NCBI GenBank assembly: GCA_029260755.1
Contig: JAJDCQ010000104.1
Location: 1-64,000 of the forward strand
Source: Planctomycetota bacterium
GTDB lineage: Bacteria > Planctomycetota > J058 > JAJDCQ01
Direction of reading: 5' to 3'
Length of the DNA stretch: 64,000 bases
Shown: positions 1 to 64,000 of the stretch, piece after piece
Layout: each line of letters opens with the position of its first letter
How positions within the stretch are numbered: the first letter of the stretch is position 1
The notes under the pieces: generated by a model
What the model was told of the DNA's origin: nothing
What the model saw: only the letters and a program-made list of their open reading frames with translations
The model's database searches: none
Position numbers and translations under genes: made by a program

Positions 1-153
1 TGCAGGAGGGGAGGCGGGGGGAGGCCCGACGCGATCACGGCGGAGAGTGCGAGCGCGTCTCTCGTATGGCTGGTCCGTTCCTCGTTTCCGGACTGGAGCC
101 CGCTGTTCTCGTCCGGAGATTCGGCCATTTCCGGATGGGAAATAGCCCTAGCC
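1..153. other. Left-edge non-coding stretch
   Basis: No supportable gene lies here. The only open frame on the minus strand is a shadow that runs into the next gene in another frame. The stretch is probably the 3' flank of the minus-strand gene ending at 154 plus sequence belonging to a neighbour outside the window. Confidence 0.5.
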
Positions 154-969
154 CTAGCAGCCGAAGAAGAACGTCCCCGTGGCCGCGGTCAGCTCGGTCG
201 TCGTGCCGTCGTCGTCGATCATCTTGACGATCCCGACGCCGCGGGCGAGCCAGATCGTGCGGGCGCCGACCTCGATCTTCACCGCGTCGAGCTCGCCGAA
301 GGGGACGGTCACCTTCTCGGCGGTGGCGGTGTAGCTCTCCTCGCCGATGACGAAGCCGTCCTCGCGCCGGGCGCGGTCGCCCTTCCACTCGGGCGTCGCC
401 TCGGGGTCGCTCGGGATGCGCAGGGTCGGGGCGACGTCGGTCCGGATCACGTCGCCAGACGGCGGGAAGGCCGTCTCGAAGATCTCGATCGAGCCGTCGT
501 CGGTGAAGCGGATGTACCAGGACGGCGCCGCGTCGCCGCGGGTCATCTCGAGCAGCCCCTCGGGACGGAGCGGCTTGCGGGCGCCTCGCCCGATGACCCC
601 GATGAACTCGCTCCGGTCGACGCGGCGCGCCTCCCAGAGCACCTCGACCGCCCGACCCTCACGGGTGATCCGGTAGGTCCAGCTCGAGCCGTGACGGAGC
701 GGGAGGTGGGGGCCCCAGCCGGCCATCGACTGGACGGTCTCGGGGGTCAGGCGGCTCTCGCCGAAGAGCTCCTCCGCGGGATCGACCTCATCGGCCTCGG
801 ACTCCTCGGCGACCGGCGTCTCCGCCTCGTCGGCCGACTCGTCGGCGGTGGGAGAAGGCGACGGCTCGTCGGCGGACGTCTCGTGGACCGGGAGGAGGAC
901 GGCGAGGGCGAGCGCGACGGCGGGAGCGGTGGTGATCGCGAGGTTCTTCAACGGGTGTCTCCTTTTCAT
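154..969 (-). CDS. Exported hypothetical protein
   Basis: A 271-residue protein of unknown function. I placed the start at the ATG at 969 because it gives a classic signal peptide (MKRRH, then a hydrophobic stretch ending near ETSA-DEP); the open frame extends further upstream but without signal-like sequence. After the signal comes an acidic, Ser/Glu/Asp-rich linker of about 40 residues, then a globular beta-rich region with many alternating hydrophobic strands (SWTYRIT, YTATAEKV, VKIEVGARTIWLARGVGIVKM). The last segment resembles secreted beta-sandwich proteins annotated only as hypothetical. A paired palindrome at 1073-1112 lies just upstream, between this gene and the response-regulator gene in the same orientation. 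Function cannot be assigned from sequence. Confidence 0.7.
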   Translation of the reverse strand: MKRRHPLKNLAITTAPAVALALAVLLPVHETSADEPSPSPTADESADEAETPVAEESEADEVDPAEELFGESRLTPETVQSMAGWGPHLPLRHGSSWTYRITREGRAVEVLWEARRVDRSEFIGVIGRGARKPLRPEGLLEMTRGDAAPSWYIRFTDDGSIEIFETAFPPSGDVIRTDVAPTLRIPSDPEATPEWKGDRARREDGFVIGEESYTATAEKVTVPFGELDAVKIEVGARTIWLARGVGIVKMIDDDGTTTELTAATGTFFFGC

Positions 970-1072
970 CTCTTCGCGGCGGAAGTCGCCGGACGGGAGA
1001 GGAGAAGCAACCCGCTTGCCAAGCGCGTCGAACGCGATCCGGCGGGGACTTCGGTCGGCGCGGCGCGGATGT

Positions 1073-1112
1073 GTATCGGATCCGATCCACCCGCGCATAT
1101 CGGATCCGATAC
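1073..1112. repeat. 14-bp inverted repeat whose arms are each palindromic
   Basis: Arms at 1073-1086 and 1099-1112 are perfect reverse complements around a 12-nt loop. Each arm also contains the 12-bp palindrome ATCGGATCCGAT (1075-1086 and 1099-1110), so the site is both a possible RNA hairpin and a pair of identical operator-like palindromes 24 bp apart centre to centre. It begins within 3 bp of the response-regulator stop codon and lies about 100 bp upstream of the exported protein gene. No U-tract follows on either strand, so a simple intrinsic terminator is not well supported. Confidence 0.75.
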
Positions 1113-1114
1113 GC

Positions 1115-2455
<1,341 letters not shown>

Positions 2456-2474
2456 GCGCTCCCGCCTCTCTCCT

Positions 2475-4226
2475 CTAGGTGGCCTGGCCGAACCGGACGG
2501 CGAAGACGGCGCCCGGCCCCTCGCCCTCGCGGGCGGGCTCGTCGTCGCCGCGAGGTGCGTCGTTGGCGGCGACGTCGATCGCCCCGCCGTGAAGCTCGAC
2601 GATTCGCCGGACGAGCGCCAGCCCGAGACCGGCGCCGCCGTGCTTGACCCCGTCCTGGCGGCCCTGGCGGAACTTCTCGAAGAGGCCGTCGCCGTCGACG
2701 CCCGGGCCGCGGTCGGCGACCGACAGGGTGCCCTCGCCGACCCGGACGACGACCCGTCCGGCATCGGGCCCGAACTTGATCGCGTTGTCGACCAGGTTCA
2801 CGACGACGCGGTGGACGAGCGCCGGGTCGACGCGCGCCCGGCCGGCGCCGTCGACCGAGACCTCGACGCGGCGCTGCTCGGCGAGCGGGCTCAGCGTCGT
2901 GACGGCGCGACGGGCGAGGTCGGCGAGGTCGGTGTCCTCGAGGGCGGGCTCGACCGCGCCGGCGTCGAGCCGGGCCATCTCGAGGAGCGCGTTGACCATG
3001 TCGATCAGACGGTCGACGTCGCCCTGGATGCGCCCGAGGGTGCGCAGCGCGCGCTCGTCGACCGGGCCGACCACGCCGTCGGTGACGTTCGCGATCGAGA
3101 GTCGGATCGAGGTGAGCGGCGTCCGGAGCTCGTGGCTGACGCTCCCGATGAACTCGCCCTTCGCCTCGTCGAGGCGCTGGAGCGCCGCCGCCATCCGGTC
3201 GAACGCCGCGCCGAGCCGGCCGATCTCGTCGGTCCGGTCGATCCCCGCCCGGGCGGAGAGGTCGCCCGCCTCCATCCGCTGGGCCGTCGCCGTCAGGACG
3301 CCGACCGGACGGACGATCCAGACGCTGGTGACGACGCCGAGGACGAGGGCGAGGACGACGGCGAGGCCGGTCCACGCGAGCGCCCGGCGCCTCACCGCAT
3401 CGATCGGGCCGTAGACGGCGGCCGCGGACTCGTGGACCTCGACCGTCCAGCCGTTCGAGCCGACCGGGCGCTGCCGCCCGACCGTCTCGCCCTCGACGGC
3501 GCCGGCCGTCGCGACCTCGACGCCGTCGGCGGCGTGCAGATGGACCTCGTACCGGTCGCTCGCCACGGTCGCGAGGAGCGCCTCGAGCCGGCGAAGGTCG
3601 TAGCGGGCGAGGAGGACGCCGACGACCCGATCCTCGACGCTCACCGGCGACGAGAGGCCGAGCGATGCGAAGCCGCCCCGCACCTCGGGCGCGGGCGCGA
3701 TGCAGAGGGCGTGACTCTCGATCGGGCCCTGGACGAGGGCGCTCCGGATCGCGTCGTCGCCGGCGCTCGCGGCTCCCTCGGCGAGGGCCGAGCCGTAGTC
3801 GAACATCCGGGCGCCCTCGACCCGGGCCGGCCCGGTCGCGCCGCCGCCCCGGACGAGGTCCGACTGGGCGTCGACGGCGAAGTACTCGAGCTCGAGGTAG
3901 ATGTCGGCCGGCTCGACGAGACCGTCGAGGCGCTTCGCGACCGTCGCCCGGTGCCCCTCGTTCCACCCGCCGTAGCCGCCCGGGGTGCGCTCGTTCAGCT
4001 CCCGCTCGAGCAGCCGGCTGACCGTCGTGAGCCGGTCGCCCGCCCCGGCGACGGCGTCGCGGACGAGCGCGCCGGCGAGCTCCGCGATGGCGTCGTGCCG
4101 TCGCTCGGCGTCGCGCCGGGCCGCGTCCTGGAGGAGCCCGATCGTCGCGAAGCCGGCCAGGGCGAGCGGCAGAACGCTCGCCAGGACGAAGATCAGGGCG
4201 ACGCGAACCAGGAGAGACGAGCGCAT
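2475..4226 (-). CDS. Membrane sensor histidine kinase (HAMP, HisKA, HATPase)
   Basis: A 583-residue sensor kinase. Start at the ATG at 4226 (MRSSLLVRVALIF), which opens directly into TM1 (about residues 4-30). A 240-residue extracytoplasmic region with dCache-like character follows (paired hydrophobic strands, VVGVLLARYDLRRLEALL), then TM2 (about 275-298) and HAMP (...MEAGDLSARAGIDRTDEIGRL). The HisKA box is GSVSHELRTPL (His near residue 365). The ATPase domain has the N box NLVDNAIKFG, G1 DRGPGVD and G2 GGAGLGLAL. It is transcribed immediately before the sigma-54 regulator and should phosphorylate its Asp53. The gene is divergent from a large Ser/Thr kinase gene (91 bp between starts). The signal sensed is not evident. 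Confidence 0.92.
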   Translation of the reverse strand: MRSSLLVRVALIFVLASVLPLALAGFATIGLLQDAARRDAERRHDAIAELAGALVRDAVAGAGDRLTTVSRLLERELNERTPGGYGGWNEGHRATVAKRLDGLVEPADIYLELEYFAVDAQSDLVRGGGATGPARVEGARMFDYGSALAEGAASAGDDAIRSALVQGPIESHALCIAPAPEVRGGFASLGLSSPVSVEDRVVGVLLARYDLRRLEALLATVASDRYEVHLHAADGVEVATAGAVEGETVGRQRPVGSNGWTVEVHESAAAVYGPIDAVRRRALAWTGLAVVLALVLGVVTSVWIVRPVGVLTATAQRMEAGDLSARAGIDRTDEIGRLGAAFDRMAAALQRLDEAKGEFIGSVSHELRTPLTSIRLSIANVTDGVVGPVDERALRTLGRIQGDVDRLIDMVNALLEMARLDAGAVEPALEDTDLADLARRAVTTLSPLAEQRRVEVSVDGAGRARVDPALVHRVVVNLVDNAIKFGPDAGRVVVRVGEGTLSVADRGPGVDGDGLFEKFRQGRQDGVKHGGAGLGLALVRRIVELHGGAIDVAANDAPRGDDEPAREGEGPGAVFAVRFGQAT

Positions 4227-4317
4227 GCCGCTCAGTCTAGCAAAGCGCCTGCCGGTCGGGGGGCGGCTCTCTCGCCGCCGGCTCGACAGCCCGTCGGCCG
4301 ATGGCCACCATTGATGC

Positions 4318-7300
4318 ATGTCAGCAATGACCGGCCCCCCCTCGCCGCGTCCGCCGCACGCGCCCGCGTCGCCGCCGCCCTCCGACGGCAGCGAGGACCC
4401 GACGGCGGCCCTCGATCCGATCGCGGCGGCCGAGACCGTCGCGCTCCCTCCGGGATCGACGCTCTCCAAGCCGAAGGTTCCCGACGGCCTGAGGATCATC
4501 GGGCAGCTCGGGCGCGGCGGGATGGGCGTCGTCTACCGGGCCCGCGACGAGCGCCTCGACCGCGACGTCGCGGTGAAGATCATGACCGGGAGCGCCGACG
4601 CGACGAGCCGGGCGCGCTTCGAGCGAGAGGCGAAGACCGCCGCGCGGCTGCGCCACCCGGGGATCGTCACGGTCCACGCCGTCGACCGGACCGACGACGG
4701 GCTGCCCTACCTGGTCCTGGAGCTCATCGATGGCCAGTCGTGGGAGGAGGCGCTCGAGACGGGGCCGCGCCCGACGCCGCGAGCGGTCGCCGAGGTCGTT
4801 CGCCAGGTCGCCGACGCTCTCGCCCACGCCCACGCCGCGGGGGTGATCCACCGCGACGTGAAGCCGAGCAACGTGATGCTCAGCGAGGAGGGCGGCTCAT
4901 CCCCCCGCGCCCGCCTGATGGACTTCGGCCTCGCCCGCGAGACCGAGGGGGACGAGCTCACCCGGTCCGGCGTCGTCATCGGCACGCCCGCCTACATGGC
5001 GCCCGAGCAGGCCGGCGGCGCGCGCGACACCCACGGACCGCCGAGCGACGTCTACGGCCTCGGCGGCCTCCTCTACCGCGGGCTGGCCGGTCGGCCGCCG
5101 TTCTCGGGGGCGCACGGCCTCGCGCTCCTGAAGAAGGTCGTCTACGACGAGCCGGGCTCGCTCCGGGCGATCGACCGGTCGATCCACATCGACCTCGAGA
5201 CGATCGCGCTCCGTTGTCTCGAGAAGGAGCCCGAGCGGCGCTACGCCGACGCCGCCGAGGTCGCCGACGAGCTCCGTCGTTTCCTCGACGGCGAGGCGAT
5301 CGCCGCGCGCCCGATCGGCCGGCGAGAGCGCCTCGCCCGATGGATGCGACGGCACCGGATCGTCACGGCGCTCATCGCGGTCATCCTTGTCCTCGCCGGA
5401 GCCACGGGCATCGCGAGCGTCGTTCTCTGGCGCCAGCGCGCGCGCCGCAGCGCGGACCTCGCCCGGGCGCGGGAGCGGGCGGCGGCCGGAGCGCGCGCCG
5501 AGCTCGTCGCCGCCGCCCGGGCCGAGGCCGCCGACGCCTGGGCGGCGCTCGAGATCGTGCGCGCGAACGCCGCAGGCTCCGCCTCCGCCGACGAGGGCGT
5601 CGCGGCCGCGATGCTCGCGCTCCGCGCGGCGGCCACCCTCGACGACCTCGCCGGAGGCGACGATGCCGAGGCCCGCGCCTGGCACTTCCGGGCGAGCATG
5701 GCCCTCGGCGAGGTCGCCCTCGCCGGCGGGCAGTGGAGCGTCGCCGGCGGCGCCTTCGCCGAGGCGACCACCCTCGGCGTCGACGACGCCGGGGCCGAGA
5801 GCGCCCGATCCCGGGTGGCCGTGGCGCGCACCCGCCTCGCGGCCGAACGTCGATCGCGGGTCGCGTCGATCCTCGACGACGCGCGGTCGGGCGCGCTCGC
5901 CGCCCGATCCGACGGGATCGACGACGCCGTCTTCGAGCTCGTCGGCGTCGGCGACGCGGCGCTCGTCGCGGAGCTGCTCGAGGCCGAGCTCGGGACGCTC
6001 GCCGAGCTCCTCCGCGAAGCGCGCCGCGAGGCGCTCCTCGGCGCGGTCGAGCCGACCGAGGACGAGCGCCGCGCCGGCGAGACCGCGATCGTCGGGCTCG
6101 ACGCCGCGATCGACGCCCTCGACGCGGGCGACCCGCTCGAGGGCGCGCCGAAGACCGCGTTCGCCCGCGCCGAGGCGAGGCTGGAGGCGCGCGCCGCCCG
6201 CCGCGTCCGCGACCACGTTCGGAGTCGCGCCCAGAGCGCGGCCGAGGTCGTCGCGACCGCCCAGGAGCGGCGTCTCGGCAGCGGCGGCGTCGACGCCGCG
6301 GCGCTCTGCTGCGAAGCGCTCGGCCGACTCGATCCCGCCCGCGACGGCACCGTCGACGTCCTCGCGGCCTACCTCTACGCCGAGTCGGACCCGCTCCGGG
6401 CGGTCCGGGCCGGCGTCGCGCTGGGTCGCCTGGGCTCCGAGCGGGCGGTCGAGGCGCTCCTGCTCCGGCGGCGCCTGCCCCACGCCCTCGGCCCGCTCTG
6501 GGACCGGATCCGGCCGCTCCTGCCGGCAGCCGACGCTCCATCGGCGACCGACGACGACGAGACCGATCTCCTCGCGCGCGCCCGGGTCCGCACCGACCAG
6601 GGCGACCACCGCGGCGCCCTCGCCGACCTCGACCGCGCCCTCGCCCGCGACCCGGACGCGCGGCTCGGGTGGCTGCGCCGCGGCCTCGTCCGGTTCCGGA
6701 TGGGCGACTACGCCGAGGCGCGCGACGACTTCACCCGCGCCCTCGAGCGCTCGCCGCGCTGGGCCGACGCGCTCGCGAACCGCGCCGCCGCCCACAGCCA
6801 CCTCGGTCAGCCCGAGGCGACCATCGCCGACGCGACTCAGGCGCTCGGGTTCGAGGCGGACCACCCGCTCGCCCTCCTCAACCGGGGCACGGCCCTCCGC
6901 GAGCTCGGCCGCCTCGACGAGGCGCTCCGCGATCACGAGCGCCTCGCCGAGATCTCCCCGAGCGACGCCGGCGCCTGGACGGCCCTCGGCGCGACGCGCC
7001 ACGCGCGCGGCGATCTCGCGCGGGCGGTCGCCGAGCTCGACCGGGCCCTCTCGATCGACGGTCGGCACCTCGTCGCCCGGCAGCAGCGCGCCGAGGTCCG
7101 CCTCGCCGCCGGCGACGTCGACGGCGCGCTCTCGGACGCCGACCGCCTCGTCGCGCTCCAGCCCGATCAGGCGTTCCCGCTCGTCACCCGCGGCCAGGCG
7201 CGCCTCGCCCGCGGCGACGTCGACGGCGCCCTGGCCGATCTCGATCGGGCCTGCGCCCTGGCGCCGCGGCTCGTCTGGGCGCACTACCACCGCGCGCGGG

Positions 7301-8151
7301 TGCGCCGGGCGCGCGGCGAGCTGGAGCGCGCGGCGGCCGACATCGCGAAGGCGATCGAGCTCGGCCCGACCTTCGCCGACGGGTGGTCGCTCCGCGGCGA
7401 GATCCTGATGCGACGCGGCGATCGGGAGGGCGCCCTCGAGGCGTTCGAACGGGCGTGCCAGCTCGAGCCCGGGCGGTCCGATCGCCTCCGGGACCGGGGC
7501 GTCGCCCGGGGATCGCTCGGACGCTTCGAGGAGGCGCTCGCCGACCTCGACGCGGCGATCGCGCTCGACCCGGCCGATCCGCTCGCGTTCTCGAACCGCG
7601 CCCGCGTCCACGAGCAGCAGGGCGATCTCCCCGCGGCGGTGGCGGACCTCTCCCGGGCGATCGAGCTCGACCCGGCGTCGGCCCGACGGCTGGTCGAGCG
7701 GGCCGGGCTCAGGCGGCGGGCGGGCGAGCCCGATGCCGCCCTCGCCGACCTCGACCGCGCCTGCGCCCTCGACCCGTCCCTGGCCCAGGCGCGGGTCGCC
7801 CGCGGAGAGCTCCGGCTCGCGCGGAACGACGACCGGGGCGCCCTCGCCGACTTCGACGCGGCGGTCCGCCTCCTGCCGCGCAGCGCCGCGGCCCTGAACG
7901 CGCGCGGCGTCGCCCGCCAGCGCACCGGCGATCTCGAGCGGGCGCTCGCCGACTACACCCGCGGCGCCGAGCTCGCTCCGTCGACCCGGGTCCAGGCGGA
8001 CATCGAGGTGAACCGCGGCCTCGTCCTCGCGGACCTCGGCCGCGCGGACGAGGCGATCGCCGCGTTCGAGCGCTCGATCGAGCTCGCCCCCGACGCGCCC
8101 CGGGTGCCGGCGGTGAGGACGAAGATCGCCGAGCTCGGCGGCGAGCGCTGA
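4318..8151 (+). CDS. Membrane Ser/Thr protein kinase with TPR array
   Basis: A 1277-residue Hanks-type kinase. A Pro-rich N terminus of about 55 residues leads into the kinase domain (58-330): glycine loop GRGGMGVVY, VAVKIM with Lys87, catalytic IHRDVKPSN (Asp180), DFG at about 202, and the GTPAYMAPEQ activation segment, all intact. One TM helix (about 348-371) separates it from an extracytoplasmic Ala/Arg/Glu-rich helical region (380-750) and roughly 14 TPR units (750-1270, consensus ADLDRALARDPDA). The ATG at 4318 has no clear Shine-Dalgarno; the ATG at 4327 is an alternative. It is closely related in architecture to the kinase at 9501-13445, implying duplication. Known role of such proteins: coupling an external or periplasmic protein-binding module to cytoplasmic phosphorylation; the substrate is unknown. 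Confidence 0.92.
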   Translation: MSAMTGPPSPRPPHAPASPPPSDGSEDPTAALDPIAAAETVALPPGSTLSKPKVPDGLRIIGQLGRGGMGVVYRARDERLDRDVAVKIMTGSADATSRARFEREAKTAARLRHPGIVTVHAVDRTDDGLPYLVLELIDGQSWEEALETGPRPTPRAVAEVVRQVADALAHAHAAGVIHRDVKPSNVMLSEEGGSSPRARLMDFGLARETEGDELTRSGVVIGTPAYMAPEQAGGARDTHGPPSDVYGLGGLLYRGLAGRPPFSGAHGLALLKKVVYDEPGSLRAIDRSIHIDLETIALRCLEKEPERRYADAAEVADELRRFLDGEAIAARPIGRRERLARWMRRHRIVTALIAVILVLAGATGIASVVLWRQRARRSADLARARERAAAGARAELVAAARAEAADAWAALEIVRANAAGSASADEGVAAAMLALRAAATLDDLAGGDDAEARAWHFRASMALGEVALAGGQWSVAGGAFAEATTLGVDDAGAESARSRVAVARTRLAAERRSRVASILDDARSGALAARSDGIDDAVFELVGVGDAALVAELLEAELGTLAELLREARREALLGAVEPTEDERRAGETAIVGLDAAIDALDAGDPLEGAPKTAFARAEARLEARAARRVRDHVRSRAQSAAEVVATAQERRLGSGGVDAAALCCEALGRLDPARDGTVDVLAAYLYAESDPLRAVRAGVALGRLGSERAVEALLLRRRLPHALGPLWDRIRPLLPAADAPSATDDDETDLLARARVRTDQGDHRGALADLDRALARDPDARLGWLRRGLVRFRMGDYAEARDDFTRALERSPRWADALANRAAAHSHLGQPEATIADATQALGFEADHPLALLNRGTALRELGRLDEALRDHERLAEISPSDAGAWTALGATRHARGDLARAVAELDRALSIDGRHLVARQQRAEVRLAAGDVDGALSDADRLVALQPDQAFPLVTRGQARLARGDVDGALADLDRACALAPRLVWAHYHRARVRRARGELERAAADIAKAIELGPTFADGWSLRGEILMRRGDREGALEAFERACQLEPGRSDRLRDRGVARGSLGRFEEALADLDAAIALDPADPLAFSNRARVHEQQGDLPAAVADLSRAIELDPASARRLVERAGLRRRAGEPDAALADLDRACALDPSLAQARVARGELRLARNDDRGALADFDAAVRLLPRSAAALNARGVARQRTGDLERALADYTRGAELAPSTRVQADIEVNRGLVLADLGRADEAIAAFERSIELAPDAPRVPAVRTKIAELGGER

Positions 8152-8161
8152 CTCGCCGACC

Positions 8162-9295
8162 TCACCCGCCGGGGGTGAGCACCGCCTCGATCACGCGGCC
8201 GAGCGCCGTCCCGACGATGCCGAGGCCGACGACGAGCGTCGCCCCCAGGATCACCTCGGAGAGCCACGAGACCGCATCGTCGCCGTCGTCGGCCGCGCCG
8301 GCGGCCGCGGCGCCCTCTCGGTCGGCGGTCTCCTCGTCGGCGCCCGGCTCGTCCCCCTCCTCGCCGGCGATCGACTCCGCCCCCGCCGGCCCCTCGACGA
8401 GCACCTCGAGGACGGCCGTCACGTCCTGGCAGCGCTCGGTCGGGTCGCGCCGAAGGCAACGCTCGAGGAGACGAACGAGCCACGGCGGCGCGCGCCCGGC
8501 GACGGCGGCGGCGACCCCTCCCTCGGAGAAGACCGGACGCCCGAGCAGCGCCTCGAGCAGGACCGCCCCGAGCGCCCAGACGTCGGCCCGCGCATCGATC
8601 GACGCGCCGTGCGGCGCCCGGCTCCGTTCGGGTGGGCCGTAGGGCAGGACGTCGCTCGCCGAGGCGACGACCGCGGGCGGCGACCCCTCGAGCGAGGCTC
8701 CGTAGACGGAGAGGGTAACCTCGCCGTCGAGGCCGATGACGACCGTCTCCGGCCGGACGTCGCCGTGGACGAGCCCGATCGCGTGGAGCCGTGCGATCGC
8801 GCGGGCGAGCTGCCGCCCGAGCCGGACCGTCGCCTCGATCGAGAGCGGCTCGCCCCGCTCGAGGCGCTGTCGCAGCGTCTCGCCCGCCGCGCAGCGCCGG
8901 ACGATCCCGACCCGCCCGCCCTCGTGGACGACCGCCTCGGGCGCGGCGACCCGCGAGCTGGTGATGGCGCCGGCGAGCTCCGCCTCGTCGAGCAGGCGCT
9001 CCTCCAGGCGACCGCCCCGGAGCTCCGGCCACAGCCAGAGGATCACGACCGGCGAACCGCTGCGCTCGTCGATCGCCCAGCTCACCTCGCCCGCGTGCCC
9101 CCATGGAACCGCCGCGCTGGCGATCCCGTAGCCGCCGACGAGCGTCCCGGGCTCCGGGGCGCCGAGCGCCGAGGGGGGAGCCGACGACTCCCCGAAGGAG
9201 ACGACCCGATCCCCCGGACAGGGCCGGCCTGTCTCGGCCGTGACCGCATCGGCGTCCTCGAGGTCGAAGAGCGAGTGATCGAGTCTCGACACCAT
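8162..9295 (-). CDS. Membrane-anchored pseudokinase
   Basis: A 377-residue protein with a recognisable protein-kinase fold but without the catalytic residues. The beta-3 strand reads SPVVILWLW with no lysine, the catalytic loop is LVHGDVRPETVVI (HRD changed to HGD, Asn changed to Thr), and the DFG position reads VYG. Kinase C-lobe features remain: DVWALGAVLLEALLGRPVF and the RCLRRDPTERC helix. The C terminus has an acidic linker and one TM helix near the end (ILGATLVVGLGIVGTAL), a tail-anchor arrangement. Start at the ATG at 9295 is supported by GGAGGA at 9-nt spacing. The gene is convergent with the upstream kinase gene (10 bp between stops) and divergent from the next one. Likely an allosteric partner or scaffold for the flanking active kinases; this is inference. 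Confidence 0.85.
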   Translation of the reverse strand: MVSRLDHSLFDLEDADAVTAETGRPCPGDRVVSFGESSAPPSALGAPEPGTLVGGYGIASAAVPWGHAGEVSWAIDERSGSPVVILWLWPELRGGRLEERLLDEAELAGAITSSRVAAPEAVVHEGGRVGIVRRCAAGETLRQRLERGEPLSIEATVRLGRQLARAIARLHAIGLVHGDVRPETVVIGLDGEVTLSVYGASLEGSPPAVVASASDVLPYGPPERSRAPHGASIDARADVWALGAVLLEALLGRPVFSEGGVAAAVAGRAPPWLVRLLERCLRRDPTERCQDVTAVLEVLVEGPAGAESIAGEEGDEPGADEETADREGAAAAGAADDGDDAVSWLSEVILGATLVVGLGIVGTALGRVIEAVLTPGG

Positions 9296-9500
9296 GGCGA
9301 AGGTCCTCCGCGCAGACTCCATGGCAATTTCGGATCCAAACTCCCGCGTCTTCGGAACCGCCGTCGCCGCCGGCCCTTGCCGTCTTGCGCCCGATCGGGT
9401 GGTCCGCGCATCCTGCGAATCGGCACGGCAGCCTGCAGCAGCGGCGACCCCCGGGACGTCATCATCACTGCTGGCCACACCGGGGCGGGAGAGGCGCGAC

Positions 9501-12500
9501 GTGCCGATCGACGCGGCGAGACGCTACTGCAACCGCTGCGGCCTCGTCGTCGACGCTCCCGCGACGAGCTGCCCGCGCTGCGCGACCGCGCTCACCGCCG
9601 CGGATCCCTCCGGCGTCGTGACCGCGGCGCATCACGACCGGACGGTCCGGATGCCGAACCGACCGAGCAGCGGGGAGCGCGGCGCCGCCACCCGCGCCGC
9701 GATCACCCCGCCGGTCGACCACGACACCGATCGCTACACGCCGAGGCCGGGCGAGCCGCGCCGCGCCAGCGGCGAGCTCTCCGTTCCCCACATCGCCGCC
9801 GCCGGCGCGACCGACCTCGGTGAGACGGTCTCGTCGGCCGACGCCGAGGCGCGCTGGGACCCGTTCGAGAGCGGCGACCGTGAGCACCCGACCCGGCTCG
9901 GGCGCTACGAGATCCGCGGCGTGATCGGCCGCGGCGGGATGGGCATCGTCTACGAGGGCTGGGACGCCGGGCTGGAGCGGCGGGTCGCGATCAAGATGCT
10001 CGCCCAGGCGGGGCTCGCCGACGAGGACGACCTCCAGCGGTTCGTCCGTGAGGCCCGCGTCGCCGCGAAGCTCCAGCACCCGGGCATCGTGATGGTCCAC
10101 GAGGTGGGCGCGCACGACGGCCACCCCTACATCGTCATGGACCACGTCGAGGGCGAGAGCTTCGAGGAGCGTCTCCGGCGCGAGCGCGTCCCGCCCCGGC
10201 GGATCGCCGCGGTGATCCGCGACGTCGCCCACGCCCTCGAGCACGCGCACGAGCGCGGCGTGATCCATCGCGACGTGAAGCCGCACAACGTCCTCATCGA
10301 CCTCGAGGGACGAACGCGGCTGACCGACTTCGGCCTCGCCCAGGACGCGGCGACGATGCGGCAGATCACCCTGACCGGTCAGGTCATGGGGACGCCGTCG
10401 TACATGGCGCCGGAGCAGGCCGCCGGCGACAACCACGGTCAGGGTCCCCACACCGACGTGTGGATGCTCGGCGCCGTCCTCTACCGGGCGCTCGTCGGAC
10501 GGCCGCCGTACGAGGGGAAGACGCCGCTCGCGATCATCCAGAAGGTGCTCTCCGAGGAGCCGCGCGCCCCGCGCCAGGCTCGTCCTACGATCCACTCCGA
10601 CCTCGAGACGATCACGCTGCGCTGCCTCACCAAGGACCCGGCCGGTCGCTACCGGTCGGCGCGCGAGGTCGGCGACGACCTCGATCGCTTCCTCGAGGGC
10701 GAGACGATCCGCGCGCGCGCCCTCGGTCGGATCGAGCGGGTCGGCCGGTGGACGCGCCGCCGCCGCGTCCCGGTCACCGTCGTGGCGATCGGCGGCGTCG
10801 CGGCGCTCGTCGCGCTCGCGATCGTCGTTCGCGGCGCGGTCAGCTCGGCGACGAGGCGCGAGCGTCAGGAGCTCGCCGCCGCGGCGTCCTCCGCGGCCGA
10901 CGACGCGTTCAACGAGCTCCAGGGCCGCCGGCGGGCGATCGCCGCCGCGGAGGAGCGCGCGCCGCTGCCCCGCGACGACCGCCGCCGGCGCCACGAACGC
11001 CTCCTGGGCCTCGCCCTCGACGTCGTCCAGACCGCGCAGCACGCGGCGAGCCTCGCCGACGGAGATGCCCGCGCCCGGACCCGGTCCGCGTGGGTCATCC
11101 TGGCCGAGGTCGCGATCGGCGCCGAGCAGTGGAGCCTCGCCGAGAGCGCGATCGCGCGAGCCCGCTCGATCGACGCGGACAGCCCGCACCTGGCCCGCCT
11201 CGCCCGACACCTCGACGAGGCGCGCTCGGCCCGGGCGCGCGAGCGACAGCTCGTCGTCGAGGACGTCCTGACGAGGGCTCGTCGCGGCGAGCTCCGGGGT
11301 GACGTCGACCGCGAGCGCGCCCTCTTCGCCCTCGTCGGCGCCGGCGACGAGGCGACCGTCGCGCGCCTCGCCAGCGAGCTCACCGCGACGGCCGCGACCC
11401 TCCGCGACGCGACCGAGGCGTTCTACCGAGCCGCGGCCGCGCCGAACGCCGCGGAGGCGCGCGCCGGCGAGGAGCCGGTCACCGGGGCGGACGCGGCGAT
11501 CGCCTGGCTCCTCGGCCGCGGCGAGGTCGACGCCGCGACGCCGAGCGGTGAGGTCGCCGGCGCCGTCGCCGCGATCGAGCGGCGCGTCCTCGCCCGCGCG
11601 GCGCGCGAGGTCGCCCCGCCCGGCACGGTTCCCCGCTCGCTCGACGAGGTCGTCCGCGCACGTCAGCGGGCCGCCCTCGCCGAGACGGCCAGCCTCGCCC
11701 GGGTCTGCTGCGAGGCGCTAGGCCACATCGGAAGCGCCTCGCCCGAGGCGATCGACGCCCTCGCCGCCTACCTCGCGATCGAGGCCGACGACCGCCGCGC
11801 GGCGCGCGCCGCGATCGCGCTGTGCATCCTGGGCGGGGGCCGCGCGGAGCATATCGTCACGACCGCCCGCGGTCGGTTCGGCGCGGAGAGCCGGTTCTGG
11901 ACCGAGGTCGCCCCGTTCCTCGGCGAGACCGGCGTGACGACGGCCGACACCGCGGGCGAGCCGGGCGACGACCCCGGCGCCCTCCTCGAACGGGCGGTGA
12001 CGCTCGCCGCGAAGGGCGCGCCGGAGGAGGCCCTCGCCTCCCTCGACCGCGCCCTCGAGCTCGATCCCCGCCACGTCGCCGCGCTCCTCCGCCGCGCCGC
12101 GATCCGGAGCGAGCGCGGCGAGCTCACGGCCTCGCGCGCCGACCTCGATCGCGCCGTCGCCGCCGGGTCGGCCGACGCCGCGACCTGGACGGCCCGGGGC
12201 CGGCTCCGGCGGGAGATGGGCGACCACGCCGGCGCGATCGCCGACCTCGGCGAAGCGATCGAACGCGCGCCGGACGACCCGACGCCCTGGCAGGAGCGCG
12301 CGATCGCCCACCGCCTGATCGGCGACGGCCGACGGGCGATCGAGGACGCCGACCGGGCGGTCACGATGGCGCCCCGCTCGGCGTCCGCGCTCGTCACCCG
12401 GGCGCGCGTCCGCCGCCGCGCCGGCCTGGCGCAGGGGGCCCTCGAGGACGCGAACGCGGCGGCGGAGCTCGATCCCGAGCTCGCCGAGGCGTGGGCGCTC

Positions 12501-13445
12501 CGGGCCGAGGCGCGCCTCGACCTCGGCGACCTCGCCGGGGCGCGCGGCGACGCGACCCGGGCGATCGAGCTCGATCCTGACGACGCGATCGCGTGGGGCG
12601 TGCGGGCCGACGCGCGACGTCGGGCGGGCGATCTGGCCGGCGCCGTCGCCGACTACGATCGGGCGGTCGCCCTCCGTCCCGATCACCCGGGCTTCGTGAA
12701 CGACCGCGCGATCGTGCGACGCGATCAGGGCGACACGGCCGGCGCCGAGCGCGACTTCACCCGGGCGATCGAGCTCGACCCGAGTCAGCCCGGCGTGTGG
12801 GCGAACCGCGGCCTCGTCCGGCTCATGCGCCGCGACCTCGCCCGCGCGGAGGAGGATCTCTCCCGCGCGATCTCGATGCAGCCGGTCGACCCGATCCTCT
12901 TCACCCAGCGCGCAGTCATCCGCCGCGCGGCGAGGGACCTCGCCGGCGCCCTCGCCGACCTCGACCAGGCCGCCGGGATCGCCCCCGAGAACGCAATGGT
13001 GCTCCGCAACCGAGGTCAGGTGCGGGCCGACCTCGGCAAGCTCGACGATGGGATCCTCGACCTGGAGCGATCGGTGCAGCTCGACCCGAAGAACGTCCCA
13101 GGCTGGGCGCTGCTGGGGATGGCGCGCGCCAGCGCGGGCCGGAAGGCCGCCGCGATCGAGGCCTACGACCGGGCGATCGCCCTCGACCCGACCCACGCCC
13201 AGAGCTGGGTCGAGCGAGCCAGCACTCGCGCCTCCGCCGGCGACCTCGCCGGGGCGATCGAGGACGCGAGCCGCGCGATCGCGATCGTGCCGAGGCTCCC
13301 GCGCGCGTGGCTCGTCCGGGGGATGGCGCGCGCCGACTCCGGCGAGCCCGGGGCGGCGCGGGCGGACCTGGAGCGCTTCCTCGAGCTGGTCCCGGATGAC
13401 CCGCTGGCGAGGATCGCTCGAGGTCGGCTGGAGGATCTGCGGTGA
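9501..13445 (+). CDS. Zinc-ribbon Ser/Thr protein kinase with TPR array
   Basis: A 1314-residue kinase. The GTG start at 9501 has a good ribosome site (GGGAGAGG) and opens a four-cysteine zinc ribbon (Cys10, 13, 24, 27). A linker to about residue 130 follows, then an intact kinase domain (134-400): GRGGMGIVYEG, VAIKML, VIHRDVKPHN, LTDFGLAQD, GTPSYMAPEQ. One TM helix lies near 423-447. The rest is a helical region (450-830) and a long TPR array (830-1310, units like GDLAGARGDATRAIELDPDD). Compared with the kinase at 4318, order and spacing of modules match except for the added zinc ribbon, so the two look like paralogues. In-frame sequence upstream of 9501 to 9294 overlaps the pseudokinase start and is not needed. 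Confidence 0.92.
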   Translation: MPIDAARRYCNRCGLVVDAPATSCPRCATALTAADPSGVVTAAHHDRTVRMPNRPSSGERGAATRAAITPPVDHDTDRYTPRPGEPRRASGELSVPHIAAAGATDLGETVSSADAEARWDPFESGDREHPTRLGRYEIRGVIGRGGMGIVYEGWDAGLERRVAIKMLAQAGLADEDDLQRFVREARVAAKLQHPGIVMVHEVGAHDGHPYIVMDHVEGESFEERLRRERVPPRRIAAVIRDVAHALEHAHERGVIHRDVKPHNVLIDLEGRTRLTDFGLAQDAATMRQITLTGQVMGTPSYMAPEQAAGDNHGQGPHTDVWMLGAVLYRALVGRPPYEGKTPLAIIQKVLSEEPRAPRQARPTIHSDLETITLRCLTKDPAGRYRSAREVGDDLDRFLEGETIRARALGRIERVGRWTRRRRVPVTVVAIGGVAALVALAIVVRGAVSSATRRERQELAAAASSAADDAFNELQGRRRAIAAAEERAPLPRDDRRRRHERLLGLALDVVQTAQHAASLADGDARARTRSAWVILAEVAIGAEQWSLAESAIARARSIDADSPHLARLARHLDEARSARARERQLVVEDVLTRARRGELRGDVDRERALFALVGAGDEATVARLASELTATAATLRDATEAFYRAAAAPNAAEARAGEEPVTGADAAIAWLLGRGEVDAATPSGEVAGAVAAIERRVLARAAREVAPPGTVPRSLDEVVRARQRAALAETASLARVCCEALGHIGSASPEAIDALAAYLAIEADDRRAARAAIALCILGGGRAEHIVTTARGRFGAESRFWTEVAPFLGETGVTTADTAGEPGDDPGALLERAVTLAAKGAPEEALASLDRALELDPRHVAALLRRAAIRSERGELTASRADLDRAVAAGSADAATWTARGRLRREMGDHAGAIADLGEAIERAPDDPTPWQERAIAHRLIGDGRRAIEDADRAVTMAPRSASALVTRARVRRRAGLAQGALEDANAAAELDPELAEAWALRAEARLDLGDLAGARGDATRAIELDPDDAIAWGVRADARRRAGDLAGAVADYDRAVALRPDHPGFVNDRAIVRRDQGDTAGAERDFTRAIELDPSQPGVWANRGLVRLMRRDLARAEEDLSRAISMQPVDPILFTQRAVIRRAARDLAGALADLDQAAGIAPENAMVLRNRGQVRADLGKLDDGILDLERSVQLDPKNVPGWALLGMARASAGRKAAAIEAYDRAIALDPTHAQSWVERASTRASAGDLAGAIEDASRAIAIVPRLPRAWLVRGMARADSGEPGAARADLERFLELVPDDPLARIARGRLEDLR

Positions 13446-13527
13446 CCGCGCCCTCGAACGGGCGTTCCGCTTCCTGGAACAGCGGAACATGTGCATGGCA
13501 ATGAGCTCGCGAGCCTCCAGCTCGCAC

Positions 13528-13615
13528 TCCGCGTGATCCGCGTAATCCGCGGTTCCAACTCGTTGTTTGCTCTCCGCCGAGAGAACGAAACCGCGGATTA
13601 CGCGGATTGCGCGGA
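13528..13615. repeat. Hairpin element A (9-nt-unit arms, CGCGGATTN family)
   Basis: Left arm 13528-13556 and right arm 13587-13615 are reverse complements at 26 of 29 positions, separated by a 30-bp loop. Each arm is made of tandem 9-nt units of the form CGCGGATTN. The element lies between the kinase gene ending at 13445 and ackA. It belongs to the same family as the elements at 20309-20391 and 55808-55892. Confidence 0.8.
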
Positions 13616-13729
13616 CTGTTCCGGTCGGCGCCGAGTCCGCTCCGGAGATTCCGCCGTTCCTGGAACGACTCCTTGCCCCGCCTCTCGTCTCAGGGTTCTG
13701 TCAGGGTCCCGCCCCGCCCTCTCGGGTCG

Positions 13730-13761
13730 ACGCGGGCGCCCCGTATCATCCGCGCCCGCGT
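13730..13761. promoter_or_regulatory. Leader hairpin upstream of ackA
   Basis: ACGCGGGCG (13730-13738) pairs perfectly with CGCCCGCGT (13753-13761) around a 14-nt loop, ending 26 nt before the ackA start codon. No T-tract follows, so it is more likely a leader structure or binding site than a terminator. Functional meaning is uncertain. Confidence 0.4.
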
Positions 13762-13787
13762 GATCCAAGAGAGAGGGCGCACCATCC

Positions 13788-14978
13788 ATGGACATCCTCG
13801 TCCTGAACTGCGGCAGCAGCTCGCTCAAGTTCGCCGTCATCGACACCGGCGAGGGCGAGGTCCTCCTGAGCGGGCTGGCCGAGCGCCTCGCCGGTCCCGA
13901 GGCGCTCGTCTCGTGGCGACGCGGCGACGCCGAGAAGGAGCGCCGCGCGATCGCGGGCGGCGACCACGCCGCGGCGATGAAGGTCGTCGTCGAGGTGCTC
14001 CGCGAGCATGGGCTGCAGGACGAGCTCCGCGGCGTCGGCCACCGGGTCGTCCACGGGGGCGAGCGCTTCAAGGCGAGCGTCGTCATCGATGAGAGCGTCG
14101 TCGCCGAGATCGAGAAGTGCGTCCCCCTCGCGCCGCTCCACAACCCGGCGAACCTGGTCGGCATCCGCGCGGGGCGCGCGATGCTCGGCGAGCTGACCGA
14201 GGTCGCCGTCTTCGACACGGCGTTCCACCAGGCGATGCCGAAGCACGCCTACCTCTACCCGGTCCCCTACGAGCTCTACTCCGAGCACGGCGTCCGGCGC
14301 TACGGGTTCCACGGCACGAGCCATCGGTTCGTCGCCCGCCGGGCGGCGAAGATCCTCGGCAAGCCGCTCGAGGAGACCGCCCTCATCACGGCGCATCTCG
14401 GCAACGGCTGCTCGGCCGCGGCCGTCCTCGGCGGCCGGAGCATCGACACGACGATGGGGCTCACCCCCCTCGAGGGGCTCGTCATGGGCACCCGGTCGGG
14501 CGACGTCGACCCGGCCCTGCACGGCTTCCTGAAGGATCAGCTCGGCTGGGACGTCGAGCGGACGACGAAGGTGCTCAACAAGGAGAGCGGCCTCCTCGGA
14601 ATCTCGGGCAAGAGCAACGACATGCGGACCCTCGAGGAGGCGGCCGCCGCCGGCGACGAGCGCGCCGTCCTCGCGATCGAGGTCTTCTGCTACCGCCTCG
14701 CCAAGGCGATCGGCGCCCTCGCCGTTCCCCTCGGCCGGATCGACGCCCTCGTCTTCACCGGCGGGATCGGCGAGAACTCGGCGCCGATCCGGGCGAAGGT
14801 GCTCGGCCACCTCGGCGTCCTCGGCTTCGCCCTCGACCCCGAACGCAACGACGGCCTCGCCCGCGGCAGCCAGGGCCCCGTCACCCAGGACGGCTCGAGC
14901 ACCGCGCTCGTCGTCCCGACCAACGAAGAATGGATGATCGCGCTCGACACGGCCGAGCTCGTCGAGGCGACGAGCTGA
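13788..14978 (+). CDS. ackA: Acetate kinase
   Basis: Acetate kinase interconverts acetate + ATP and acetyl phosphate + ADP in the cytoplasm. At 396 residues it has the usual length. Visible signatures are the N-terminal ASKHA phosphate-1 loop NCGSSSLKF (residues 7-15), GHRVVHGG, the catalytic-Asp segment FDTAFHQAMP, YGFHGTSH, and the adenosine/phosphate-2 motifs HLGNGCS and FTGGIGENS. Start at the ATG at 13788 with GAGAGG upstream. Pta follows 33 bp downstream and then a Ser/Thr kinase, so it is the first gene of a probable ackA-pta-kinase operon. The upstream 342-bp gap holds a 9-nt-unit hairpin element and a leader hairpin. Confidence 0.97.
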   Translation: MDILVLNCGSSSLKFAVIDTGEGEVLLSGLAERLAGPEALVSWRRGDAEKERRAIAGGDHAAAMKVVVEVLREHGLQDELRGVGHRVVHGGERFKASVVIDESVVAEIEKCVPLAPLHNPANLVGIRAGRAMLGELTEVAVFDTAFHQAMPKHAYLYPVPYELYSEHGVRRYGFHGTSHRFVARRAAKILGKPLEETALITAHLGNGCSAAAVLGGRSIDTTMGLTPLEGLVMGTRSGDVDPALHGFLKDQLGWDVERTTKVLNKESGLLGISGKSNDMRTLEEAAAAGDERAVLAIEVFCYRLAKAIGALAVPLGRIDALVFTGGIGENSAPIRAKVLGHLGVLGFALDPERNDGLARGSQGPVTQDGSSTALVVPTNEEWMIALDTAELVEATS

Positions 14979-15011
14979 CGCCGGTCGCGTGCCCGGAGAG
15001 AGCTGACGACC

Positions 15012-17150
15012 ATGTCCAACCGCCGCCTCCTCGTCGTCCCGACCGCCCACGGCGTCGGGCTCACCTCGGTCTGCCTCGGGATCTTCCGGGCGCTCGACCG
15101 CCTCGGGATCCCGGTCGGCTTCCTCAAGCCGATCCGTCAGTCCGAGGGACCCGACCGGTCGACGGCGCTGATCAAGCTGGTCACCGGGATGGAGCTCCCC
15201 GAGCCGATCCCGCGGGCGGAGGTCGAGCGCCTCCTCGGGCTCGGCGACGACGACATCCTGATGGAGCGCGTCGTGAGCGCGTTCAACTCGATCGCGGGCG
15301 ACCGCGACGTCATCGTCGTCGAGGGGATGATCCCGGGCCCCGAGATCACCTACTCGACCCAGATCAACGTGGCGATCGCGAAGGCGCTCGACGCCGAGCT
15401 CGTCCTGGTCGGCACGCCGCTCCACGACGACCCGGTCAAGGTCGCCGACACGATCGACATCGCCGCGCGCGCCTACGGCGAGGTGACGGGCGACGCCGTC
15501 CGCTCGTGCATCCTCAACAAGGTCGCTCTGCCGGTCGAGAACGCCCCGACGCTCGACTCGATCGTCGACGCCGCCGTGAGCTGGGAGGCGACCGTCGCCC
15601 CCGAGGCGATCGCTCCGCTCGCCAGGGCGCTCGAGAACGAGCGCCTCCACCCGCTCGGGATCATCCCGAAGCTGGCGGTGATCGCGGCGCCGCGGACGAA
15701 GGAGCTCGTCACCGAGCTTCCCGGCATCACCGTCATCAATGAAGGCGACTGGGAGCACCGCCGGATCGGGCAGGTCACCCTGTGCGCGGCGAGCGTCCGC
15801 AACGCCGTCGTCGGCCTCGAGAGCGGCAGCCTGGTCATCACGCCGGTCGACCGCGAGGACGTGATCCTCGCCGCCGCCCTCGCGACGCTGCGCGGGATCA
15901 AGCTCGCCGGCGTCCTCCTGACCGGCGGGACGATCCCCGACGCGCGCATCCTGGAGCTCTGCCAGCCGGCGCTCGAGGCGGGCCTGCCGCTCCTCGCCCG
16001 GCAGGAGAAGAGCCTCCCGACGGCCATCGCGGTCGAGACGATGAACCGCGGCGTCGCCGCCGACGACCGCGAGCGGGCCGACCTCGTGATGAACGCGGTC
16101 GCCGCCTACCTCGACAATCAGTGGCTGAAGTCGCTCGCCGGGAGCAAGCGCGAGCACCGCCTCAGCGCGCCCGCCTTCCGGCATCAGCTGATCGAGCTCG
16201 CCCGGGCGGCGAAGAAGCGGATCGTCCTGCCCGAAGGCGACGAGCCGCGCACGATCGCCGCCGCGGCGATCTGCGCCCAGCGCGGGATCGCCTCCTGCGC
16301 GCTCCTGGGCGACCCCGACGAGATCCAGAAGGTCGCGACGCGCGAGGGCGTCGAGCTTCCCGACGGCGTCGAGATCATCGACCCGAAGACGGTCGCGGCG
16401 GAGTACGTCGCGCCGATGGTCGAGCTCCGCAAGCACAAGGGACTGACCGAGGCGGCCGCCGCCGATCAGCTCGAGGACACGGTCGTCCTCGGGACGATGA
16501 TGCTCAAGCTCGACCACGTCGACGGGCTCGTCAGCGGCGCGGTCCACACGACCGCGAACACGATCCGCCCGGCCCTCCAGCTCATCAAGACGGCGCCCGG
16601 GAGCAGCCTGGTGAGCTCGATCTTCTTCATGTGCCTCCCCGAGCAGGTGCTCGTCTACGGCGACTGCGCCGTGAACCCCGACCCGGACAGCACGGCGCTC
16701 GCCGAGATCGCGATGCAGAGCGCCGACAGCGCCAAGGCGTTCGGGATCGACCCGCGCGTCGCGATGATCAGCTACAGCACGGGCGCGAGCGGCGCGGGCA
16801 GCGACGTCGAGAAGGTGATCGAGGCGACGAAGCTCGCCAGGGCGGGCCGCCCCGACTACCTGATCGACGGCCCGCTCCAGTACGACGCGGCCAGCGTCAA
16901 GGAGGTCGCGAAGAAGAAGGCGCCCGACAGCCCGGTCGCCGGGCGCGCGACCGTCTTCATCTTTCCCGACCTCAACACCGGGAACACGACCTACAAGGCG
17001 GTCCAGCGCTCGGCGAACGTGGTCAGCATCGGCCCGATGCTCCAGGGCCTCGCCAAGCCGGTGAACGACCTCAGCCGCGGCGCCCTCGTCGACGACATCG
17101 TCTTCACGATCGCCCTGACGGCCATCCAGGCGGCCTCGCCCGACGTCTAG
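15012..17150 (+). CDS. pta: Phosphate acetyltransferase, long two-domain type
   Basis: Interconverts acetyl-CoA + phosphate and acetyl phosphate + CoA, pairing with acetate kinase next door. The 712-residue length and layout match the long enterobacterial-type Pta (about 714): an N-terminal P-loop-like regulatory domain (residues 1-220; here the loop reads TAHGVGLTSV, a weak Walker A), a central DRTGG domain (about 225-350) and the C-terminal catalytic PTA domain (about 390-712, RIVLPEGDEPRT, SGAVHTTANTIRPALQ, SYSTGASGAGSDVEKV). Start at the ATG at 15012, preceded by GGAGAG. AckA ends 33 bp upstream and a Ser/Thr kinase gene starts 48 bp downstream on the same strand. Confidence 0.96.
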   Translation: MSNRRLLVVPTAHGVGLTSVCLGIFRALDRLGIPVGFLKPIRQSEGPDRSTALIKLVTGMELPEPIPRAEVERLLGLGDDDILMERVVSAFNSIAGDRDVIVVEGMIPGPEITYSTQINVAIAKALDAELVLVGTPLHDDPVKVADTIDIAARAYGEVTGDAVRSCILNKVALPVENAPTLDSIVDAAVSWEATVAPEAIAPLARALENERLHPLGIIPKLAVIAAPRTKELVTELPGITVINEGDWEHRRIGQVTLCAASVRNAVVGLESGSLVITPVDREDVILAAALATLRGIKLAGVLLTGGTIPDARILELCQPALEAGLPLLARQEKSLPTAIAVETMNRGVAADDRERADLVMNAVAAYLDNQWLKSLAGSKREHRLSAPAFRHQLIELARAAKKRIVLPEGDEPRTIAAAAICAQRGIASCALLGDPDEIQKVATREGVELPDGVEIIDPKTVAAEYVAPMVELRKHKGLTEAAAADQLEDTVVLGTMMLKLDHVDGLVSGAVHTTANTIRPALQLIKTAPGSSLVSSIFFMCLPEQVLVYGDCAVNPDPDSTALAEIAMQSADSAKAFGIDPRVAMISYSTGASGAGSDVEKVIEATKLARAGRPDYLIDGPLQYDAASVKEVAKKKAPDSPVAGRATVFIFPDLNTGNTTYKAVQRSANVVSIGPMLQGLAKPVNDLSRGALVDDIVFTIALTAIQAASPDV

Positions 17151-17198
17151 CGAGATCCGAGGCTTGCGCCGCGCGCCCACGCCCGCGACCATCGGGGC

Positions 17199-20015
17199 GT
17201 GTCCCTCAAGCCTGGAATGCAGCTCGGCCCCTACGTCGTCGAGAAGACGATCGGACAGGGCGGGATGGGCGCGGTCATGCGCGTCCGCCACGTCGAGACC
17301 GGCGGCGCCTACGCCCTCAAGGTGATCCTGAACGCGTCCGCGTCGAAGAACATCGACCGGGCGCTCGGCCGCTTCAAGCGCGAGGTCGAGGTGCTCGCCC
17401 GGATCGGCGGTCACCCGGGGATCGCGGCCGTCCACACGTGCGGACGAACCGAGCGGGGCCTCCCCTGGTACGTGATGGACCTCGTCGAGGGCGAGCCGCT
17501 CTCCGACCGCCTCCGGCTCGGACCGCTGCCCCCGCGCGACGCGGGGCGCCTCGTCGTCGAGATCGCCGAGGCGCTCGCCCACGTCCACGCCCACCGGGTG
17601 CTCCACCGCGACCTCAAGCCGGACAACGTCATCCTCGACGGCGTGACGGGGCGTCCGAAGCTCGTCGACTTCGGCCTCGCTTACGACGTCGCCGCCGATC
17701 GCCTCACCCTGACGGGCGAGATCGTCGGCACGCCCGCCTTCATGGCGCCCGAGCAGTGCCAGAGCTCGACCTCGGGCGAGGACGCGAGCGAGCCCGACGC
17801 CCGCACCGACGTCTACGGCGCGGGCGCCGTCCTCTACTTCGCCTTGACGGGCGAGCCGCCGTTCCACGGCAAGGAGCCGATGAACCTCGTCTTCGATGTG
17901 ATCCAGACGCCGCCCGTGCCCCCGAGCCGCAAGAACGCCGCCGTCCCGCGCGAGCTCGAGTCGATCTGCCTCCGCGCCCTCGAGAAGGAGCCCGCGGATC
18001 GCTACCAGACCGCCGCCGACCTCGCGCAGGACCTCGAGCGATGGCTCCGCGGCGAGTCGACCGACGCCGGCCGCCGCGGTCGGGCCCGGAGCAAGCGCGG
18101 CTGGCTGAAGGGGACGGCGATCGCGACCGGCGTCGCCGCCGCGCTCGTCCTGGCCGGCGCCTCCCTCATCCCGGGCCGCCGACCGACGGGCCGCCAGGAC
18201 CTGATCGCCCTCGAGGACGCCCTCGTCACGCGCGGCCATCTCACATCCGCGGAGATCGACGAGCTCGGTCGGATCGAGCGCGCGCCAGCGATCGCATCCG
18301 AGCCGGCCCTCGCGCGGCGAGCCGCCATCCTCGACTCGCTCGCGCGCCTGACCGAGCCGCGGGAGGCCGCAGCCGGCGCGAGCGCGACCATCGTCGTCGC
18401 CGACCGGGACGCCGCCCACGCGATCGCCCGACAGGTGCGCGCGACCGGCCGGGTCGACGCGGTCCTGCTCCGACGCGTCCGGCGGGCGCTCGTCGGCGCG
18501 GACCGTTACGACGCGCTCGCGCGGGTGCTGTTCGAGTCGCCGGCCGTGCCGCCCGACCCCGAGGATGCCGCCCGCGTCGCGACGGCGCTCGCCGCCGACG
18601 CCGACGACGCGATCCCCGACGACGACGCGGTGTTCGCGACGCTCCTCGCCGCGCGCATCGACGAGCCCACGCGGGGCCGGCTGCTCGCGCTCCGCGGCGC
18701 TCGGGCGCTCGCGCAGTCCGAGGCGGACGGGCTCGACGACTCGGACCGGTCGGCCCTCCGGGCTCGGGCCCAGGCGAGCCTCGCCGCGGCCCTCTCCGAC
18801 CACGGCGCGATCTTCGACGCGTCCGGCTGGCCGGAGTCGTTCCACCGCCACCTCCACCTCGCCTTCGAGGCCGCTCTGGACGAGCGCCTCGACGACGCGG
18901 CCGGGATCCTCGGCCTCCTCGCGCGCGCTCCGGACCGCGAGATCGTTCCGCCGGCCGAGGTGATCGGACGCCTCCATCGACGCCTCGTGTTCGGGGGTGA
19001 CGCGACGGCCGTCGATCCCCTCACGATCCGGCGGGGCGTCCTCATCGGCGCCTACCTCGATCGCCACCAGGCGTGGATCAGCCCGCCCTGGGAGCTCCGG
19101 AACAAGTCGTCCGAGTGGGTCGAGGAGATGGAGCGCCTCGCGGAGATCGATGCCCGCCGCGAAGCGGACCGGCGCGACCCGGCGGTGCTCGTCTTCCTCG
19201 CCCTCGTCCTCGAGAACGGCACGAGCGACCGTCCGGCGGTCTGGATCGCGGCGGCCCGCGAGACGCGCGTCGAGGCGGCGTGGCTCCACGCCCGCGTCGG
19301 GATGTTCGCCAACCGCCAGGAGCGATGGGACGCGGCCCGACGCTCGTACGCCCGCGCCTACGAGCTCGACCGCGCGCGGCCCCCGGGACGTCGCTCCCCG
19401 GGGACGACGAAGAGCTACGCCGAGCGTCTCCTCGGAGTGGCCAAGAGCGATCCCTCGGCGGATCTCGGCCACCTGGTCGAGGTCGCCCTCCAGGCGGCCG
19501 CCGATCAGACGGCGGCGGCCGGATGGCTCCGGGAGATCGGCGCGGCCGGAGGCGTCCCGCCCTGGCAGCTCTCCAACCCGAGCGGGATCGCTGCGTCGAT
19601 GCGCCAGGTCGCCGAGCATCTCCAGGAGCGCGGGCCGCCGCACTGCTGCGGCCCGGACGGCGACGTCATCGAGCGGATCGTCACGGCGGCCGACGCCCTC
19701 CTGTCGGACGAGCTCCTCGGCTTCAAGAACACGGTGAGCGAGGACACGGTGACCGACGGCGCGCTCCGCGGCGTCGTCGGGCTGCACCACGAGACCCACG
19801 GTCGCTTCCGGCCCGCTCTCGCCGAGATCGAACGAGCCGTCCGGGCCGAGCGCGACCGGACGCCGCTGTCGGAGTATGCCGAGGCGAACCGCCGCAAGAG
19901 CCTCATCTCCTGGCTCGAGCACCGCGCCCGGGTGCTCCGGGCGCTCGGGGAGACCGATCGCGCGAAGGCGGACGAGGAGGAGGCCGCCGCGCTCCGCGAG
20001 GAGAACGACGGCTAG
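17199..20015 (+). CDS. Membrane Ser/Thr protein kinase, ackA-pta-linked
   Basis: A 938-residue kinase. The catalytic domain starts almost at the N terminus (residues 10-285) with GQGGMGAVMRV, ALKVIL, VLHRDLKPDN, LVDFGLAYD and GTPAFMAPEQ, all catalytic residues present. A TM helix follows (about 305-328). The C-terminal 600 residues are helical and Ala/Arg-rich with weak TPR-like stretches (RSYARAYELDRARP) and no family I recognise. Start is the GTG at 17199, with an in-frame ATG at 17217 as alternative; neither has a strong ribosome site. The 48-bp distance from pta suggests co-transcription, so it may respond to, or modify, the acetyl-phosphate node; that is inference from position only. Confidence 0.9.
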   Translation: MSLKPGMQLGPYVVEKTIGQGGMGAVMRVRHVETGGAYALKVILNASASKNIDRALGRFKREVEVLARIGGHPGIAAVHTCGRTERGLPWYVMDLVEGEPLSDRLRLGPLPPRDAGRLVVEIAEALAHVHAHRVLHRDLKPDNVILDGVTGRPKLVDFGLAYDVAADRLTLTGEIVGTPAFMAPEQCQSSTSGEDASEPDARTDVYGAGAVLYFALTGEPPFHGKEPMNLVFDVIQTPPVPPSRKNAAVPRELESICLRALEKEPADRYQTAADLAQDLERWLRGESTDAGRRGRARSKRGWLKGTAIATGVAAALVLAGASLIPGRRPTGRQDLIALEDALVTRGHLTSAEIDELGRIERAPAIASEPALARRAAILDSLARLTEPREAAAGASATIVVADRDAAHAIARQVRATGRVDAVLLRRVRRALVGADRYDALARVLFESPAVPPDPEDAARVATALAADADDAIPDDDAVFATLLAARIDEPTRGRLLALRGARALAQSEADGLDDSDRSALRARAQASLAAALSDHGAIFDASGWPESFHRHLHLAFEAALDERLDDAAGILGLLARAPDREIVPPAEVIGRLHRRLVFGGDATAVDPLTIRRGVLIGAYLDRHQAWISPPWELRNKSSEWVEEMERLAEIDARREADRRDPAVLVFLALVLENGTSDRPAVWIAAARETRVEAAWLHARVGMFANRQERWDAARRSYARAYELDRARPPGRRSPGTTKSYAERLLGVAKSDPSADLGHLVEVALQAAADQTAAAGWLREIGAAGGVPPWQLSNPSGIAASMRQVAEHLQERGPPHCCGPDGDVIERIVTAADALLSDELLGFKNTVSEDTVTDGALRGVVGLHHETHGRFRPALAEIERAVRAERDRTPLSEYAEANRRKSLISWLEHRARVLRALGETDRAKADEEEAAALREENDG

Positions 20016-20072
20016 GAGCCGAGAGAAGGCTCACCTGCGGGCGGGTCAGTCCTTCTTCTCGCACGAACGGGG

Positions 20073-20215
20073 AACGATCCACAGATTTCACAGATTTCAC
20101 AGATTGGGAGTTGCCGAAGACGGTCCCTCGCCTCCGGCCGAGGTCCGCCCGCGTTCGGCAAGACCCGCGAGTCGCCCGCGGCGATCTGTGTCATCTGTGT
20201 AATCTGTGGATCGTT
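20073..20215. repeat. Hairpin element B (9-nt-unit arms, CACAGATTN family)
   Basis: Left arm 20073-20105 and right arm 20183-20215 are reverse complements at 29 of 33 positions around a 77-bp loop. Arms consist of tandem CACAGATTN units. The right arm runs directly into TTTTT (20214-20218), so on the plus strand it could end the transcript of the kinase gene finishing at 20015. It sits in a convergent intergenic region about 90 bp from element C, which has a different unit sequence. Confidence 0.8.
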
Positions 20216-20281
20216 TTTCGCGACGGCAATCGCACGCTCCTGTTCGAGGAACGAGAGTCTCGGGCGGAGCACCGCGACGCG

Positions 20282-20420
20282 TCGGCAATGGCTCGGCGAC
20301 GCCCGAGTCAATCCGTGTAATCCGCGAAATCCGCGGTTTCGTTCTCTCGGCAGAAAAACGGAACCGCGGATTCCGCGGATGACGCGGATTGCGAGCTGCC
20401 GACTCGGAGTTCATTGCCGA
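20282..20420. repeat. Hairpin element C with outer inverted repeat
   Basis: Inner arms 20309-20340 and 20360-20391 are reverse complements at 28 of 32 positions with a 19-bp loop; the units are CGCGGATTN. An additional perfect 9-bp outer inverted repeat, TCGGCAATG at 20282-20290 and CATTGCCGA at 20412-20420, brackets the element. Its left flank (about 40 bp) and right flank (GGATTGCGAGCTGCCGA) recur almost unchanged around element D near 55808-55892. Confidence 0.8.
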
Positions 20421-20447
20421 GGCGCGGGCTGCGGGGACGATCGCGGG

Positions 20448-21602
20448 TCAGATCTGCCCGAACAGGTGCAGATCCAGGTTCGAGGGCTTCGGCGGCGGCG
20501 CTCCCGTCGGCTCGACGTTGACCGCGAACTGGTGGTAGACCGCGTCCGCCGCGAGCGCGGGGAGGAGCAGCGTCGCCGTTCCCTTCGCGTTCGGGCGGAA
20601 GGCGCCGGCGAAATCGATCGGCTTCGGCTCGGCGTTGGCCATCGCCCACAGCGTGTAGACCTGCGCCGGTCCGACCTGCTTCAGGCCGTGGGCGAGGAGC
20701 AGCCCGCGCCCCGCGCTCCGGTCGTAGAAGAGGAACGCGACCGCATCGGGGTTGCGCTCGTCGTCGCCGTCGAGGCGGACGACCTCGACGCCCGGGTTCT
20801 GGATGAGGCTCTCGAGCTCCTCGAGCTCCTCGACCCGGTCGCGGGCGTCGTCCCGAGCCGCCTCGGCGGCGGTCAGGCGCGACCTCACGGACTCGCCCTC
20901 CTCGAGAAGCTCGGCGAGATCCCGCTCGGCCCGGGCGAGCTCCGCCTGCGCGGCGTCGCGGTCGCCGGCGAGCGCGGTGCGGACGCGGCCCAGCTCGGCC
21001 TTCGCCTCGTCGACCTCGCCCATCTTCAGGACGAGGCCGACGAGCAGCCCGGCGGCGACGAGGATGCTCGCCGCCGCGACGATCCAGCCGGCGCGCGAGG
21101 GCGGCGGTGGCGTCGCGACGACCACCGGGGGCGCCGCGGGTCGAGTCGGCGGCGGCGCGGGCGCCGGGCTCGGCGCCTTCGGCGCGAGGCGGAGCTCCTC
21201 GTCCGAGATGGGCTTCACCGCCGGCTTCGCGTCGGGCTTCGCGGGGACGGTCTCCCCATCGACCGCGGGCGCCTTCGCAGCCGGCCGCTCGTCCGGCTTC
21301 GCCGCCTTCGGCGCGGCCCGCTGCGCGATCGCCTTCGCGAGCGACTTCGCCTTGGGCGGCGGCAGCGGCCGGTTCTCGGGGCGGCCGATCGCCGACAGGA
21401 GACGCATCTTGACCGCGTCCGCGGGCGGAACGGGAGGCACGTCGACCGTCAGGAGCGTGATCTCCTCGCGGGTCGTCGCGAGGACGCCCTCGCAGATCCG
21501 GCAGCCCGCCTCGAGGTGGCTCTCGAACGCGGCGAGGTCGGCGCCGTCGAGGGCGCCGATCGCGTAGATCTCGGCTCGGTCGGTCCAGGGCGCGTGACTC
21601 AT
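20448..21602 (-). CDS. Membrane anti-sigma factor, RskA-like
   Basis: A 384-residue regulator of the adjacent ECF sigma factor. The start ATG at 21602 overlaps the sigma-factor stop (ATGA), giving translational coupling. The N-terminal cytoplasmic anti-sigma domain (1-65) has an H-x4-C-x2-C zinc-binding-like motif (HLEAGCRIC), one residue longer than the standard H-x3-C-x2-C. A Pro/Lys/Ala-rich linker follows, one TM helix (about 165-190, WIVAAASILVAAGLLVGLVL), a coiled-coil segment (about 200-255, AQAELARAERDLAELLEEGES), and a C-terminal extracytoplasmic RskA domain (QVYTLWAMANAEPKPIDFAGAF). Such proteins hold the sigma factor inactive until the outer domain is cleaved or altered. Confidence 0.9.
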   Translation of the reverse strand: MSHAPWTDRAEIYAIGALDGADLAAFESHLEAGCRICEGVLATTREEITLLTVDVPPVPPADAVKMRLLSAIGRPENRPLPPPKAKSLAKAIAQRAAPKAAKPDERPAAKAPAVDGETVPAKPDAKPAVKPISDEELRLAPKAPSPAPAPPPTRPAAPPVVVATPPPPSRAGWIVAAASILVAAGLLVGLVLKMGEVDEAKAELGRVRTALAGDRDAAQAELARAERDLAELLEEGESVRSRLTAAEAARDDARDRVEELEELESLIQNPGVEVVRLDGDDERNPDAVAFLFYDRSAGRGLLLAHGLKQVGPAQVYTLWAMANAEPKPIDFAGAFRPNAKGTATLLLPALAADAVYHQFAVNVEPTGAPPPKPSNLDLHLFGQI

Positions 21603-22174
21603 GCCGCTCCCTCCCCCGCGGCCGCTCCGAGGAGCTCCCGCAGCCGCCGCAGGCCGAGCCGCATCCGCGTCTTGACCGTGCCGAGCGGGATCGCCAGCTT
21701 CTCCGCGATCTCGGTCTGGGTGAGGCCGCCGAAGTAGGCGAGCTCGAGCGCCTTCCGCTGCTCGGGCGGGATCACCCCGAGCACTCCCTCCACGGTCAGA
21801 CGGGCGTCGACCCGGTCGGCGAGCCCGTTGGCGCCGGGCGCCGAGGCTCCGGCGACGATCTCGTCGCCCGCCGCGGCGCCGTCCTTTCGGCGCCGTCGAG
21901 CGCGGAGCCGGTCGATTCCGCGGGTGCGGGTGACCGTGACGACCCACGCGTCGGGGCTGCCCCGCTCGCGACGATACTGGGTCGACTTCCGCCAGAGCTG
22001 GAGGAAGACCTCCTGCACCAGCTCCTCCGCATCGGCGCGGTTGCCCAGCATCCGGATCGCGATGCCGTTCACCAGCGCGGCGTACCGGTCGTAGAACCGC
22101 CCGAAGGCGTCGCGGCTGCCGCGCGCCATCCGGCCGATGAGCTGGACCGAGTCCTCGTGAGCCGCGTCGGGCAT
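21599..22174 (-). CDS. ECF RNA polymerase sigma factor (SigK/RpoE type)
   Basis: A 191-residue ECF sigma factor. Region 2 (DAFGRFYDRYAALVNGIAIRMLGNRADAEELVQEVFLQLW) and region 4 (PPEQRKALELAYFGGLTQTEIAEKL, then LGTVKTRMRLGLRRL) are both intact, with a short linker. The start ATG at 22174 has AGAGGA unusually close to it. The stop overlaps the anti-sigma start, the standard organisation of a sigma/anti-sigma operon. The divergent secreted protein gene at 22382 is a plausible regulon member. Its recognition sequence cannot be read off the window with confidence. Confidence 0.95.
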   Translation of the reverse strand: MPDAAHEDSVQLIGRMARGSRDAFGRFYDRYAALVNGIAIRMLGNRADAEELVQEVFLQLWRKSTQYRRERGSPDAWVVTVTRTRGIDRLRARRRRKDGAAAGDEIVAGASAPGANGLADRVDARLTVEGVLGVIPPEQRKALELAYFGGLTQTEIAEKLAIPLGTVKTRMRLGLRRLRELLGAAAGEGAA

Positions 22175-22359
22175 TCCTCTTGCACCGGCCCGGGGTTGCG
22201 AAGGCCCGAGCGAGGCGCTCCTTTTATCAGAACCGGCCCCGCGAGCGCCATCGCTGGCCGGGCGAGGCGGCCGAGACCGGCCCCCTCCCCCTCGCCCCTA
22301 CGACGGGGACCGGGCGGTCGGATTCATCGATCTGGAACTCGTCGCGCTTCGAGCGGGTT

Positions 22360-22378
22360 GGAGCCGGGAGGAGGCTCC
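22360..22378 (+). promoter_or_regulatory. Hairpin presenting the Shine-Dalgarno in its loop
   Basis: GGAGCC (22360-22365) pairs perfectly with GGCTCC (22373-22378), leaving GGGAGGA as the loop; that loop is the ribosome-binding site of the gene starting at 22382. It ends 3 nt before the start codon. The structure could expose or hide the site; only the pairing itself is seen. Confidence 0.5.
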
Positions 22379-22381
22379 CCC

Positions 22382-25144
22382 ATGCGCCGTCGCGTCCTGT
22401 CCGCTCTGATCGTCGCCGCCGCGGTCTTCGCCGCAGTCCCCGGCCCCGTCATCGCCGACGACGGCGACGACGGCGACGCCCACCGAGACCCGATCGATCG
22501 GCTCGTCGATTCCGTCTCGCAGCTCGACGGGCTGACCCGGCGCCTCGAGCGCCCGGGCGAGCCGGCCGATCCGACGCTCCGGACCCGCGTCGTCGAGCAG
22601 GCCGACGCGGCGATCGCCGCGCTCGACGCCGCCCTCGCGCCGATCCAGGCGCGGGCCGCCGGGATCGATGAGGACGCGCCCGCCGACGAGGCCGAGCGAG
22701 AGACGCTCACCCGGCGTGACCTCCTCGAGTACGTCCGGGCGCTCGCCTCGCTCGACCGCGGCGTCGCGACGCCCGACGAGGCGGGGCGAGCCGGGCGGCT
22801 CCAGGCGGCCCTCGCCGAGATCGACGCCTTCCTCGCGGCGCGAACGGTCCGCTTCGACCTCTGGTGCTACGCCTATCGCGACCGCGGACGTGCCCTGGCG
22901 GCCGGCGGTCGCCTCGAGGAGGCGCGGGTTGTCTTCGACGAGCTGACCGAGGTCGTCCCGTGGCACGAGCCGAGCGACCCCGACGAGCGACGGGCCGTCT
23001 ACGCCTTCTGCCTCGAGGTCGCGACCGAGGCGAGCTGGCTCCTCGCCCGGACCAGCATCGCCGACGGCGCCCCCGAGCACGCGATCTCGGCGGTCGACGC
23101 GATGATCGCGCGATCGCGCGGCGGGCGGGACACGACGACGAAGGCGCCGTTCGTGCCGGTCGAGCACCGGTTCGGCCGGCTCGCCATCCTCGAGCGGGCG
23201 CGCGCCCTCGCCGCCCTCGGACGCCTCGACGAGGCGGGCGCGGCCGTCGACGCGGTCGCGCCGCGGCTCGCGAACGCCGAGCGACCTCCGGCGATCGGAG
23301 AGCTCGAGCGCCACGAGCTGGCCGCGTGCGAGACGCTCGCCGACCTGGCCGCGATCAGCGGCGAGGCGCTGCCGACCCGGCGCCAGTACTGGGCGTCGGT
23401 CGGGCTGGCGGTCCAGGGTCGCGTCGCGGCCTCGGTCTGGACGGTGAAGGGCGTGCTCCCGGGCGGCTCCCGACGCGCCATGGCCGCGGGGGACGAGCCC
23501 TGGGTGCTCGCCGCCCTCGTCCGCCTCGCGAGCGCCCTCTACCACGCCGGGCGCCCGACCGAGAGCGCGATCGCCTACCGCCATCTCTACCGCGCCTATC
23601 CCGGCACGAAGGAGGCCGACGACGCCCTGCGAAACGCCCGCGCGGCCGCGCGGCGGGCGGTCGAGACGCTCGGCGAGGGTGAAGGCCCGGGCCCGGTCCG
23701 CGATCTGCTCGAGTCGATCGAGGAGGACATCATCTCGCTCGGCGCCCGGAGCAGCGACGCGAACGCCCTCCGCCTCGGCAACGCGGTCGCCGCGCAGCGG
23801 GCCGGCGACTTCCTCGTCGCGGCCGAGCGCTACCTCGAGGTGCTCCCCGGCTTCGCCCGAAGGGACGGCGGGTTCGATCCCGCGCCGGCCTACCCGAACG
23901 CCGTCGCGAACGCCGGGTGGTGTCTCTACCGCCACTTCGCCATCGATCGGGAGAGTCGCGCCGAGCACGCGACCCGGGCCATCGAGACGCTCGGACGCGC
24001 GATCGGGATCGCGCGCGAGCGCGCGTCCGACGCCGACGAGGCGCTCGCGCGCTTCTACCTCGGCCACGTCCTCATCGACCCGGCGATCGCCCGCGCCCTC
24101 GACGCCATCGCGGTGCTGATGCCGTTCCAGGACCGGCTCGCCGACGCGCGGGTCCGAGGCCAGGCGACGCGCGAGCTCTGTCGCGCGCTCCTCATCCGCG
24201 ACGAGCTGAACCGGGCGGCCTCCGTCGTCCACGACGCCGCGGGCTCGAGCGTGCCCGCCGACCCGGCCCTCGGGACGGCCGCGATCCTCGTGGCGTCGGC
24301 GATCGCCGACCGCGCCGCCGACTCCGACCGGACGGCGTGGGACGCCGGGGCCCGCCTGCTCCTCCTGTGGGTCGACGCGGTCGATCCGGCGACCCGCGGG
24401 ACCGACGAGCGCCTCTGGGCGGGGACGGTCCTGCGTCGCGGGCGAGAGCCGGCCGCCGCCGCGTCGCTCCTCGAGACCTTGCCAGCGCCGGCGACGCCGC
24501 CGAGCGCGGCCGACCTCGCCGCGGCGCTCGAGCTCGGGTGGGCCCGCCTCGAGGCTGGCGACTCGACCGGCGCCGACGAGGCCCTCACCCCGCTCCTCGC
24601 CCGGCTCCCGGCCGACCTCCGACTCCTCGAGGGGCTCGCCCGCGCCCGGCTCGCCCGGTGGGACGCGCTCGTCGCCACCGACCGCCTCGGCGCCGATCGG
24701 TTCGTGGTCGCCGACGGCGGCCTGCTCGAGGTCTGGGCGAAGCTCTACCGGCGCCTCGCGACGGTCGCCCCCGACGACTACCGCCAGCTGGCCGTGGCCG
24801 AGCGATGGAGCACCCGCGACGGGGGCACGCGTCGGCTCGAGGCGTTCGTCGTGATCTGCCGCGGCAAGCTCGCCCGGCAGGACTACCTCGGCTGCGAACG
24901 GACGATCTCGCTCCACGACCAGCAGGGCAACACCGACGACGTCGTCACCCTCCGAGACGCCCGGACGGTGACCGGCCGGATCATCCGGCTCGACGCCGCC
25001 GGAATGGACCTCCGCACCTGGACGGGGATGCGGACCCTCACCGCCGAGGAGATCGAGCGAGTGGCCGACCACCGGGCGATCCGCGACGAGCTCAGAGCCC
25101 TGCGCGACCGGGCGCGGCGGGCCGGCGGCGGGTCGGGTCGCTAG
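22382..25144 (+). CDS. Secreted TPR-like hypothetical protein
   Basis: A 920-residue exported protein of unknown function. The ATG at 22382 gives a clean signal peptide (MRRRVLSALIVAAAVFAAVPGPVIA-DDG) and has GGAGGAGG upstream; in-frame sequence further upstream to 22157 is shadow. The mature part is almost entirely helical with TPR-like units (ALYHAGRPTESAIAYRHLYRAYPG, EARVVFDELTEVVPWH). The last 80 residues include VVTLRDARTVTGRIIRLDAAGMDLRTW, which looks like a small SH3/Sm-like beta barrel. No catalytic motif is visible. The gene is divergent from the ECF sigma operon (207 bp) and convergent with the double-kinase gene (4 bp between stops). A periplasmic scaffold role fits but is unproven. 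Confidence 0.8.
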   Translation: MRRRVLSALIVAAAVFAAVPGPVIADDGDDGDAHRDPIDRLVDSVSQLDGLTRRLERPGEPADPTLRTRVVEQADAAIAALDAALAPIQARAAGIDEDAPADEAERETLTRRDLLEYVRALASLDRGVATPDEAGRAGRLQAALAEIDAFLAARTVRFDLWCYAYRDRGRALAAGGRLEEARVVFDELTEVVPWHEPSDPDERRAVYAFCLEVATEASWLLARTSIADGAPEHAISAVDAMIARSRGGRDTTTKAPFVPVEHRFGRLAILERARALAALGRLDEAGAAVDAVAPRLANAERPPAIGELERHELAACETLADLAAISGEALPTRRQYWASVGLAVQGRVAASVWTVKGVLPGGSRRAMAAGDEPWVLAALVRLASALYHAGRPTESAIAYRHLYRAYPGTKEADDALRNARAAARRAVETLGEGEGPGPVRDLLESIEEDIISLGARSSDANALRLGNAVAAQRAGDFLVAAERYLEVLPGFARRDGGFDPAPAYPNAVANAGWCLYRHFAIDRESRAEHATRAIETLGRAIGIARERASDADEALARFYLGHVLIDPAIARALDAIAVLMPFQDRLADARVRGQATRELCRALLIRDELNRAASVVHDAAGSSVPADPALGTAAILVASAIADRAADSDRTAWDAGARLLLLWVDAVDPATRGTDERLWAGTVLRRGREPAAAASLLETLPAPATPPSAADLAAALELGWARLEAGDSTGADEALTPLLARLPADLRLLEGLARARLARWDALVATDRLGADRFVVADGGLLEVWAKLYRRLATVAPDDYRQLAVAERWSTRDGGTRRLEAFVVICRGKLARQDYLGCERTISLHDQQGNTDDVVTLRDARTVTGRIIRLDAAGMDLRTWTGMRTLTAEEIERVADHRAIRDELRALRDRARRAGGGSGR

Positions 25145-25148
25145 GGGG

Positions 25149-27362
25149 TTAGTCCACGCCCTCCGCCGGAGAGTCGATCGAGCGGCAGACGAACGGCACG
25201 CCGACCGACAGCAGACCGACGAGCGCCTGGACGACCAGCGGGCGGGCGAGGCTCGGGCTCCAGCCCAGGCTCAGCAGCACCACCGCGATCGTCGCCACGA
25301 TCAGGGCGACCGGGCTGCAGATCAGCGCGAGGGCGGGCGACGCGAGCGGCGGCGGCTCGGGGACGGGTCCGGGCTCGCCGCGCCATCGGCGCAGGGCGGC
25401 GGCGATCTCCTGGAACGTCATCGTGATCCCGGTCACGCCGATGGCGCTCAGGAAGGCCACCAGCATCTCTCCGGCGCCGAAGCCCTGGACGTACAGCCCG
25501 AGCAGGAGGGCGAGGCCGGCGACCCAGCCGGCCACGATCGGCCGGAGGCTCCCGAAGCTCAGAGGCGCGTCGAGCTCGGCGCCGCGGCTCGGCCGGTAGT
25601 CGCTCCACGCGGTGCCGCTCATGCCGGTCTCGATGTCGGCGGCCAGCCGCCGCGCCGTCGGTCGGGCGTGCGGCTCGCGCGAGAGCATCTTCGAGCAAGC
25701 GCGGTCGACCCACTCGGGGACGCGGACCGTGTTGCGGATCGGTTGCCCCTTCGGGAGCGACCCGGTGAGCATCTCGTAGAGGCAGATGCCGAGGGCGTAG
25801 ATGTCGGCGGCCGGGCCGACCGGATCGCTCCCGCGCTGCTCGGGCGCCATGTACTCGACCGTGCCGACGACGCTGCGGGTGACGAGGCTCGCCTCGAGGC
25901 GCGCGTCGGTCGCCTCGACCTGGCAGAGGCCGAAGTCGAGGAGCGTCGTCCGGCCGGACTCGGCGTCGTAGATGAAGTTGCCGGGCTTGAGGTCGCGATG
26001 GACGACCTTCTCGTCGTGGCAGACCCGGACGGCCTCGACCATCTGGCGGAAGATCGCGAGCCCCTGCTCCACATCGAACCGCTCGTGCTCGCGGATGTGC
26101 TCCCACAGGTTGCGGCCGCGGACGAGCTCCATCACCAGATGGGGATGCTCGTCGTCGAGGCGCGCCTCGTGGACCTTCGGGATCGACGGGTGAGTGATCC
26201 GCCGTCCGATCTCCTCCTCGAGGGCGAGGCCGGGCTTCGCGTCCTCGGTGAGGGCGAGCTTGACCGCCACCTCGTCGCCACCATTGATCCGGTGAGCCAC
26301 CCAGACCTCGCCGAAGCCGCCGCGGCCGAGGACGCGCTGGAGCTCGAGATCGCCGCCGATGATCTGGCCGGCCGCGAACGGGCTGGCCGCGCCGAGGAGC
26401 CGCTCGTCCATGAGCGCGGTGCGCGTCGCGCTCTCGCTCCGCTCGGCGTCGACCCTCACCGTCGCCCGGTCCATGAGGGTGAAGACGAGCCGGCGCCGAG
26501 CCTCCTCGGCCGTCTGCACGCGCTTGTCGAGGTCGGGATGGAGGAGCCCGAGCAGGAGCACGTCGTGGCGAAGGGACACGTCCTCGCGCATCTCGTTCAC
26601 GCGGAGGTCGGGCCGCGGCAGCTCGTCGGTGAGCATCTCGTGGAGGACCACGCCGAAGCTGTAGAGGTCGCTCCGCGCGTCGACGGGCGAGCCGCGCCGC
26701 TGCTCGGGCGACATGTAGGCGAGGGTCCCCGCGCACGGGACGTCGCGGCTCACCAGCGACGCCGACACGTACGCCTCGGCGAGCACCCTCTCGGCGACGT
26801 GCCCGAGGCCGAAGTCGATCAGCTTCACGACGCCGTCGCCGTCGATGAGGATGTTCTCGGGCTTGAGGTCGCGGTGGACGAAGCCGCGGCCGTGGAGGTA
26901 GTCGAGCGCGATGAGGGTCTGCTCGGCGACGCTCCGGATCTCCTGGTACTCGAGCAGGCCTGGGCGGAGGATCGCGTCGCGGACGCTCCGCCCCTCGACG
27001 TACTCCATCACGATGTAGGGGATCTCGCCCTCGAGCTCGACCTCGATCAGCGAGACGATGTTCGGGTGATCGAGCTCATCGAGGATCGCGCCCTCGGTGC
27101 GCAGATGCCGGATGTAGAGGGGGTGGGTGGGGATCTTGAGAGCGACCTCGACGCCGCCGCTGCCCGCGGGGCCGAGCGGCCCGTCGAGGGCGTCCTCGTC
27201 ATCGGCCGGGCTGGCGCGACCTGCCGGGCGTCTGGCCCGCCACACCTCGCCGAAGCCGCCCTTGCCGAGGCGCTCGACGAGGAAGTAGGGCCCGAGCGGC
27301 AGCCCCGCCTCGAGCTTCGGTCGCGGGGAGGTGGTCATCGTCTTCGTCGCGGTCGCGCTCAT
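25149..27362 (-). CDS. Membrane protein with two Ser/Thr kinase domains
   Basis: A 737-residue protein containing two complete kinase domains in tandem. Domain 1 (about 24-330): GKGGFGEVW, VALKIP, FVHRDLKPEN, LIDFGLGHV, GTLAYMSPEQ. Domain 2 (about 340-605): GRGGFGEVW, VAVKLA, VVHRDLKPGN, LLDFGLCQV, GTVEYMAPEQ. Both retain lysine, HRD and DFG, so both could be active. The C terminus has about four TM helices (618-730), placing both kinases in the cytoplasm. Start at 27362 lacks a clear ribosome site (an ATG at 27338 is an alternative). The gene follows the zinc-ribbon/TPR protein by 50 bp and appears to be the last gene of a four-gene cluster with a STAS protein and a metalloprotease. Confidence 0.92.
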   Translation of the reverse strand: MSATATKTMTTSPRPKLEAGLPLGPYFLVERLGKGGFGEVWRARRPAGRASPADDEDALDGPLGPAGSGGVEVALKIPTHPLYIRHLRTEGAILDELDHPNIVSLIEVELEGEIPYIVMEYVEGRSVRDAILRPGLLEYQEIRSVAEQTLIALDYLHGRGFVHRDLKPENILIDGDGVVKLIDFGLGHVAERVLAEAYVSASLVSRDVPCAGTLAYMSPEQRRGSPVDARSDLYSFGVVLHEMLTDELPRPDLRVNEMREDVSLRHDVLLLGLLHPDLDKRVQTAEEARRRLVFTLMDRATVRVDAERSESATRTALMDERLLGAASPFAAGQIIGGDLELQRVLGRGGFGEVWVAHRINGGDEVAVKLALTEDAKPGLALEEEIGRRITHPSIPKVHEARLDDEHPHLVMELVRGRNLWEHIREHERFDVEQGLAIFRQMVEAVRVCHDEKVVHRDLKPGNFIYDAESGRTTLLDFGLCQVEATDARLEASLVTRSVVGTVEYMAPEQRGSDPVGPAADIYALGICLYEMLTGSLPKGQPIRNTVRVPEWVDRACSKMLSREPHARPTARRLAADIETGMSGTAWSDYRPSRGAELDAPLSFGSLRPIVAGWVAGLALLLGLYVQGFGAGEMLVAFLSAIGVTGITMTFQEIAAALRRWRGEPGPVPEPPPLASPALALICSPVALIVATIAVVLLSLGWSPSLARPLVVQALVGLLSVGVPFVCRSIDSPAEGVD

Positions 27363-27412
27363 GGGCCGAGCCGACGCAATCCGCGCGCCGGCCGACGGGC
27401 CCCGGGCGCGGG

Positions 27413-30400
27413 CTACCCGTCGGCGGGCGGCGAGCCCATCGCGAGGTCGACGCGCTCGAGCGCCTCGAAGAGGTTGATCGTCGCCTCGAGGGTGGCCGCG
27501 TCGGGGAGGAGCATCCCGGTGTAGTCGAACGAGTCGAACGCCGCGTCGCGCGAGGCGTCGTCGTCCCCACCGATCTGCGGGACGAGGCGCGAGGTCTGGG
27601 GCGCGAGCTTCTCGAGCACGCTCCGCGCGTCATCGCGGGCGGCGAGGTCGCGGAGGGTCTCCCGGACGTCGCCGTCCTCGGGCGCGTGCTCGAGCACCTC
27701 GAGCCAGGCCCGCGCCTCCTCACGCCAACGCCCGTCCTCGTTGCAGAGGACGGCGATCCGCTTGTGGGCGCGCGCGAGATCCTCCTCGCCCTCGGCCAGC
27801 TTGACGTCCTGTCGGAGCCAGGCGAGCGCCTCCTCGAACCGACCATGGCGGAGGAGATAGCCGGTCGCCACGCCGGTCGCGTCCATCCCCATGCCCGCGG
27901 CGATCTCGCGGAGCGCTCCTCGGTCGCCGGTGTCGACGTAGGCGGCGAGGAGGAGGTTACGGGCCTCGGAGTCCTTCTTGTTCGCGTCGAGGCGGGCCTT
28001 GAGCTCGGGGATCCGACGCTTGCCGACGATCTTGCTCGCCTGCTGCCGGAGCTTCCTCGCCTCGAGGATCACCCGGTCGGCGTCGTCGTCGTCGATCACC
28101 GGCTCGAGGAGCGGCTGGACGAACTCCGCGGCGTCGTGGCCGAGGGCGAGCCAGGCGAGCTCGACCCGCACCTCGTCGCTCAGCGCCTCGGTCGCGACGG
28201 CCTTCTCGAGGAGCTCGCGTCCCTCGTCGGCGCGCCCCGCGCCGAACAGCACGAGACCGAGCTCGGCCATCAGGTCGCGCGCCGCGCCGCTCTCGATCGC
28301 CTGACGATAGGTCTCGGCCGCCGCGTCGAGGTCGCCGTTCGCGCGCTCGAGACGCGCGCGAACGGTCAGGAGCGACGCCCGTCTGGGGAGCTCTCCGACG
28401 AGCTTCCCGATGACGTCGATCGCCCGTTCGACGCCCTTGGGGGGCTCGGCGCGGTCCGTGGCGGTGGCGCGGACGAGCGCCGCGGCGATCGCGGAGGACT
28501 CGTCGATCGAGTCCTCGTCGTCGTCCCACGACGGCAGCGCCGGAGACGCGGCGGCCGGGGTCTCGGGCTTCGAGCTCGCCTCGTCCTTCGCCTCGTCCTT
28601 CGCGTCGTCCTTCGCCTCGTCCGTCTCGTCGCCCGTCGCTTCGTCCTTCGTCTCGCCCTTCGCATCCTCGGCGGCCGGGGCGTCGCCCTCGACCAGGGTC
28701 CCCTCATCGTCGGCCCGCGTCGACGCCTCGAGGACGCGGCCGATGACCGCCTCGATGCGCTTCGCCGCCGCCTCCGGGTCCCCCTTCTCGACCAGGAGCT
28801 CGCCGAGGACGGCCGCGAGGTGAAGATCGCCGACCTCGTCCATGACCGCCTCGAGGGTCGCGATCGCGCGGTCGTTCTGCCGTCCCTTGCGGTGGAGGTC
28901 GGAGAGGTAGAGGGCCCCCTCGCGCCGATCGCTCAGCCGCGGGCAGACCTCCTCGGCCACCTCGACCAGCCTCGGGAGGAGGTAGGGGTCGCGGGCGACG
29001 CGCTCGAAGATCGCGAACGCCTCGTCCCACTCCTCGATCTCCGCGAGCGCGCGGCAGAGCGCGAGCGAGTCGTCGGGGCTGTCCTCGCCGGCATCGACCT
29101 TCTTCCGGAGAGCTTCGATCTCGTTTCGCCGGCGCTGGCGACGCGCCTCGCGCAGATCGACGGCGAGCGTCTCGTCGCCAGGGTGAAGCTCGACCGCCCG
29201 CTCGAGCTCGCGGACGGCGAGGTCGAGGTCCCCGCGATCGACGGCGACCGCCGCGAGGAGCGCGAGGACGTCGCGATCCTCCGCCGCGAGCTCCTTGCCC
29301 TTCTCGAGGAGCTCGAACGCCTCGTCGAGCTCTCCGGCGTCGCGGCGGAGGCGCGCGAGCTCGAGGGCCGGCTCGGCGCCGCCGGCGCCGGAGTCGAGGA
29401 GCGATCGGTACTCGCTCTCGGCCCGGCGTCGAAGCCCGACCTCGGTGCACGCCCGGGCCAGGCGGAGGCGCACCTCCTGGTTGCCGGACGACGCCTCGCT
29501 CGCCCGCTGGAGCACGATCAGCGCGATCTCGGGTCGGCCCGACTCCCCCTCGAGGCGCGCCAGCTGAAGGGCGACCTCGGCCATCTCGGGGAAGCGATCG
29601 AAGACCGCGCGACCCGCGCGCCGCGTCCGCTCGAACGGGGCGCTCTCGCGCGCCTCGAGCTGCCCGAGGATCTCGACGGCCGCGTCGGGGACGCCCTTCA
29701 TCGCGATGAGCTGACTGCTGAAGACGAGCGCCTCGAGGGCGTCCTCGGAGCTCTCGTCCTCGGGCTCGATCGTCCCGAGCACCTCCTCGGCCAGCGCGAG
29801 CTCGCCGAGCTCGAGGGCGAGGAATCCGGAGATGACGAGCCACCGGTTGCGGCGGGCCGAGTCGAGGTCGGCGAGGGTCTTCAGGCGCGGGAGGCAGTCC
29901 TCCTTACGGTCGCGCCGGATGAGCGCCGCGACGAGGCGCTCGATCACGGTGACGCTCTTGGGCGCGAGTCGCTCGGCCACCTCGAGGTGGAGGAGGCACG
30001 CGTCGAGGTCGTCGAGGTCCTCGAGCACCGCGGCGAGGGCGACCCGCGCCCACGGATCCTTCGGGTCCCCCGCGACCGCGCTCTGGGCGCGGCGGAGGGC
30101 GTCGTCGAGCCGGCCGCCCCGCTGGATCGCGGCGATCTGAACCGCTCGACCGCGCCGGGCGACGGCCTGGAGGAACTGCCCCTCGGCGCGCACCCACGGA
30201 GTCGGGTCGTCGGGCTCGTCGGGGTACCCGTCGTCGTCGCCGAGGACGAGCTCGTTCGGGCTCGGCGTCGGCTCGGGCTCGGCGACCGGCGCCGACGCGG
30301 GCACGGGCGTCGGCTCGGGCTCGGAAACCGGCGCCGGCGCCGGAGTCGGCGTGGGAGCGGGAGCCGGCGCGGGCGCGGGAGCGGGAGCGGCGGCTGGCTC

Positions 30401-31648
30401 CGTCGGCGCCGGATACGCCGGCGGCGCCTGGTACTCGGGCTGCGCCGGGTAGGAGGGTTGCGCCGGGTAGGCGGGCTGCGCGGGAGGCGCGGGCGGCTGG
30501 ACGGGTGCGGCAGGCGGCGGGGCGGCCGCGGCGAGCGGCGCCTCCTCCTCCGACGAGAGCGACATGTCGACGAAGCGAGCCGACCCGCTCGGCGCCGGCC
30601 CGTCGAGCGTCCCGGGCGCCCCCATGGGCTGGTACCCGGTCAGGGGCGCGTCGGCCGCCGGCTGCGGAGGGTACGCGGGCTGCGCCGGCGGCGACGGCTG
30701 CGCGTAGGCGGGCGGCGGGGCCGACTGACCGTAGGCATCCGCCGGCGGGTAAGCGGGCTGCGCGGGTTGGGCCGGCTGCGCCGGCGGGGGCGCCGGCTGC
30801 GGCGGCGGGGCCGGAGGGGGCGGCGGCGGCGGCGCGGCCGGAGGCGGCGGCGGTGGCGGTGGCGGAGGCGGCGGTGGCGGTGGCGGTGGGGGCGCCGCCT
30901 GCTCGGTTCCGAGTCGCCCGAGACGCCGCGCCTCGTTCGTGAACCACGTCAGGAGCCGGTTCGCGTCGTCACGCCGTCCCGATGTGAACTGGTAGAGCCG
31001 GTCGTAGGCGCCCTGACGGTCGCCCCGCTCCATGATCGAGAGCACCTCCTCCTTGAGCGAAGGCGTGATCTTGATCTTGCGCTTGCCCTCGGGCTTCTTC
31101 GGCGGCGGCGGCTCGTCGTGCTCGTCTTGCGCGGGGCGGCGACCTCGCAGGCGCGTGGATCCGCTCGGCGCCCGGGCCGATCCGGCCCGCTTGGCGCGAC
31201 CCCGTGGCGCCGGACCGCGCCGTCCGCTCGTCGCACCGCGGCCGCGCCCCTTGGCGGCCCGACCGCGTCCCTTCTTCTTCGGCGGCGGCTCGAGGTCACC
31301 CTCGTCGTCGTCGCGCTCGAGCATCACCTTCAAGCACTTGTTGCACTGGATGACGCCGTCGATCTCGTCGGGAAGCTGGTCCTCGTAGTATTCGGCCCCG
31401 CAGTGATGACAGTTGATCATCTCCTTGAGGTCGAGCTTGAAGCCGCCGCTGTCGCTCCCCGAGGGAGCGAGGGCGGGCGGAGGAGGCTCGGCGACGGCAA
31501 CGGCGGCGGCGGCGGCGGCGGGCGCAGGCGCCGCGACGCCGCTGACGGACACGGTGGTGCCGCAGACCCGGCACGGGAACTCGTCGAGCCCCGAGAGATG
31601 GCCTATCTCGTAACGCGCCCCACAGCGGGAGCAATCACGCGTGTCCAT
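27413..31648 (-). CDS. Giant double zinc-ribbon TPR protein
   Basis: A 1411-residue cytoplasmic protein. Two zinc ribbons open it: Cys6, 9, 26, 29 and Cys80, 83, 102, 105. A basic, Arg/Gly-rich segment follows (RGRAAKGRGRGATSG, about 125-190), then a Pro-rich region to about 480 that includes a run of about 20 consecutive prolines. Residues 490-1400 are TPR-like helical repeats (LEVAERLAPKS, RELERAVELHPGD), interrupted by an Asp/Glu/Lys/Ala-rich insert. Start at the ATG at 31648, 11 bp after the STAS stop. No catalytic motif is visible. It looks like a very large scaffold whose zinc ribbons and basic patch may bind nucleic acid or protein; its neighbours suggest a role in a phospho-signalling complex. 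Confidence 0.85.
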   Translation of the reverse strand: MDTRDCSRCGARYEIGHLSGLDEFPCRVCGTTVSVSGVAAPAPAAAAAAVAVAEPPPPALAPSGSDSGGFKLDLKEMINCHHCGAEYYEDQLPDEIDGVIQCNKCLKVMLERDDDEGDLEPPPKKKGRGRAAKGRGRGATSGRRGPAPRGRAKRAGSARAPSGSTRLRGRRPAQDEHDEPPPPKKPEGKRKIKITPSLKEEVLSIMERGDRQGAYDRLYQFTSGRRDDANRLLTWFTNEARRLGRLGTEQAAPPPPPPPPPPPPPPPPPPAAPPPPPPPAPPPQPAPPPAQPAQPAQPAYPPADAYGQSAPPPAYAQPSPPAQPAYPPQPAADAPLTGYQPMGAPGTLDGPAPSGSARFVDMSLSSEEEAPLAAAAPPPAAPVQPPAPPAQPAYPAQPSYPAQPEYQAPPAYPAPTEPAAAPAPAPAPAPAPTPTPAPAPVSEPEPTPVPASAPVAEPEPTPSPNELVLGDDDGYPDEPDDPTPWVRAEGQFLQAVARRGRAVQIAAIQRGGRLDDALRRAQSAVAGDPKDPWARVALAAVLEDLDDLDACLLHLEVAERLAPKSVTVIERLVAALIRRDRKEDCLPRLKTLADLDSARRNRWLVISGFLALELGELALAEEVLGTIEPEDESSEDALEALVFSSQLIAMKGVPDAAVEILGQLEARESAPFERTRRAGRAVFDRFPEMAEVALQLARLEGESGRPEIALIVLQRASEASSGNQEVRLRLARACTEVGLRRRAESEYRSLLDSGAGGAEPALELARLRRDAGELDEAFELLEKGKELAAEDRDVLALLAAVAVDRGDLDLAVRELERAVELHPGDETLAVDLREARRQRRRNEIEALRKKVDAGEDSPDDSLALCRALAEIEEWDEAFAIFERVARDPYLLPRLVEVAEEVCPRLSDRREGALYLSDLHRKGRQNDRAIATLEAVMDEVGDLHLAAVLGELLVEKGDPEAAAKRIEAVIGRVLEASTRADDEGTLVEGDAPAAEDAKGETKDEATGDETDEAKDDAKDEAKDEASSKPETPAAASPALPSWDDDEDSIDESSAIAAALVRATATDRAEPPKGVERAIDVIGKLVGELPRRASLLTVRARLERANGDLDAAAETYRQAIESGAARDLMAELGLVLFGAGRADEGRELLEKAVATEALSDEVRVELAWLALGHDAAEFVQPLLEPVIDDDDADRVILEARKLRQQASKIVGKRRIPELKARLDANKKDSEARNLLLAAYVDTGDRGALREIAAGMGMDATGVATGYLLRHGRFEEALAWLRQDVKLAEGEEDLARAHKRIAVLCNEDGRWREEARAWLEVLEHAPEDGDVRETLRDLAARDDARSVLEKLAPQTSRLVPQIGGDDDASRDAAFDSFDYTGMLLPDAATLEATINLFEALERVDLAMGSPPADG
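30838..30893. repeat. Short tandem repeat encoding polyproline
   Basis: Plus-strand GGC/GGT/GGA triplets in imperfect 6-nt tandem units encode, on the minus strand, about 20 consecutive prolines of the giant TPR protein. Such tracts stall ribosomes unless EF-P acts, and can vary in length by slippage. Confidence 0.7.
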
Positions 31649-31659
31649 GGTGCCTCATG

Positions 31660-32001
31660 CTACCCGATCGCCGCATCCTCCGCCTCCAGGGCGGACGTCT
31701 CATCGTCGAAGATCCGGACCAGCTTGACGACCCCCGAGAGCTCCAGGATCTCCCGCACGCCGGCGGGGACCGCGAGCAGCCGCAGGTCGTACATCGTCTT
31801 GAGCTTGAGGATCATCGACAGCCCCGAGCTCGACATGTAGTCGACGCCGCCGAGGTGGAGGACGACGCGCGTCTTGCCGCGGCTCCGGGCGGCGTCGACC
31901 GCCTCGCCGCCGCTCGCGCCATCGAAGCGACCGCCGAGGGTGATCAGCAGCGCCTCGCCCCGAACCTCGGAGGTGACCGTCGAGTCTTCCACGTCAGGCA
32001 T
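31660..32001 (-). CDS. STAS-domain anti-sigma-factor antagonist
   Basis: A 113-residue single-domain STAS protein of the SpoIIAA type. It has the beta-alpha core (ALLITLGGRFDGASG, TRVVLHLGGVDYMSSSGLSMILKLKTMY) with the phospho-acceptor position at Ser59, immediately before the conserved Gly-Leu. In the family, phosphorylation of this serine by a partner kinase and dephosphorylation by a PP2C phosphatase control release of a sigma factor or another client. No SpoIIAB-like kinase or PP2C is present nearby; instead two Hanks kinase domains lie two genes downstream. Its start overlaps the metalloprotease stop by 8 bp and the giant TPR gene begins 11 bp after its stop. Confidence 0.92.
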   Translation of the reverse strand: MPDVEDSTVTSEVRGEALLITLGGRFDGASGGEAVDAARSRGKTRVVLHLGGVDYMSSSGLSMILKLKTMYDLRLLAVPAGVREILELSGVVKLVRIFDDETSALEAEDAAIG

Positions 32002-32878
32002 ACTCCAGGTGGTCGAAGGTGGCTCGGAAGATGGTGTAGACCTGCTCCCACGCCCGGCGGACCGGACGCTCGAGGCTCTCGATGAACGCCCGGAGCTCGG
32101 CGCCGCAGGCGGTGTAGATCAGGTAGGTCTCGGCGAGGAACTCGTTGAAGACGAACTTCTGATAGAGGCGGCGCGTCGAGGCGTCGATCAGGAACTCGAC
32201 GCCGAGGAAGGCGTCGGCGTCCGCGAGGACGCGATACAGGCGGAAGAGCTCGGCGCGCGTCCCGCGCGACATGGCGTGCTCGTGGGCGTGACCGAGCTCG
32301 TGGAGGAAGAGCCCGATGAAGGTGCGCTTCGCGCCGCGGATCGCGAAGTCGTACATGAGGACGGCGTCGTTGCTGAACGCGCTCGCCTTCGCGCTGTCGG
32401 GCCCCCAGCCGCCGAGCTGGAGTCGGGCGAGCTGCGGGCGGTCGAGGTGACTCGGCGGGAGGCACCGGAGGACGTCGCGCGCGACGCGATAGATGAAGCC
32501 GAAGCGCGGGTTCGGGGGAGGCGCGTTCTCCCGCGAGCCGTTCGCGCCGTTGCCGCGTCCCTGATGACCGCGCGTGTTGAGGCGGACGTCGCTCGCGTCG
32601 AGGATCTCCTGAAGCTCGATCAGCGCGTCGTCGTCCCGCTCCTCGAGGATCCCCTCGATCCGCCGCCACCGGAGGTAGGCGCCGTACTCCTCCTTCGTGG
32701 AGGGGTACCACATGCTCGACGACCCGCCCTTGATCGTGCCGCCCATGAGATACCCGCGCTCGGTCTTGGAGATGCGTTGCCCGAAACGGAAGTCCTTCTC
32801 GAGCTCCTCGGTGAGGTGCGGCACGTCGGCGATCCGGCTCGCCCAGGCGTCCCGGAGCTCACGAACCTCGGAAGGCAT
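31994..32878 (-). CDS. HELGH-type zinc metalloprotease, STAS-linked
   Basis: A 294-residue protein of no family I can name, with a zincin signature: FLHELGHAHEH gives ligands His193 and His197 and catalytic Glu194, and Glu250 in FNEFLAETY is placed like a gluzincin third ligand. No signal peptide or TM helix appears from the start used, so it seems cytoplasmic. I chose the ATG at 32878 because upstream codons (to 33007) are Arg/Ala-rich shadow; no strong ribosome site marks it, so the start is uncertain (32935 possible). Its 3' end overlaps the STAS start by 8 bp, implying coupled translation. Substrate unknown; the STAS protein, the scaffold or an anti-sigma are candidates by position. Confidence 0.78.
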   Translation of the reverse strand: MPSEVRELRDAWASRIADVPHLTEELEKDFRFGQRISKTERGYLMGGTIKGGSSSMWYPSTKEEYGAYLRWRRIEGILEERDDDALIELQEILDASDVRLNTRGHQGRGNGANGSRENAPPPNPRFGFIYRVARDVLRCLPPSHLDRPQLARLQLGGWGPDSAKASAFSNDAVLMYDFAIRGAKRTFIGLFLHELGHAHEHAMSRGTRAELFRLYRVLADADAFLGVEFLIDASTRRLYQKFVFNEFLAETYLIYTACGAELRAFIESLERPVRRAWEQVYTIFRATFDHLEYA

Positions 32879-33080
32879 CGCACGCAAAGCCAAGAAGCAC
32901 CTGATCCTATGCGTGAGGCTCGGCGCCCGCATCGACGCCGGCGGCGCCCTCGCCGCGCTCGCGAACGCGCGGCGACCTCGGAACGACCCGGTTCGGGCCG
33001 TCACCAACCGTCACGAGTCGAATTATAGCCCTGAGCGGAACGGCTGGTCAAAGAGGGCGGAGCGTGGAGCCGCCCCGAGA

Positions 33081-34220
33081 TCAGACGCTCGTGGCCACCG
33101 CCCGGCGGCTGCGGAAGCCGAGCTCGACGCCGCCGAGGAGGCCGATCATCGCGAACGCGATCGGGGCGAACCAGCCGCCGAGGCGCTCGGAGATCCGGCC
33201 CTGCAGCGCCAGGTCCTGGAAGACGAAATCGCAGAAGAAATAGGAGCCGCTGACGACGAGGCAGAGCAGGACCGCCTGGTAGACGTCGCGGGTGTCGGGT
33301 CGGGCGGCGAACGGGAGGCCGACGAGCAGCAGGACGATCCCCGACAGGGGGTAGGCGACGCGGGCGTGGGCGAGGAGGCGGAGGTGGCGCAGCCCGGGCC
33401 GGCGGCTGGCGACCGCCCAGATCTCGGCCGTCGACGCGGTCACGGCGTCGCCGAGGGCGAAGGCGAGCTCCTCGGGGCGGATGTCGGTCTCGAGGACGAG
33501 CCCTTCGTCGGGGATCGGGATGACCGCGAGGCGCCCCTGCGCGTCCGCTTCGAGCTCGCCGACGCCATCGACCGGGACCGAGAACCCTGCCTCGAGGAGC
33601 CAGCGCCCGGCCCCATCGCCGCCCTCGTCCTCGATCCATCGTCCGCGCGCGGCGTAGATCTCCTCGACGGTGACGCCGTCGACGCGCCGGGAGTAGTGCC
33701 CGCCGTCGAACGACTGCTCGCCGACGTGGTAGTGGAGGACGCGGAGCGTCCCGCCCGCTCCATCATTGATGGGACCCGGCGCGTCCTCAGCCTTGCCCCG
33801 CCGCCGGCTCCGGCTCGTCAGGTCGTCCGCGATCCCGCGGAGCGACGGCATCAACACCTCCTGGATGGCGACGCAGCCGAGCGTGATCGCGATCGCCGCG
33901 GCGAAGATCGGGGCGAGGACCCGGGCGGAGCTCCGCCCGGACGAGAGCATCGGCACGAGCTCGTTCTGCCGGTTCAGCCAGGTGACCGCGAAGATCGCCG
34001 CGAGGAGGAGGATGAACGGGGCGAGACGCTGGAAGATCAGCGGCAGGTGGTAGGCGTAGTAGCGGAGCACCGCCGAGACCGGGTGCTCGGCCTCGGAGAA
34101 CGAACCGAGGTGATTGAACGCATCGACGATGAGGTAGAACCCGAGGACGGTGCTCACCCAGATCCCGTAGGCGATCGCGAAGCTCTTCAGGATGTAGCGG
34201 TCGAGGATCCCGGGGATCAC
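33081..34220 (-). CDS. lptG: LPS export permease, LptG-type
   Basis: A 379-residue inner-membrane subunit of the LptBFG transporter that extracts lipopolysaccharide from the inner membrane. YjgP/YjgQ family features: N-terminal DRYILKSFAIAYGIWVSTVLGFYLIVDAFNHL helix pair, ELVPMLSSGRSSARVLAPIF, a periplasmic jellyroll in the middle, and three C-terminal TM helices. The GTG start at 34220 overlaps the upstream lptF stop (GTGA). The order lptF-lptG matches the usual operon. It is assigned LptG because it is the second gene; the two subunits are similar and could be swapped. Confidence 0.88.
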   Translation of the reverse strand: MIPGILDRYILKSFAIAYGIWVSTVLGFYLIVDAFNHLGSFSEAEHPVSAVLRYYAYHLPLIFQRLAPFILLLAAIFAVTWLNRQNELVPMLSSGRSSARVLAPIFAAAIAITLGCVAIQEVLMPSLRGIADDLTSRSRRRGKAEDAPGPINDGAGGTLRVLHYHVGEQSFDGGHYSRRVDGVTVEEIYAARGRWIEDEGGDGAGRWLLEAGFSVPVDGVGELEADAQGRLAVIPIPDEGLVLETDIRPEELAFALGDAVTASTAEIWAVASRRPGLRHLRLLAHARVAYPLSGIVLLLVGLPFAARPDTRDVYQAVLLCLVVSGSYFFCDFVFQDLALQGRISERLGGWFAPIAFAMIGLLGGVELGFRSRRAVATSV

Positions 34221-35473
34221 TGCCGGGTCGCCTTCCACGAGAGGATGAGCCCGGCCGCGACGCTGAGGATGCACCCGGCCCACCAGATGAGGATCGCCAC
34301 CTCGGGCGCATCGTCCTCGAAGCCCTTCCCGATCAGGAGCGGGCCGAAGTAGAGCAGCCCGATCAGGGCGCTCCCGGCGAAGAACGGGACGAGCCGCACG
34401 GGGTGGCTGAGCACGAGCGGGAGCGGCGCGCCGACGAGGACGAAGAGCAGGCTCGCGAGCGCCATCGTCCGGCGCCACGCCAGCTCGAGCGGGATCTTCT
34501 TCAGGGTCGTCTGGCTCTCCCAGATCCGACGCTGGAGCTTGCTCGGCGGCACCGGCTGTGGCGTCCCGATCGCGAGGCCGGCGATCGCTCCGGCGATCGG
34601 ACCGCCGAGCCCGGGCGCGGGCACCGGCGGGATGGGCGGAGGCGGCGGCTCGAGCGGTCGCGCGTCGAGCTCGGCCTTCTCGGCGAGGTCTCTCGCCAGC
34701 AGCTCCTCGGCGCGCACGAACTTCTCGCGGAGAGCGGCGCTCGGCAGAAACTCGATCTTGTCGCGCTTCCTCTGGACGAGCGGGTAGTCGACCGTGTGCT
34801 GCGCCAGCCGCATCCGCTGGAGGTCGACGACGCCGTTCTCGTCGAACTCGGCCATGCTCGCGACGACGTCGTCGAGCGAGATCAGGAGCAGGCCCCGCTC
34901 GTGGTCGACGTTGATCTGCCCGCGTCCGGCCGAGATCGCGAGGAGTCGGTCCGACTCGTGGTACTGGACCTCGACCTGGCGCACCTCGTAGCCGCGCTTC
35001 TGCCCGATCGTGAGGTCGAACTGCGGGAAGCTGATCCGCATGTCGTCGCGGTCGAGCGGGGCGAGGACCTTCTCGATGAACTCCTTCTGGAGGTCCTTCT
35101 TCTTGTAGCGGCAGTAGGGGATGAAGTCGCTCTGGAGGTACCAGACGAGGCCGGTCGCCACGAGCCCGAGGATGAACGCCGGGACGAACAGGCGCGGGAC
35201 GGCGACTCCCGCGGCCCGGAGCGCGGTCACCTCGTTGTCGGCGACGAGTCGCCCGTAGACGAGCGTCGTCCCCACCAGCAGCGAGATCGGGATGGTGAAC
35301 GGGAGGGTGTAGGGGATCGCGAAGGGGAGGACCTGGAGGAGCTGGGCGTAGCTCGTGCCCTCGTAGAGGAAGCGGAACGTCGTCCCGATGAAGAAGACGA
35401 ACGTGATCGCGACCGCGGTGAAGGCGCAGGTGACGAGGAGGTCGCGAAGGACGTAGCGGGTGATCGTCCGCAT
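34217..35473 (-). CDS. lptF: LPS export permease, LptF-type
   Basis: A 418-residue YjgP/YjgQ-family membrane protein, the partner of the following gene in lipopolysaccharide export. N-terminal TM helices (ITRYVLRDLLVTCAFTAVAITFVFFIG; LPFTIPISLLVGTTLVYGRLVADNEVTALRAAG, where the last part is the conserved coupling-helix region) precede a periplasmic beta-jellyroll (about 115-300), which carries a Pro-rich insertion near 285-300, and three C-terminal TM helices. Start at the ATG at 35473; ribosome site weak. A consensus minus-strand -35 (TTGACA, 35506-35511) lies upstream but I see no well-spaced -10. Confidence 0.9.
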   Translation of the reverse strand: MRTITRYVLRDLLVTCAFTAVAITFVFFIGTTFRFLYEGTSYAQLLQVLPFAIPYTLPFTIPISLLVGTTLVYGRLVADNEVTALRAAGVAVPRLFVPAFILGLVATGLVWYLQSDFIPYCRYKKKDLQKEFIEKVLAPLDRDDMRISFPQFDLTIGQKRGYEVRQVEVQYHESDRLLAISAGRGQINVDHERGLLLISLDDVVASMAEFDENGVVDLQRMRLAQHTVDYPLVQRKRDKIEFLPSAALREKFVRAEELLARDLAEKAELDARPLEPPPPPIPPVPAPGLGGPIAGAIAGLAIGTPQPVPPSKLQRRIWESQTTLKKIPLELAWRRTMALASLLFVLVGAPLPLVLSHPVRLVPFFAGSALIGLLYFGPLLIGKGFEDDAPEVAILIWWAGCILSVAAGLILSWKATRQ

Positions 35474-35661
35474 GGGCGGCCCATCGGAGAATAATCCGTC
35501 ATCCGTGTCAACGGTGCGCGTCGCAAGTCCTGACGGATGAAGGAGGTGAATGGCCCGCCCCGAGATCGCGTCCGAACGGGCGAACGAAGAGCGAGCGGCC
35601 CCGACCGAGGGAAAGAACGAGATCCGGGACCCGCTCGAGCCCCTTCGAACTGGAGGACCCG

Positions 35662-36897
35662 ATGAAGCTGCCCACCCCGAAGATGCCCACCTTGAAACTG
35701 CCCGCCGCGATCGCGACGGCCGTGCTGACGATCGGCGCGGCGAGCGGCGTGGCCCACGCGGAGCCCATCTCGAGCGTCGATGGCGCGTTCGCCCTCGGCG
35801 AGCACACCTACCTCTTCGACGACGCCGAGCTGCACCGCGTCTCGACCGGGGCCGAGGTCATCCACGACGGCTGGCCCGTCGCGATCACGAGCGCGCTCCC
35901 CGGCAGCTTCGCCGAGAACGTCGACGCGGCGTTCACCAATCCCCGCAACGGTCGCATCCATCTGTTCCGCGGACGCCGATCGCTCGTCTTCGATCCGGCG
36001 AGCAACCGCGTCCTCGGCGGCGGGCCGATCGCCTACGCCTACCCCGGCGTCTGGCGGAACGGGATCGACGCGGCCGTCGCGGTGAAGAAGAACGGCAAGG
36101 CCTACCTCTTCAAGGGTGATGAGTACATCCGCTTCGACCTCGCTCGCTTCCGGGCCGATCGCGGCTACCCGAAGAAGATCTCGGCCGGCTTCCCCGGCGC
36201 GTTCGCCAGCGGAATCGAGGGCGCGGCCGCGTGCGGCGACGGGATCATCGAGCTCTTCAGCGGCGGCCAGTGCATCCGCTTCGACCTGAACCGTGGCTGC
36301 GTCGCGGCCGGGTTCCCCAGGGCCGTCTCGTTCGCTCCGGCGCCGAAGCTCGTCTGCAGCGAAGGCATCTGCGTGAAGCCCGCCGACGAGATCTGCAACA
36401 GCCCGTTCTGCGCCGCGAAGCGCCAGAAGAAGGCGAAGAAGGCCCAGCCGATCTGCCGGGAGGGGATCTGCACGATCCCGACCCACGCCCACGGGAAGAA
36501 GAAGGCGAAGAAGGCTGCGCCGAGCTGCGAGGCCGGGATCTGCACGAGGCCGGAGCACGGCCACGCGAAGAAGAAGCCGCAGCAGCCGCGGCGCCGGGCG
36601 CCGCTCGCCGAGGCCTCGCTCCGCACCCTCGTGAAGGGCTTCTACGAGAGCGAAGGCGAGTGGGCCGGCACCTACGCGATCGCGCAGATCGAGAAGGTCC
36701 GGACGGTGAAGCTCGGCGACGACCGGATCCGCGTCCACGTGGCCTACGACTACTGCGCCGCCCCCGGCTCCAAGCGCTGGGCGAAGCGGAGCAACCGCCG
36801 GACGGGCAAGGACTGCCGCTACTTCGACCTCGTCTGCGGCCGCGACGGCCAGTGGAAGGTGACCAGGATGGGCGGCTACCGCTCCGGCACCGTCTGA
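35662..36897 (+). CDS. Secreted hemopexin-repeat protein with Cys/Lys-rich linker
   Basis: A 411-residue exported protein. A signal peptide (cleavage near VAHA-EP) is followed by four hemopexin-like repeats (about 38-225; DGAFALGEHTYLFDD, DAAVAVKKNGKAYLFKGDEYIRFD), a beta-propeller fold that binds proteins, haem or metal. Residues 230-310 form a striking linker with four C-x4-C motifs (three of them C-x2-GIC), alternating with lysine clusters and His-Ala-His or His-Gly-His triplets. The C-terminal 90 residues form a separate small domain with paired cysteines. The ATG at 35662 has GGAGG at 5-nt spacing. A strong terminator follows at 36955-36993. Function unknown; extracellular adhesion or metal binding are possibilities. 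Confidence 0.85.
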   Translation: MKLPTPKMPTLKLPAAIATAVLTIGAASGVAHAEPISSVDGAFALGEHTYLFDDAELHRVSTGAEVIHDGWPVAITSALPGSFAENVDAAFTNPRNGRIHLFRGRRSLVFDPASNRVLGGGPIAYAYPGVWRNGIDAAVAVKKNGKAYLFKGDEYIRFDLARFRADRGYPKKISAGFPGAFASGIEGAAACGDGIIELFSGGQCIRFDLNRGCVAAGFPRAVSFAPAPKLVCSEGICVKPADEICNSPFCAAKRQKKAKKAQPICREGICTIPTHAHGKKKAKKAAPSCEAGICTRPEHGHAKKKPQQPRRRAPLAEASLRTLVKGFYESEGEWAGTYAIAQIEKVRTVKLGDDRIRVHVAYDYCAAPGSKRWAKRSNRRTGKDCRYFDLVCGRDGQWKVTRMGGYRSGTV

Positions 36898-36916
36898 TCG
36901 ATCACTCCTCTCCCCC

Positions 36917-36935
36917 CGGAGGATCCCCTCCTCCG
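36917..36935 (+). other. Stem-loop after the hemopexin-repeat gene
   Basis: CGGAGGA (36917-36923) pairs with TCCTCCG (36929-36935) around a 5-nt loop, 20 bp after the stop codon and just before the main terminator. It may protect the mRNA 3' end. Confidence 0.45.
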
Positions 36936-36954
36936 ACCCTGGTGTCCCCCTGGA

Positions 36955-36993
36955 GGTCGGCCCCGCTCACGCGGGGCCGGCCTCCCCCCTTTT
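36955..36993 (+). terminator. Rho-independent terminator of the hemopexin-repeat gene
   Basis: A 12-bp stem with one G-U pair (36955-36966 with 36971-36982), a TCAC tetraloop, then a pyrimidine run ending in TTTT (36990-36993). The T-run favours the plus strand. It lies between two convergent genes. Confidence 0.75.
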
Positions 36994-37018
36994 CTCGGCC
37001 GATCGGGTTCGCCGCCGG

Positions 37019-39991
37019 TCACCGCAGCCCTTCCACGAAGACCGGCGCGACGCCGTGGCGGGCCCCGGGCGCGGGCACCGCCGGCTCGAACAGGCCGTCG
37101 CCATCCCCATCGGGCTCGTCGTCGACGATCTCTCCGCCGCGTTCGGTCTCGGCGTGAACGATCCCCGCCTCCTTGAACGCCTGGAAGCAGCTCCGCCAGC
37201 GGAAGAGCACCCGCACCTCGCCGGTCTCGACGGCGAGCGCGCGGAGCGCGGAGAGGAGGGAGATGACGTCGTCGAGTCGGAAGGTCCAGCGGTCGGTCGA
37301 GCCCGGCGCGCTCGCGCTCGCGTAGAGGCCGGCGCGCGCGTCCCAGTGGTGCTCCTCGATGTAGGCGAGCGTCCTCTTCGCGGCGGCGAGGAACCGATCC
37401 TCGCCGGTGACGCGACGCGCGGAGACGAGGGCGCGGATCGCGTCGGCCTGCGCGGCGAGCGATCGTTCCGTGCTCTCGATCCCGGCGCTCTCCACGTCGT
37501 AGCTGTCGTGAAACGCGCCGTCCTCGCCCTGCACCGAGACGAGGAAGCTCGCCGTCTTCTCGACGTACCGCTTCGCCTCCTCACGCTTCCTGGTGAGCAG
37601 GCCCGGGGCGCCCTCGTCGATGCCCGATCGGACTCGCTCGAACGCGCGCAACGCGAGCGCGAGATCGCGGACGCGGAGCGTCCCGATCGGCTGCTTCCCC
37701 GGCTCCCCGGTGGTCTGGAGGACGAAGCGCCGAGGATGAAGGTGGAGGTCAGCCAGCCGCTCGAACTCGAAGAGGATCACGTCCTGAGCCCAGCTCGACG
37801 TGTCGCCCGGAAAGAGGGTCGAGCCTCCCCGCTCGTCGCCGAAGAAGCGGGCGAGCTCACCGCCGGGTCGGGAGACGTCCCAGAGCTCGACGGCGGCCAG
37901 GAGAGCCGAGGCCGAGTCGGCCAGGTGGCTCCGCACCAGCCCGCCGGCCTCGCCTCGCGCCTCGAATCGAACGACGCCGTCGGGATCGCTCCGATCGGGC
38001 CGGAGGACGCCGATGAAGTGCGGCGGAAACGCGCGGACGCCGGACCGGCCCGTGTATAGCCTCGCACGAGGCGTGAGCTTCTTCTTCTCGAAGTCGTAGA
38101 CGAGCTCGTGCCGGAGCGTCTCGAGCTTCGCGATCGATGTCTCGAGAAGGACGAGGGCGGCGAACGCGTCGCGGGCGTCGCGACCGATCAGAGAGCGCTC
38201 GTGGCCGAACAGCATCTCCCGACGATCGACCGACAGCGCCTGTCGGGCGAACAGGACCGCCGCGCGGATCGAGCCGGCGATCACCTCGGGCGAGGTGGTC
38301 GGAGCGGCTCGGGCCGGGTCCCAGCGACGGGTCGCGCCGAGCCGCCCCGAGACCGCGTCGCGATAGGCCGGATCCGCGACGTCGAGCTCGATCGCGATCG
38401 GGTCGAGTCCGACCACGAGCGGCGAGTCGTAGCCCGTCAGCTTCGCGAAGGCCTCGAGGCGAGCGGCGAGATAGGCGGGCATCTCGACGTCGGCGCCGAC
38501 CTCGCCCTCGCGCGCTTCCCGCCAGCGATCGCGAAAGTAGGCCGTCTCACGGAGCGGAACGCCGACGCCCGAGTAGAGCCCGACGGCCTCGAGCGTGTCC
38601 GCGGCGAACGCCGGTCCATCGACCGTCGTGATCGCGCGCAGCTCCTCGGTCACCGGCCAGCTCCGACTCGCGAACGTCTCGAAGAAGGGCGCCCCGCCCT
38701 CGAGCATCTCGCTCGCCGCCCGGAACGCCGGCGCGCTCTCGAACCGGCGGCCGCGCGAGGCGCGCGGCCCCGTGTGGTCGACGACCGTCGACGCCTCGTC
38801 CCGCGGGCGCGCCGGGACGGGTCCCGAGCCCGACTCCTCGACGGCGGAACCGTCGGGGCGCTCCTCAGGCGTCGGCGCGGCTCCCGCCGGCGCGGCCGCC
38901 ACGGCCAGGCGCCTCAGCGCGGCCGCATCGTCGATCGACTCGTCCTCGAGAGAGAGCGATGCGATGAGGTCGACGACCGTCCGGCTCGGCGAGACGCGGC
39001 GAGGCTGGAGGTGGCGCGCGATCGCGACGAGGTCGTCTCGATCGGCGCGCGCCGCCGCCACCCGGGCGGCGAGGGCGTCGACGAGCGCGGCCTGGACGAC
39101 CTCGGCGTCGGCTCCGAGGGCGGCTCCGGGGAGACCGCGCACCAGCTCGTCGAGGCGGAGCAGACCCGACGGGCCGAGCCTCGCGACACGCTCGACGAGC
39201 CGCTCGGGAGCGAGCCCCTGCCCGCCGAGGAGCCGCGCGAGGTCGCCCTCCGAGAGTGCCTTCCGGAACGGCAACGGCTGGACGCCGCTGCCGCCGTGGA
39301 CCGTCTCGTATCGCCCGTCGACGAGACGGAGGAACAGGACGAAGGTCCCCGGCCGCCACGTCACCTCGCCGGCGCAGGCCGACTCGGGGGCGCCGCCGGC
39401 CACCTGGAGCGCCCCCGCGGCGAGCGTCCCGTGAAGGACGCGGCCGACCGTGAACGTCGCGGTCTGCGCGTCGACCGGGGTCACCTCGCCGGAGAGGACG
39501 AGGTCGCTCGCGGGCGCCAGGATCGCCAGGCGCCCGTAGTCCATGTTCGAGGCTTCGCCGCCGCCGTTCGCGGCGCGGAGCCGGAGCGTGATCACGAGGG
39601 GAGCGGCGTCGGTGGGCATCGCGTCGCCCGGCTGGCGGTCGCCCTCGGACGCCGGCTCATCGACGGTCGGCTCGTCGACCGGGACGAACTCGTCGACGGG
39701 CGCGACCGGAGCAACGGTCGGTGCCTCGGTCGGAGCTTCGGCTGGCGTCGTCCCGGGGGTCGCGTCCTTCGATCGCGACCCGAGAACGAGCCATCCGCCG
39801 ACCAGCGCCGCGATCAGAACGGCGGCGCCTCCGAGCTTCGGGGCGGCCCCGATCCGCGTGGGCGCCGTCGCGCCGGGCCGCTCGGCCAGGCGCCGCGTCG
39901 ACTCCTCGCGGGCGGCGCGCGCTCGCTCCGCATCGGGCGCCTCGATCGCCAGGTGCTCGGAGAGGATCTCGTCGAGCTCGTGGTCTTCCAT
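37019..39991 (-). CDS. ECF-linked membrane protein with C-terminal helical toroid
   Basis: A 990-residue protein translated directly after an ECF sigma gene (its ATG immediately follows the TAG), the position normally held by an anti-sigma factor. The N-terminal 45 residues are helical and charged without a zinc motif. One TM helix lies near 52-72, followed by a Pro/Thr/Glu-rich linker and a beta-rich domain (about 130-260). The long remainder is mostly helical: about 440-950 has all-helical segments (RYVEKTASFLVSVQGEDGAFHDSYD, ALRALVSARRVTGEDRFLAAAKRTLAYIEEHHWD) typical of alpha/alpha-toroid folds as in glycosidases or prenyltransferase-like domains. No catalytic residues can be named. It may be an anti-sigma factor with a sensory or enzymatic outer domain. 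Confidence 0.8.
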   Translation of the reverse strand: MEDHELDEILSEHLAIEAPDAERARAAREESTRRLAERPGATAPTRIGAAPKLGGAAVLIAALVGGWLVLGSRSKDATPGTTPAEAPTEAPTVAPVAPVDEFVPVDEPTVDEPASEGDRQPGDAMPTDAAPLVITLRLRAANGGGEASNMDYGRLAILAPASDLVLSGEVTPVDAQTATFTVGRVLHGTLAAGALQVAGGAPESACAGEVTWRPGTFVLFLRLVDGRYETVHGGSGVQPLPFRKALSEGDLARLLGGQGLAPERLVERVARLGPSGLLRLDELVRGLPGAALGADAEVVQAALVDALAARVAAARADRDDLVAIARHLQPRRVSPSRTVVDLIASLSLEDESIDDAAALRRLAVAAAPAGAAPTPEERPDGSAVEESGSGPVPARPRDEASTVVDHTGPRASRGRRFESAPAFRAASEMLEGGAPFFETFASRSWPVTEELRAITTVDGPAFAADTLEAVGLYSGVGVPLRETAYFRDRWREAREGEVGADVEMPAYLAARLEAFAKLTGYDSPLVVGLDPIAIELDVADPAYRDAVSGRLGATRRWDPARAAPTTSPEVIAGSIRAAVLFARQALSVDRREMLFGHERSLIGRDARDAFAALVLLETSIAKLETLRHELVYDFEKKKLTPRARLYTGRSGVRAFPPHFIGVLRPDRSDPDGVVRFEARGEAGGLVRSHLADSASALLAAVELWDVSRPGGELARFFGDERGGSTLFPGDTSSWAQDVILFEFERLADLHLHPRRFVLQTTGEPGKQPIGTLRVRDLALALRAFERVRSGIDEGAPGLLTRKREEAKRYVEKTASFLVSVQGEDGAFHDSYDVESAGIESTERSLAAQADAIRALVSARRVTGEDRFLAAAKRTLAYIEEHHWDARAGLYASASAPGSTDRWTFRLDDVISLLSALRALAVETGEVRVLFRWRSCFQAFKEAGIVHAETERGGEIVDDEPDGDGDGLFEPAVPAPGARHGVAPVFVEGLR

Positions 39992-40600
39992 CTAGTCCTC
40001 GTCCCCATCCCTCTCGACGAGGGCGAACGCCTCCCGGAACGCACTCCGGGCGCGGTAGAGCAGCGATCCGACGGCCGCCCCGCTCGAGTCGAGTCGCCCG
40101 GCGATCTCCTCGAGGCTCAAGCCGTCCTGGTACTTCCAGGCGAGCACGCGCTGGTGCTCGCTCGACAGGCGCGATGCGGCGAGGTTGACGAGCTCGCCGA
40201 GCGCCAGGCGCCGCTCGACGTCCGAGCCGGTCGCGCCGGAGGGCTCCTCGGCGGCCGCGGTCGCCGAGGCGCCGGGCCGCCTCTTCGCGCGCCGGTGGTG
40301 TTGCCGCACCTCGTTCCGGGCGACGCCGTGGAGCCAGGCGCCGAAGTCGCCGCGTTCGGGGTCGAACTGGTCGAGCCGCTCGACCGCGCGGCAGAACGTC
40401 TCCTGGAAGACGTCGTCGGCGACGGCGCGGTCACGCCCGACGCGGTGGAGGACGAAGTTGTAGATCGCGAGCTCCCAGCGCCCGTAGAGCTCGCCCCAGG
40501 CGAGCGGGTCGCCGCGCCGCGCCCGCACGACGAGGTCGCCCTCGGCCGCCGTCGCCGATGCTCGCGTCGCGTCCCGTCCCGTCACGGTCGTTCCCGTCAT
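39992..40600 (-). CDS. ECF RNA polymerase sigma factor
   Basis: A 202-residue sigma-70-family ECF factor. Region 2: GDPLAWGELYGRWELAIYNFVLHRVGRDRAVADDVFQETFCRAVERLDQF. Region 4: LSSEHQRVLAWKYQDGLSLEEIAGRLDSSGAAVGSLLYRARSAFREAF; both are intact. Start at the ATG at 40600 without an obvious ribosome site. The neighbouring 990-residue membrane protein starts at the next base after its stop. It is divergent from the selenoprotein gene (216 bp apart), whose promoter looks like ordinary sigma-70 rather than an ECF target. Confidence 0.94.
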   Translation of the reverse strand: MTGTTVTGRDATRASATAAEGDLVVRARRGDPLAWGELYGRWELAIYNFVLHRVGRDRAVADDVFQETFCRAVERLDQFDPERGDFGAWLHGVARNEVRQHHRRAKRRPGASATAAAEEPSGATGSDVERRLALGELVNLAASRLSSEHQRVLAWKYQDGLSLEEIAGRLDSSGAAVGSLLYRARSAFREAFALVERDGDED

Positions 40601-40733
40601 GTCCGGTCTAGACTCGAGAGGCCGACGATTTGACGGACGAAATCACGCCGTCCGTCGGGGAGCTCATCGACGATCGCCCCGAATCTCGCTCCCGTCCCCA
40701 TAGTCCCTGGTGAGAGCCTTCCGGCGAGCGGGG

Positions 40734-40762
40734 TTGTGTCCGCCTCCGCCAGACCCTATCAT
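40734..40762 (+). promoter_or_regulatory. Sigma-70-type promoter of the selenoprotein gene
   Basis: -35 TTGTGT (40734-40739), 17-bp spacer, -10 TATCAT (40757-40762). The -10 matches the consensus at five of six positions and the -35 at three. The predicted transcript would start near 40769, giving a leader of about 48 nt before the ATG at 40817. Confidence 0.5.
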
Positions 40763-40816
40763 TCACCCCACGTCCGGCGAGTTGCCGGCGGACCACCAGA
40801 GCGAAAGGGACGCGCG

Positions 40817-41041
40817 ATGGAGATCACCATCAAGTACTGCGTGCAGTGAAACTACCTCCCTCAGGCCTCCAGTCTGGAGGCCGCGATCGAGAAGAAGACC
40901 GGGATCAAGCCGAAGCTCATCGAAGGCGCCAAGGGCATCTTCGACGTCAAGGTCGACGGTGAGATGATCTTCAGCAAGTACGACGCGGGGCGCTTCCCCG
41001 ACAACGAGGAAGTCCTCGAGACGCTCTCGAGCCTGATCTGA
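40817..41041 (+). CDS. Rdx-family (SelW/SelT-like) selenoprotein
   Basis: A 74-residue thioredoxin-fold selenoprotein with an in-frame TGA at 40847-40849 read as selenocysteine (codon 11). Both sides of the TGA are coding in the same frame: MEITIKYCVQ, then U, then NYLPQASSL, giving the redox motif C8-x-x-U11. The downstream part matches the Rdx family throughout: KLIEGAKGIFDVKVDG, EMIFSKYDAGRFPDNEEV. The real stop is the TGA at 41039. A bSECIS-like hairpin (40864-40882) follows the Sec codon at the right distance. GGGA lies 9 nt before the ATG. Conventional gene callers split or miss this gene. The Rdx family is thought to be thiol oxidoreductases of uncertain substrate. A 46-bp gap leads to the DUF72-RluA gene on the same strand. 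The host must carry selA, selB, selC and selD elsewhere. Confidence 0.93.
40864..40882 (+). promoter_or_regulatory. bSECIS-like selenocysteine insertion hairpin
   Basis: GGCCTCC (40864-40870) pairs perfectly with GGAGGCC (40876-40882). The A and T inside extend it to 8 bp, leaving GTC as the apical loop with G first. The loop begins 22 nt after the UGA, within the roughly 16-37-nt window known for bacterial SECIS elements bound by SelB. Confidence 0.8.
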
Positions 41042-41087
41042 TCCCGCGGCGTCCCGACCGGCGCGCGCACCCGAGGAACGACGAGGG

Positions 41088-43271
41088 ATGAAGACGCGCA
41101 TCCTGGTCGGGACGGCCGGCTGGTCCTATCCGGACTGGGTCGGCACGTTCTACGACTCCGCCGTGAAGCGCGGCGGCGACCTCGGCGTCTACGCCGCCAC
41201 CTTCGACCTCGTCGAGATCAACTCGACGTTCTACCGGATCCCGCCCCCGCGCACGGCCGAGGCGTGGCTCCGGAAGGTGGCCGATCGCCCCGGCTTCGTC
41301 TTCACGGCGAAGGCGTGGCAGGGCTTCACCCACGAGGCCGACGCATCCTGGTCGCGCGCCGACGTCCTGGCGTTCCGCGAGGGGCTCGGACCGCTCGCCG
41401 CCGCCGGACGGCTCGGCGCGGTGCTGCTCCAGTTCCCGTGGTCGTTCCGGTGGGGCTCGGCGGCGCGCGATCACCTGCGTCGCCTCGCCGCAGACCTCGG
41501 CGGCGTCCCGCTCGTCCTCGAGGTGCGGCACGCGGGATGGGGTCAGCCCGAGGCCCTCGACTTCGCCCGAAGCCTCGGGCTGTCGGTCGCGAGCATCGAC
41601 CAGCCGGTGATCGGCGAGTCGCTGGAGCCGCGCGAGCTCGTGACCGGGACGGTCGGCTACGTCCGGCTCCACGGACGGAACTACGACACCTGGTTCGACC
41701 GCAAGGCCGGACGCGACGCGCGCTACGACTACCTCTACACCGCCGACGAGCTCGAGGCGTGGCGCGACCGCACCCGCGCGATCGCCGAGCGCGGCGAGAC
41801 GAACGTCGTCTTCGTCGTCACGAACAACCACTTCCGCGGACAGGCGCCGGCGAATGCGCTCCAGCTCCGCTCCATGCTCGACCGCCGCCGCGTGACGGCG
41901 CCGCCGTCGCTCCTGGCGACGCACGACTCCCTCGCCGCCTTCGCCGACCCGCAGACCGCGACGACGTCGACCGCCCTCGCCGACGATGACGAAGGACCAG
42001 GGCCGCTCTTCGCCGCGGTGATGCGCGAGCGCCGGGCGCGACGGCGCGCGGCCGACGGCGCCCCCGACCTGCCGCCACTCGAGAGGCCCGAGGAGCAGCG
42101 GACGGGCACCGCGCCCGATCCCGACCGTCCCAGGAAGTCGATGGGGCGGAAGGGGCAGGGTCCCGGGCCGCTCTTCCGGCCCGGGCGGCCGGACGCCGAC
42201 GGCAACCCGACCGACCCGATCGAGGTGCCGCGCCCGCGCGCGGTCACCGACGGCGAGGTCCACCACGGCGACCGCCCCGCGCCCGAGCAGACGTTCGTCG
42301 TCGAGGAGCTCCACGCCGGGATGCGCCTCGACCAGTTCCTCTCCGCCGGCCTGCCCTGGCGGAGCCGGTCGCTCAACCAGCGGCTCCTCGCCGAGGGGCG
42401 CGCCCGCGTCGAGCGCCGCGGCGAGGAGGTCGAGGCGCGCAAGGGGACCAAGCTCGTCGCGGGCGACCGGGTGCGGGTGCTCTTCCCGCCCCTCGAGGAC
42501 CCGATCCGCCACGCCGAGATCGCCGCCGCGCTCGTCGTCCTCCACGAGGACGAGCACCTCATCGTGGTCGACAAGCCCGCCGGCCTGGTCGCCCACCCGG
42601 TGGGACGAACTCGGGTCAACACTCTCCTCAACGCTCTCCATCACCGATTCGCCGTGATGGACGTGGACGGCGAGCCCGGGAGCGTCCCGCGCCTCGGCCA
42701 TCGGCTGGATCGCGACACGAGCGGCGTCTGCGTCGTCGCCCGCGACCGCGAGACACGACGGATCCTTCAGGACACCTTCGAGCGACGCCTCGCGCGCAAG
42801 CGCTACCTCGCGATCGTCCACGGCGAGCCGAAGGACGACGCGTTCCCGATCGACATCCCGATCGGACCGCATCCGGTCGGCGTCCCGAAGACGCTTCGCG
42901 CGGCGCGGCCCGACCTCCCCGGCGCGCTCCCATCGCGGACCGACGTCGAGGTCATCGAACGACTCGGCGGCTTCGCCGTCGTTCACGCCAGACCTCACGA
43001 GGGGCGCCAGCACCAGATCCGGATCCACCTGGCGGCGAACGGCCACCCGATCGTCGCCGACGAGCTCTACGGTCCCGGTGGACCGGGAGCGCCCGACGCC
43101 GTCGAGGGGATCGAGGTCCCGGACGGAGCGCCGAGCATGGCGAGGCAGGCGCTCCACGCCGAGGCGATCGAGCTTCCGCATCCGGGGACGGGCGAGGTCG
43201 TGATGTTCGAGGCGCCGTGGCCCGAAGACATACGGGCGTTCGTGGAGGCGCTCCGTCAACGACGTTCCTGA
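41088..43271 (+). CDS. DUF72 (YecE-like) - RluA pseudouridine synthase fusion
   Basis: A 727-residue fusion of two normally separate proteins. Residues 1-250 are a DUF72 TIM-barrel (LVGTAGWSYPDWVGTFY, EINSTFYRIPPPRTAEAWL, FTAKAWQGFTH, YVRLHGRN). A charged, Pro/Arg-rich linker runs to about 400. Residues 400-460 are an S4 RNA-binding domain (LDQFLSAGLPWRSRSLNQRLLAEGRARVERR). Residues 475-725 are an RluA-type pseudouridine synthase with the catalytic HRLDRDTSG, VDKPAGLVAHP and RPHEGRQHQIRIH. The start ATG at 41088 has GAGGA upstream. RluA enzymes convert uridine to pseudouridine in rRNA or tRNA; the role of DUF72 is not established. No frameshift or internal stop appears at the junction. Confidence 0.92.
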   Translation: MKTRILVGTAGWSYPDWVGTFYDSAVKRGGDLGVYAATFDLVEINSTFYRIPPPRTAEAWLRKVADRPGFVFTAKAWQGFTHEADASWSRADVLAFREGLGPLAAAGRLGAVLLQFPWSFRWGSAARDHLRRLAADLGGVPLVLEVRHAGWGQPEALDFARSLGLSVASIDQPVIGESLEPRELVTGTVGYVRLHGRNYDTWFDRKAGRDARYDYLYTADELEAWRDRTRAIAERGETNVVFVVTNNHFRGQAPANALQLRSMLDRRRVTAPPSLLATHDSLAAFADPQTATTSTALADDDEGPGPLFAAVMRERRARRRAADGAPDLPPLERPEEQRTGTAPDPDRPRKSMGRKGQGPGPLFRPGRPDADGNPTDPIEVPRPRAVTDGEVHHGDRPAPEQTFVVEELHAGMRLDQFLSAGLPWRSRSLNQRLLAEGRARVERRGEEVEARKGTKLVAGDRVRVLFPPLEDPIRHAEIAAALVVLHEDEHLIVVDKPAGLVAHPVGRTRVNTLLNALHHRFAVMDVDGEPGSVPRLGHRLDRDTSGVCVVARDRETRRILQDTFERRLARKRYLAIVHGEPKDDAFPIDIPIGPHPVGVPKTLRAARPDLPGALPSRTDVEVIERLGGFAVVHARPHEGRQHQIRIHLAANGHPIVADELYGPGGPGAPDAVEGIEVPDGAPSMARQALHAEAIELPHPGTGEVVMFEAPWPEDIRAFVEALRQRRS

Positions 43272-43455
43272 TCGCCGACCGCAGCGGATGTCGCGACTTC
43301 CGAAAACCCTCGCGCCCGAACGCACATCGGTATCCCACAGGACGGATGACCCACCCGTCGAGAACGAGGGACCGATGCTCGAAGGTCACGCTGTCGTCGC
43401 GCCGCTGGCCTTGTCCCGCCAACGACCGGACGTCGCGGCGGCTCGGTCGCTCGAC

Positions 43456-44244
43456 ATGACTCGAGGGCGAGCGCTCGTCATCGCGATCGCTGCGGCCCTC
43501 GTCGCTGCGAGCGCCGGCCTCATCGCGCACCGCCAACGGATCGAGGTCGCGTGGTCACGGTGGCGCCACGAGACCGACTACGTTCTGACGTTTCGGACGA
43601 CGGCGTCCGCCGAGACAACGGACGAGCTCGAGACGACGGCCTCGATGTTACAGGGCCGGCTCGATCATCGAGGAATCGACGCGGTCGTCTGGTCGGAGGG
43701 TTCACGACGGATCGTCGTCGCGCTCCCGGCCCTCGACGAGGCCGAGCGGCGGTTCGTCGACGATCACCTCGGAGCCACCGGCCGTCTCGAGTACTTTGTC
43801 GGCGACGTCGTGCCCGAGCGCGACGACCCTCGCGGACCGCGACTTGGCTGGCCGGGCCGAGATGGAGACGACGGACCGCCGCGACGCTCGGCGGAGGGAG
43901 TCGTGCTGGAGGTCGAGGATTCCGGCCCGACGATCGACGCCTCGAATCGCGCGTGTTCCTGGATCGCGATCAGCGAGGAGTCCGCGAACGCTCTTTTCGG
44001 GCTGACCACCGAAGCGCATCGGGAGGCCTCGGGGCTGGTTTGGGAGGTCGACGGGCGGACCGTGGGCGGCATCGCGGAGGTCCGCCCGCACGCCCCCGGC
44101 AGGCTCATGGTGCTCATGGTGCGGATCGCACGTTCCGTCCCGTCCGCCGAGGTCCCCGACCGGGCTCGCGATCTGGCCGCCCTCCTCCGCTGGGGACCGC
44201 TCCCGGTGCCCATCGAGGTCGAGAGCCAACGCGGCGTTCGCTGA
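43456..44244 (+). CDS. SecD P1-domain-only membrane protein
   Basis: A 262-residue protein resembling the first TM helix and large periplasmic P1 domain of SecD but lacking the five C-terminal TM helices. One TM helix (about 6-25) is followed by the P1 base (ETTASMLQGRLDHRGIDAVVWSEGSRRIVVALPAL, GRLEYFVGD), the head-domain remnant (WIAISEESANALFGLTTEAHREASGLVWEVDGR) and the closing signature RDLAALLRWGPLPVPIEV that normally precedes SecD TM2. The protein ends there. Start is uncertain: 43456 places the TM at the N terminus, while an ATG at 43375 has GAGGGA upstream. Codon use is a little less G+C-rich than in neighbours. Likely a truncated paralogue; a retained function is unproven. Confidence 0.75.
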   Translation: MTRGRALVIAIAAALVAASAGLIAHRQRIEVAWSRWRHETDYVLTFRTTASAETTDELETTASMLQGRLDHRGIDAVVWSEGSRRIVVALPALDEAERRFVDDHLGATGRLEYFVGDVVPERDDPRGPRLGWPGRDGDDGPPRRSAEGVVLEVEDSGPTIDASNRACSWIAISEESANALFGLTTEAHREASGLVWEVDGRTVGGIAEVRPHAPGRLMVLMVRIARSVPSAEVPDRARDLAALLRWGPLPVPIEVESQRGVR

Positions 44245-44490
44245 ATTCCGGCTTTCGCGGTTCCGGTGATCTTGCCCGTGCGCACGCGGGAGTCGTATTG
44301 CCGACGGCGAGGCGGGGTCGGCATGCGGCCTGCTTCGGAGCGGGGTTGATCGGCCGAGCCATCGATTCCCGTTCGCGACCTTGCGGGGGGGCCAGCGGTG
44401 GGATCAGGCCGTCACATTCCGCGAGTTCCGAGCGGGAAAGAGCGGCACCCGCCCGCCCACGGCTTCCGATCCCAGGATGCGCGGCGCGCG
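44245..44490. other. Convergent intergenic region, nothing recognised
   Basis: Lies between the SecD-like gene (plus) and etfA (minus). It has short G+C-rich inverted repeats but no convincing gene, promoter or U-tract terminator. Confidence 0.4.
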
Positions 44491-45483
44491 CTACCCGTCG
44501 GCCTGGAGCTTCTTCAGCTCCTCGGTGAGCGCCGGGACGACCTCGAACAGGTCGCCGACGATGCCGTAGTCGGCCGCCTTGAAGATCGGCGCCTCGGGGT
44601 CCTTGTTGACCGCGACGATGCACTTGCTCGTGCTCATCCCGGCGAGGTGCTGGATCGCGCCGCTGATGCCGAAGCCGAGGTAGAGGGTCGGGGCGATCGT
44701 CTTGCCCGTCTGCCCGATCTGGTCGGCGTGCGGCCGCCAGCCGGCGTCGACGACGGCGCGGCTCGCGCCGACGGTCGCGCCGATCGTCTCGGCGAGCTCC
44801 TCGAGGATGGAGAAGTGCTCGGGCCCCTTGAGGCCGCGTCCGCCCGAGACGACGCGATCGGCCTCGGTCAGGTCCGCCTTCTCGGTCTTCGCGGCGTTGA
44901 CCGCCTTGACCGTGTAGCGAAGGTCGCCGGCGCCGAAGCTCGGCTCGACCGTCTCGACCGCCGCGGCGCCTTCCGCCTCGGCGACCGGCACCGAGTTCGG
45001 CCGGAGCGAGACGACCTGCGGCGTGTCCGCGATCTTGATCGTCGCGTATGCCTTGCCCGCGTAGACCGGGCGAACGACCGAGAGGCGACCGTCGCCGTCG
45101 CTGTCGATCGCGGTGCAGTCGGTGGCGATCGTCACGCCCAGGGCGGCCGCGACGCGCGGGGCGAGGTCCTTCCCGTCGAGGGTCGCCGTGACGAGGATCG
45201 CGGTCGGCGCCTCGCTCTTCGCGATCTCCGCGACGATGCGCCCGTGCGCCTCGCCGTTGTAGCCCTCGAGCCAGTCCGGCGCGCAGACGATGACGCGGTC
45301 GGGGCCGTAGGCCTTGAGCTCTCCGGCGATGTCGCCGACGCCGTTTCCGACCGCGACCGCGACGACCGAGCCGCCGCCCGCCTTGCCGACGATCCGCTTC
45401 GCCTCCGAGAGCGCCTCCAGGCTGCCCTTCTTGAAGCGACCGCGCTGCACCTCGCAGAAGACGAGAACCTTCGTGTCCGCCAT
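44491..45483 (-). CDS. etfA: Electron transfer flavoprotein alpha subunit
   Basis: A 330-residue ETF alpha subunit, which binds FAD and passes electrons from acyl-CoA dehydrogenases to the respiratory chain via ETF-quinone oxidoreductase. The N-terminal domain (VLVFCEVQRGRFKKGSLEALSEAKRIV) and the C-terminal FAD-binding domain are both complete; the latter has SGGRGLKGPEHFSILEELAETIGATVGASRAVVDAGW and GQTGKTIAPTLYLGFGISGAIQHLAGM, the signature of the family. It follows etfB by 33 bp on the same strand, the usual etfBA order, next to a glutaryl-CoA dehydrogenase gene. Confidence 0.96.
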   Translation of the reverse strand: MADTKVLVFCEVQRGRFKKGSLEALSEAKRIVGKAGGGSVVAVAVGNGVGDIAGELKAYGPDRVIVCAPDWLEGYNGEAHGRIVAEIAKSEAPTAILVTATLDGKDLAPRVAAALGVTIATDCTAIDSDGDGRLSVVRPVYAGKAYATIKIADTPQVVSLRPNSVPVAEAEGAAAVETVEPSFGAGDLRYTVKAVNAAKTEKADLTEADRVVSGGRGLKGPEHFSILEELAETIGATVGASRAVVDAGWRPHADQIGQTGKTIAPTLYLGFGISGAIQHLAGMSTSKCIVAVNKDPEAPIFKAADYGIVGDLFEVVPALTEELKKLQADG

Positions 45484-45516
45484 GGGTCTTCTCTTTTCCT
45501 CGGAGCTCTGGGTCGC

Positions 45517-46272
45517 CTAGAGAACCTTCGCCTCGTCGCGGAGCAGCTTGACGAGCTCGGGCACCGCGCCCGGGCCGTCGCCGACGATCTTGCCGGCCTG
45601 CCGCTCGGGCGGCGGCGAGAGCTTCTCGATCGTCGCGCGGGGCTCGCCGAAGTCGAACTCGCGCTCGGCGAACGGCTTCTTCTTGGCCTTGAGGATCTCC
45701 TTCAGCTTGGCGTAGCGCGGCTCGTTGAGGCCGCGCTGGGCGGTCAGGACGGCCGGGAGCTTGACCTCGATGTCCTCGCTCCGCCCCTCCGCCTCGCGGT
45801 GGACCGACGCGGTGCCGTCGCCGACCTCGACCTTGACGACGTCCATGACGCAGCCCATGCCGGCGATCGTCGCGAGCATCGGCCCGACCGCGAGCGACTG
45901 CTGGTCGACCGACTGACGACCACACAGGACGAGCCCGACGCCCTCCTCGGCGCCGATCGCGTCGGCGAGGGCACGCGCGATCGAGAGCGGGTCGCGGTAC
46001 CCGGCGTCGTCCTTCACGAGGACGGCCCGGTCCGCGCCCATCGCGAGCGCGTTCTTGAGGACGGCGGCCGTGTCGGCCGGACCGACGCCGACGACGATGA
46101 CCTCCTCGGCCTTGCCCGCCTCCTTGAGCTTCACCGCCTCCTCGACGGCGAACTCATCGTAGGGGTTGAGGACGAACTGGACGCCCTCCTCGTCGATCCC
46201 GCTCCCGTCGCTCGCGACCTTGATGCGGGCGTCGGTGGGGGGCACGCGCTTGCAACAGACGACGACCTTCAC
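45517..46272 (-). CDS. etfB: Electron transfer flavoprotein beta subunit
   Basis: A 251-residue ETF beta subunit that binds AMP and forms the heterodimer with EtfA. Signatures: VVVCCKRVPPTDARI at the start, LNPYDEFAVEEAVKLKE, and GVGLVLCGRQSVDQQSLAVGPMLA. The GTG start at 46270-46272 is favoured by AAGGAG at 8-nt spacing and by alignment to the family start. EtfA follows 33 bp downstream. A perfect 14-bp palindrome at 46318-46331 lies 45 bp upstream of the start codon. Confidence 0.96.
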   Translation of the reverse strand: MKVVVCCKRVPPTDARIKVASDGSGIDEEGVQFVLNPYDEFAVEEAVKLKEAGKAEEVIVVGVGPADTAAVLKNALAMGADRAVLVKDDAGYRDPLSIARALADAIGAEEGVGLVLCGRQSVDQQSLAVGPMLATIAGMGCVMDVVKVEVGDGTASVHREAEGRSEDIEVKLPAVLTAQRGLNEPRYAKLKEILKAKKKPFAEREFDFGEPRATIEKLSPPPERQAGKIVGDGPGAVPELVKLLRDEAKVL

Positions 46273-46317
46273 GGTGTCGCTCCTTCTCGGTCTCGGTGTA
46301 TCGCGGAGGCGCGGTCG

Positions 46318-46331
46318 GGGACTCGAGTCCC
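46318..46331. promoter_or_regulatory. Palindrome upstream of etfB
   Basis: GGGACTCGAGTCCC is a perfect 14-bp palindrome located 45 bp upstream of the etfB start, in a position suitable for a dimeric repressor. No promoter could be assigned confidently around it. Confidence 0.4.
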
Positions 46332-46363
46332 TGCGACGCTACCCGACCCGGGGGAGGTTGGGC

Positions 46364-46380
46364 TCCGCCGCAACGGCGGA
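46364..46380. other. Stem-loop downstream of glutaryl-CoA dehydrogenase gene
   Basis: TCCGCCG (46364-46370) pairs with CGGCGGA (46374-46380) around CAA, about 50 bp beyond the gcdH stop. No T-run follows on the minus strand, so termination is possible but not shown. Confidence 0.35.
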
Positions 46381-46431
46381 ACCGAGCCTCGACCGCGTCT
46401 CCGTTTTCTCTCTCGCGGCGCCGCGGCGCCC

Positions 46432-47598
46432 TCAGGCGAACGCGGCGCTCCCGGTGATCTGCTGGCCCACGATCAACGCGTGGATGTCGTGAGTTCCTTC
46501 GTAGGTGTAGACGCTCTCGAGGTTCGCCATGTGGCGACCGCAGTGATACTCGTAGGTCACGCCGCTCGCGCCGAGGATGTCGCGCGCCTTGCGGGCGGAC
46601 TCGAGCGCCATCCAGACGTTGTTCCGCTTCGCGAGCGAGATCTGGTAGTGCTTGACCGTGCCGGCGTCCTTCATCCGGCCGAGCCGGAGCGCGAGGAGCT
46701 GGCCCTTGGTGATCTCGTTGACCATCCAGACGAGCTTGTTCTGCACGAGCTGGAAGGCGGCGAGCGGCTTGTCGAACTGGGTCCGCGCCTTGGCGTAGCG
46801 GAGCGCCTCGTCGAAGCAGGCCTGCGCCGCGCCGACCGCGCCGAACGCGATCCCGAACCGGGCCGAGTTGAGGCACATGAGCGCGCTCTTGAGGCCGTCG
46901 CTCTTCGGCAAGAGGTTGCTCTTCGGGATCCGGACGTCCTCCATGATGAGCTCGCTCGTGACGCTCGCCCGGAGGCTCCACTTGCCGGGGATGTCACGGG
47001 CGGTGAAGCCGGGGCGGTCCGTCTCGACGAGGAAACCCCGGACCTGACCGTCGAGCTTCGCCCAGACGATGGCGACGTGGCTGATCGAGCCGTTGGTGAT
47101 CCAGCGCTTGGTGCCGTTGAGGACGAACTCGTCGCCGTCGGCGACCGCCCTGGTCTCCATCCCGCTCGGATCGGAGCCGTGGTCGGGCTCGGTCAGCCCG
47201 AAGCAGCCGATCTTCTCGCCGGTAGCCATCGCAGGCAGCCACTGCTCCTTCTGCTCGTCGGAGCCGAAGGTGTGGATCGGATACATGACGAGCGAGCCCT
47301 GCACCGAGACGAACGAGCGGACGCCGCTGTCGCCGCGCTCGAGCTCCTGCATCATGAGACCGTAGGCGGTCGAGCTGACGCCGGCGCAGCCGTAGCCCTC
47401 GAGGTTCGCGCCGAGGAGACCGAGCTCGCCGATCTCGGGGATCAGCTCCTTCGGGAACGTGCCCGCGTCGAAGTGATGCTCGATCACGGGCATCACCTTC
47501 TCGGAGACGAAGCTCCGGACGGTGTCCCGGATCTGGCGCTCCTCGTCGTCGAGCATCTCGTCGACGCGATAGAGGTCGGGCGCCTCGTAGGGGTCCAT
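46432..47598 (-). CDS. gcdH: Glutaryl-CoA dehydrogenase (acyl-CoA dehydrogenase family)
   Basis: A 388-residue FAD-dependent acyl-CoA dehydrogenase. The subfamily assignment to glutaryl-CoA dehydrogenase rests on YGCAGVSSTAYGLMMQELERGDSGVRSFVSVQGSLVMYPI, IGCFGLTEPDHGSDPSGMETRA, and the C-terminal NLESVYTYEGTHDIHALIVGQQITG with the catalytic glutamate in YEGTHDIH. It oxidises and decarboxylates glutaryl-CoA to crotonyl-CoA in lysine/tryptophan or aromatic breakdown. Start at the ATG at 47598 with GAGGAG nearby; upstream in-frame sequence to 47694 is shadow. The etfBA pair, its electron acceptor, lies 159 bp downstream on the same strand. Confidence 0.92.
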   Translation of the reverse strand: MDPYEAPDLYRVDEMLDDEERQIRDTVRSFVSEKVMPVIEHHFDAGTFPKELIPEIGELGLLGANLEGYGCAGVSSTAYGLMMQELERGDSGVRSFVSVQGSLVMYPIHTFGSDEQKEQWLPAMATGEKIGCFGLTEPDHGSDPSGMETRAVADGDEFVLNGTKRWITNGSISHVAIVWAKLDGQVRGFLVETDRPGFTARDIPGKWSLRASVTSELIMEDVRIPKSNLLPKSDGLKSALMCLNSARFGIAFGAVGAAQACFDEALRYAKARTQFDKPLAAFQLVQNKLVWMVNEITKGQLLALRLGRMKDAGTVKHYQISLAKRNNVWMALESARKARDILGASGVTYEYHCGRHMANLESVYTYEGTHDIHALIVGQQITGSAAFA

Positions 47599-47709
47599 GC
47601 TTTCTCCTCTTCCGGCCGCGCGCGGGCAGTCATGCCGCGATGCGACAGTCGAGCGCGGGGGGCGACGATACCAATCGGGCACCTCGCGCATCAACGGCGG
47701 AGGGATCGG

Positions 47710-48630
47710 TCAGCGCAGCGCCGCCGAGACGCCCACCGTCAGGCGGGCGAGCCGCGCCGCCGCGGCGCACGAGTGGAGCGCCAGACCGCAGGCGGGCGTG
47801 ACGAGCGAGCGCCTCCGACCGACCGCCGACGAGACGCCGAGCTCCCGCCAGGCGGCGCGGATCCGTTCGGCGAGGGCGTCGGGCGTGACCGACTTCCCGG
47901 TCGCCGCGTCGCCGGCCGGGCTGGTCGGCACGATTCCCCAGGCGACTCCGTCGCCCGCGCCCTCGACGCCTGCGAGCCGCGCGGCGAGGGCCTCCCGGGC
48001 GGCCGGCCGGCGCAGGACGAGGGCGAGATGGCTCGCGGCATCGAACGACACGACGAGCGGGCCGAGCCCGGCGAGGCGCTCGGGCCGCGGCTCGCCGCAG
48101 TCGTGGACGCCGGCGAACGCGCCCGACTCCCGGATCGCATCGAGGACCGGACGAAGGGCCGCCCGGGTCGCCCGCGCCGTCGCCCTCCCGAGCGCCGGCT
48201 CATCGACGACGATCAGCACCCGGCGCGCGAGCCCCCGGAGAAGCCGCGCCTGGTGGATCACGCCACGGATCGCGGTCCGTCGGGCCCGACGGACCGCCGA
48301 TGCCGAGGGCGTCGCGCCCGCGAGGGTGACCGGCCCGGTGACCTGGCCCTTCACGATCGAAGCGCGCGTGCTCGCTGGCCGACGCGCCACCACGCGGACG
48401 AACCGCGCGAGCCCGGCGCGATGGCGACGGTCGTCCGCCGGGGCGTCGGGGTCGCCCAGGTCGTCCCATTGCTCGAGCATCGTCTCCCGCTGGGCCCGGC
48501 GCGGGAGCTGCGGCCAGAACGGCGCATCGGGGAAGTGACGGAGGACGAACGCGACGGCCGAGGGCGGGTCGGCGTGCGGCAACGATCCGACGCCGGTCGC
48601 CCGGCCGTCCCACGAGATCGCCCTCCTCAC
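47710..48630 (-). CDS. Cobalamin-independent methionine-synthase-like protein
   Basis: A 306-residue protein of the MetE C-terminal/UROD-like TIM-barrel superfamily, shorter than MetE itself. Visible features: GVGSLPHADPPSAVAFVLRHFPDAPFWPQLP at the N terminus (typical of short archaeal/bacterial MetE-like proteins), IVKGQVTGPVTLAG, VVDEPALG, VHDCGEP (His and Cys, candidate zinc ligands) and LVTPACGLA (second Cys). Substrate cannot be assigned; methyl transfer to a thiol is likely. The GTG start at 48630 has GAGGAG at 9-nt spacing. Alternative hairpins occur in the 106-bp gap upstream. Confidence 0.82.
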   Translation of the reverse strand: MRRAISWDGRATGVGSLPHADPPSAVAFVLRHFPDAPFWPQLPRRAQRETMLEQWDDLGDPDAPADDRRHRAGLARFVRVVARRPASTRASIVKGQVTGPVTLAGATPSASAVRRARRTAIRGVIHQARLLRGLARRVLIVVDEPALGRATARATRAALRPVLDAIRESGAFAGVHDCGEPRPERLAGLGPLVVSFDAASHLALVLRRPAAREALAARLAGVEGAGDGVAWGIVPTSPAGDAATGKSVTPDALAERIRAAWRELGVSSAVGRRRSLVTPACGLALHSCAAAARLARLTVGVSAALR

Positions 48631-48649
48631 GGTCGGGGACTCCTCGCGA

Positions 48650-48670
48650 TGCTCATTCCATCAATGAGCA
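48650..48670. promoter_or_regulatory. Perfect stem-loop in the leader of the MetE-like gene
   Basis: TGCTCATT (48650-48657) pairs perfectly with AATGAGCA (48663-48670) around a 5-nt loop, 20 nt upstream of the MetE-like start codon on the minus strand. Confidence 0.45.
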
Positions 48671-48715
48671 AGACCGGGCGCCTCGCCCCGAAGGGACGAG
48701 AGACCCGGTCTCTCG
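48671..48715. promoter_or_regulatory. Two mutually exclusive hairpins upstream of the MetE-like gene
   Basis: CGAGAGAC (48697-48704) pairs perfectly with GTCTCTCG (48708-48715) around CCG. Alternatively AGACCGGG (48671-48678) pairs perfectly with CCCGGTCT (48704-48711). The two structures share bases and cannot form together, as in attenuators. They lie after the stop of the gene at 48737 and before the MetE-like start, so they could also be a terminator of the upstream gene; no U-tract is seen. Confidence 0.45.
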
Positions 48716-48736
48716 AAGACACGACGTCGACGCCGA

Positions 48737-49840
48737 TCAGGCGTGAACCGGCCGCATCCGATGGCTTTCCTTGACGGTCGTCCAGTAGACGTGGAGCACC
48801 TTGCCCGAGGCGGCGGCGCGCGGAAGGAGCGACCACATGCCGCGGAGGAACTCCTCCCAGCTCTCGAGCTCGACGCGTCCTTCGGCGTGAATCCGCAGTG
48901 CGTTCCACGCCGGAGCGTCGATCGCCTCGAGCTCGCGGCTGAGCGACGCGATCTCCTTGGGGCCGAGCTCGATGCAAGCCTCGCCCTGGTTCCACTGCTC
49001 CTCGCCGTCGGCGACGAACCGCTCGAGCATCCGGACGCGGAGGCCGGTCTGGTTCATCCCGTAGCAGAGGCCGATCACATCCTCGACCTTGCTGCTGGGA
49101 CCCTCGAGCCAGGTCTCGTGCCGGCTGCGGCTGTAACCGTAGCGGACGTAGAACTTGCGGATCGGGGTGCTGCAGGCGTGGAAGAGCACGCGGTGGTTCT
49201 GGCCGGTCCCGTCCCGCACCGCCGCGTTGTCCTGACCGTGCTCGAAGAGCCGGGTGACGACGTGGTGGATGGTGAGGATCGAGCGACCGAGCAGGATCTG
49301 CCCGCCCATCGCGTCGTCGACCGAACCCTCGGCCTCGTCGCCGCGCCGGGCGCGGGTGCGGGTCGAGCCGTTGCGGGCCGCGCCGTTGCGACGGCTCGCC
49401 TTGGCCGAGCTGAGCGCCGTGACCGGCGCGATCCCACGGGCTTCGACGATCTTCTGGACGAGCGGAAGGAGCGAGCTCGACGGGAGCTGCCCGGCGACCG
49501 CCGCGGCCTGGAAGGCCTCGGCAAGGCGCGTCGAGTTCTGGAGATGCGTCGTGAACAGGTCGTTCCAGACCCGCTCGACGATCTCGATCCGACGGCGCTC
49601 GAGCGGCCTGATCGTCTCGCGAGGATCGTGCTCGAAGGAGAAGACGCTGTCGAGGAGGCGCGTGCGCTCCTCGGTGATCGCGCGGCTGGCCCGCAGATAG
49701 GAGCGAACGCGCTCGTACTCTTCGCGCGTCGGCCCGTCGACCAGCTTCTTCCCCGGCAGCTCCTGCCACGGCAACGCGCGGCGGGCCTTCAGGTCCGCGA
49801 CACGGTCGTACAACGCAAAGCGGCTGGAGACCTCCGGCAT
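48737..49840 (-). CDS. Hypothetical protein
   Basis: A 367-residue protein I do not recognise. It appears soluble and cytoplasmic, with no signal peptide or TM helix. Residues 35-130 are strongly helical (EYERVRSYLRASRAITEERTRLLDSVFSF, RRIEIVERVWNDLF). A basic Arg/Gly/Asn linker at 145-170 (RRNGAARNGSTRTRARRG) divides it from a C-terminal domain rich in His, Trp and Tyr (ILTIHHVVTRLFEHGQDN, HRVLFHACSTPIRKFYVRYGYSRSRHETWLEG). The start ATG at 49840 has GGTAGGGG upstream. A sigma-70-like promoter at 50101-50129 points towards it, which would give a leader of about 250 nt. Confidence 0.75.
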   Translation of the reverse strand: MPEVSSRFALYDRVADLKARRALPWQELPGKKLVDGPTREEYERVRSYLRASRAITEERTRLLDSVFSFEHDPRETIRPLERRRIEIVERVWNDLFTTHLQNSTRLAEAFQAAAVAGQLPSSSLLPLVQKIVEARGIAPVTALSSAKASRRNGAARNGSTRTRARRGDEAEGSVDDAMGGQILLGRSILTIHHVVTRLFEHGQDNAAVRDGTGQNHRVLFHACSTPIRKFYVRYGYSRSRHETWLEGPSSKVEDVIGLCYGMNQTGLRVRMLERFVADGEEQWNQGEACIELGPKEIASLSRELEAIDAPAWNALRIHAEGRVELESWEEFLRGMWSLLPRAAASGKVLHVYWTTVKESHRMRPVHA

Positions 49841-50100
49841 GACCCTACCCCCTACCTCAACCTCGAGGACGACTGTCGAACGTCACTTCTTGCGGACGTC
49901 GGGCGGACCGCCGCTACGGTTGGGCGAGGGAATGCGACCCCCCTCGACCCGGATCTCGCATCGCGACCCGACGACCCTCCCGGAGCAGCTCCGTCCCGCA
50001 GGATGGCGCAATACCCCGATCGCCGGATCCCGCCGGTGGTGGGGCGCGCGGGACTTTCGTCTCATGCGACCGGACCACCGTCCGAGCTCCAAGGCGCAGA

Positions 50101-50129
50101 ATCGTATCGAGGAGGGGGGTCCACATCAA
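50101..50129 (-). promoter_or_regulatory. Sigma-70-like promoter towards 49840
   Basis: On the minus strand: -35 TTGATG (50124-50129), 17-bp spacer, -10 TACGAT (50101-50106). It would transcribe the hypothetical gene starting at 49840 with a leader of about 250 nt. Confidence 0.45.
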
Positions 50130-50137
50130 GATTTATG

Positions 50138-50166
50138 TTGAGAACGGCGTAACAAACTGATATCAA
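50138..50166 (+). promoter_or_regulatory. Sigma-70-like promoter without an obvious gene
   Basis: -35 TTGAGA (50138-50143), 17-bp spacer, -10 TATCAA (50161-50166). Downstream on the plus strand come small hairpins and no convincing coding region before the antisense of the gene ending at 50526, so a non-coding RNA or short peptide is possible. Confidence 0.45.
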
Positions 50167-50525
50167 TAGCTTAATGGGAAATCCCGACACCGCCCTGCGC
50201 CCGGTGATTGGGCCGTGCCCTCGAGGCGGGGCGGACCGCCCCGAGGAGGGGCTGGAGGCATGTTGATGAACGAATGTCGAAAACTCCTCAAACTCAAGCA
50301 GTATAGAATCTTACAAAGAGAACAGCCCGAGACCCGCACCGGATCGCGCCGTCGTCTTCCCGGCGATGTTGCCGGCCGTTGGCGTCGGAAACTACCTAAA
50401 TCCCATATTTCGAGATTCTTACACTCACAGCGCCCGGCGTCGCCCCTCGTTTCACCGCTCTGGGGAGATTCCCCAATGAGCCCCGGAAACGGGTCCTGGG
50501 CCGACAGGACGCGGGAAGCGCGTTC

Positions 50526-52448
50526 TCAGGAGCCGGATGGCGGTTTCGGCCGGGAGCTCTCTGCCGGAAGCGGGTCGGGTGCGGGCGCCGCCTCGGGCCC
50601 CGTCTCGGGCGCCGTCTCGCCCTCCGTTTTCGCGGGCGCGACGAGGCGGATGCCGACCCTCGGGTGGGCCAGATCGGGTCGAAGGAAGTGGCGGAAGGTG
50701 GCCGTTCCGCTGCCCTTCAGCTCGGGGTCGTATCCGCCCCGGATCACCCGCGCGTCGCCGCGGCCCGGACCGCGGGGATCGACGTCGGAGCAGCGCGCAT
50801 AGGCGTCCGGAGCATACCAGTCGGCACACCACACCCAGACCGGGCCGATGAGCGCGAGCGCCCCGAACGGCGACGCGAGCTCGGGCCGAGAGGCCGCATC
50901 GACCTCGGCGCGCGTCGCGATGCTGCTCGGCCCGCCGCTCGTCGCCTCGTGAAGCTGCCGGCGCGCGTCCTCGTCGTCACCCCACGGGAACAGGCGCTCG
51001 TCGCCGCCGCGGGCCGCCTTCTCCCACTCCGCCTCCGACGGGAGGCGCGCGTCGCACCACTCCGCGAACGCGCGCGCCTCGTCCCAGCTCACGTTGGTGA
51101 CCGGGAGGTCGAGGTCGACGCCGGCGAGGTCGAGCACCTCGCTCCGTCGCCAGCCGCCGCGGCGCTCGACCCAGTGGCGCGGCGGACGCGCGCCCGTAGC
51201 GCGAACGAAGACGAGCCACTCGTGGCCGGTGACGAGCCGTCGGTCGATCCGGAAGGCGTCGAGCCCGATGCGCCGGGCCGGCCGCTCGTCGGGCCGACCC
51301 GCGGCGCGCCCCAGGGTGAACGGGCCGGCGCGCACCTCGACGGTGTCCGGGCGCGCCCGGACCGAGTCGGGCGTCAGCAGCTCGGACGGCCGCTCCCGCC
51401 GCGCCTCCGCGGGCCTGGGGACGCTGGGAGCCTGCCCGGGCCCGCTCAGGATCGCGAGGAGGTCCCCCCGAAGCGACGCGACGTCTCGATAGCGGCGCGC
51501 TCGATCCCGCGCCATGGCTCGCTTCACGACCAGGTCGAAGCGGGGGTCGAGGGTCGGATCGATCTCGCTCGGGAGCTCGAGCCCGAGGGGAACTCGTCCC
51601 GTGAGGAGCTCGAAGAGGAGCGCGCCGAGCGAGTAGACGTCGACCTGGACGTCGATCGTTCCCTCCCGCTCGAGCACCTCGGGAGCGAGGTAGGGGAGCG
51701 TTCCCGCCCGTCGAGCGAGGCCACGCCGCCGCGTCGTGCCGGCCCCGTCCGCGCCGTCCTCGTCGTCCTCGTCGTCGAAGGTGCGGAACGTCTGCGAGTA
51801 GATCAGGGCGCGGCCCGCGGCACCGTCGTCGGACCCGTCGCCGTCGGACTCGTCGGCCACCTCGGCGACGAGCTCCGCGATGCCGAAGTCGGTGAGCTTC
51901 ACCTGACCGTCGGCGCGCATCAGGATGTTCTCTGGCTTGATGTCGCGATGGACGACCCCGCGCCCGTGCGCGAACGCGACCGCGTCGAGGAGCTGCGAGA
52001 AGATCGGGCGGAGACGCTGCCGCGGCAGAGATCCCCGGCCGAGAACGTCGCGGAGGTTTCCGCCCTCGACGAGCTCCATGACGACGGCGATCCGGTCGAG
52101 GACCGGGATCACTTCGTGCGTCAGGACGATGTTCGCATGGACGAGCCGTCGTTCGAGGCTGACCGCGTCGCTGCTCGACTTCGCGCGGACGAGCTTGACG
52201 GCGACCTCCTCGCCCTCCGCCGGGCCGCTCGTGGACTGCTCGCCGCCGAGCTCGGGATCCTCGCTGGCCGCCAGATCCGGCGCCCGCCCGCGCACGCGCG
52301 CCCGGTAGACCTCGCCGAAGGCGCCCTGCCCGATCTGCTCGAGCGGCTCGTAACGCGTTGCCGCGAGGGCTCGCGCGAGAAGATCCCGGTCGATCGGGGG
52401 TAGCTCTCGGGGCACGATCGGATTCCGATGGTCGAAGGAAGGCACCAT
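50526..52448 (-). CDS. Ser/Thr protein kinase fused to FGE-sulfatase domain
   Basis: A 640-residue fusion. An intact Hanks kinase (about 32-310) has GQGAFGEVYRA, VAVKLV, VVHRDIKPEN, LTDFGIAEL and GTLPYLAPEV. A linker leads to a formylglycine-generating-enzyme/sulfatase-modifying-factor domain (about 375-610): VRAGPFTLGR, PVTNVSWDEARAFAEWCDARLPSEAEWEKAARGG, RVIRGGYD, TFRHFLRPDLAHPRVGIRLV. The domain lacks the paired active-site cysteines of true FGE as far as I can see, so a ligand-binding role is more likely than sulfatase activation. No TM helix is visible. The ATG at 52448 lies inside a perfect extended -10 element, so translation may instead begin at GTG 52415. Confidence 0.9.
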   Translation of the reverse strand: MVPSFDHRNPIVPRELPPIDRDLLARALAATRYEPLEQIGQGAFGEVYRARVRGRAPDLAASEDPELGGEQSTSGPAEGEEVAVKLVRAKSSSDAVSLERRLVHANIVLTHEVIPVLDRIAVVMELVEGGNLRDVLGRGSLPRQRLRPIFSQLLDAVAFAHGRGVVHRDIKPENILMRADGQVKLTDFGIAELVAEVADESDGDGSDDGAAGRALIYSQTFRTFDDEDDEDGADGAGTTRRRGLARRAGTLPYLAPEVLEREGTIDVQVDVYSLGALLFELLTGRVPLGLELPSEIDPTLDPRFDLVVKRAMARDRARRYRDVASLRGDLLAILSGPGQAPSVPRPAEARRERPSELLTPDSVRARPDTVEVRAGPFTLGRAAGRPDERPARRIGLDAFRIDRRLVTGHEWLVFVRATGARPPRHWVERRGGWRRSEVLDLAGVDLDLPVTNVSWDEARAFAEWCDARLPSEAEWEKAARGGDERLFPWGDDEDARRQLHEATSGGPSSIATRAEVDAASRPELASPFGALALIGPVWVWCADWYAPDAYARCSDVDPRGPGRGDARVIRGGYDPELKGSGTATFRHFLRPDLAHPRVGIRLVAPAKTEGETAPETGPEAAPAPDPLPAESSRPKPPSGS

Positions 52449-52455
52449 TATAGCA
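52447..52455 (-). promoter_or_regulatory. Extended -10 promoter overlapping the kinase-FGE start
   Basis: Minus-strand TGCTATAAT (52447-52455) is a perfect extended -10 element. Transcription would start about 7 nt past it, downstream of the ATG at 52448, supporting translation from GTG 52415. No clear -35 is present. Confidence 0.5.
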
Positions 52456-52785
52456 GCGCGATCGCGACGCTTATCGGACGGAGGGAGGGCCGCCCCGTGG
52501 ACCGATCTCGCGTGCCTGGAGGGGTCTACACGCTCGCGGGATCCCGGCCGGACCGACCCGTTTCCGAGCCTGCCCGTAACCTATTGATGGGTAATCTGTA
52601 ATGTTCTTGGAGAAGGGTGGAACGGAGGGTCGATAGCGGACGTGTTTCATCCTATGGGGCGTTGAACCGCCCTGTGTGCTCTGCTATAGTAGCACGCGGC
52701 GCGAAGCCTGAACCTATCGGGGTTTCCGCGCGAACGACCAGTCCCGGGGACCGATCACCCACCCGCCGATCGGCCGGAGGAACTC
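52456..52785. other. Divergent intergenic region of kinase-FGE and lipoprotein genes
   Basis: Moderate G+C region containing the promoters of both flanking genes. Apart from these and an AT-rich patch near 52570-52610, nothing else is recognised. Confidence 0.5.
52662..52690 (+). promoter_or_regulatory. Strong sigma-70 promoter of the TPR lipoprotein gene
   Basis: -35 TTGAAC (52662-52667), 17-bp spacer ending in TGC, -10 TATAGT (52685-52690). Both hexamers are close to consensus and the TGC extends the -10. Predicted start near 52697 leaves a leader of about 90 nt. Confidence 0.7.
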
Positions 52786-53919
52786 ATGCGGGGGATTAAC
52801 AAGACTCATCTCCTTGTCGCCGTGGCGCTTGCTGCGCTCGTCGTCATCGCGCCCGGATGCGGAAAGTCGTATCCCGTCATTCCGGACTCGAAGGGCGTCT
52901 CGACGGTGACCTATCCGTCGGCGTTGGGCAACTACGCCCGCGTCTACGCGATGACCTACAAGATCGTGAACCGCTATTCACTGATCAAGTGGGCGAGTTA
53001 CAGTCAGGGCGAGATCGTCGGGGAGATGATGCCCGACAACTCGATGTTCGATAAGACCCGCAAGATCATCCATGCGAGGATCTTCGACGACGGCGAGTAC
53101 TTCGACGTCGAGGTGCGGGTTCTGATCGAGATCGACCAGAGCGAGCCCGAGACGTTCCGCGAGTTCCATCCGCGCTTCGAGTGGCGGACGATCGCGAGCG
53201 ACTCCCGCCTCGAGACGAAGCTCAACAACGAGGTGAAGCTGGCGCTGACGGACAACGCCTACCTCAAGAAGCATCACGTCTCGCTCGCCCCCGAGGTCGA
53301 GGACCACGGCGCGCCGATGGCTCCGGCTCCGCAGGGTGCGCCCCTGCCGGCCGCTCCCGGCGACGACGCGGCGACCCTTCCGAAGGTCGGTAAGGACGAG
53401 GGGCTCGTTCGCCACGAGGTGAGCGGCGAGGCCTCCTACGCCGATCTCGAGGCGCTCGGGATCTACTACATGCGCAACGGTCGCTATCAGCTGGCGCGCA
53501 CCGCGTTCCAGACGGCGGTCGACCTCAAGGAGGACAACCCCTACGGGTGGTATCTCCTGGCGCACAGCCAGTTCTCGACGGCGGACTTCGCCGGCGCGAC
53601 CACCTCGATCCGCAAGGGTCTGAAGATCAACCCGGAGTGGACGCGGAGCGGGATCGACTTCCGCAGCTTCTACGGCGACAACGTCGGCGACTTCGCCATG
53701 CACTTCGGCCGCCTGGAGGAGACCCTCCAGCGCAACGATGCGGACGCGGACGCCCGGGCGGTCCTCGGCTACATCTACTTCTTCTCGGATCGCTACGGTG
53801 ACGCGCTCACCGAGTTCGACAACCTGATCGCGATCAACCCGAGCGACGACCTGTTCGACCACTACCGTCGTCACTGCCTCGTCGCGATCGACAAGGAGAG
53901 CGGGCTCGAGGAGCACTGA
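52786..53919 (+). CDS. TPR lipoprotein
   Basis: A 377-residue lipoprotein. The signal sequence ends in a lipobox with Cys25 (VIAPGCGK). Residues 45-175 form an alpha/beta domain of unknown type (GNYARVYAMTYKIVNRYSLIKWASYSQGEIVGEMMPDN), followed by a Pro/Ala linker and three to four TPR units (LEALGIYYMRNGRYQLARTAFQTAVDLKEDN, DADARAVLGYIYFFSDRYGDALTEFDNLIAINPSDD). The ATG at 52786 has GGAGGA at 6-nt spacing and a strong promoter at 52662-52690. Codons are less G+C-extreme than in neighbours, consistent with high expression. Probably attached to a periplasm-facing membrane leaflet; binding partner unknown. Confidence 0.88.
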   Translation: MRGINKTHLLVAVALAALVVIAPGCGKSYPVIPDSKGVSTVTYPSALGNYARVYAMTYKIVNRYSLIKWASYSQGEIVGEMMPDNSMFDKTRKIIHARIFDDGEYFDVEVRVLIEIDQSEPETFREFHPRFEWRTIASDSRLETKLNNEVKLALTDNAYLKKHHVSLAPEVEDHGAPMAPAPQGAPLPAAPGDDAATLPKVGKDEGLVRHEVSGEASYADLEALGIYYMRNGRYQLARTAFQTAVDLKEDNPYGWYLLAHSQFSTADFAGATTSIRKGLKINPEWTRSGIDFRSFYGDNVGDFAMHFGRLEETLQRNDADADARAVLGYIYFFSDRYGDALTEFDNLIAINPSDDLFDHYRRHCLVAIDKESGLEEH

Positions 53920-53956
53920 GCCGGCCCGATCGACCGACCGTGACGGATGAGAGAGA

Positions 53957-53982
53957 CGAGGCGGCCCACCCGGGTCGCCTCG
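53957..53982 (+). terminator. Stem-loop after the TPR lipoprotein gene
   Basis: An 11-bp stem (53957-53967 with 53972-53982, one G-T wobble) with an ACCC tetraloop, 37 bp past the stop codon. No T-tract follows, so termination is likely from position but not certain. Confidence 0.45.
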
Positions 53983-54028
53983 CTTCACGTACCGACTCCC
54001 GCTCAGCAGGCCTGAGATGGAGAGAGGG

Positions 54029-54123
54029 CTCACGCAAAGGCGCAAAGGCGCAAAGGAGCCCTGCCGGATCCACCGTCTCGGCCTTGAGCAACGCCCCTTT
54101 GCGTCTTTGCGCCTTTGCGTGAG
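54029..54123. repeat. Hairpin element E (9-nt-unit arms, GCGCAAAGG family)
   Basis: Left arm 54029-54056 and right arm 54096-54123 are reverse complements at 27 of 28 positions around a 39-bp loop. Each arm is three tandem 9-nt units of GCGCAAAGG type. It lies between two lipoprotein genes on the plus strand. The unit sequence differs from elements A-D but the architecture is the same. Confidence 0.85.
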
Positions 54124-54188
54124 TTTCGTTCGCCTGTTCCAGCCAGGAATCTCGCTGGACTGCGCGAGATCTCGGAGCAGGCACGTCG

Positions 54189-55265
54189 ATGACCCGCGTT
54201 CCCCGGGGGACGATCCACGGACTCATCGCCCTCGGGGCCGCCCTCGGGGCCGCCCTCGCGGTCGCTCCCCTGGCCGGGTGCCAGTCGGTGTCCATCTCGC
54301 CCGAGCAGCTCGCAAGCGCCAAGGAGCGCTACTACGCCGCGGCGAGTCTCTACGGGCGGACGACCTCCGCCGATGACTTCATCCACGCGGGGCACCGCGG
54401 CGGAGCGGTCGACGAGTTCGCCGATCGCCTGAGCGGCGCCGAGCTCGATCCGCCGAACCCGCGCGACGTCGTCGCGCTGATGGACCGGAGCTTCGGCGAG
54501 CTCGGCCTCACCGCGATCGAGATCGACGTCCAGCCGTCGCCGCTCGACGACGCCGCGGTGGTGGTGGCCCACGGCCGCATCGACGGCGCCGACCTGACCG
54601 AGCCGGCGCGCCGCTACATCCGCCGCAACACGCTCGCGTCCGTCCTCGACCACTTCGTCGCGAAGGGGTGGCACGCGCGGGGGAGGCGGCTGCTGATCGA
54701 GCTGAAGGCTCCCTACGGCCACGGTCGCCCGGACGAGCTGGCGGATCACACGGTCGAGCTGATCTCACGAACGGCCGTCGTGCTGACCCGGTTCGACGAC
54801 CGCCCCGACGCGCTCGCGATCCGACGCGCGATCTCGATCCTCTCGTTCCACCCGATCGCGCTCGCACGCCTCCACGCGGCCGTCGCGGCGGCCCGCGAAC
54901 CGGACGCGGCGGGGCCCGGCGGCGACCACGGCTGGCTCCTCCTGCTGACCTCGAACCAGTTCCCGAGGTTCTTCTTCCGCATGAGCACCCTCCCCCCGCT
55001 CGACGCCTCGAGCGAGGAGCATCTCGTCGAGCCGTGGCTCACGGGAACGATCCTCGACCCGATCTGGATCGACGAGGTCGGACGACTCCTCCGACGCGTC
55101 CAGCAGCGTCGACGACGAGCCGGGCTCGCCCCGCTCGACGTGCTGTTCGGGACCTACTCGAGCGACCTCGAGGAGTGGGCCGCCGCCCTCGCGAAGGCGA
55201 CCTGGGACGGCGCCCACCCGATCGAGAACGTCCGCGGCGTCGTCTACGAGATCCGGCGCGACTGA
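54189..55265 (+). CDS. GDPD-like phosphodiesterase lipoprotein
   Basis: A 358-residue lipoprotein: the signal ends in PLAGC with Cys31 as lipid-attachment site. The mature part resembles a glycerophosphodiester phosphodiesterase/PLC-like TIM barrel: HAGHRGG gives His69-Arg70, TAIEIDVQ gives Glu111 and Asp113, VVVAHG gives His128, and RRLLIELKA supplies the next barrel strand with its conserved Glu and Lys. These match the HR / E-x-D / H catalytic constellation. The C-terminal half is more divergent. It probably cleaves a phosphodiester (for example from a phospholipid head group) outside the cytoplasmic membrane; substrate not determinable. It starts at the ATG at 54189 and is nearly tail-to-tail with the GNAT gene. 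Confidence 0.78.
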   Translation: MTRVPRGTIHGLIALGAALGAALAVAPLAGCQSVSISPEQLASAKERYYAAASLYGRTTSADDFIHAGHRGGAVDEFADRLSGAELDPPNPRDVVALMDRSFGELGLTAIEIDVQPSPLDDAAVVVAHGRIDGADLTEPARRYIRRNTLASVLDHFVAKGWHARGRRLLIELKAPYGHGRPDELADHTVELISRTAVVLTRFDDRPDALAIRRAISILSFHPIALARLHAAVAAAREPDAAGPGGDHGWLLLLTSNQFPRFFFRMSTLPPLDASSEEHLVEPWLTGTILDPIWIDEVGRLLRRVQQRRRRAGLAPLDVLFGTYSSDLEEWAAALAKATWDGAHPIENVRGVVYEIRRD

Positions 55266-55269
55266 GGCG

Positions 55270-55695
55270 CTACTCCTCCTGATACCGGTCCATGGACCGC
55301 GTCGACGGCTCGAACTCGAGGCGCTCGTAGAACGGGACGACCCCGGGATCGCAGGTGAGCGACACGCGCCGGATCGAGGTCAGCTCGGCGAGGAGGACGC
55401 GAACGAGCTCCGAGCCGAGGCCGCGACGCTGGAAGCGAGGCGCGACCATGACGTCGTGGACCATGGCGTAGAGGACGTGATCGGTCAGGACGCGGGCGAA
55501 GGCGACGAGGCGCCCGTCGCGATCGAAGGCCGCGGCCAGGATGTCGGAGTTCGCGAGGACGCCCGCGACCCGGTCGGGCCGGGCGTGGCTGTGCCAGCCG
55601 AGCTCGCGGTAGAGCGCGAGCAGCTCGTCGGCGTCGACGTCGGAGGACGTGACGAGCGACACGGTGGGTCGGACGGAGTCGCGAGCGCGGGACAT
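55270..55695 (-). CDS. GNAT-family N-acetyltransferase
   Basis: A 141-residue acetyltransferase. The acetyl-CoA-binding motif A is MVAPRFQRRGLGSELVRVLLAEL (R-x-x-G-x-G/A type) and motif B is SLTCDPGVVPFYERLEFEPS. This resembles small GNATs such as YhhY/PhnO relatives that act on amines. Start at the ATG at 55695 is supported by AGAGGTGG upstream; a GTG at 55714-55716 is an alternative. It converges with the lipoprotein gene (4 bp between stops). Substrate unknown. Confidence 0.9.
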   Translation of the reverse strand: MSRARDSVRPTVSLVTSSDVDADELLALYRELGWHSHARPDRVAGVLANSDILAAAFDRDGRLVAFARVLTDHVLYAMVHDVMVAPRFQRRGLGSELVRVLLAELTSIRRVSLTCDPGVVPFYERLEFEPSTRSMDRYQEE

Positions 55696-55779
55696 GATGG
55701 CCACCTCTCCGGTCACCGCAGACCCATGGGGCGAAACGACCCTGTCGCCGAGACCTGGAGAACCCGGCCGCAGCGACGC

Positions 55780-55920
55780 ATCGGCAACGGTTCGGCGACG
55801 TCCGAACCAATCCGCGTAGTCCGCGTCATCCGCGGTTCCGTCTCTCGGCGGCGAACGAACGGAACCGCGGATTGCGCGGACTACGCGGATTGCGAGCTGC
55901 CGAGGTCCCGGTTCACTGCC
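55780..55920. repeat. Hairpin element D (copy related to element C)
   Basis: Arms 55808-55839 and 55861-55892 are reverse complements at 30 of 32 positions with a 21-bp loop; units are CGCGGATTN. About 40 bp of left flank (from 55773) match the left flank of element C with about six differences, and the right flank GGATTGCGAGCTGCCGA is identical, so C and D are copies of one dispersed element. It lies between the TPR gene stop and the GNAT gene. Confidence 0.82.
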
Positions 55921-55938
55921 GTCGACCGAGGGTCGCCG

Positions 55939-63941
<8,003 letters not shown>

Positions 63942-64000
63942 GCTCGCCTGCTGCTCGCTTCCTGCTGCCCGTTCGGGTGCGACTACTCTTCGTTCGGGCT

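Follow-up and report, generated by a model that had tools for sequence, protein, structure and literature searches.

Gene-Free Hairpin Elements with Common Palindromic Ends in a Planctomycetota Genome

Introduction

The R boxes of integron attC sites read RYYYAAC/GTTRRRY, and unpaired bases in the folded attC set the choice of strand. Transposition of the IS200/IS605 and IS91-type elements is single-stranded and involves terminal folding, a short fixed cut sequence and no target duplication. MITEs of DDE transposons are non-autonomous, compact and dispersed elements with terminal repeats. REP and REPIN elements and their RAYTs (GTAG and CGTC families) are described (PMC3733652) as short intergenic hairpins present in hundreds of copies and placed at the 3′ ends of genes or between convergent genes.

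In our study, a window of 64,000 nucleotides (contig JAJDCQ010000104.1, positions 1 to 64,000, of the Planctomycetota assembly GCA_029260755.1) and its source genome were analysed. The repeats found there share form, copy number and placement with the REPs, and single-strand mobility is possible for them too. They differ from the REPs in lacking the GTAG/CGTC tag, in carrying fixed palindromic ends on unrelated hairpins and in forming ordered head-to-tail arrays, and the RAYTs of the source genome appear to go with another repeat. With integron arrays they share unlike units placed head-to-tail, one short site between the units and a fixed orientation, and strand-specific folding is conceivable. 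However, the units are gene-less, lack the GTTRRRY core and lie at hundreds of dispersed loci with a full site at both outer ends, and no integron integrase reached the cut-off. The units also have the general anatomy of MITEs, but the palindrome is repeated directly at the two ends, with A as the central base of each, neighbours have one end in common and reading the edge lists by eye revealed no target duplication. Absence of target duplication, terminal folding and a short fixed sequence are features shared with the IS200/IS605 and IS91-type elements, whereas no related transposase was found linked to the units and the full site is present at both ends. The system acts partly like integron cassettes and partly like REPs, and by the tests made it is a member of neither.

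Elements of the Window and Their Limits

Elements C and D of the window are two worn copies of an element of about 195 bp. The likeness of their flanks, described in the first-pass annotation, was confirmed. On the left, about 42 bp aligned with six differences (GCGACGCGTCGGCAATGG... in C and GCGACGCATCGGCAACGG... in D), and on the right ACGCGGATTGCGAGCTGCCGA was identical in both, or 21 bp once the end of the arm was included. The 9-bp outer inverted repeat of C was exact. Elements A (13.5 kb), B (20.05–20.24 kb) and E (54.03 kb) were found to belong to the same system as C and D. The features of the window are as follows.

13470..13480, minus strand: other terminal palindrome of A, one mismatch (CTTCCTGGAAC on the plus strand)
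13495..13637, minus strand: element A (class C)
13656..13666, minus strand: terminal palindrome of A, exact (GTTCCTGGAAC on the plus strand)
20054..20237, plus strand: element B (class B, CACAGATT hairpin), nhmmer 178 bits, head-to-tail with C across the palindrome
20242..20252, plus strand: left terminal palindrome of C, which is the B/C junction (GTTCGAGGAAC, one mismatch to GTTCCAGGAAC)
20255..20429, plus strand: body of C (class C, CCGCGGATT hairpin), nhmmer 156 bits, model positions 3–183 of 184
20282..20290, plus strand: outer inverted repeat of C, left arm TCGGCAATG, conserved in the class consensus
20309..20391, plus strand: inner hairpin arms of C, words with a 9-bp period
20412..20420, plus strand: outer inverted repeat of C, right arm CATTGCCGA
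54028..54131, plus strand: element E (class E, CGCAAAG hairpin), palindromes not intact
55769..55926, plus strand: element D (class C), model positions 18–178 of 184

The right palindrome of C is worn away, and D is an older copy in which both palindromes are lost. B and C make up a two-unit array across 20242–20252, between convergent genes: a kinase gene that ends at 20015 and, on the other strand, an RskA_C-domain gene whose end is at 20448. No Rfam family matched the window at the gathering threshold. The window contains three Ser/Thr kinase genes (9294–13445, 17199–20015 and 50526–52448); of these, one contains numerous TPR repeats and another an FGE-sulfatase domain.

The likeness of the flanks is not confined to C and D. 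A search of the own genome with positions 20240–20440 gave 123 places at E ≤ 0.001, with 40 of the 385 first-look candidates scored. The other best places covered the query from about position 2 to 199 with 82–86% identity, far above chance, and the identity between copies on different contigs reached 97.9%. C and D are dispersed, as had been claimed for the pair, but they are only two of hundreds of copies in the genome.

The elements are quasi-palindromic, and minus-strand copies must be turned before alignment. The alignment of genomic copies that had been proposed for setting the boundaries was made with 30 of the best copies, and GTTCCAGGAAC was found at both ends. The unit had been described as about 140 bp long and larger than the hairpin. 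It does exceed the hairpin, with conservation running past the earlier limits to an 11-bp palindrome on both sides, but 140 bp is too short: the length is about 190–206 bp. Nor does the 9-bp inverted repeat mark the ends, as background conservation was reached only outside GTTCCAGGAAC, 40 bp farther left. Column identity over the 47 class C copies of nearly full length was 0.92 in one site and 0.88 in the other; the body had 0.89, and just outside the sites it fell to 0.42–0.44. The elements are mobile-like and non-autonomous on their anatomy. Copy number, sharp ends, the high identity between copies on different contigs and too little room for a gene support this part of the first-pass annotation; the movement itself we infer.

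Terminal Palindrome and Hairpin Classes

The palindrome GTTCCAGGAAC contains 11 bp, or 13 bp when the flanking Y..R is counted. Written as GTTCCWGGAAC, it was found in 230 exact copies in the 12.26-Mb genome, against a single copy of the reversed control CAAGGWCCTTG. Genome-wide, 40 pairs of exact sites were 185–215 bp apart and 19 pairs were 111–141 bp apart, whereas the control gave 0 for both distances. A sample of 1.63 Mb, picked for units or sites, contained 108 of the 230 exact sites. All 108 abutted an element, 43 of them on both sides. A solo exact site was found in 0 of 108 cases, so the sample holds no trace of a precise excision that leaves one site. An autonomous copy, with two sites around a gene, was not seen by eye among the listed sites of this sample (108 of 230 exact).

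These counts bear on the explanation that the 11 bp are the target-site duplication of a site-seeking insertion. Direct copies on either side and N+1 copies in arrays would fit the duplication of a fixed target, but hundreds of prior sites would be required, and the nine same-order relatives carry only 0–4 sites each. We set this explanation aside as very improbable because no exact site is empty (0/108).

The central base of the site was the same at both ends in 36 of the 38 pairs of the sample and in 38 of the 40 pairs 185–215 bp apart genome-wide. It agreed with the strand of the element in 144 of 151 cases. As for the terminal inverted repeats of MITEs, palindromic ends are inverted except at their centre, and the centre shows direct copies (36/38). 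The two units with inverted central bases, among the 40, were located at C26:29266–29485 and C214:180416–180619 of the own genome (contig:position).

Four classes of unrelated bodies were found with the same ends. The units of the sample were located with class profiles trained on site-to-site units, so that the training units have matching ends by construction; the bodies had been separated from the sites before profile building. The units were counted in the 1.63-Mb sample, whose densities are biased by the way it was picked.

Class C: CCGCGGATT words, about 195 bp, 116 units in 1.63 Mb
Class B: CACAGATT, about 208 bp, 39 units in 1.63 Mb
Class E: CGCAAAG, about 126 bp, 28 units in 1.63 Mb
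Class F: CGCAGAG, 192 bp, 6 units in 1.63 Mb

Nine other 20-kb stretches, picked without regard to units but on contigs where some had been located before, gave 12 units in 180 kb. Shortened sub-families still carried the sites. The first reading had missed that B and E, unrelated hairpins, carry the same ends. As at least four unrelated bodies carry the same ends, we take the palindrome to be what the mobilising enzyme would recognise.

The ends of several contigs agree with these limits. Contigs C1, C19 and C23 each have a site whose last base is base 141 of the contig, C113 and C200 open with a CGCAAAG unit that extends to base 141, and the last base of C59 and C78 is the last base of a site. 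This would be expected of copies that agree as far as the site and diverge beyond it; base 141 presumably reflects the word length of the assembler.

A further hairpin family of the own genome (C252:163709, C88:34233, C7:91830 and others) contained CACGGAG words, and some copies had TCGCC..GGCGA as their outer ends. The GTTCC site was absent from the listed copies of this family.

Arrays of Units

The 1.63-Mb sample contained 61 neighbouring pairs of units. One site was present between the neighbours in 52 pairs, none was recognisable in 9, and two were present in 0. Both units were on the same strand in 58 of the 61 pairs, and 29 of these 58 pairs were of mixed classes (B>C in 11, C>B in 9, E>C in 3, and others). 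Adjacent C-C pairs (n = 20) showed a median identity of 0.873; for random C pairs the median was 0.849 (p = 0.02). Adjacent copies are hardly more alike than random ones, which points mostly to separate insertions; a few pairs are almost identical and resemble tandem duplications, and the other pairs resemble separate insertions. Sites that are already present seem to draw in further units, and the incoming unit seems to be oriented.

The units are probably non-autonomous mobile cassettes, inserted in a set orientation at their own palindrome by an enzyme acting in trans. Each unit consists of a body that folds into a long hairpin, with a copy of the palindrome GTTCCAGGAAC at either end, both copies being oriented alike. 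Units would be copied by the enzyme supplied in trans and could enter an existing site, whose central base would set the orientation. After such an insertion N bodies would have N+1 sites, and arrays would grow in this way. At a fresh locus both sites would come with the unit, and no target duplication would be made.

Genomic Placement and Edges

With genes called by a simple GC-based script, 56 of 99 arrays were found between convergent genes and 7 of 99 between divergent genes, whereas the background was 222 and 199 of 1030 gene pairs, respectively. The midpoint of the unit fell within a predicted ORF in 30 of 189 cases, against 161 expected at random. In tandem gene contexts, the same strand as the genes was used in 14 cases and the opposite strand in 22, with no clear strand preference.

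Such placement, the strong hairpins and an 11-bp palindrome that resembles a protein site would suit immobile, inherited 3′-end signals under selection, such as terminators, mRNA ends or sites of nucleoid proteins. We consider this improbable, since hundreds of near-alike, sharp-ended copies lie at unrelated loci, the other 391 genomes of the phylum lack the double site, the site is no better conserved than the body, and the tandem contexts show no clear strand preference.

At the edges towards unique DNA, the outer half of the palindrome was kept, with 0.90 on the left and 0.88 on the right among edges matching at least 7 of 11 positions. These were 40 of 46 left edges and 60 of 73 right edges; by chance, the best match in random 38-mers was at least 7 in 717 of 4000 and at least 8 in 133 of 4000. 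Both halves of the palindrome are therefore present at unique edges, and plain site-specific integration of a circle with one site, which would leave half-sites at a new locus, fails as an explanation of such loci. Target-site duplications, the search for which had been recommended, were not found when the edge lists, which include only sites with at most one mismatch, were read by eye; this is a reading and not a systematic count. In 4 of 44 left edges, the site is immediately preceded by GTTC (C252:21391, C41:36221, C48:37202 and C167:59373 of the own genome).

Fold of the Single Strand

As single-stranded DNA, units of class C (locus L005), class B and class E were predicted to fold end to end, with both sites paired with each other. 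The z value was −7.0 for class C L005, −9.5 for class B, and −10.9 and −10.8 for class E. The paired sites formed five pairs, an A.A mismatch and five pairs. Both sites having the same orientation, A stands opposite A at the centre; copies in inverted orientation would pair at every position. The A.A mismatch (T.T on the other strand) may mark the strand that is used. In the fold of window element C, where the left site is mismatched and the right site is lost, only the outer repeat and the arms were formed, and the sites were unpaired (z −6.6). The fold of window element E also contained no paired sites (z −7.1). Covariation of pairs was nearly absent, with a two-sided change in 1 of 35 pairs, and is uninformative either way because the arms hardly vary.

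Candidate Enzymes

Three Y1_Tnp genes were found in the genome. Repeats of the GGGGTCAGG type were present at all three RAYT loci (L111, L112 and L113), and a GGGGTCAGG hairpin was also found at C7:118690. No unit or site of the GTTCCWGGAAC family was found at the three loci. The RAYTs appear to be the partner of the GGGGTCAGG family here, as an ordinary REP/RAYT pair. One Y1_Tnp protein was scored further, and its best match was to the model of the REP-associated transposase, below the cut-off. To our knowledge, the mixing of classes around one common site is not a feature of REPs. That the units are of the REP/REPIN type and are mobilised in single-stranded form by a RAYT (Y1_Tnp) is quite unlikely: the hairpin form, the convergent or 3′ placement and the high copy number are like those of REPs as PMC3733652 describes them, and Y1_Tnp genes are present, but the RAYT loci carry another repeat, and the ends are the palindrome GTTCCWGGAAC in all four classes with no GTAG/CGTC tag.

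Ten integrase-family matches were found in the genome, and nine tyrosine recombinase proteins were scored. Several scored well against Xer models, whereas none of the nine reached the TIGR02249 cut-off for integron integrases (best 130 vs. 265 bits); the genome is 88% complete, and this absence is not final. The stretches examined around the recombinases contained neither site nor unit, with one exception, located at the end of a contig some 6.5 kb away from a recombinase gene. An alternative, in which gene-less, integron-like cassettes are recombined at the palindrome by a Xer-like tyrosine recombinase, would draw on these genes, on the unlike units standing head-to-tail with one short site in common, on the single asymmetric base that sets the orientation and on the unpaired position inside the site of the folded strand. 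It is unlikely, given the scores and the surroundings of the recombinases; moreover, the attC core GTTRRRY is absent, the core here being GTTCCAG/CTGGAAC, and the edges of arrays carry full and not hybrid sites.

No mobilising enzyme was found. The 11-bp site and the oriented array provide a clean handle for finding it.

Occurrence in Other Genomes

GTTCCWGGAAC was not enriched in 57 relatives, none of them of the same genus or family, which contained 0–12 copies each (0–4 in each of nine relatives of the same order). Among 392 genomes searched in the phylum, the source genome alone contained the short double-site pattern. The control palindrome CAAGGWCCTTG was frequent in the relatives G001, G007, G032 and G056, with 27, 17, 13 and 14 copies, respectively. 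In viral contigs the double CGCAAAG hairpin pattern was found 0 times; the double-site pattern occurred in 5 viral contigs and was taken as chance, the intervals being without these hairpins by eye. A literature search, most subscription journals being outside its coverage, listed no description of these repeats, and sequence strings gave unrelated matches only.

The hairpin words were found more widely than the site. CGCAAAG arms were also present in the same-order genomes G003 and G009, and the C-type arrangement was found in Anaerolineales and Anaerolineae MAGs, Verrucomicrobia LW23, Asticcacaulis and Prevotella; the examined stretches of these other-phylum genomes contained no GTTCC site. 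In G009, the CGCAAAG hairpins adjoined a different end, GGCTGTCGCTGA, with 24 copies against 5 of its control. The examined loci L254–L277 (five from G007, the rest from G009) contained 25 occurrences of GGCTGTCGCTGA, of which 8 were beside CGCAAAG hairpins, 5 of these with a matching inverted end. GGCTGTCGCTGA was present as a shared end both on CGCAAAG hairpins and on other repeats (L222, L226, L230 and L254–L277; G009 and G007).

There are hints, which we offer as a lead only, of a general rule by which lineage-specific ends are joined to hairpin words common to several lineages. In its fullest form, the preferred reading of mobile cassettes would have a recombinase or transposase read the folded palindrome with its mismatch and insert interchangeable, gene-free hairpins in a set orientation, each lineage having its own ends (GTTCCWGGAAC, possibly GGCTGTCGCTGA) around words shared across phyla. 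We put this forward tentatively, as a doubtful extension. If the units are mobile cassettes, they would show that a modular build is possible in small hairpin repeats of bacteria, with interchangeable bodies between ends that are specific to a lineage and read by a mobilising enzyme.

Tandem hairpins, with no GTTCC site in the examined stretches, were observed in the Anaerolineales MAG M10 (L173 and L181), where they have a period of 112–113 bp and contain the same words (AATCTGTG/CGCAGATT).

Follow-up and report, generated by a model that had tools for sequence, protein, structure and literature searches.

The window, i.e., the whole stretch of 64,000 nucleotides of planctomycetotal DNA analyzed here, almost certainly carries a selW-like selenoprotein gene, in which the UGA codon at position 40847 is read as selenocysteine (Sec) by means of a hairpin and whose product is most likely a small redox protein. 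This reading is based on the frame, the family assignment, a fold model, the hairpin together with its covariation, and the complete set of Sec genes, all of which were established computationally. Apart from the TGA in question, no other stop codon interrupts the plus-strand frame between its ATG and the terminal TGA (Table 1), and the read-through product comprises 74 residues, beginning with MEITIKY and ending with ETLSSLI. The mechanical list of open reading frames contained no entry in this frame. The analysis corrects the annotation, since truncation at the Sec codon would cause the gene to be missed or reported too short.

Table 1. Features of the selW-like gene and its immediate surroundings (positions in the window)
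Feature	Position	Strand	Basis
Gene for a SelW/Rdx-like selenoprotein (74 aa and stop codon)	40817..41041	+	PF10262, TIGR02174, predicted fold
Shine-Dalgarno-like GAAAGGG (putative), 7 nt 5' of the ATG	40803..40809	+	Read from the sequence
Active-site codons CVQU (C-x-x-Sec)	40838..40849	+	Aligned with the invariant CxxU of homologues
UGA decoded as Sec (predicted)	40847..40849	+	Frame open and homology present on either side; equivalent TGA in homologues; Sec machinery of the genome
bSECIS hairpin (predicted), 8 bp, loop GUC at 40872-40874	40864..40882	+	Fold, covariation, constraints in PMC13188914
TGA as ordinary stop of the selW-like gene; no homology past the stop	41039..41041	+	

Family, active site, and predicted fold

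With C substituted for U, the 74-residue product matched the Rdx family PF10262 with 62.6 bits (cut-off, 22.6; E = 4e-17) and the NCBIfam model TIGR02174, which represents the SelT/SelW/SelH family, with 57.5 bits (cut-off, 34.2). The 63 residues after the TGA reached 38.1 bits against PF10262 on their own (E = 1.8e-9), and since this part matches Rdx alone, the continuation beyond the TGA is not a product of chance. The original prediction of an in-frame TGA within an Rdx-family frame was thus borne out by an open frame with family similarity across and after this codon, including the proposed alignment of all 74 residues to Rdx with the TGA taken as a residue. Its interpretation of the codon as the Sec of a C-x-x-U motif likewise stands, based on the homology on both sides, the TGA codons of the homologues, and the Sec machinery of the host.

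The redox motif C8-V-Q-U11 is located near the N terminus after strand 1, and its columns are invariant in the alignment of homologues. An AlphaFold2 model, for which 17 sequences from the window and the loci had been aligned, had a pLDDT of 93.7. Its best matches among solved structures were SelW-related bacterial proteins (2fa8: TM 0.93, rmsd 1.1), and MIEN1, mouse SelW, and thioredoxins appeared at lower ranks; according to this model, the fold of the product is thioredoxin-like and of the SelW type. Judged from family and fold, the 74-residue protein would most likely be a small thiol/disulfide oxidoreductase or reductant, in which Sec11 and Cys8 would form a redox pair that cycles between the reduced selenol/thiol and the selenenylsulfide; this redox activity, the partner proteins, and the actual insertion of Sec we infer. 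Unlikely, yet deserving some weight, is the alternative that Sec is inserted but serves a structural or signalling role rather than thiol/disulfide exchange. In its favor, there is no consensus on what bacterial SelW-like proteins do in the cell, paralogues in other genomes of the phylum, which have Gly or Ala instead of Sec, indicate that some members work without a CxxU/CxxC pair, and a parallel would be the role proposed for mammalian SELENOW through its interaction with 14-3-3 (PMC8508763). This alternative is opposed by the invariance of CxxU among the aligned Sec homologues and by the thioredoxin-like fold, and an oxidoreductase or reductant function of the product is therefore preferred.

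Conservation of the TGA codon and the downstream hairpin

A match to Rdx was present in 142 of the 392 genomes of the phylum. Among the matches listed, all but 11 contain exactly one stop codon, which is always TGA and never TAA or TAG, and in the loci read in detail it occupies the CxxU position. The homologues continue through this TGA rather than ending at it.

The hairpin of the window has the sequence GGCCUCCA-GUC-UGGAGGCC, and its 5' arm (40864-40871) and 3' arm (40875-40882) form eight perfect pairs. The perfect stem and the G at the first loop position had been recognized correctly in the original prediction, but the 22 nt that it gave as the distance from the UGA to the start of the hairpin is in fact the distance to the apical loop, whereas the stem already begins after 14 nt. 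The bSECIS model quoted in PMC13188914 allows an apical loop of 3 to 9 nt with a G in its first two positions (usually GG or GU), an upper stem of 4 to 16 bp, a spacing of 16 to 37 nt between UGA and apical loop, and a free energy no higher than -7.5 kcal/mol. With its 3-nt GUC loop, 8-bp stem, spacing of 22 nt, and a free energy of -19.3 kcal/mol for the 46-nt fold (z = -2.9 versus shuffles; range of energies, -15.6 to -19.3), the hairpin lies within all of these constraints. The Rfam scan of window and locus returned no family matching it.

For the window sequence alone, six of the six core pairs are formed, a value that is also reached by 4.5% of synonymous recodings, and the hairpin thus goes modestly beyond codon expectation. 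Across 39 distinct Sec homologues, a mean of 5.69 of the six core pairs is formed, compared with 4.38 expected from synonymous recoding (standard deviation of 0.13 for the mean; ancestry is not fully corrected for in this expectation) and 1.3 to 3.7 in slid registers, and the first base of the loop is a G in 39/39 cases. The covariation score, calculated from pair counts in 35 distinct sequences, amounted to 0.465 versus 0.214 after shuffling, and none of 500 shuffles reached the observed value in this control, which corrects only partly for the relatedness of the sequences; in slid versions the score was at most 0.160, and 37 cells were changed on both sides. Where Sec is replaced by Cys, Gly, or Ala (n = 10), the hairpin is weaker, with only 3.6 of the six core pairs formed. 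The folding energy of the 39 homologues, in turn, had a mean z of -0.74 relative to synonymous recodings, with p < 0.05 in 4/39. Across the family, the fixed register is hence strongly kept, while the energies taken by themselves exceed those of recodings in stability only to a mild degree, and the weak energy z-score test against recodings was replaced by the fixed-register pair count and covariation. The hairpin is convincing due to this family-wide evidence, i.e., pair counts and covariation, and not due to the single sequence. It very likely represents a functional bSECIS, and the covariation would be consistent with its binding by SelB.

Any in-frame stop codon may be a mutation or an error, and the TGA might accordingly be the true stop of a decayed Rdx pseudogene or an assembly error for TGC or TGT. 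The probability of such an origin is negligible. Some 130 genomes of the phylum have a TGA at this codon, with intact conservation of the protein on either side, the hairpin is maintained through compensatory changes, and the genome contains a complete Sec machinery; it was the conservation of the TGA across distant genomes that ruled out this explanation.

Selenocysteine machinery and other predicted selenoproteins of the host

The window's own genome is a draft of 12.26 Mb in 276 contigs (completeness of 87.7%, contamination of 2.6%), in which neither a 16S rRNA gene nor a second Rdx copy was found; PF07596, consulted as a guide to the phylum, yielded just two weak hits. The Sec-decoding host that had been postulated is substantiated by the presence of all four components in this genome, i.e., tRNA-Sec encoded by selC (69.4 bits; gathering score, 47; identified by ARAGORN as tRNA-SeC with the anticodon tca), SelB (368.5 bits), SelA (541.1 bits), and SelD (343.4 bits), with all scores above the cut-off. 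SelD has a TGA of its own at the active-site position (CARSGGUAGK). The machinery genes are located on contigs other than that of the window, which in a draft of 276 contigs leaves a slight chance of mis-binning. The SelB of this genome (L077:1312-3591) contains a low-complexity insert of the GGGPKGGGPK type before its last C-terminal domain.

In bacteria that insert Sec, SelA charges tRNA-Sec using selenophosphate from SelD, and SelB delivers the charged tRNA to the ribosome, binds the hairpin, and allows UGA to be translated as Sec; a bSECIS element of one species frequently goes unrecognized in another. For the selW-like gene, SelB with GTP and Sec-tRNA(Sec) would bind the hairpin just 3' of the first UGA, which would be decoded as selenocysteine, and translation would be terminated at the second one. 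The open frame through the TGA would also be expected if UGA had been reassigned to an ordinary amino acid, e.g., Trp or Gly, in this host, but such a reassignment is scarcely conceivable. The selW-like gene itself terminates with TGA, the in-frame TGAs of other families lie at redox sites (TPGU, WUPFC, WUGPC) where Cys and not Trp or Gly is usual, and a tRNA-Sec with the anticodon UCA is present together with SelB. A reassigned code was rejected on the basis of the terminal TGA, the active-site contexts, and the combination of tRNA-Sec and SelB, and decoding as Sec is the reading retained here. The presence of the selW-like gene shows that the host decodes UGA in this way.

Among the 27 AhpC/TSA-family (peroxiredoxin/TlpA-like) genes of the genome, 12 have a single in-frame TGA (loci L103-L114), and contexts such as TPGU, WUPFC, WUGPC, TUGHC, and TUPPF correspond to the usual position of the active-site Cys. 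Downstream of each of these 12 codons, a bSECIS-like hairpin is detectable. Together with SelD and the selW-like gene, the host therefore has at least 14 predicted selenoproteins, which are mostly peroxiredoxin/TlpA-like, are likewise prone to mis-annotation, and constitute the more useful by-product of the analysis. A blind scan for coding potential across 1.26 Mb of the genome, in which 11,365 TGA sites were tested, returned 20 candidates including the TGA of the selW-like gene; all six Sec genes previously identified in this portion were among them. Judged by eye, the remaining 14 resemble normal gene termini with a further open frame behind them, and a record selenoproteome is therefore unlikely. 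The largest one reported comprises 57 to 63 selenoproteins (PMC13188914); that of the host is sizeable but probably not near this maximum. It is quite improbable that the bacterium is unusually selenium-dependent, with a peroxiredoxin/TlpA network that relies on Sec to a considerable extent, the SelW-like protein as one of its nodes, and a total close to 57 to 63.

Relationship to known SelW-like proteins and genomic neighborhood

Sec-containing SelW-like proteins have been described since 2005. The gene of the window is a new sequence without any difference of substance from the bacterial SelW-like (SELENOW-like) selenoproteins of PF10262, with which it shares the family, the size, the CxxU motif with UGA as its second redox position, the fold, and the bSECIS after the UGA. 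SelW-like proteins are a recognized bacterial selenoprotein family (PMC1794560, PMC13188914) that is among the most widespread ones, ranks with the most abundant in marine microbes, and is represented in ocean samples by 427 Sec forms versus 56 Cys forms (PMC2398784). The suggestion that the gene could serve as a lineage marker found no support, since Sec-containing SelW-like proteins occur across much of the phylum and also in other phyla (PMC1794560, PMC2398784). The selW-like gene is ordinary and not new, and it alone changes no picture, as its family ranks with the most common bacterial selenoproteins described.

The Cys-containing SelW-related structures 2fa8, 2p0g, 2ojl, 2obk, and 3dex have the same fold as the window protein, and the CxxC of those aligned (2fa8 and 3dex) is located at the place of its CxxU, but they contain Cys instead of Sec and are about 22 to 32% identical to it. 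Mammalian SELENOW and MIEN1 (C17orf37) belong to the same family (2ljk, E = 1.3e-7; 2npb, TM 0.73). In eukaryotic Sec genes the SECIS resides in the 3' UTR, whereas the element of the window lies inside the coding region directly after the UGA.

The closest named relatives in a tblastn search were metagenome-assembled genomes (MAGs) labelled Deltaproteobacteria and Myxococcota with 55 to 56% identity. The Rdx sequence of the window and its hairpin are nearer to these MAGs (L053, L054) than to the genomes of its own order that were read, and 18 or 19 of the 19 hairpin bases are identical, a closeness that is possibly a sign of horizontal transfer. The plasmid collection provided no match to the selW-like gene, and the viral collection provided one weak fragment on one viral contig; with these collections near-empty of matches, there is no sign of a mobile element carrying the gene. 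In other genomes of the phylum, Rdx paralogues (L086-L092) have Gly or Ala at the Sec/Cys site (CVPGNY, YSEPAQY), and most of these genomes also possess a Sec copy, which suggests that the paralogues have a role without the redox pair.

Downstream of the selW-like gene, one frame of 727 aa (41088-43271, plus strand) joins a DUF72 domain to an RluD-type pseudouridine synthase; three genomes of the order encode them as separate, adjoining genes in different frames. On the minus strand (50526-52448), a single frame of 640 aa combines a protein-kinase-like domain with a formylglycine-generating/EgtB-SenA-like domain.
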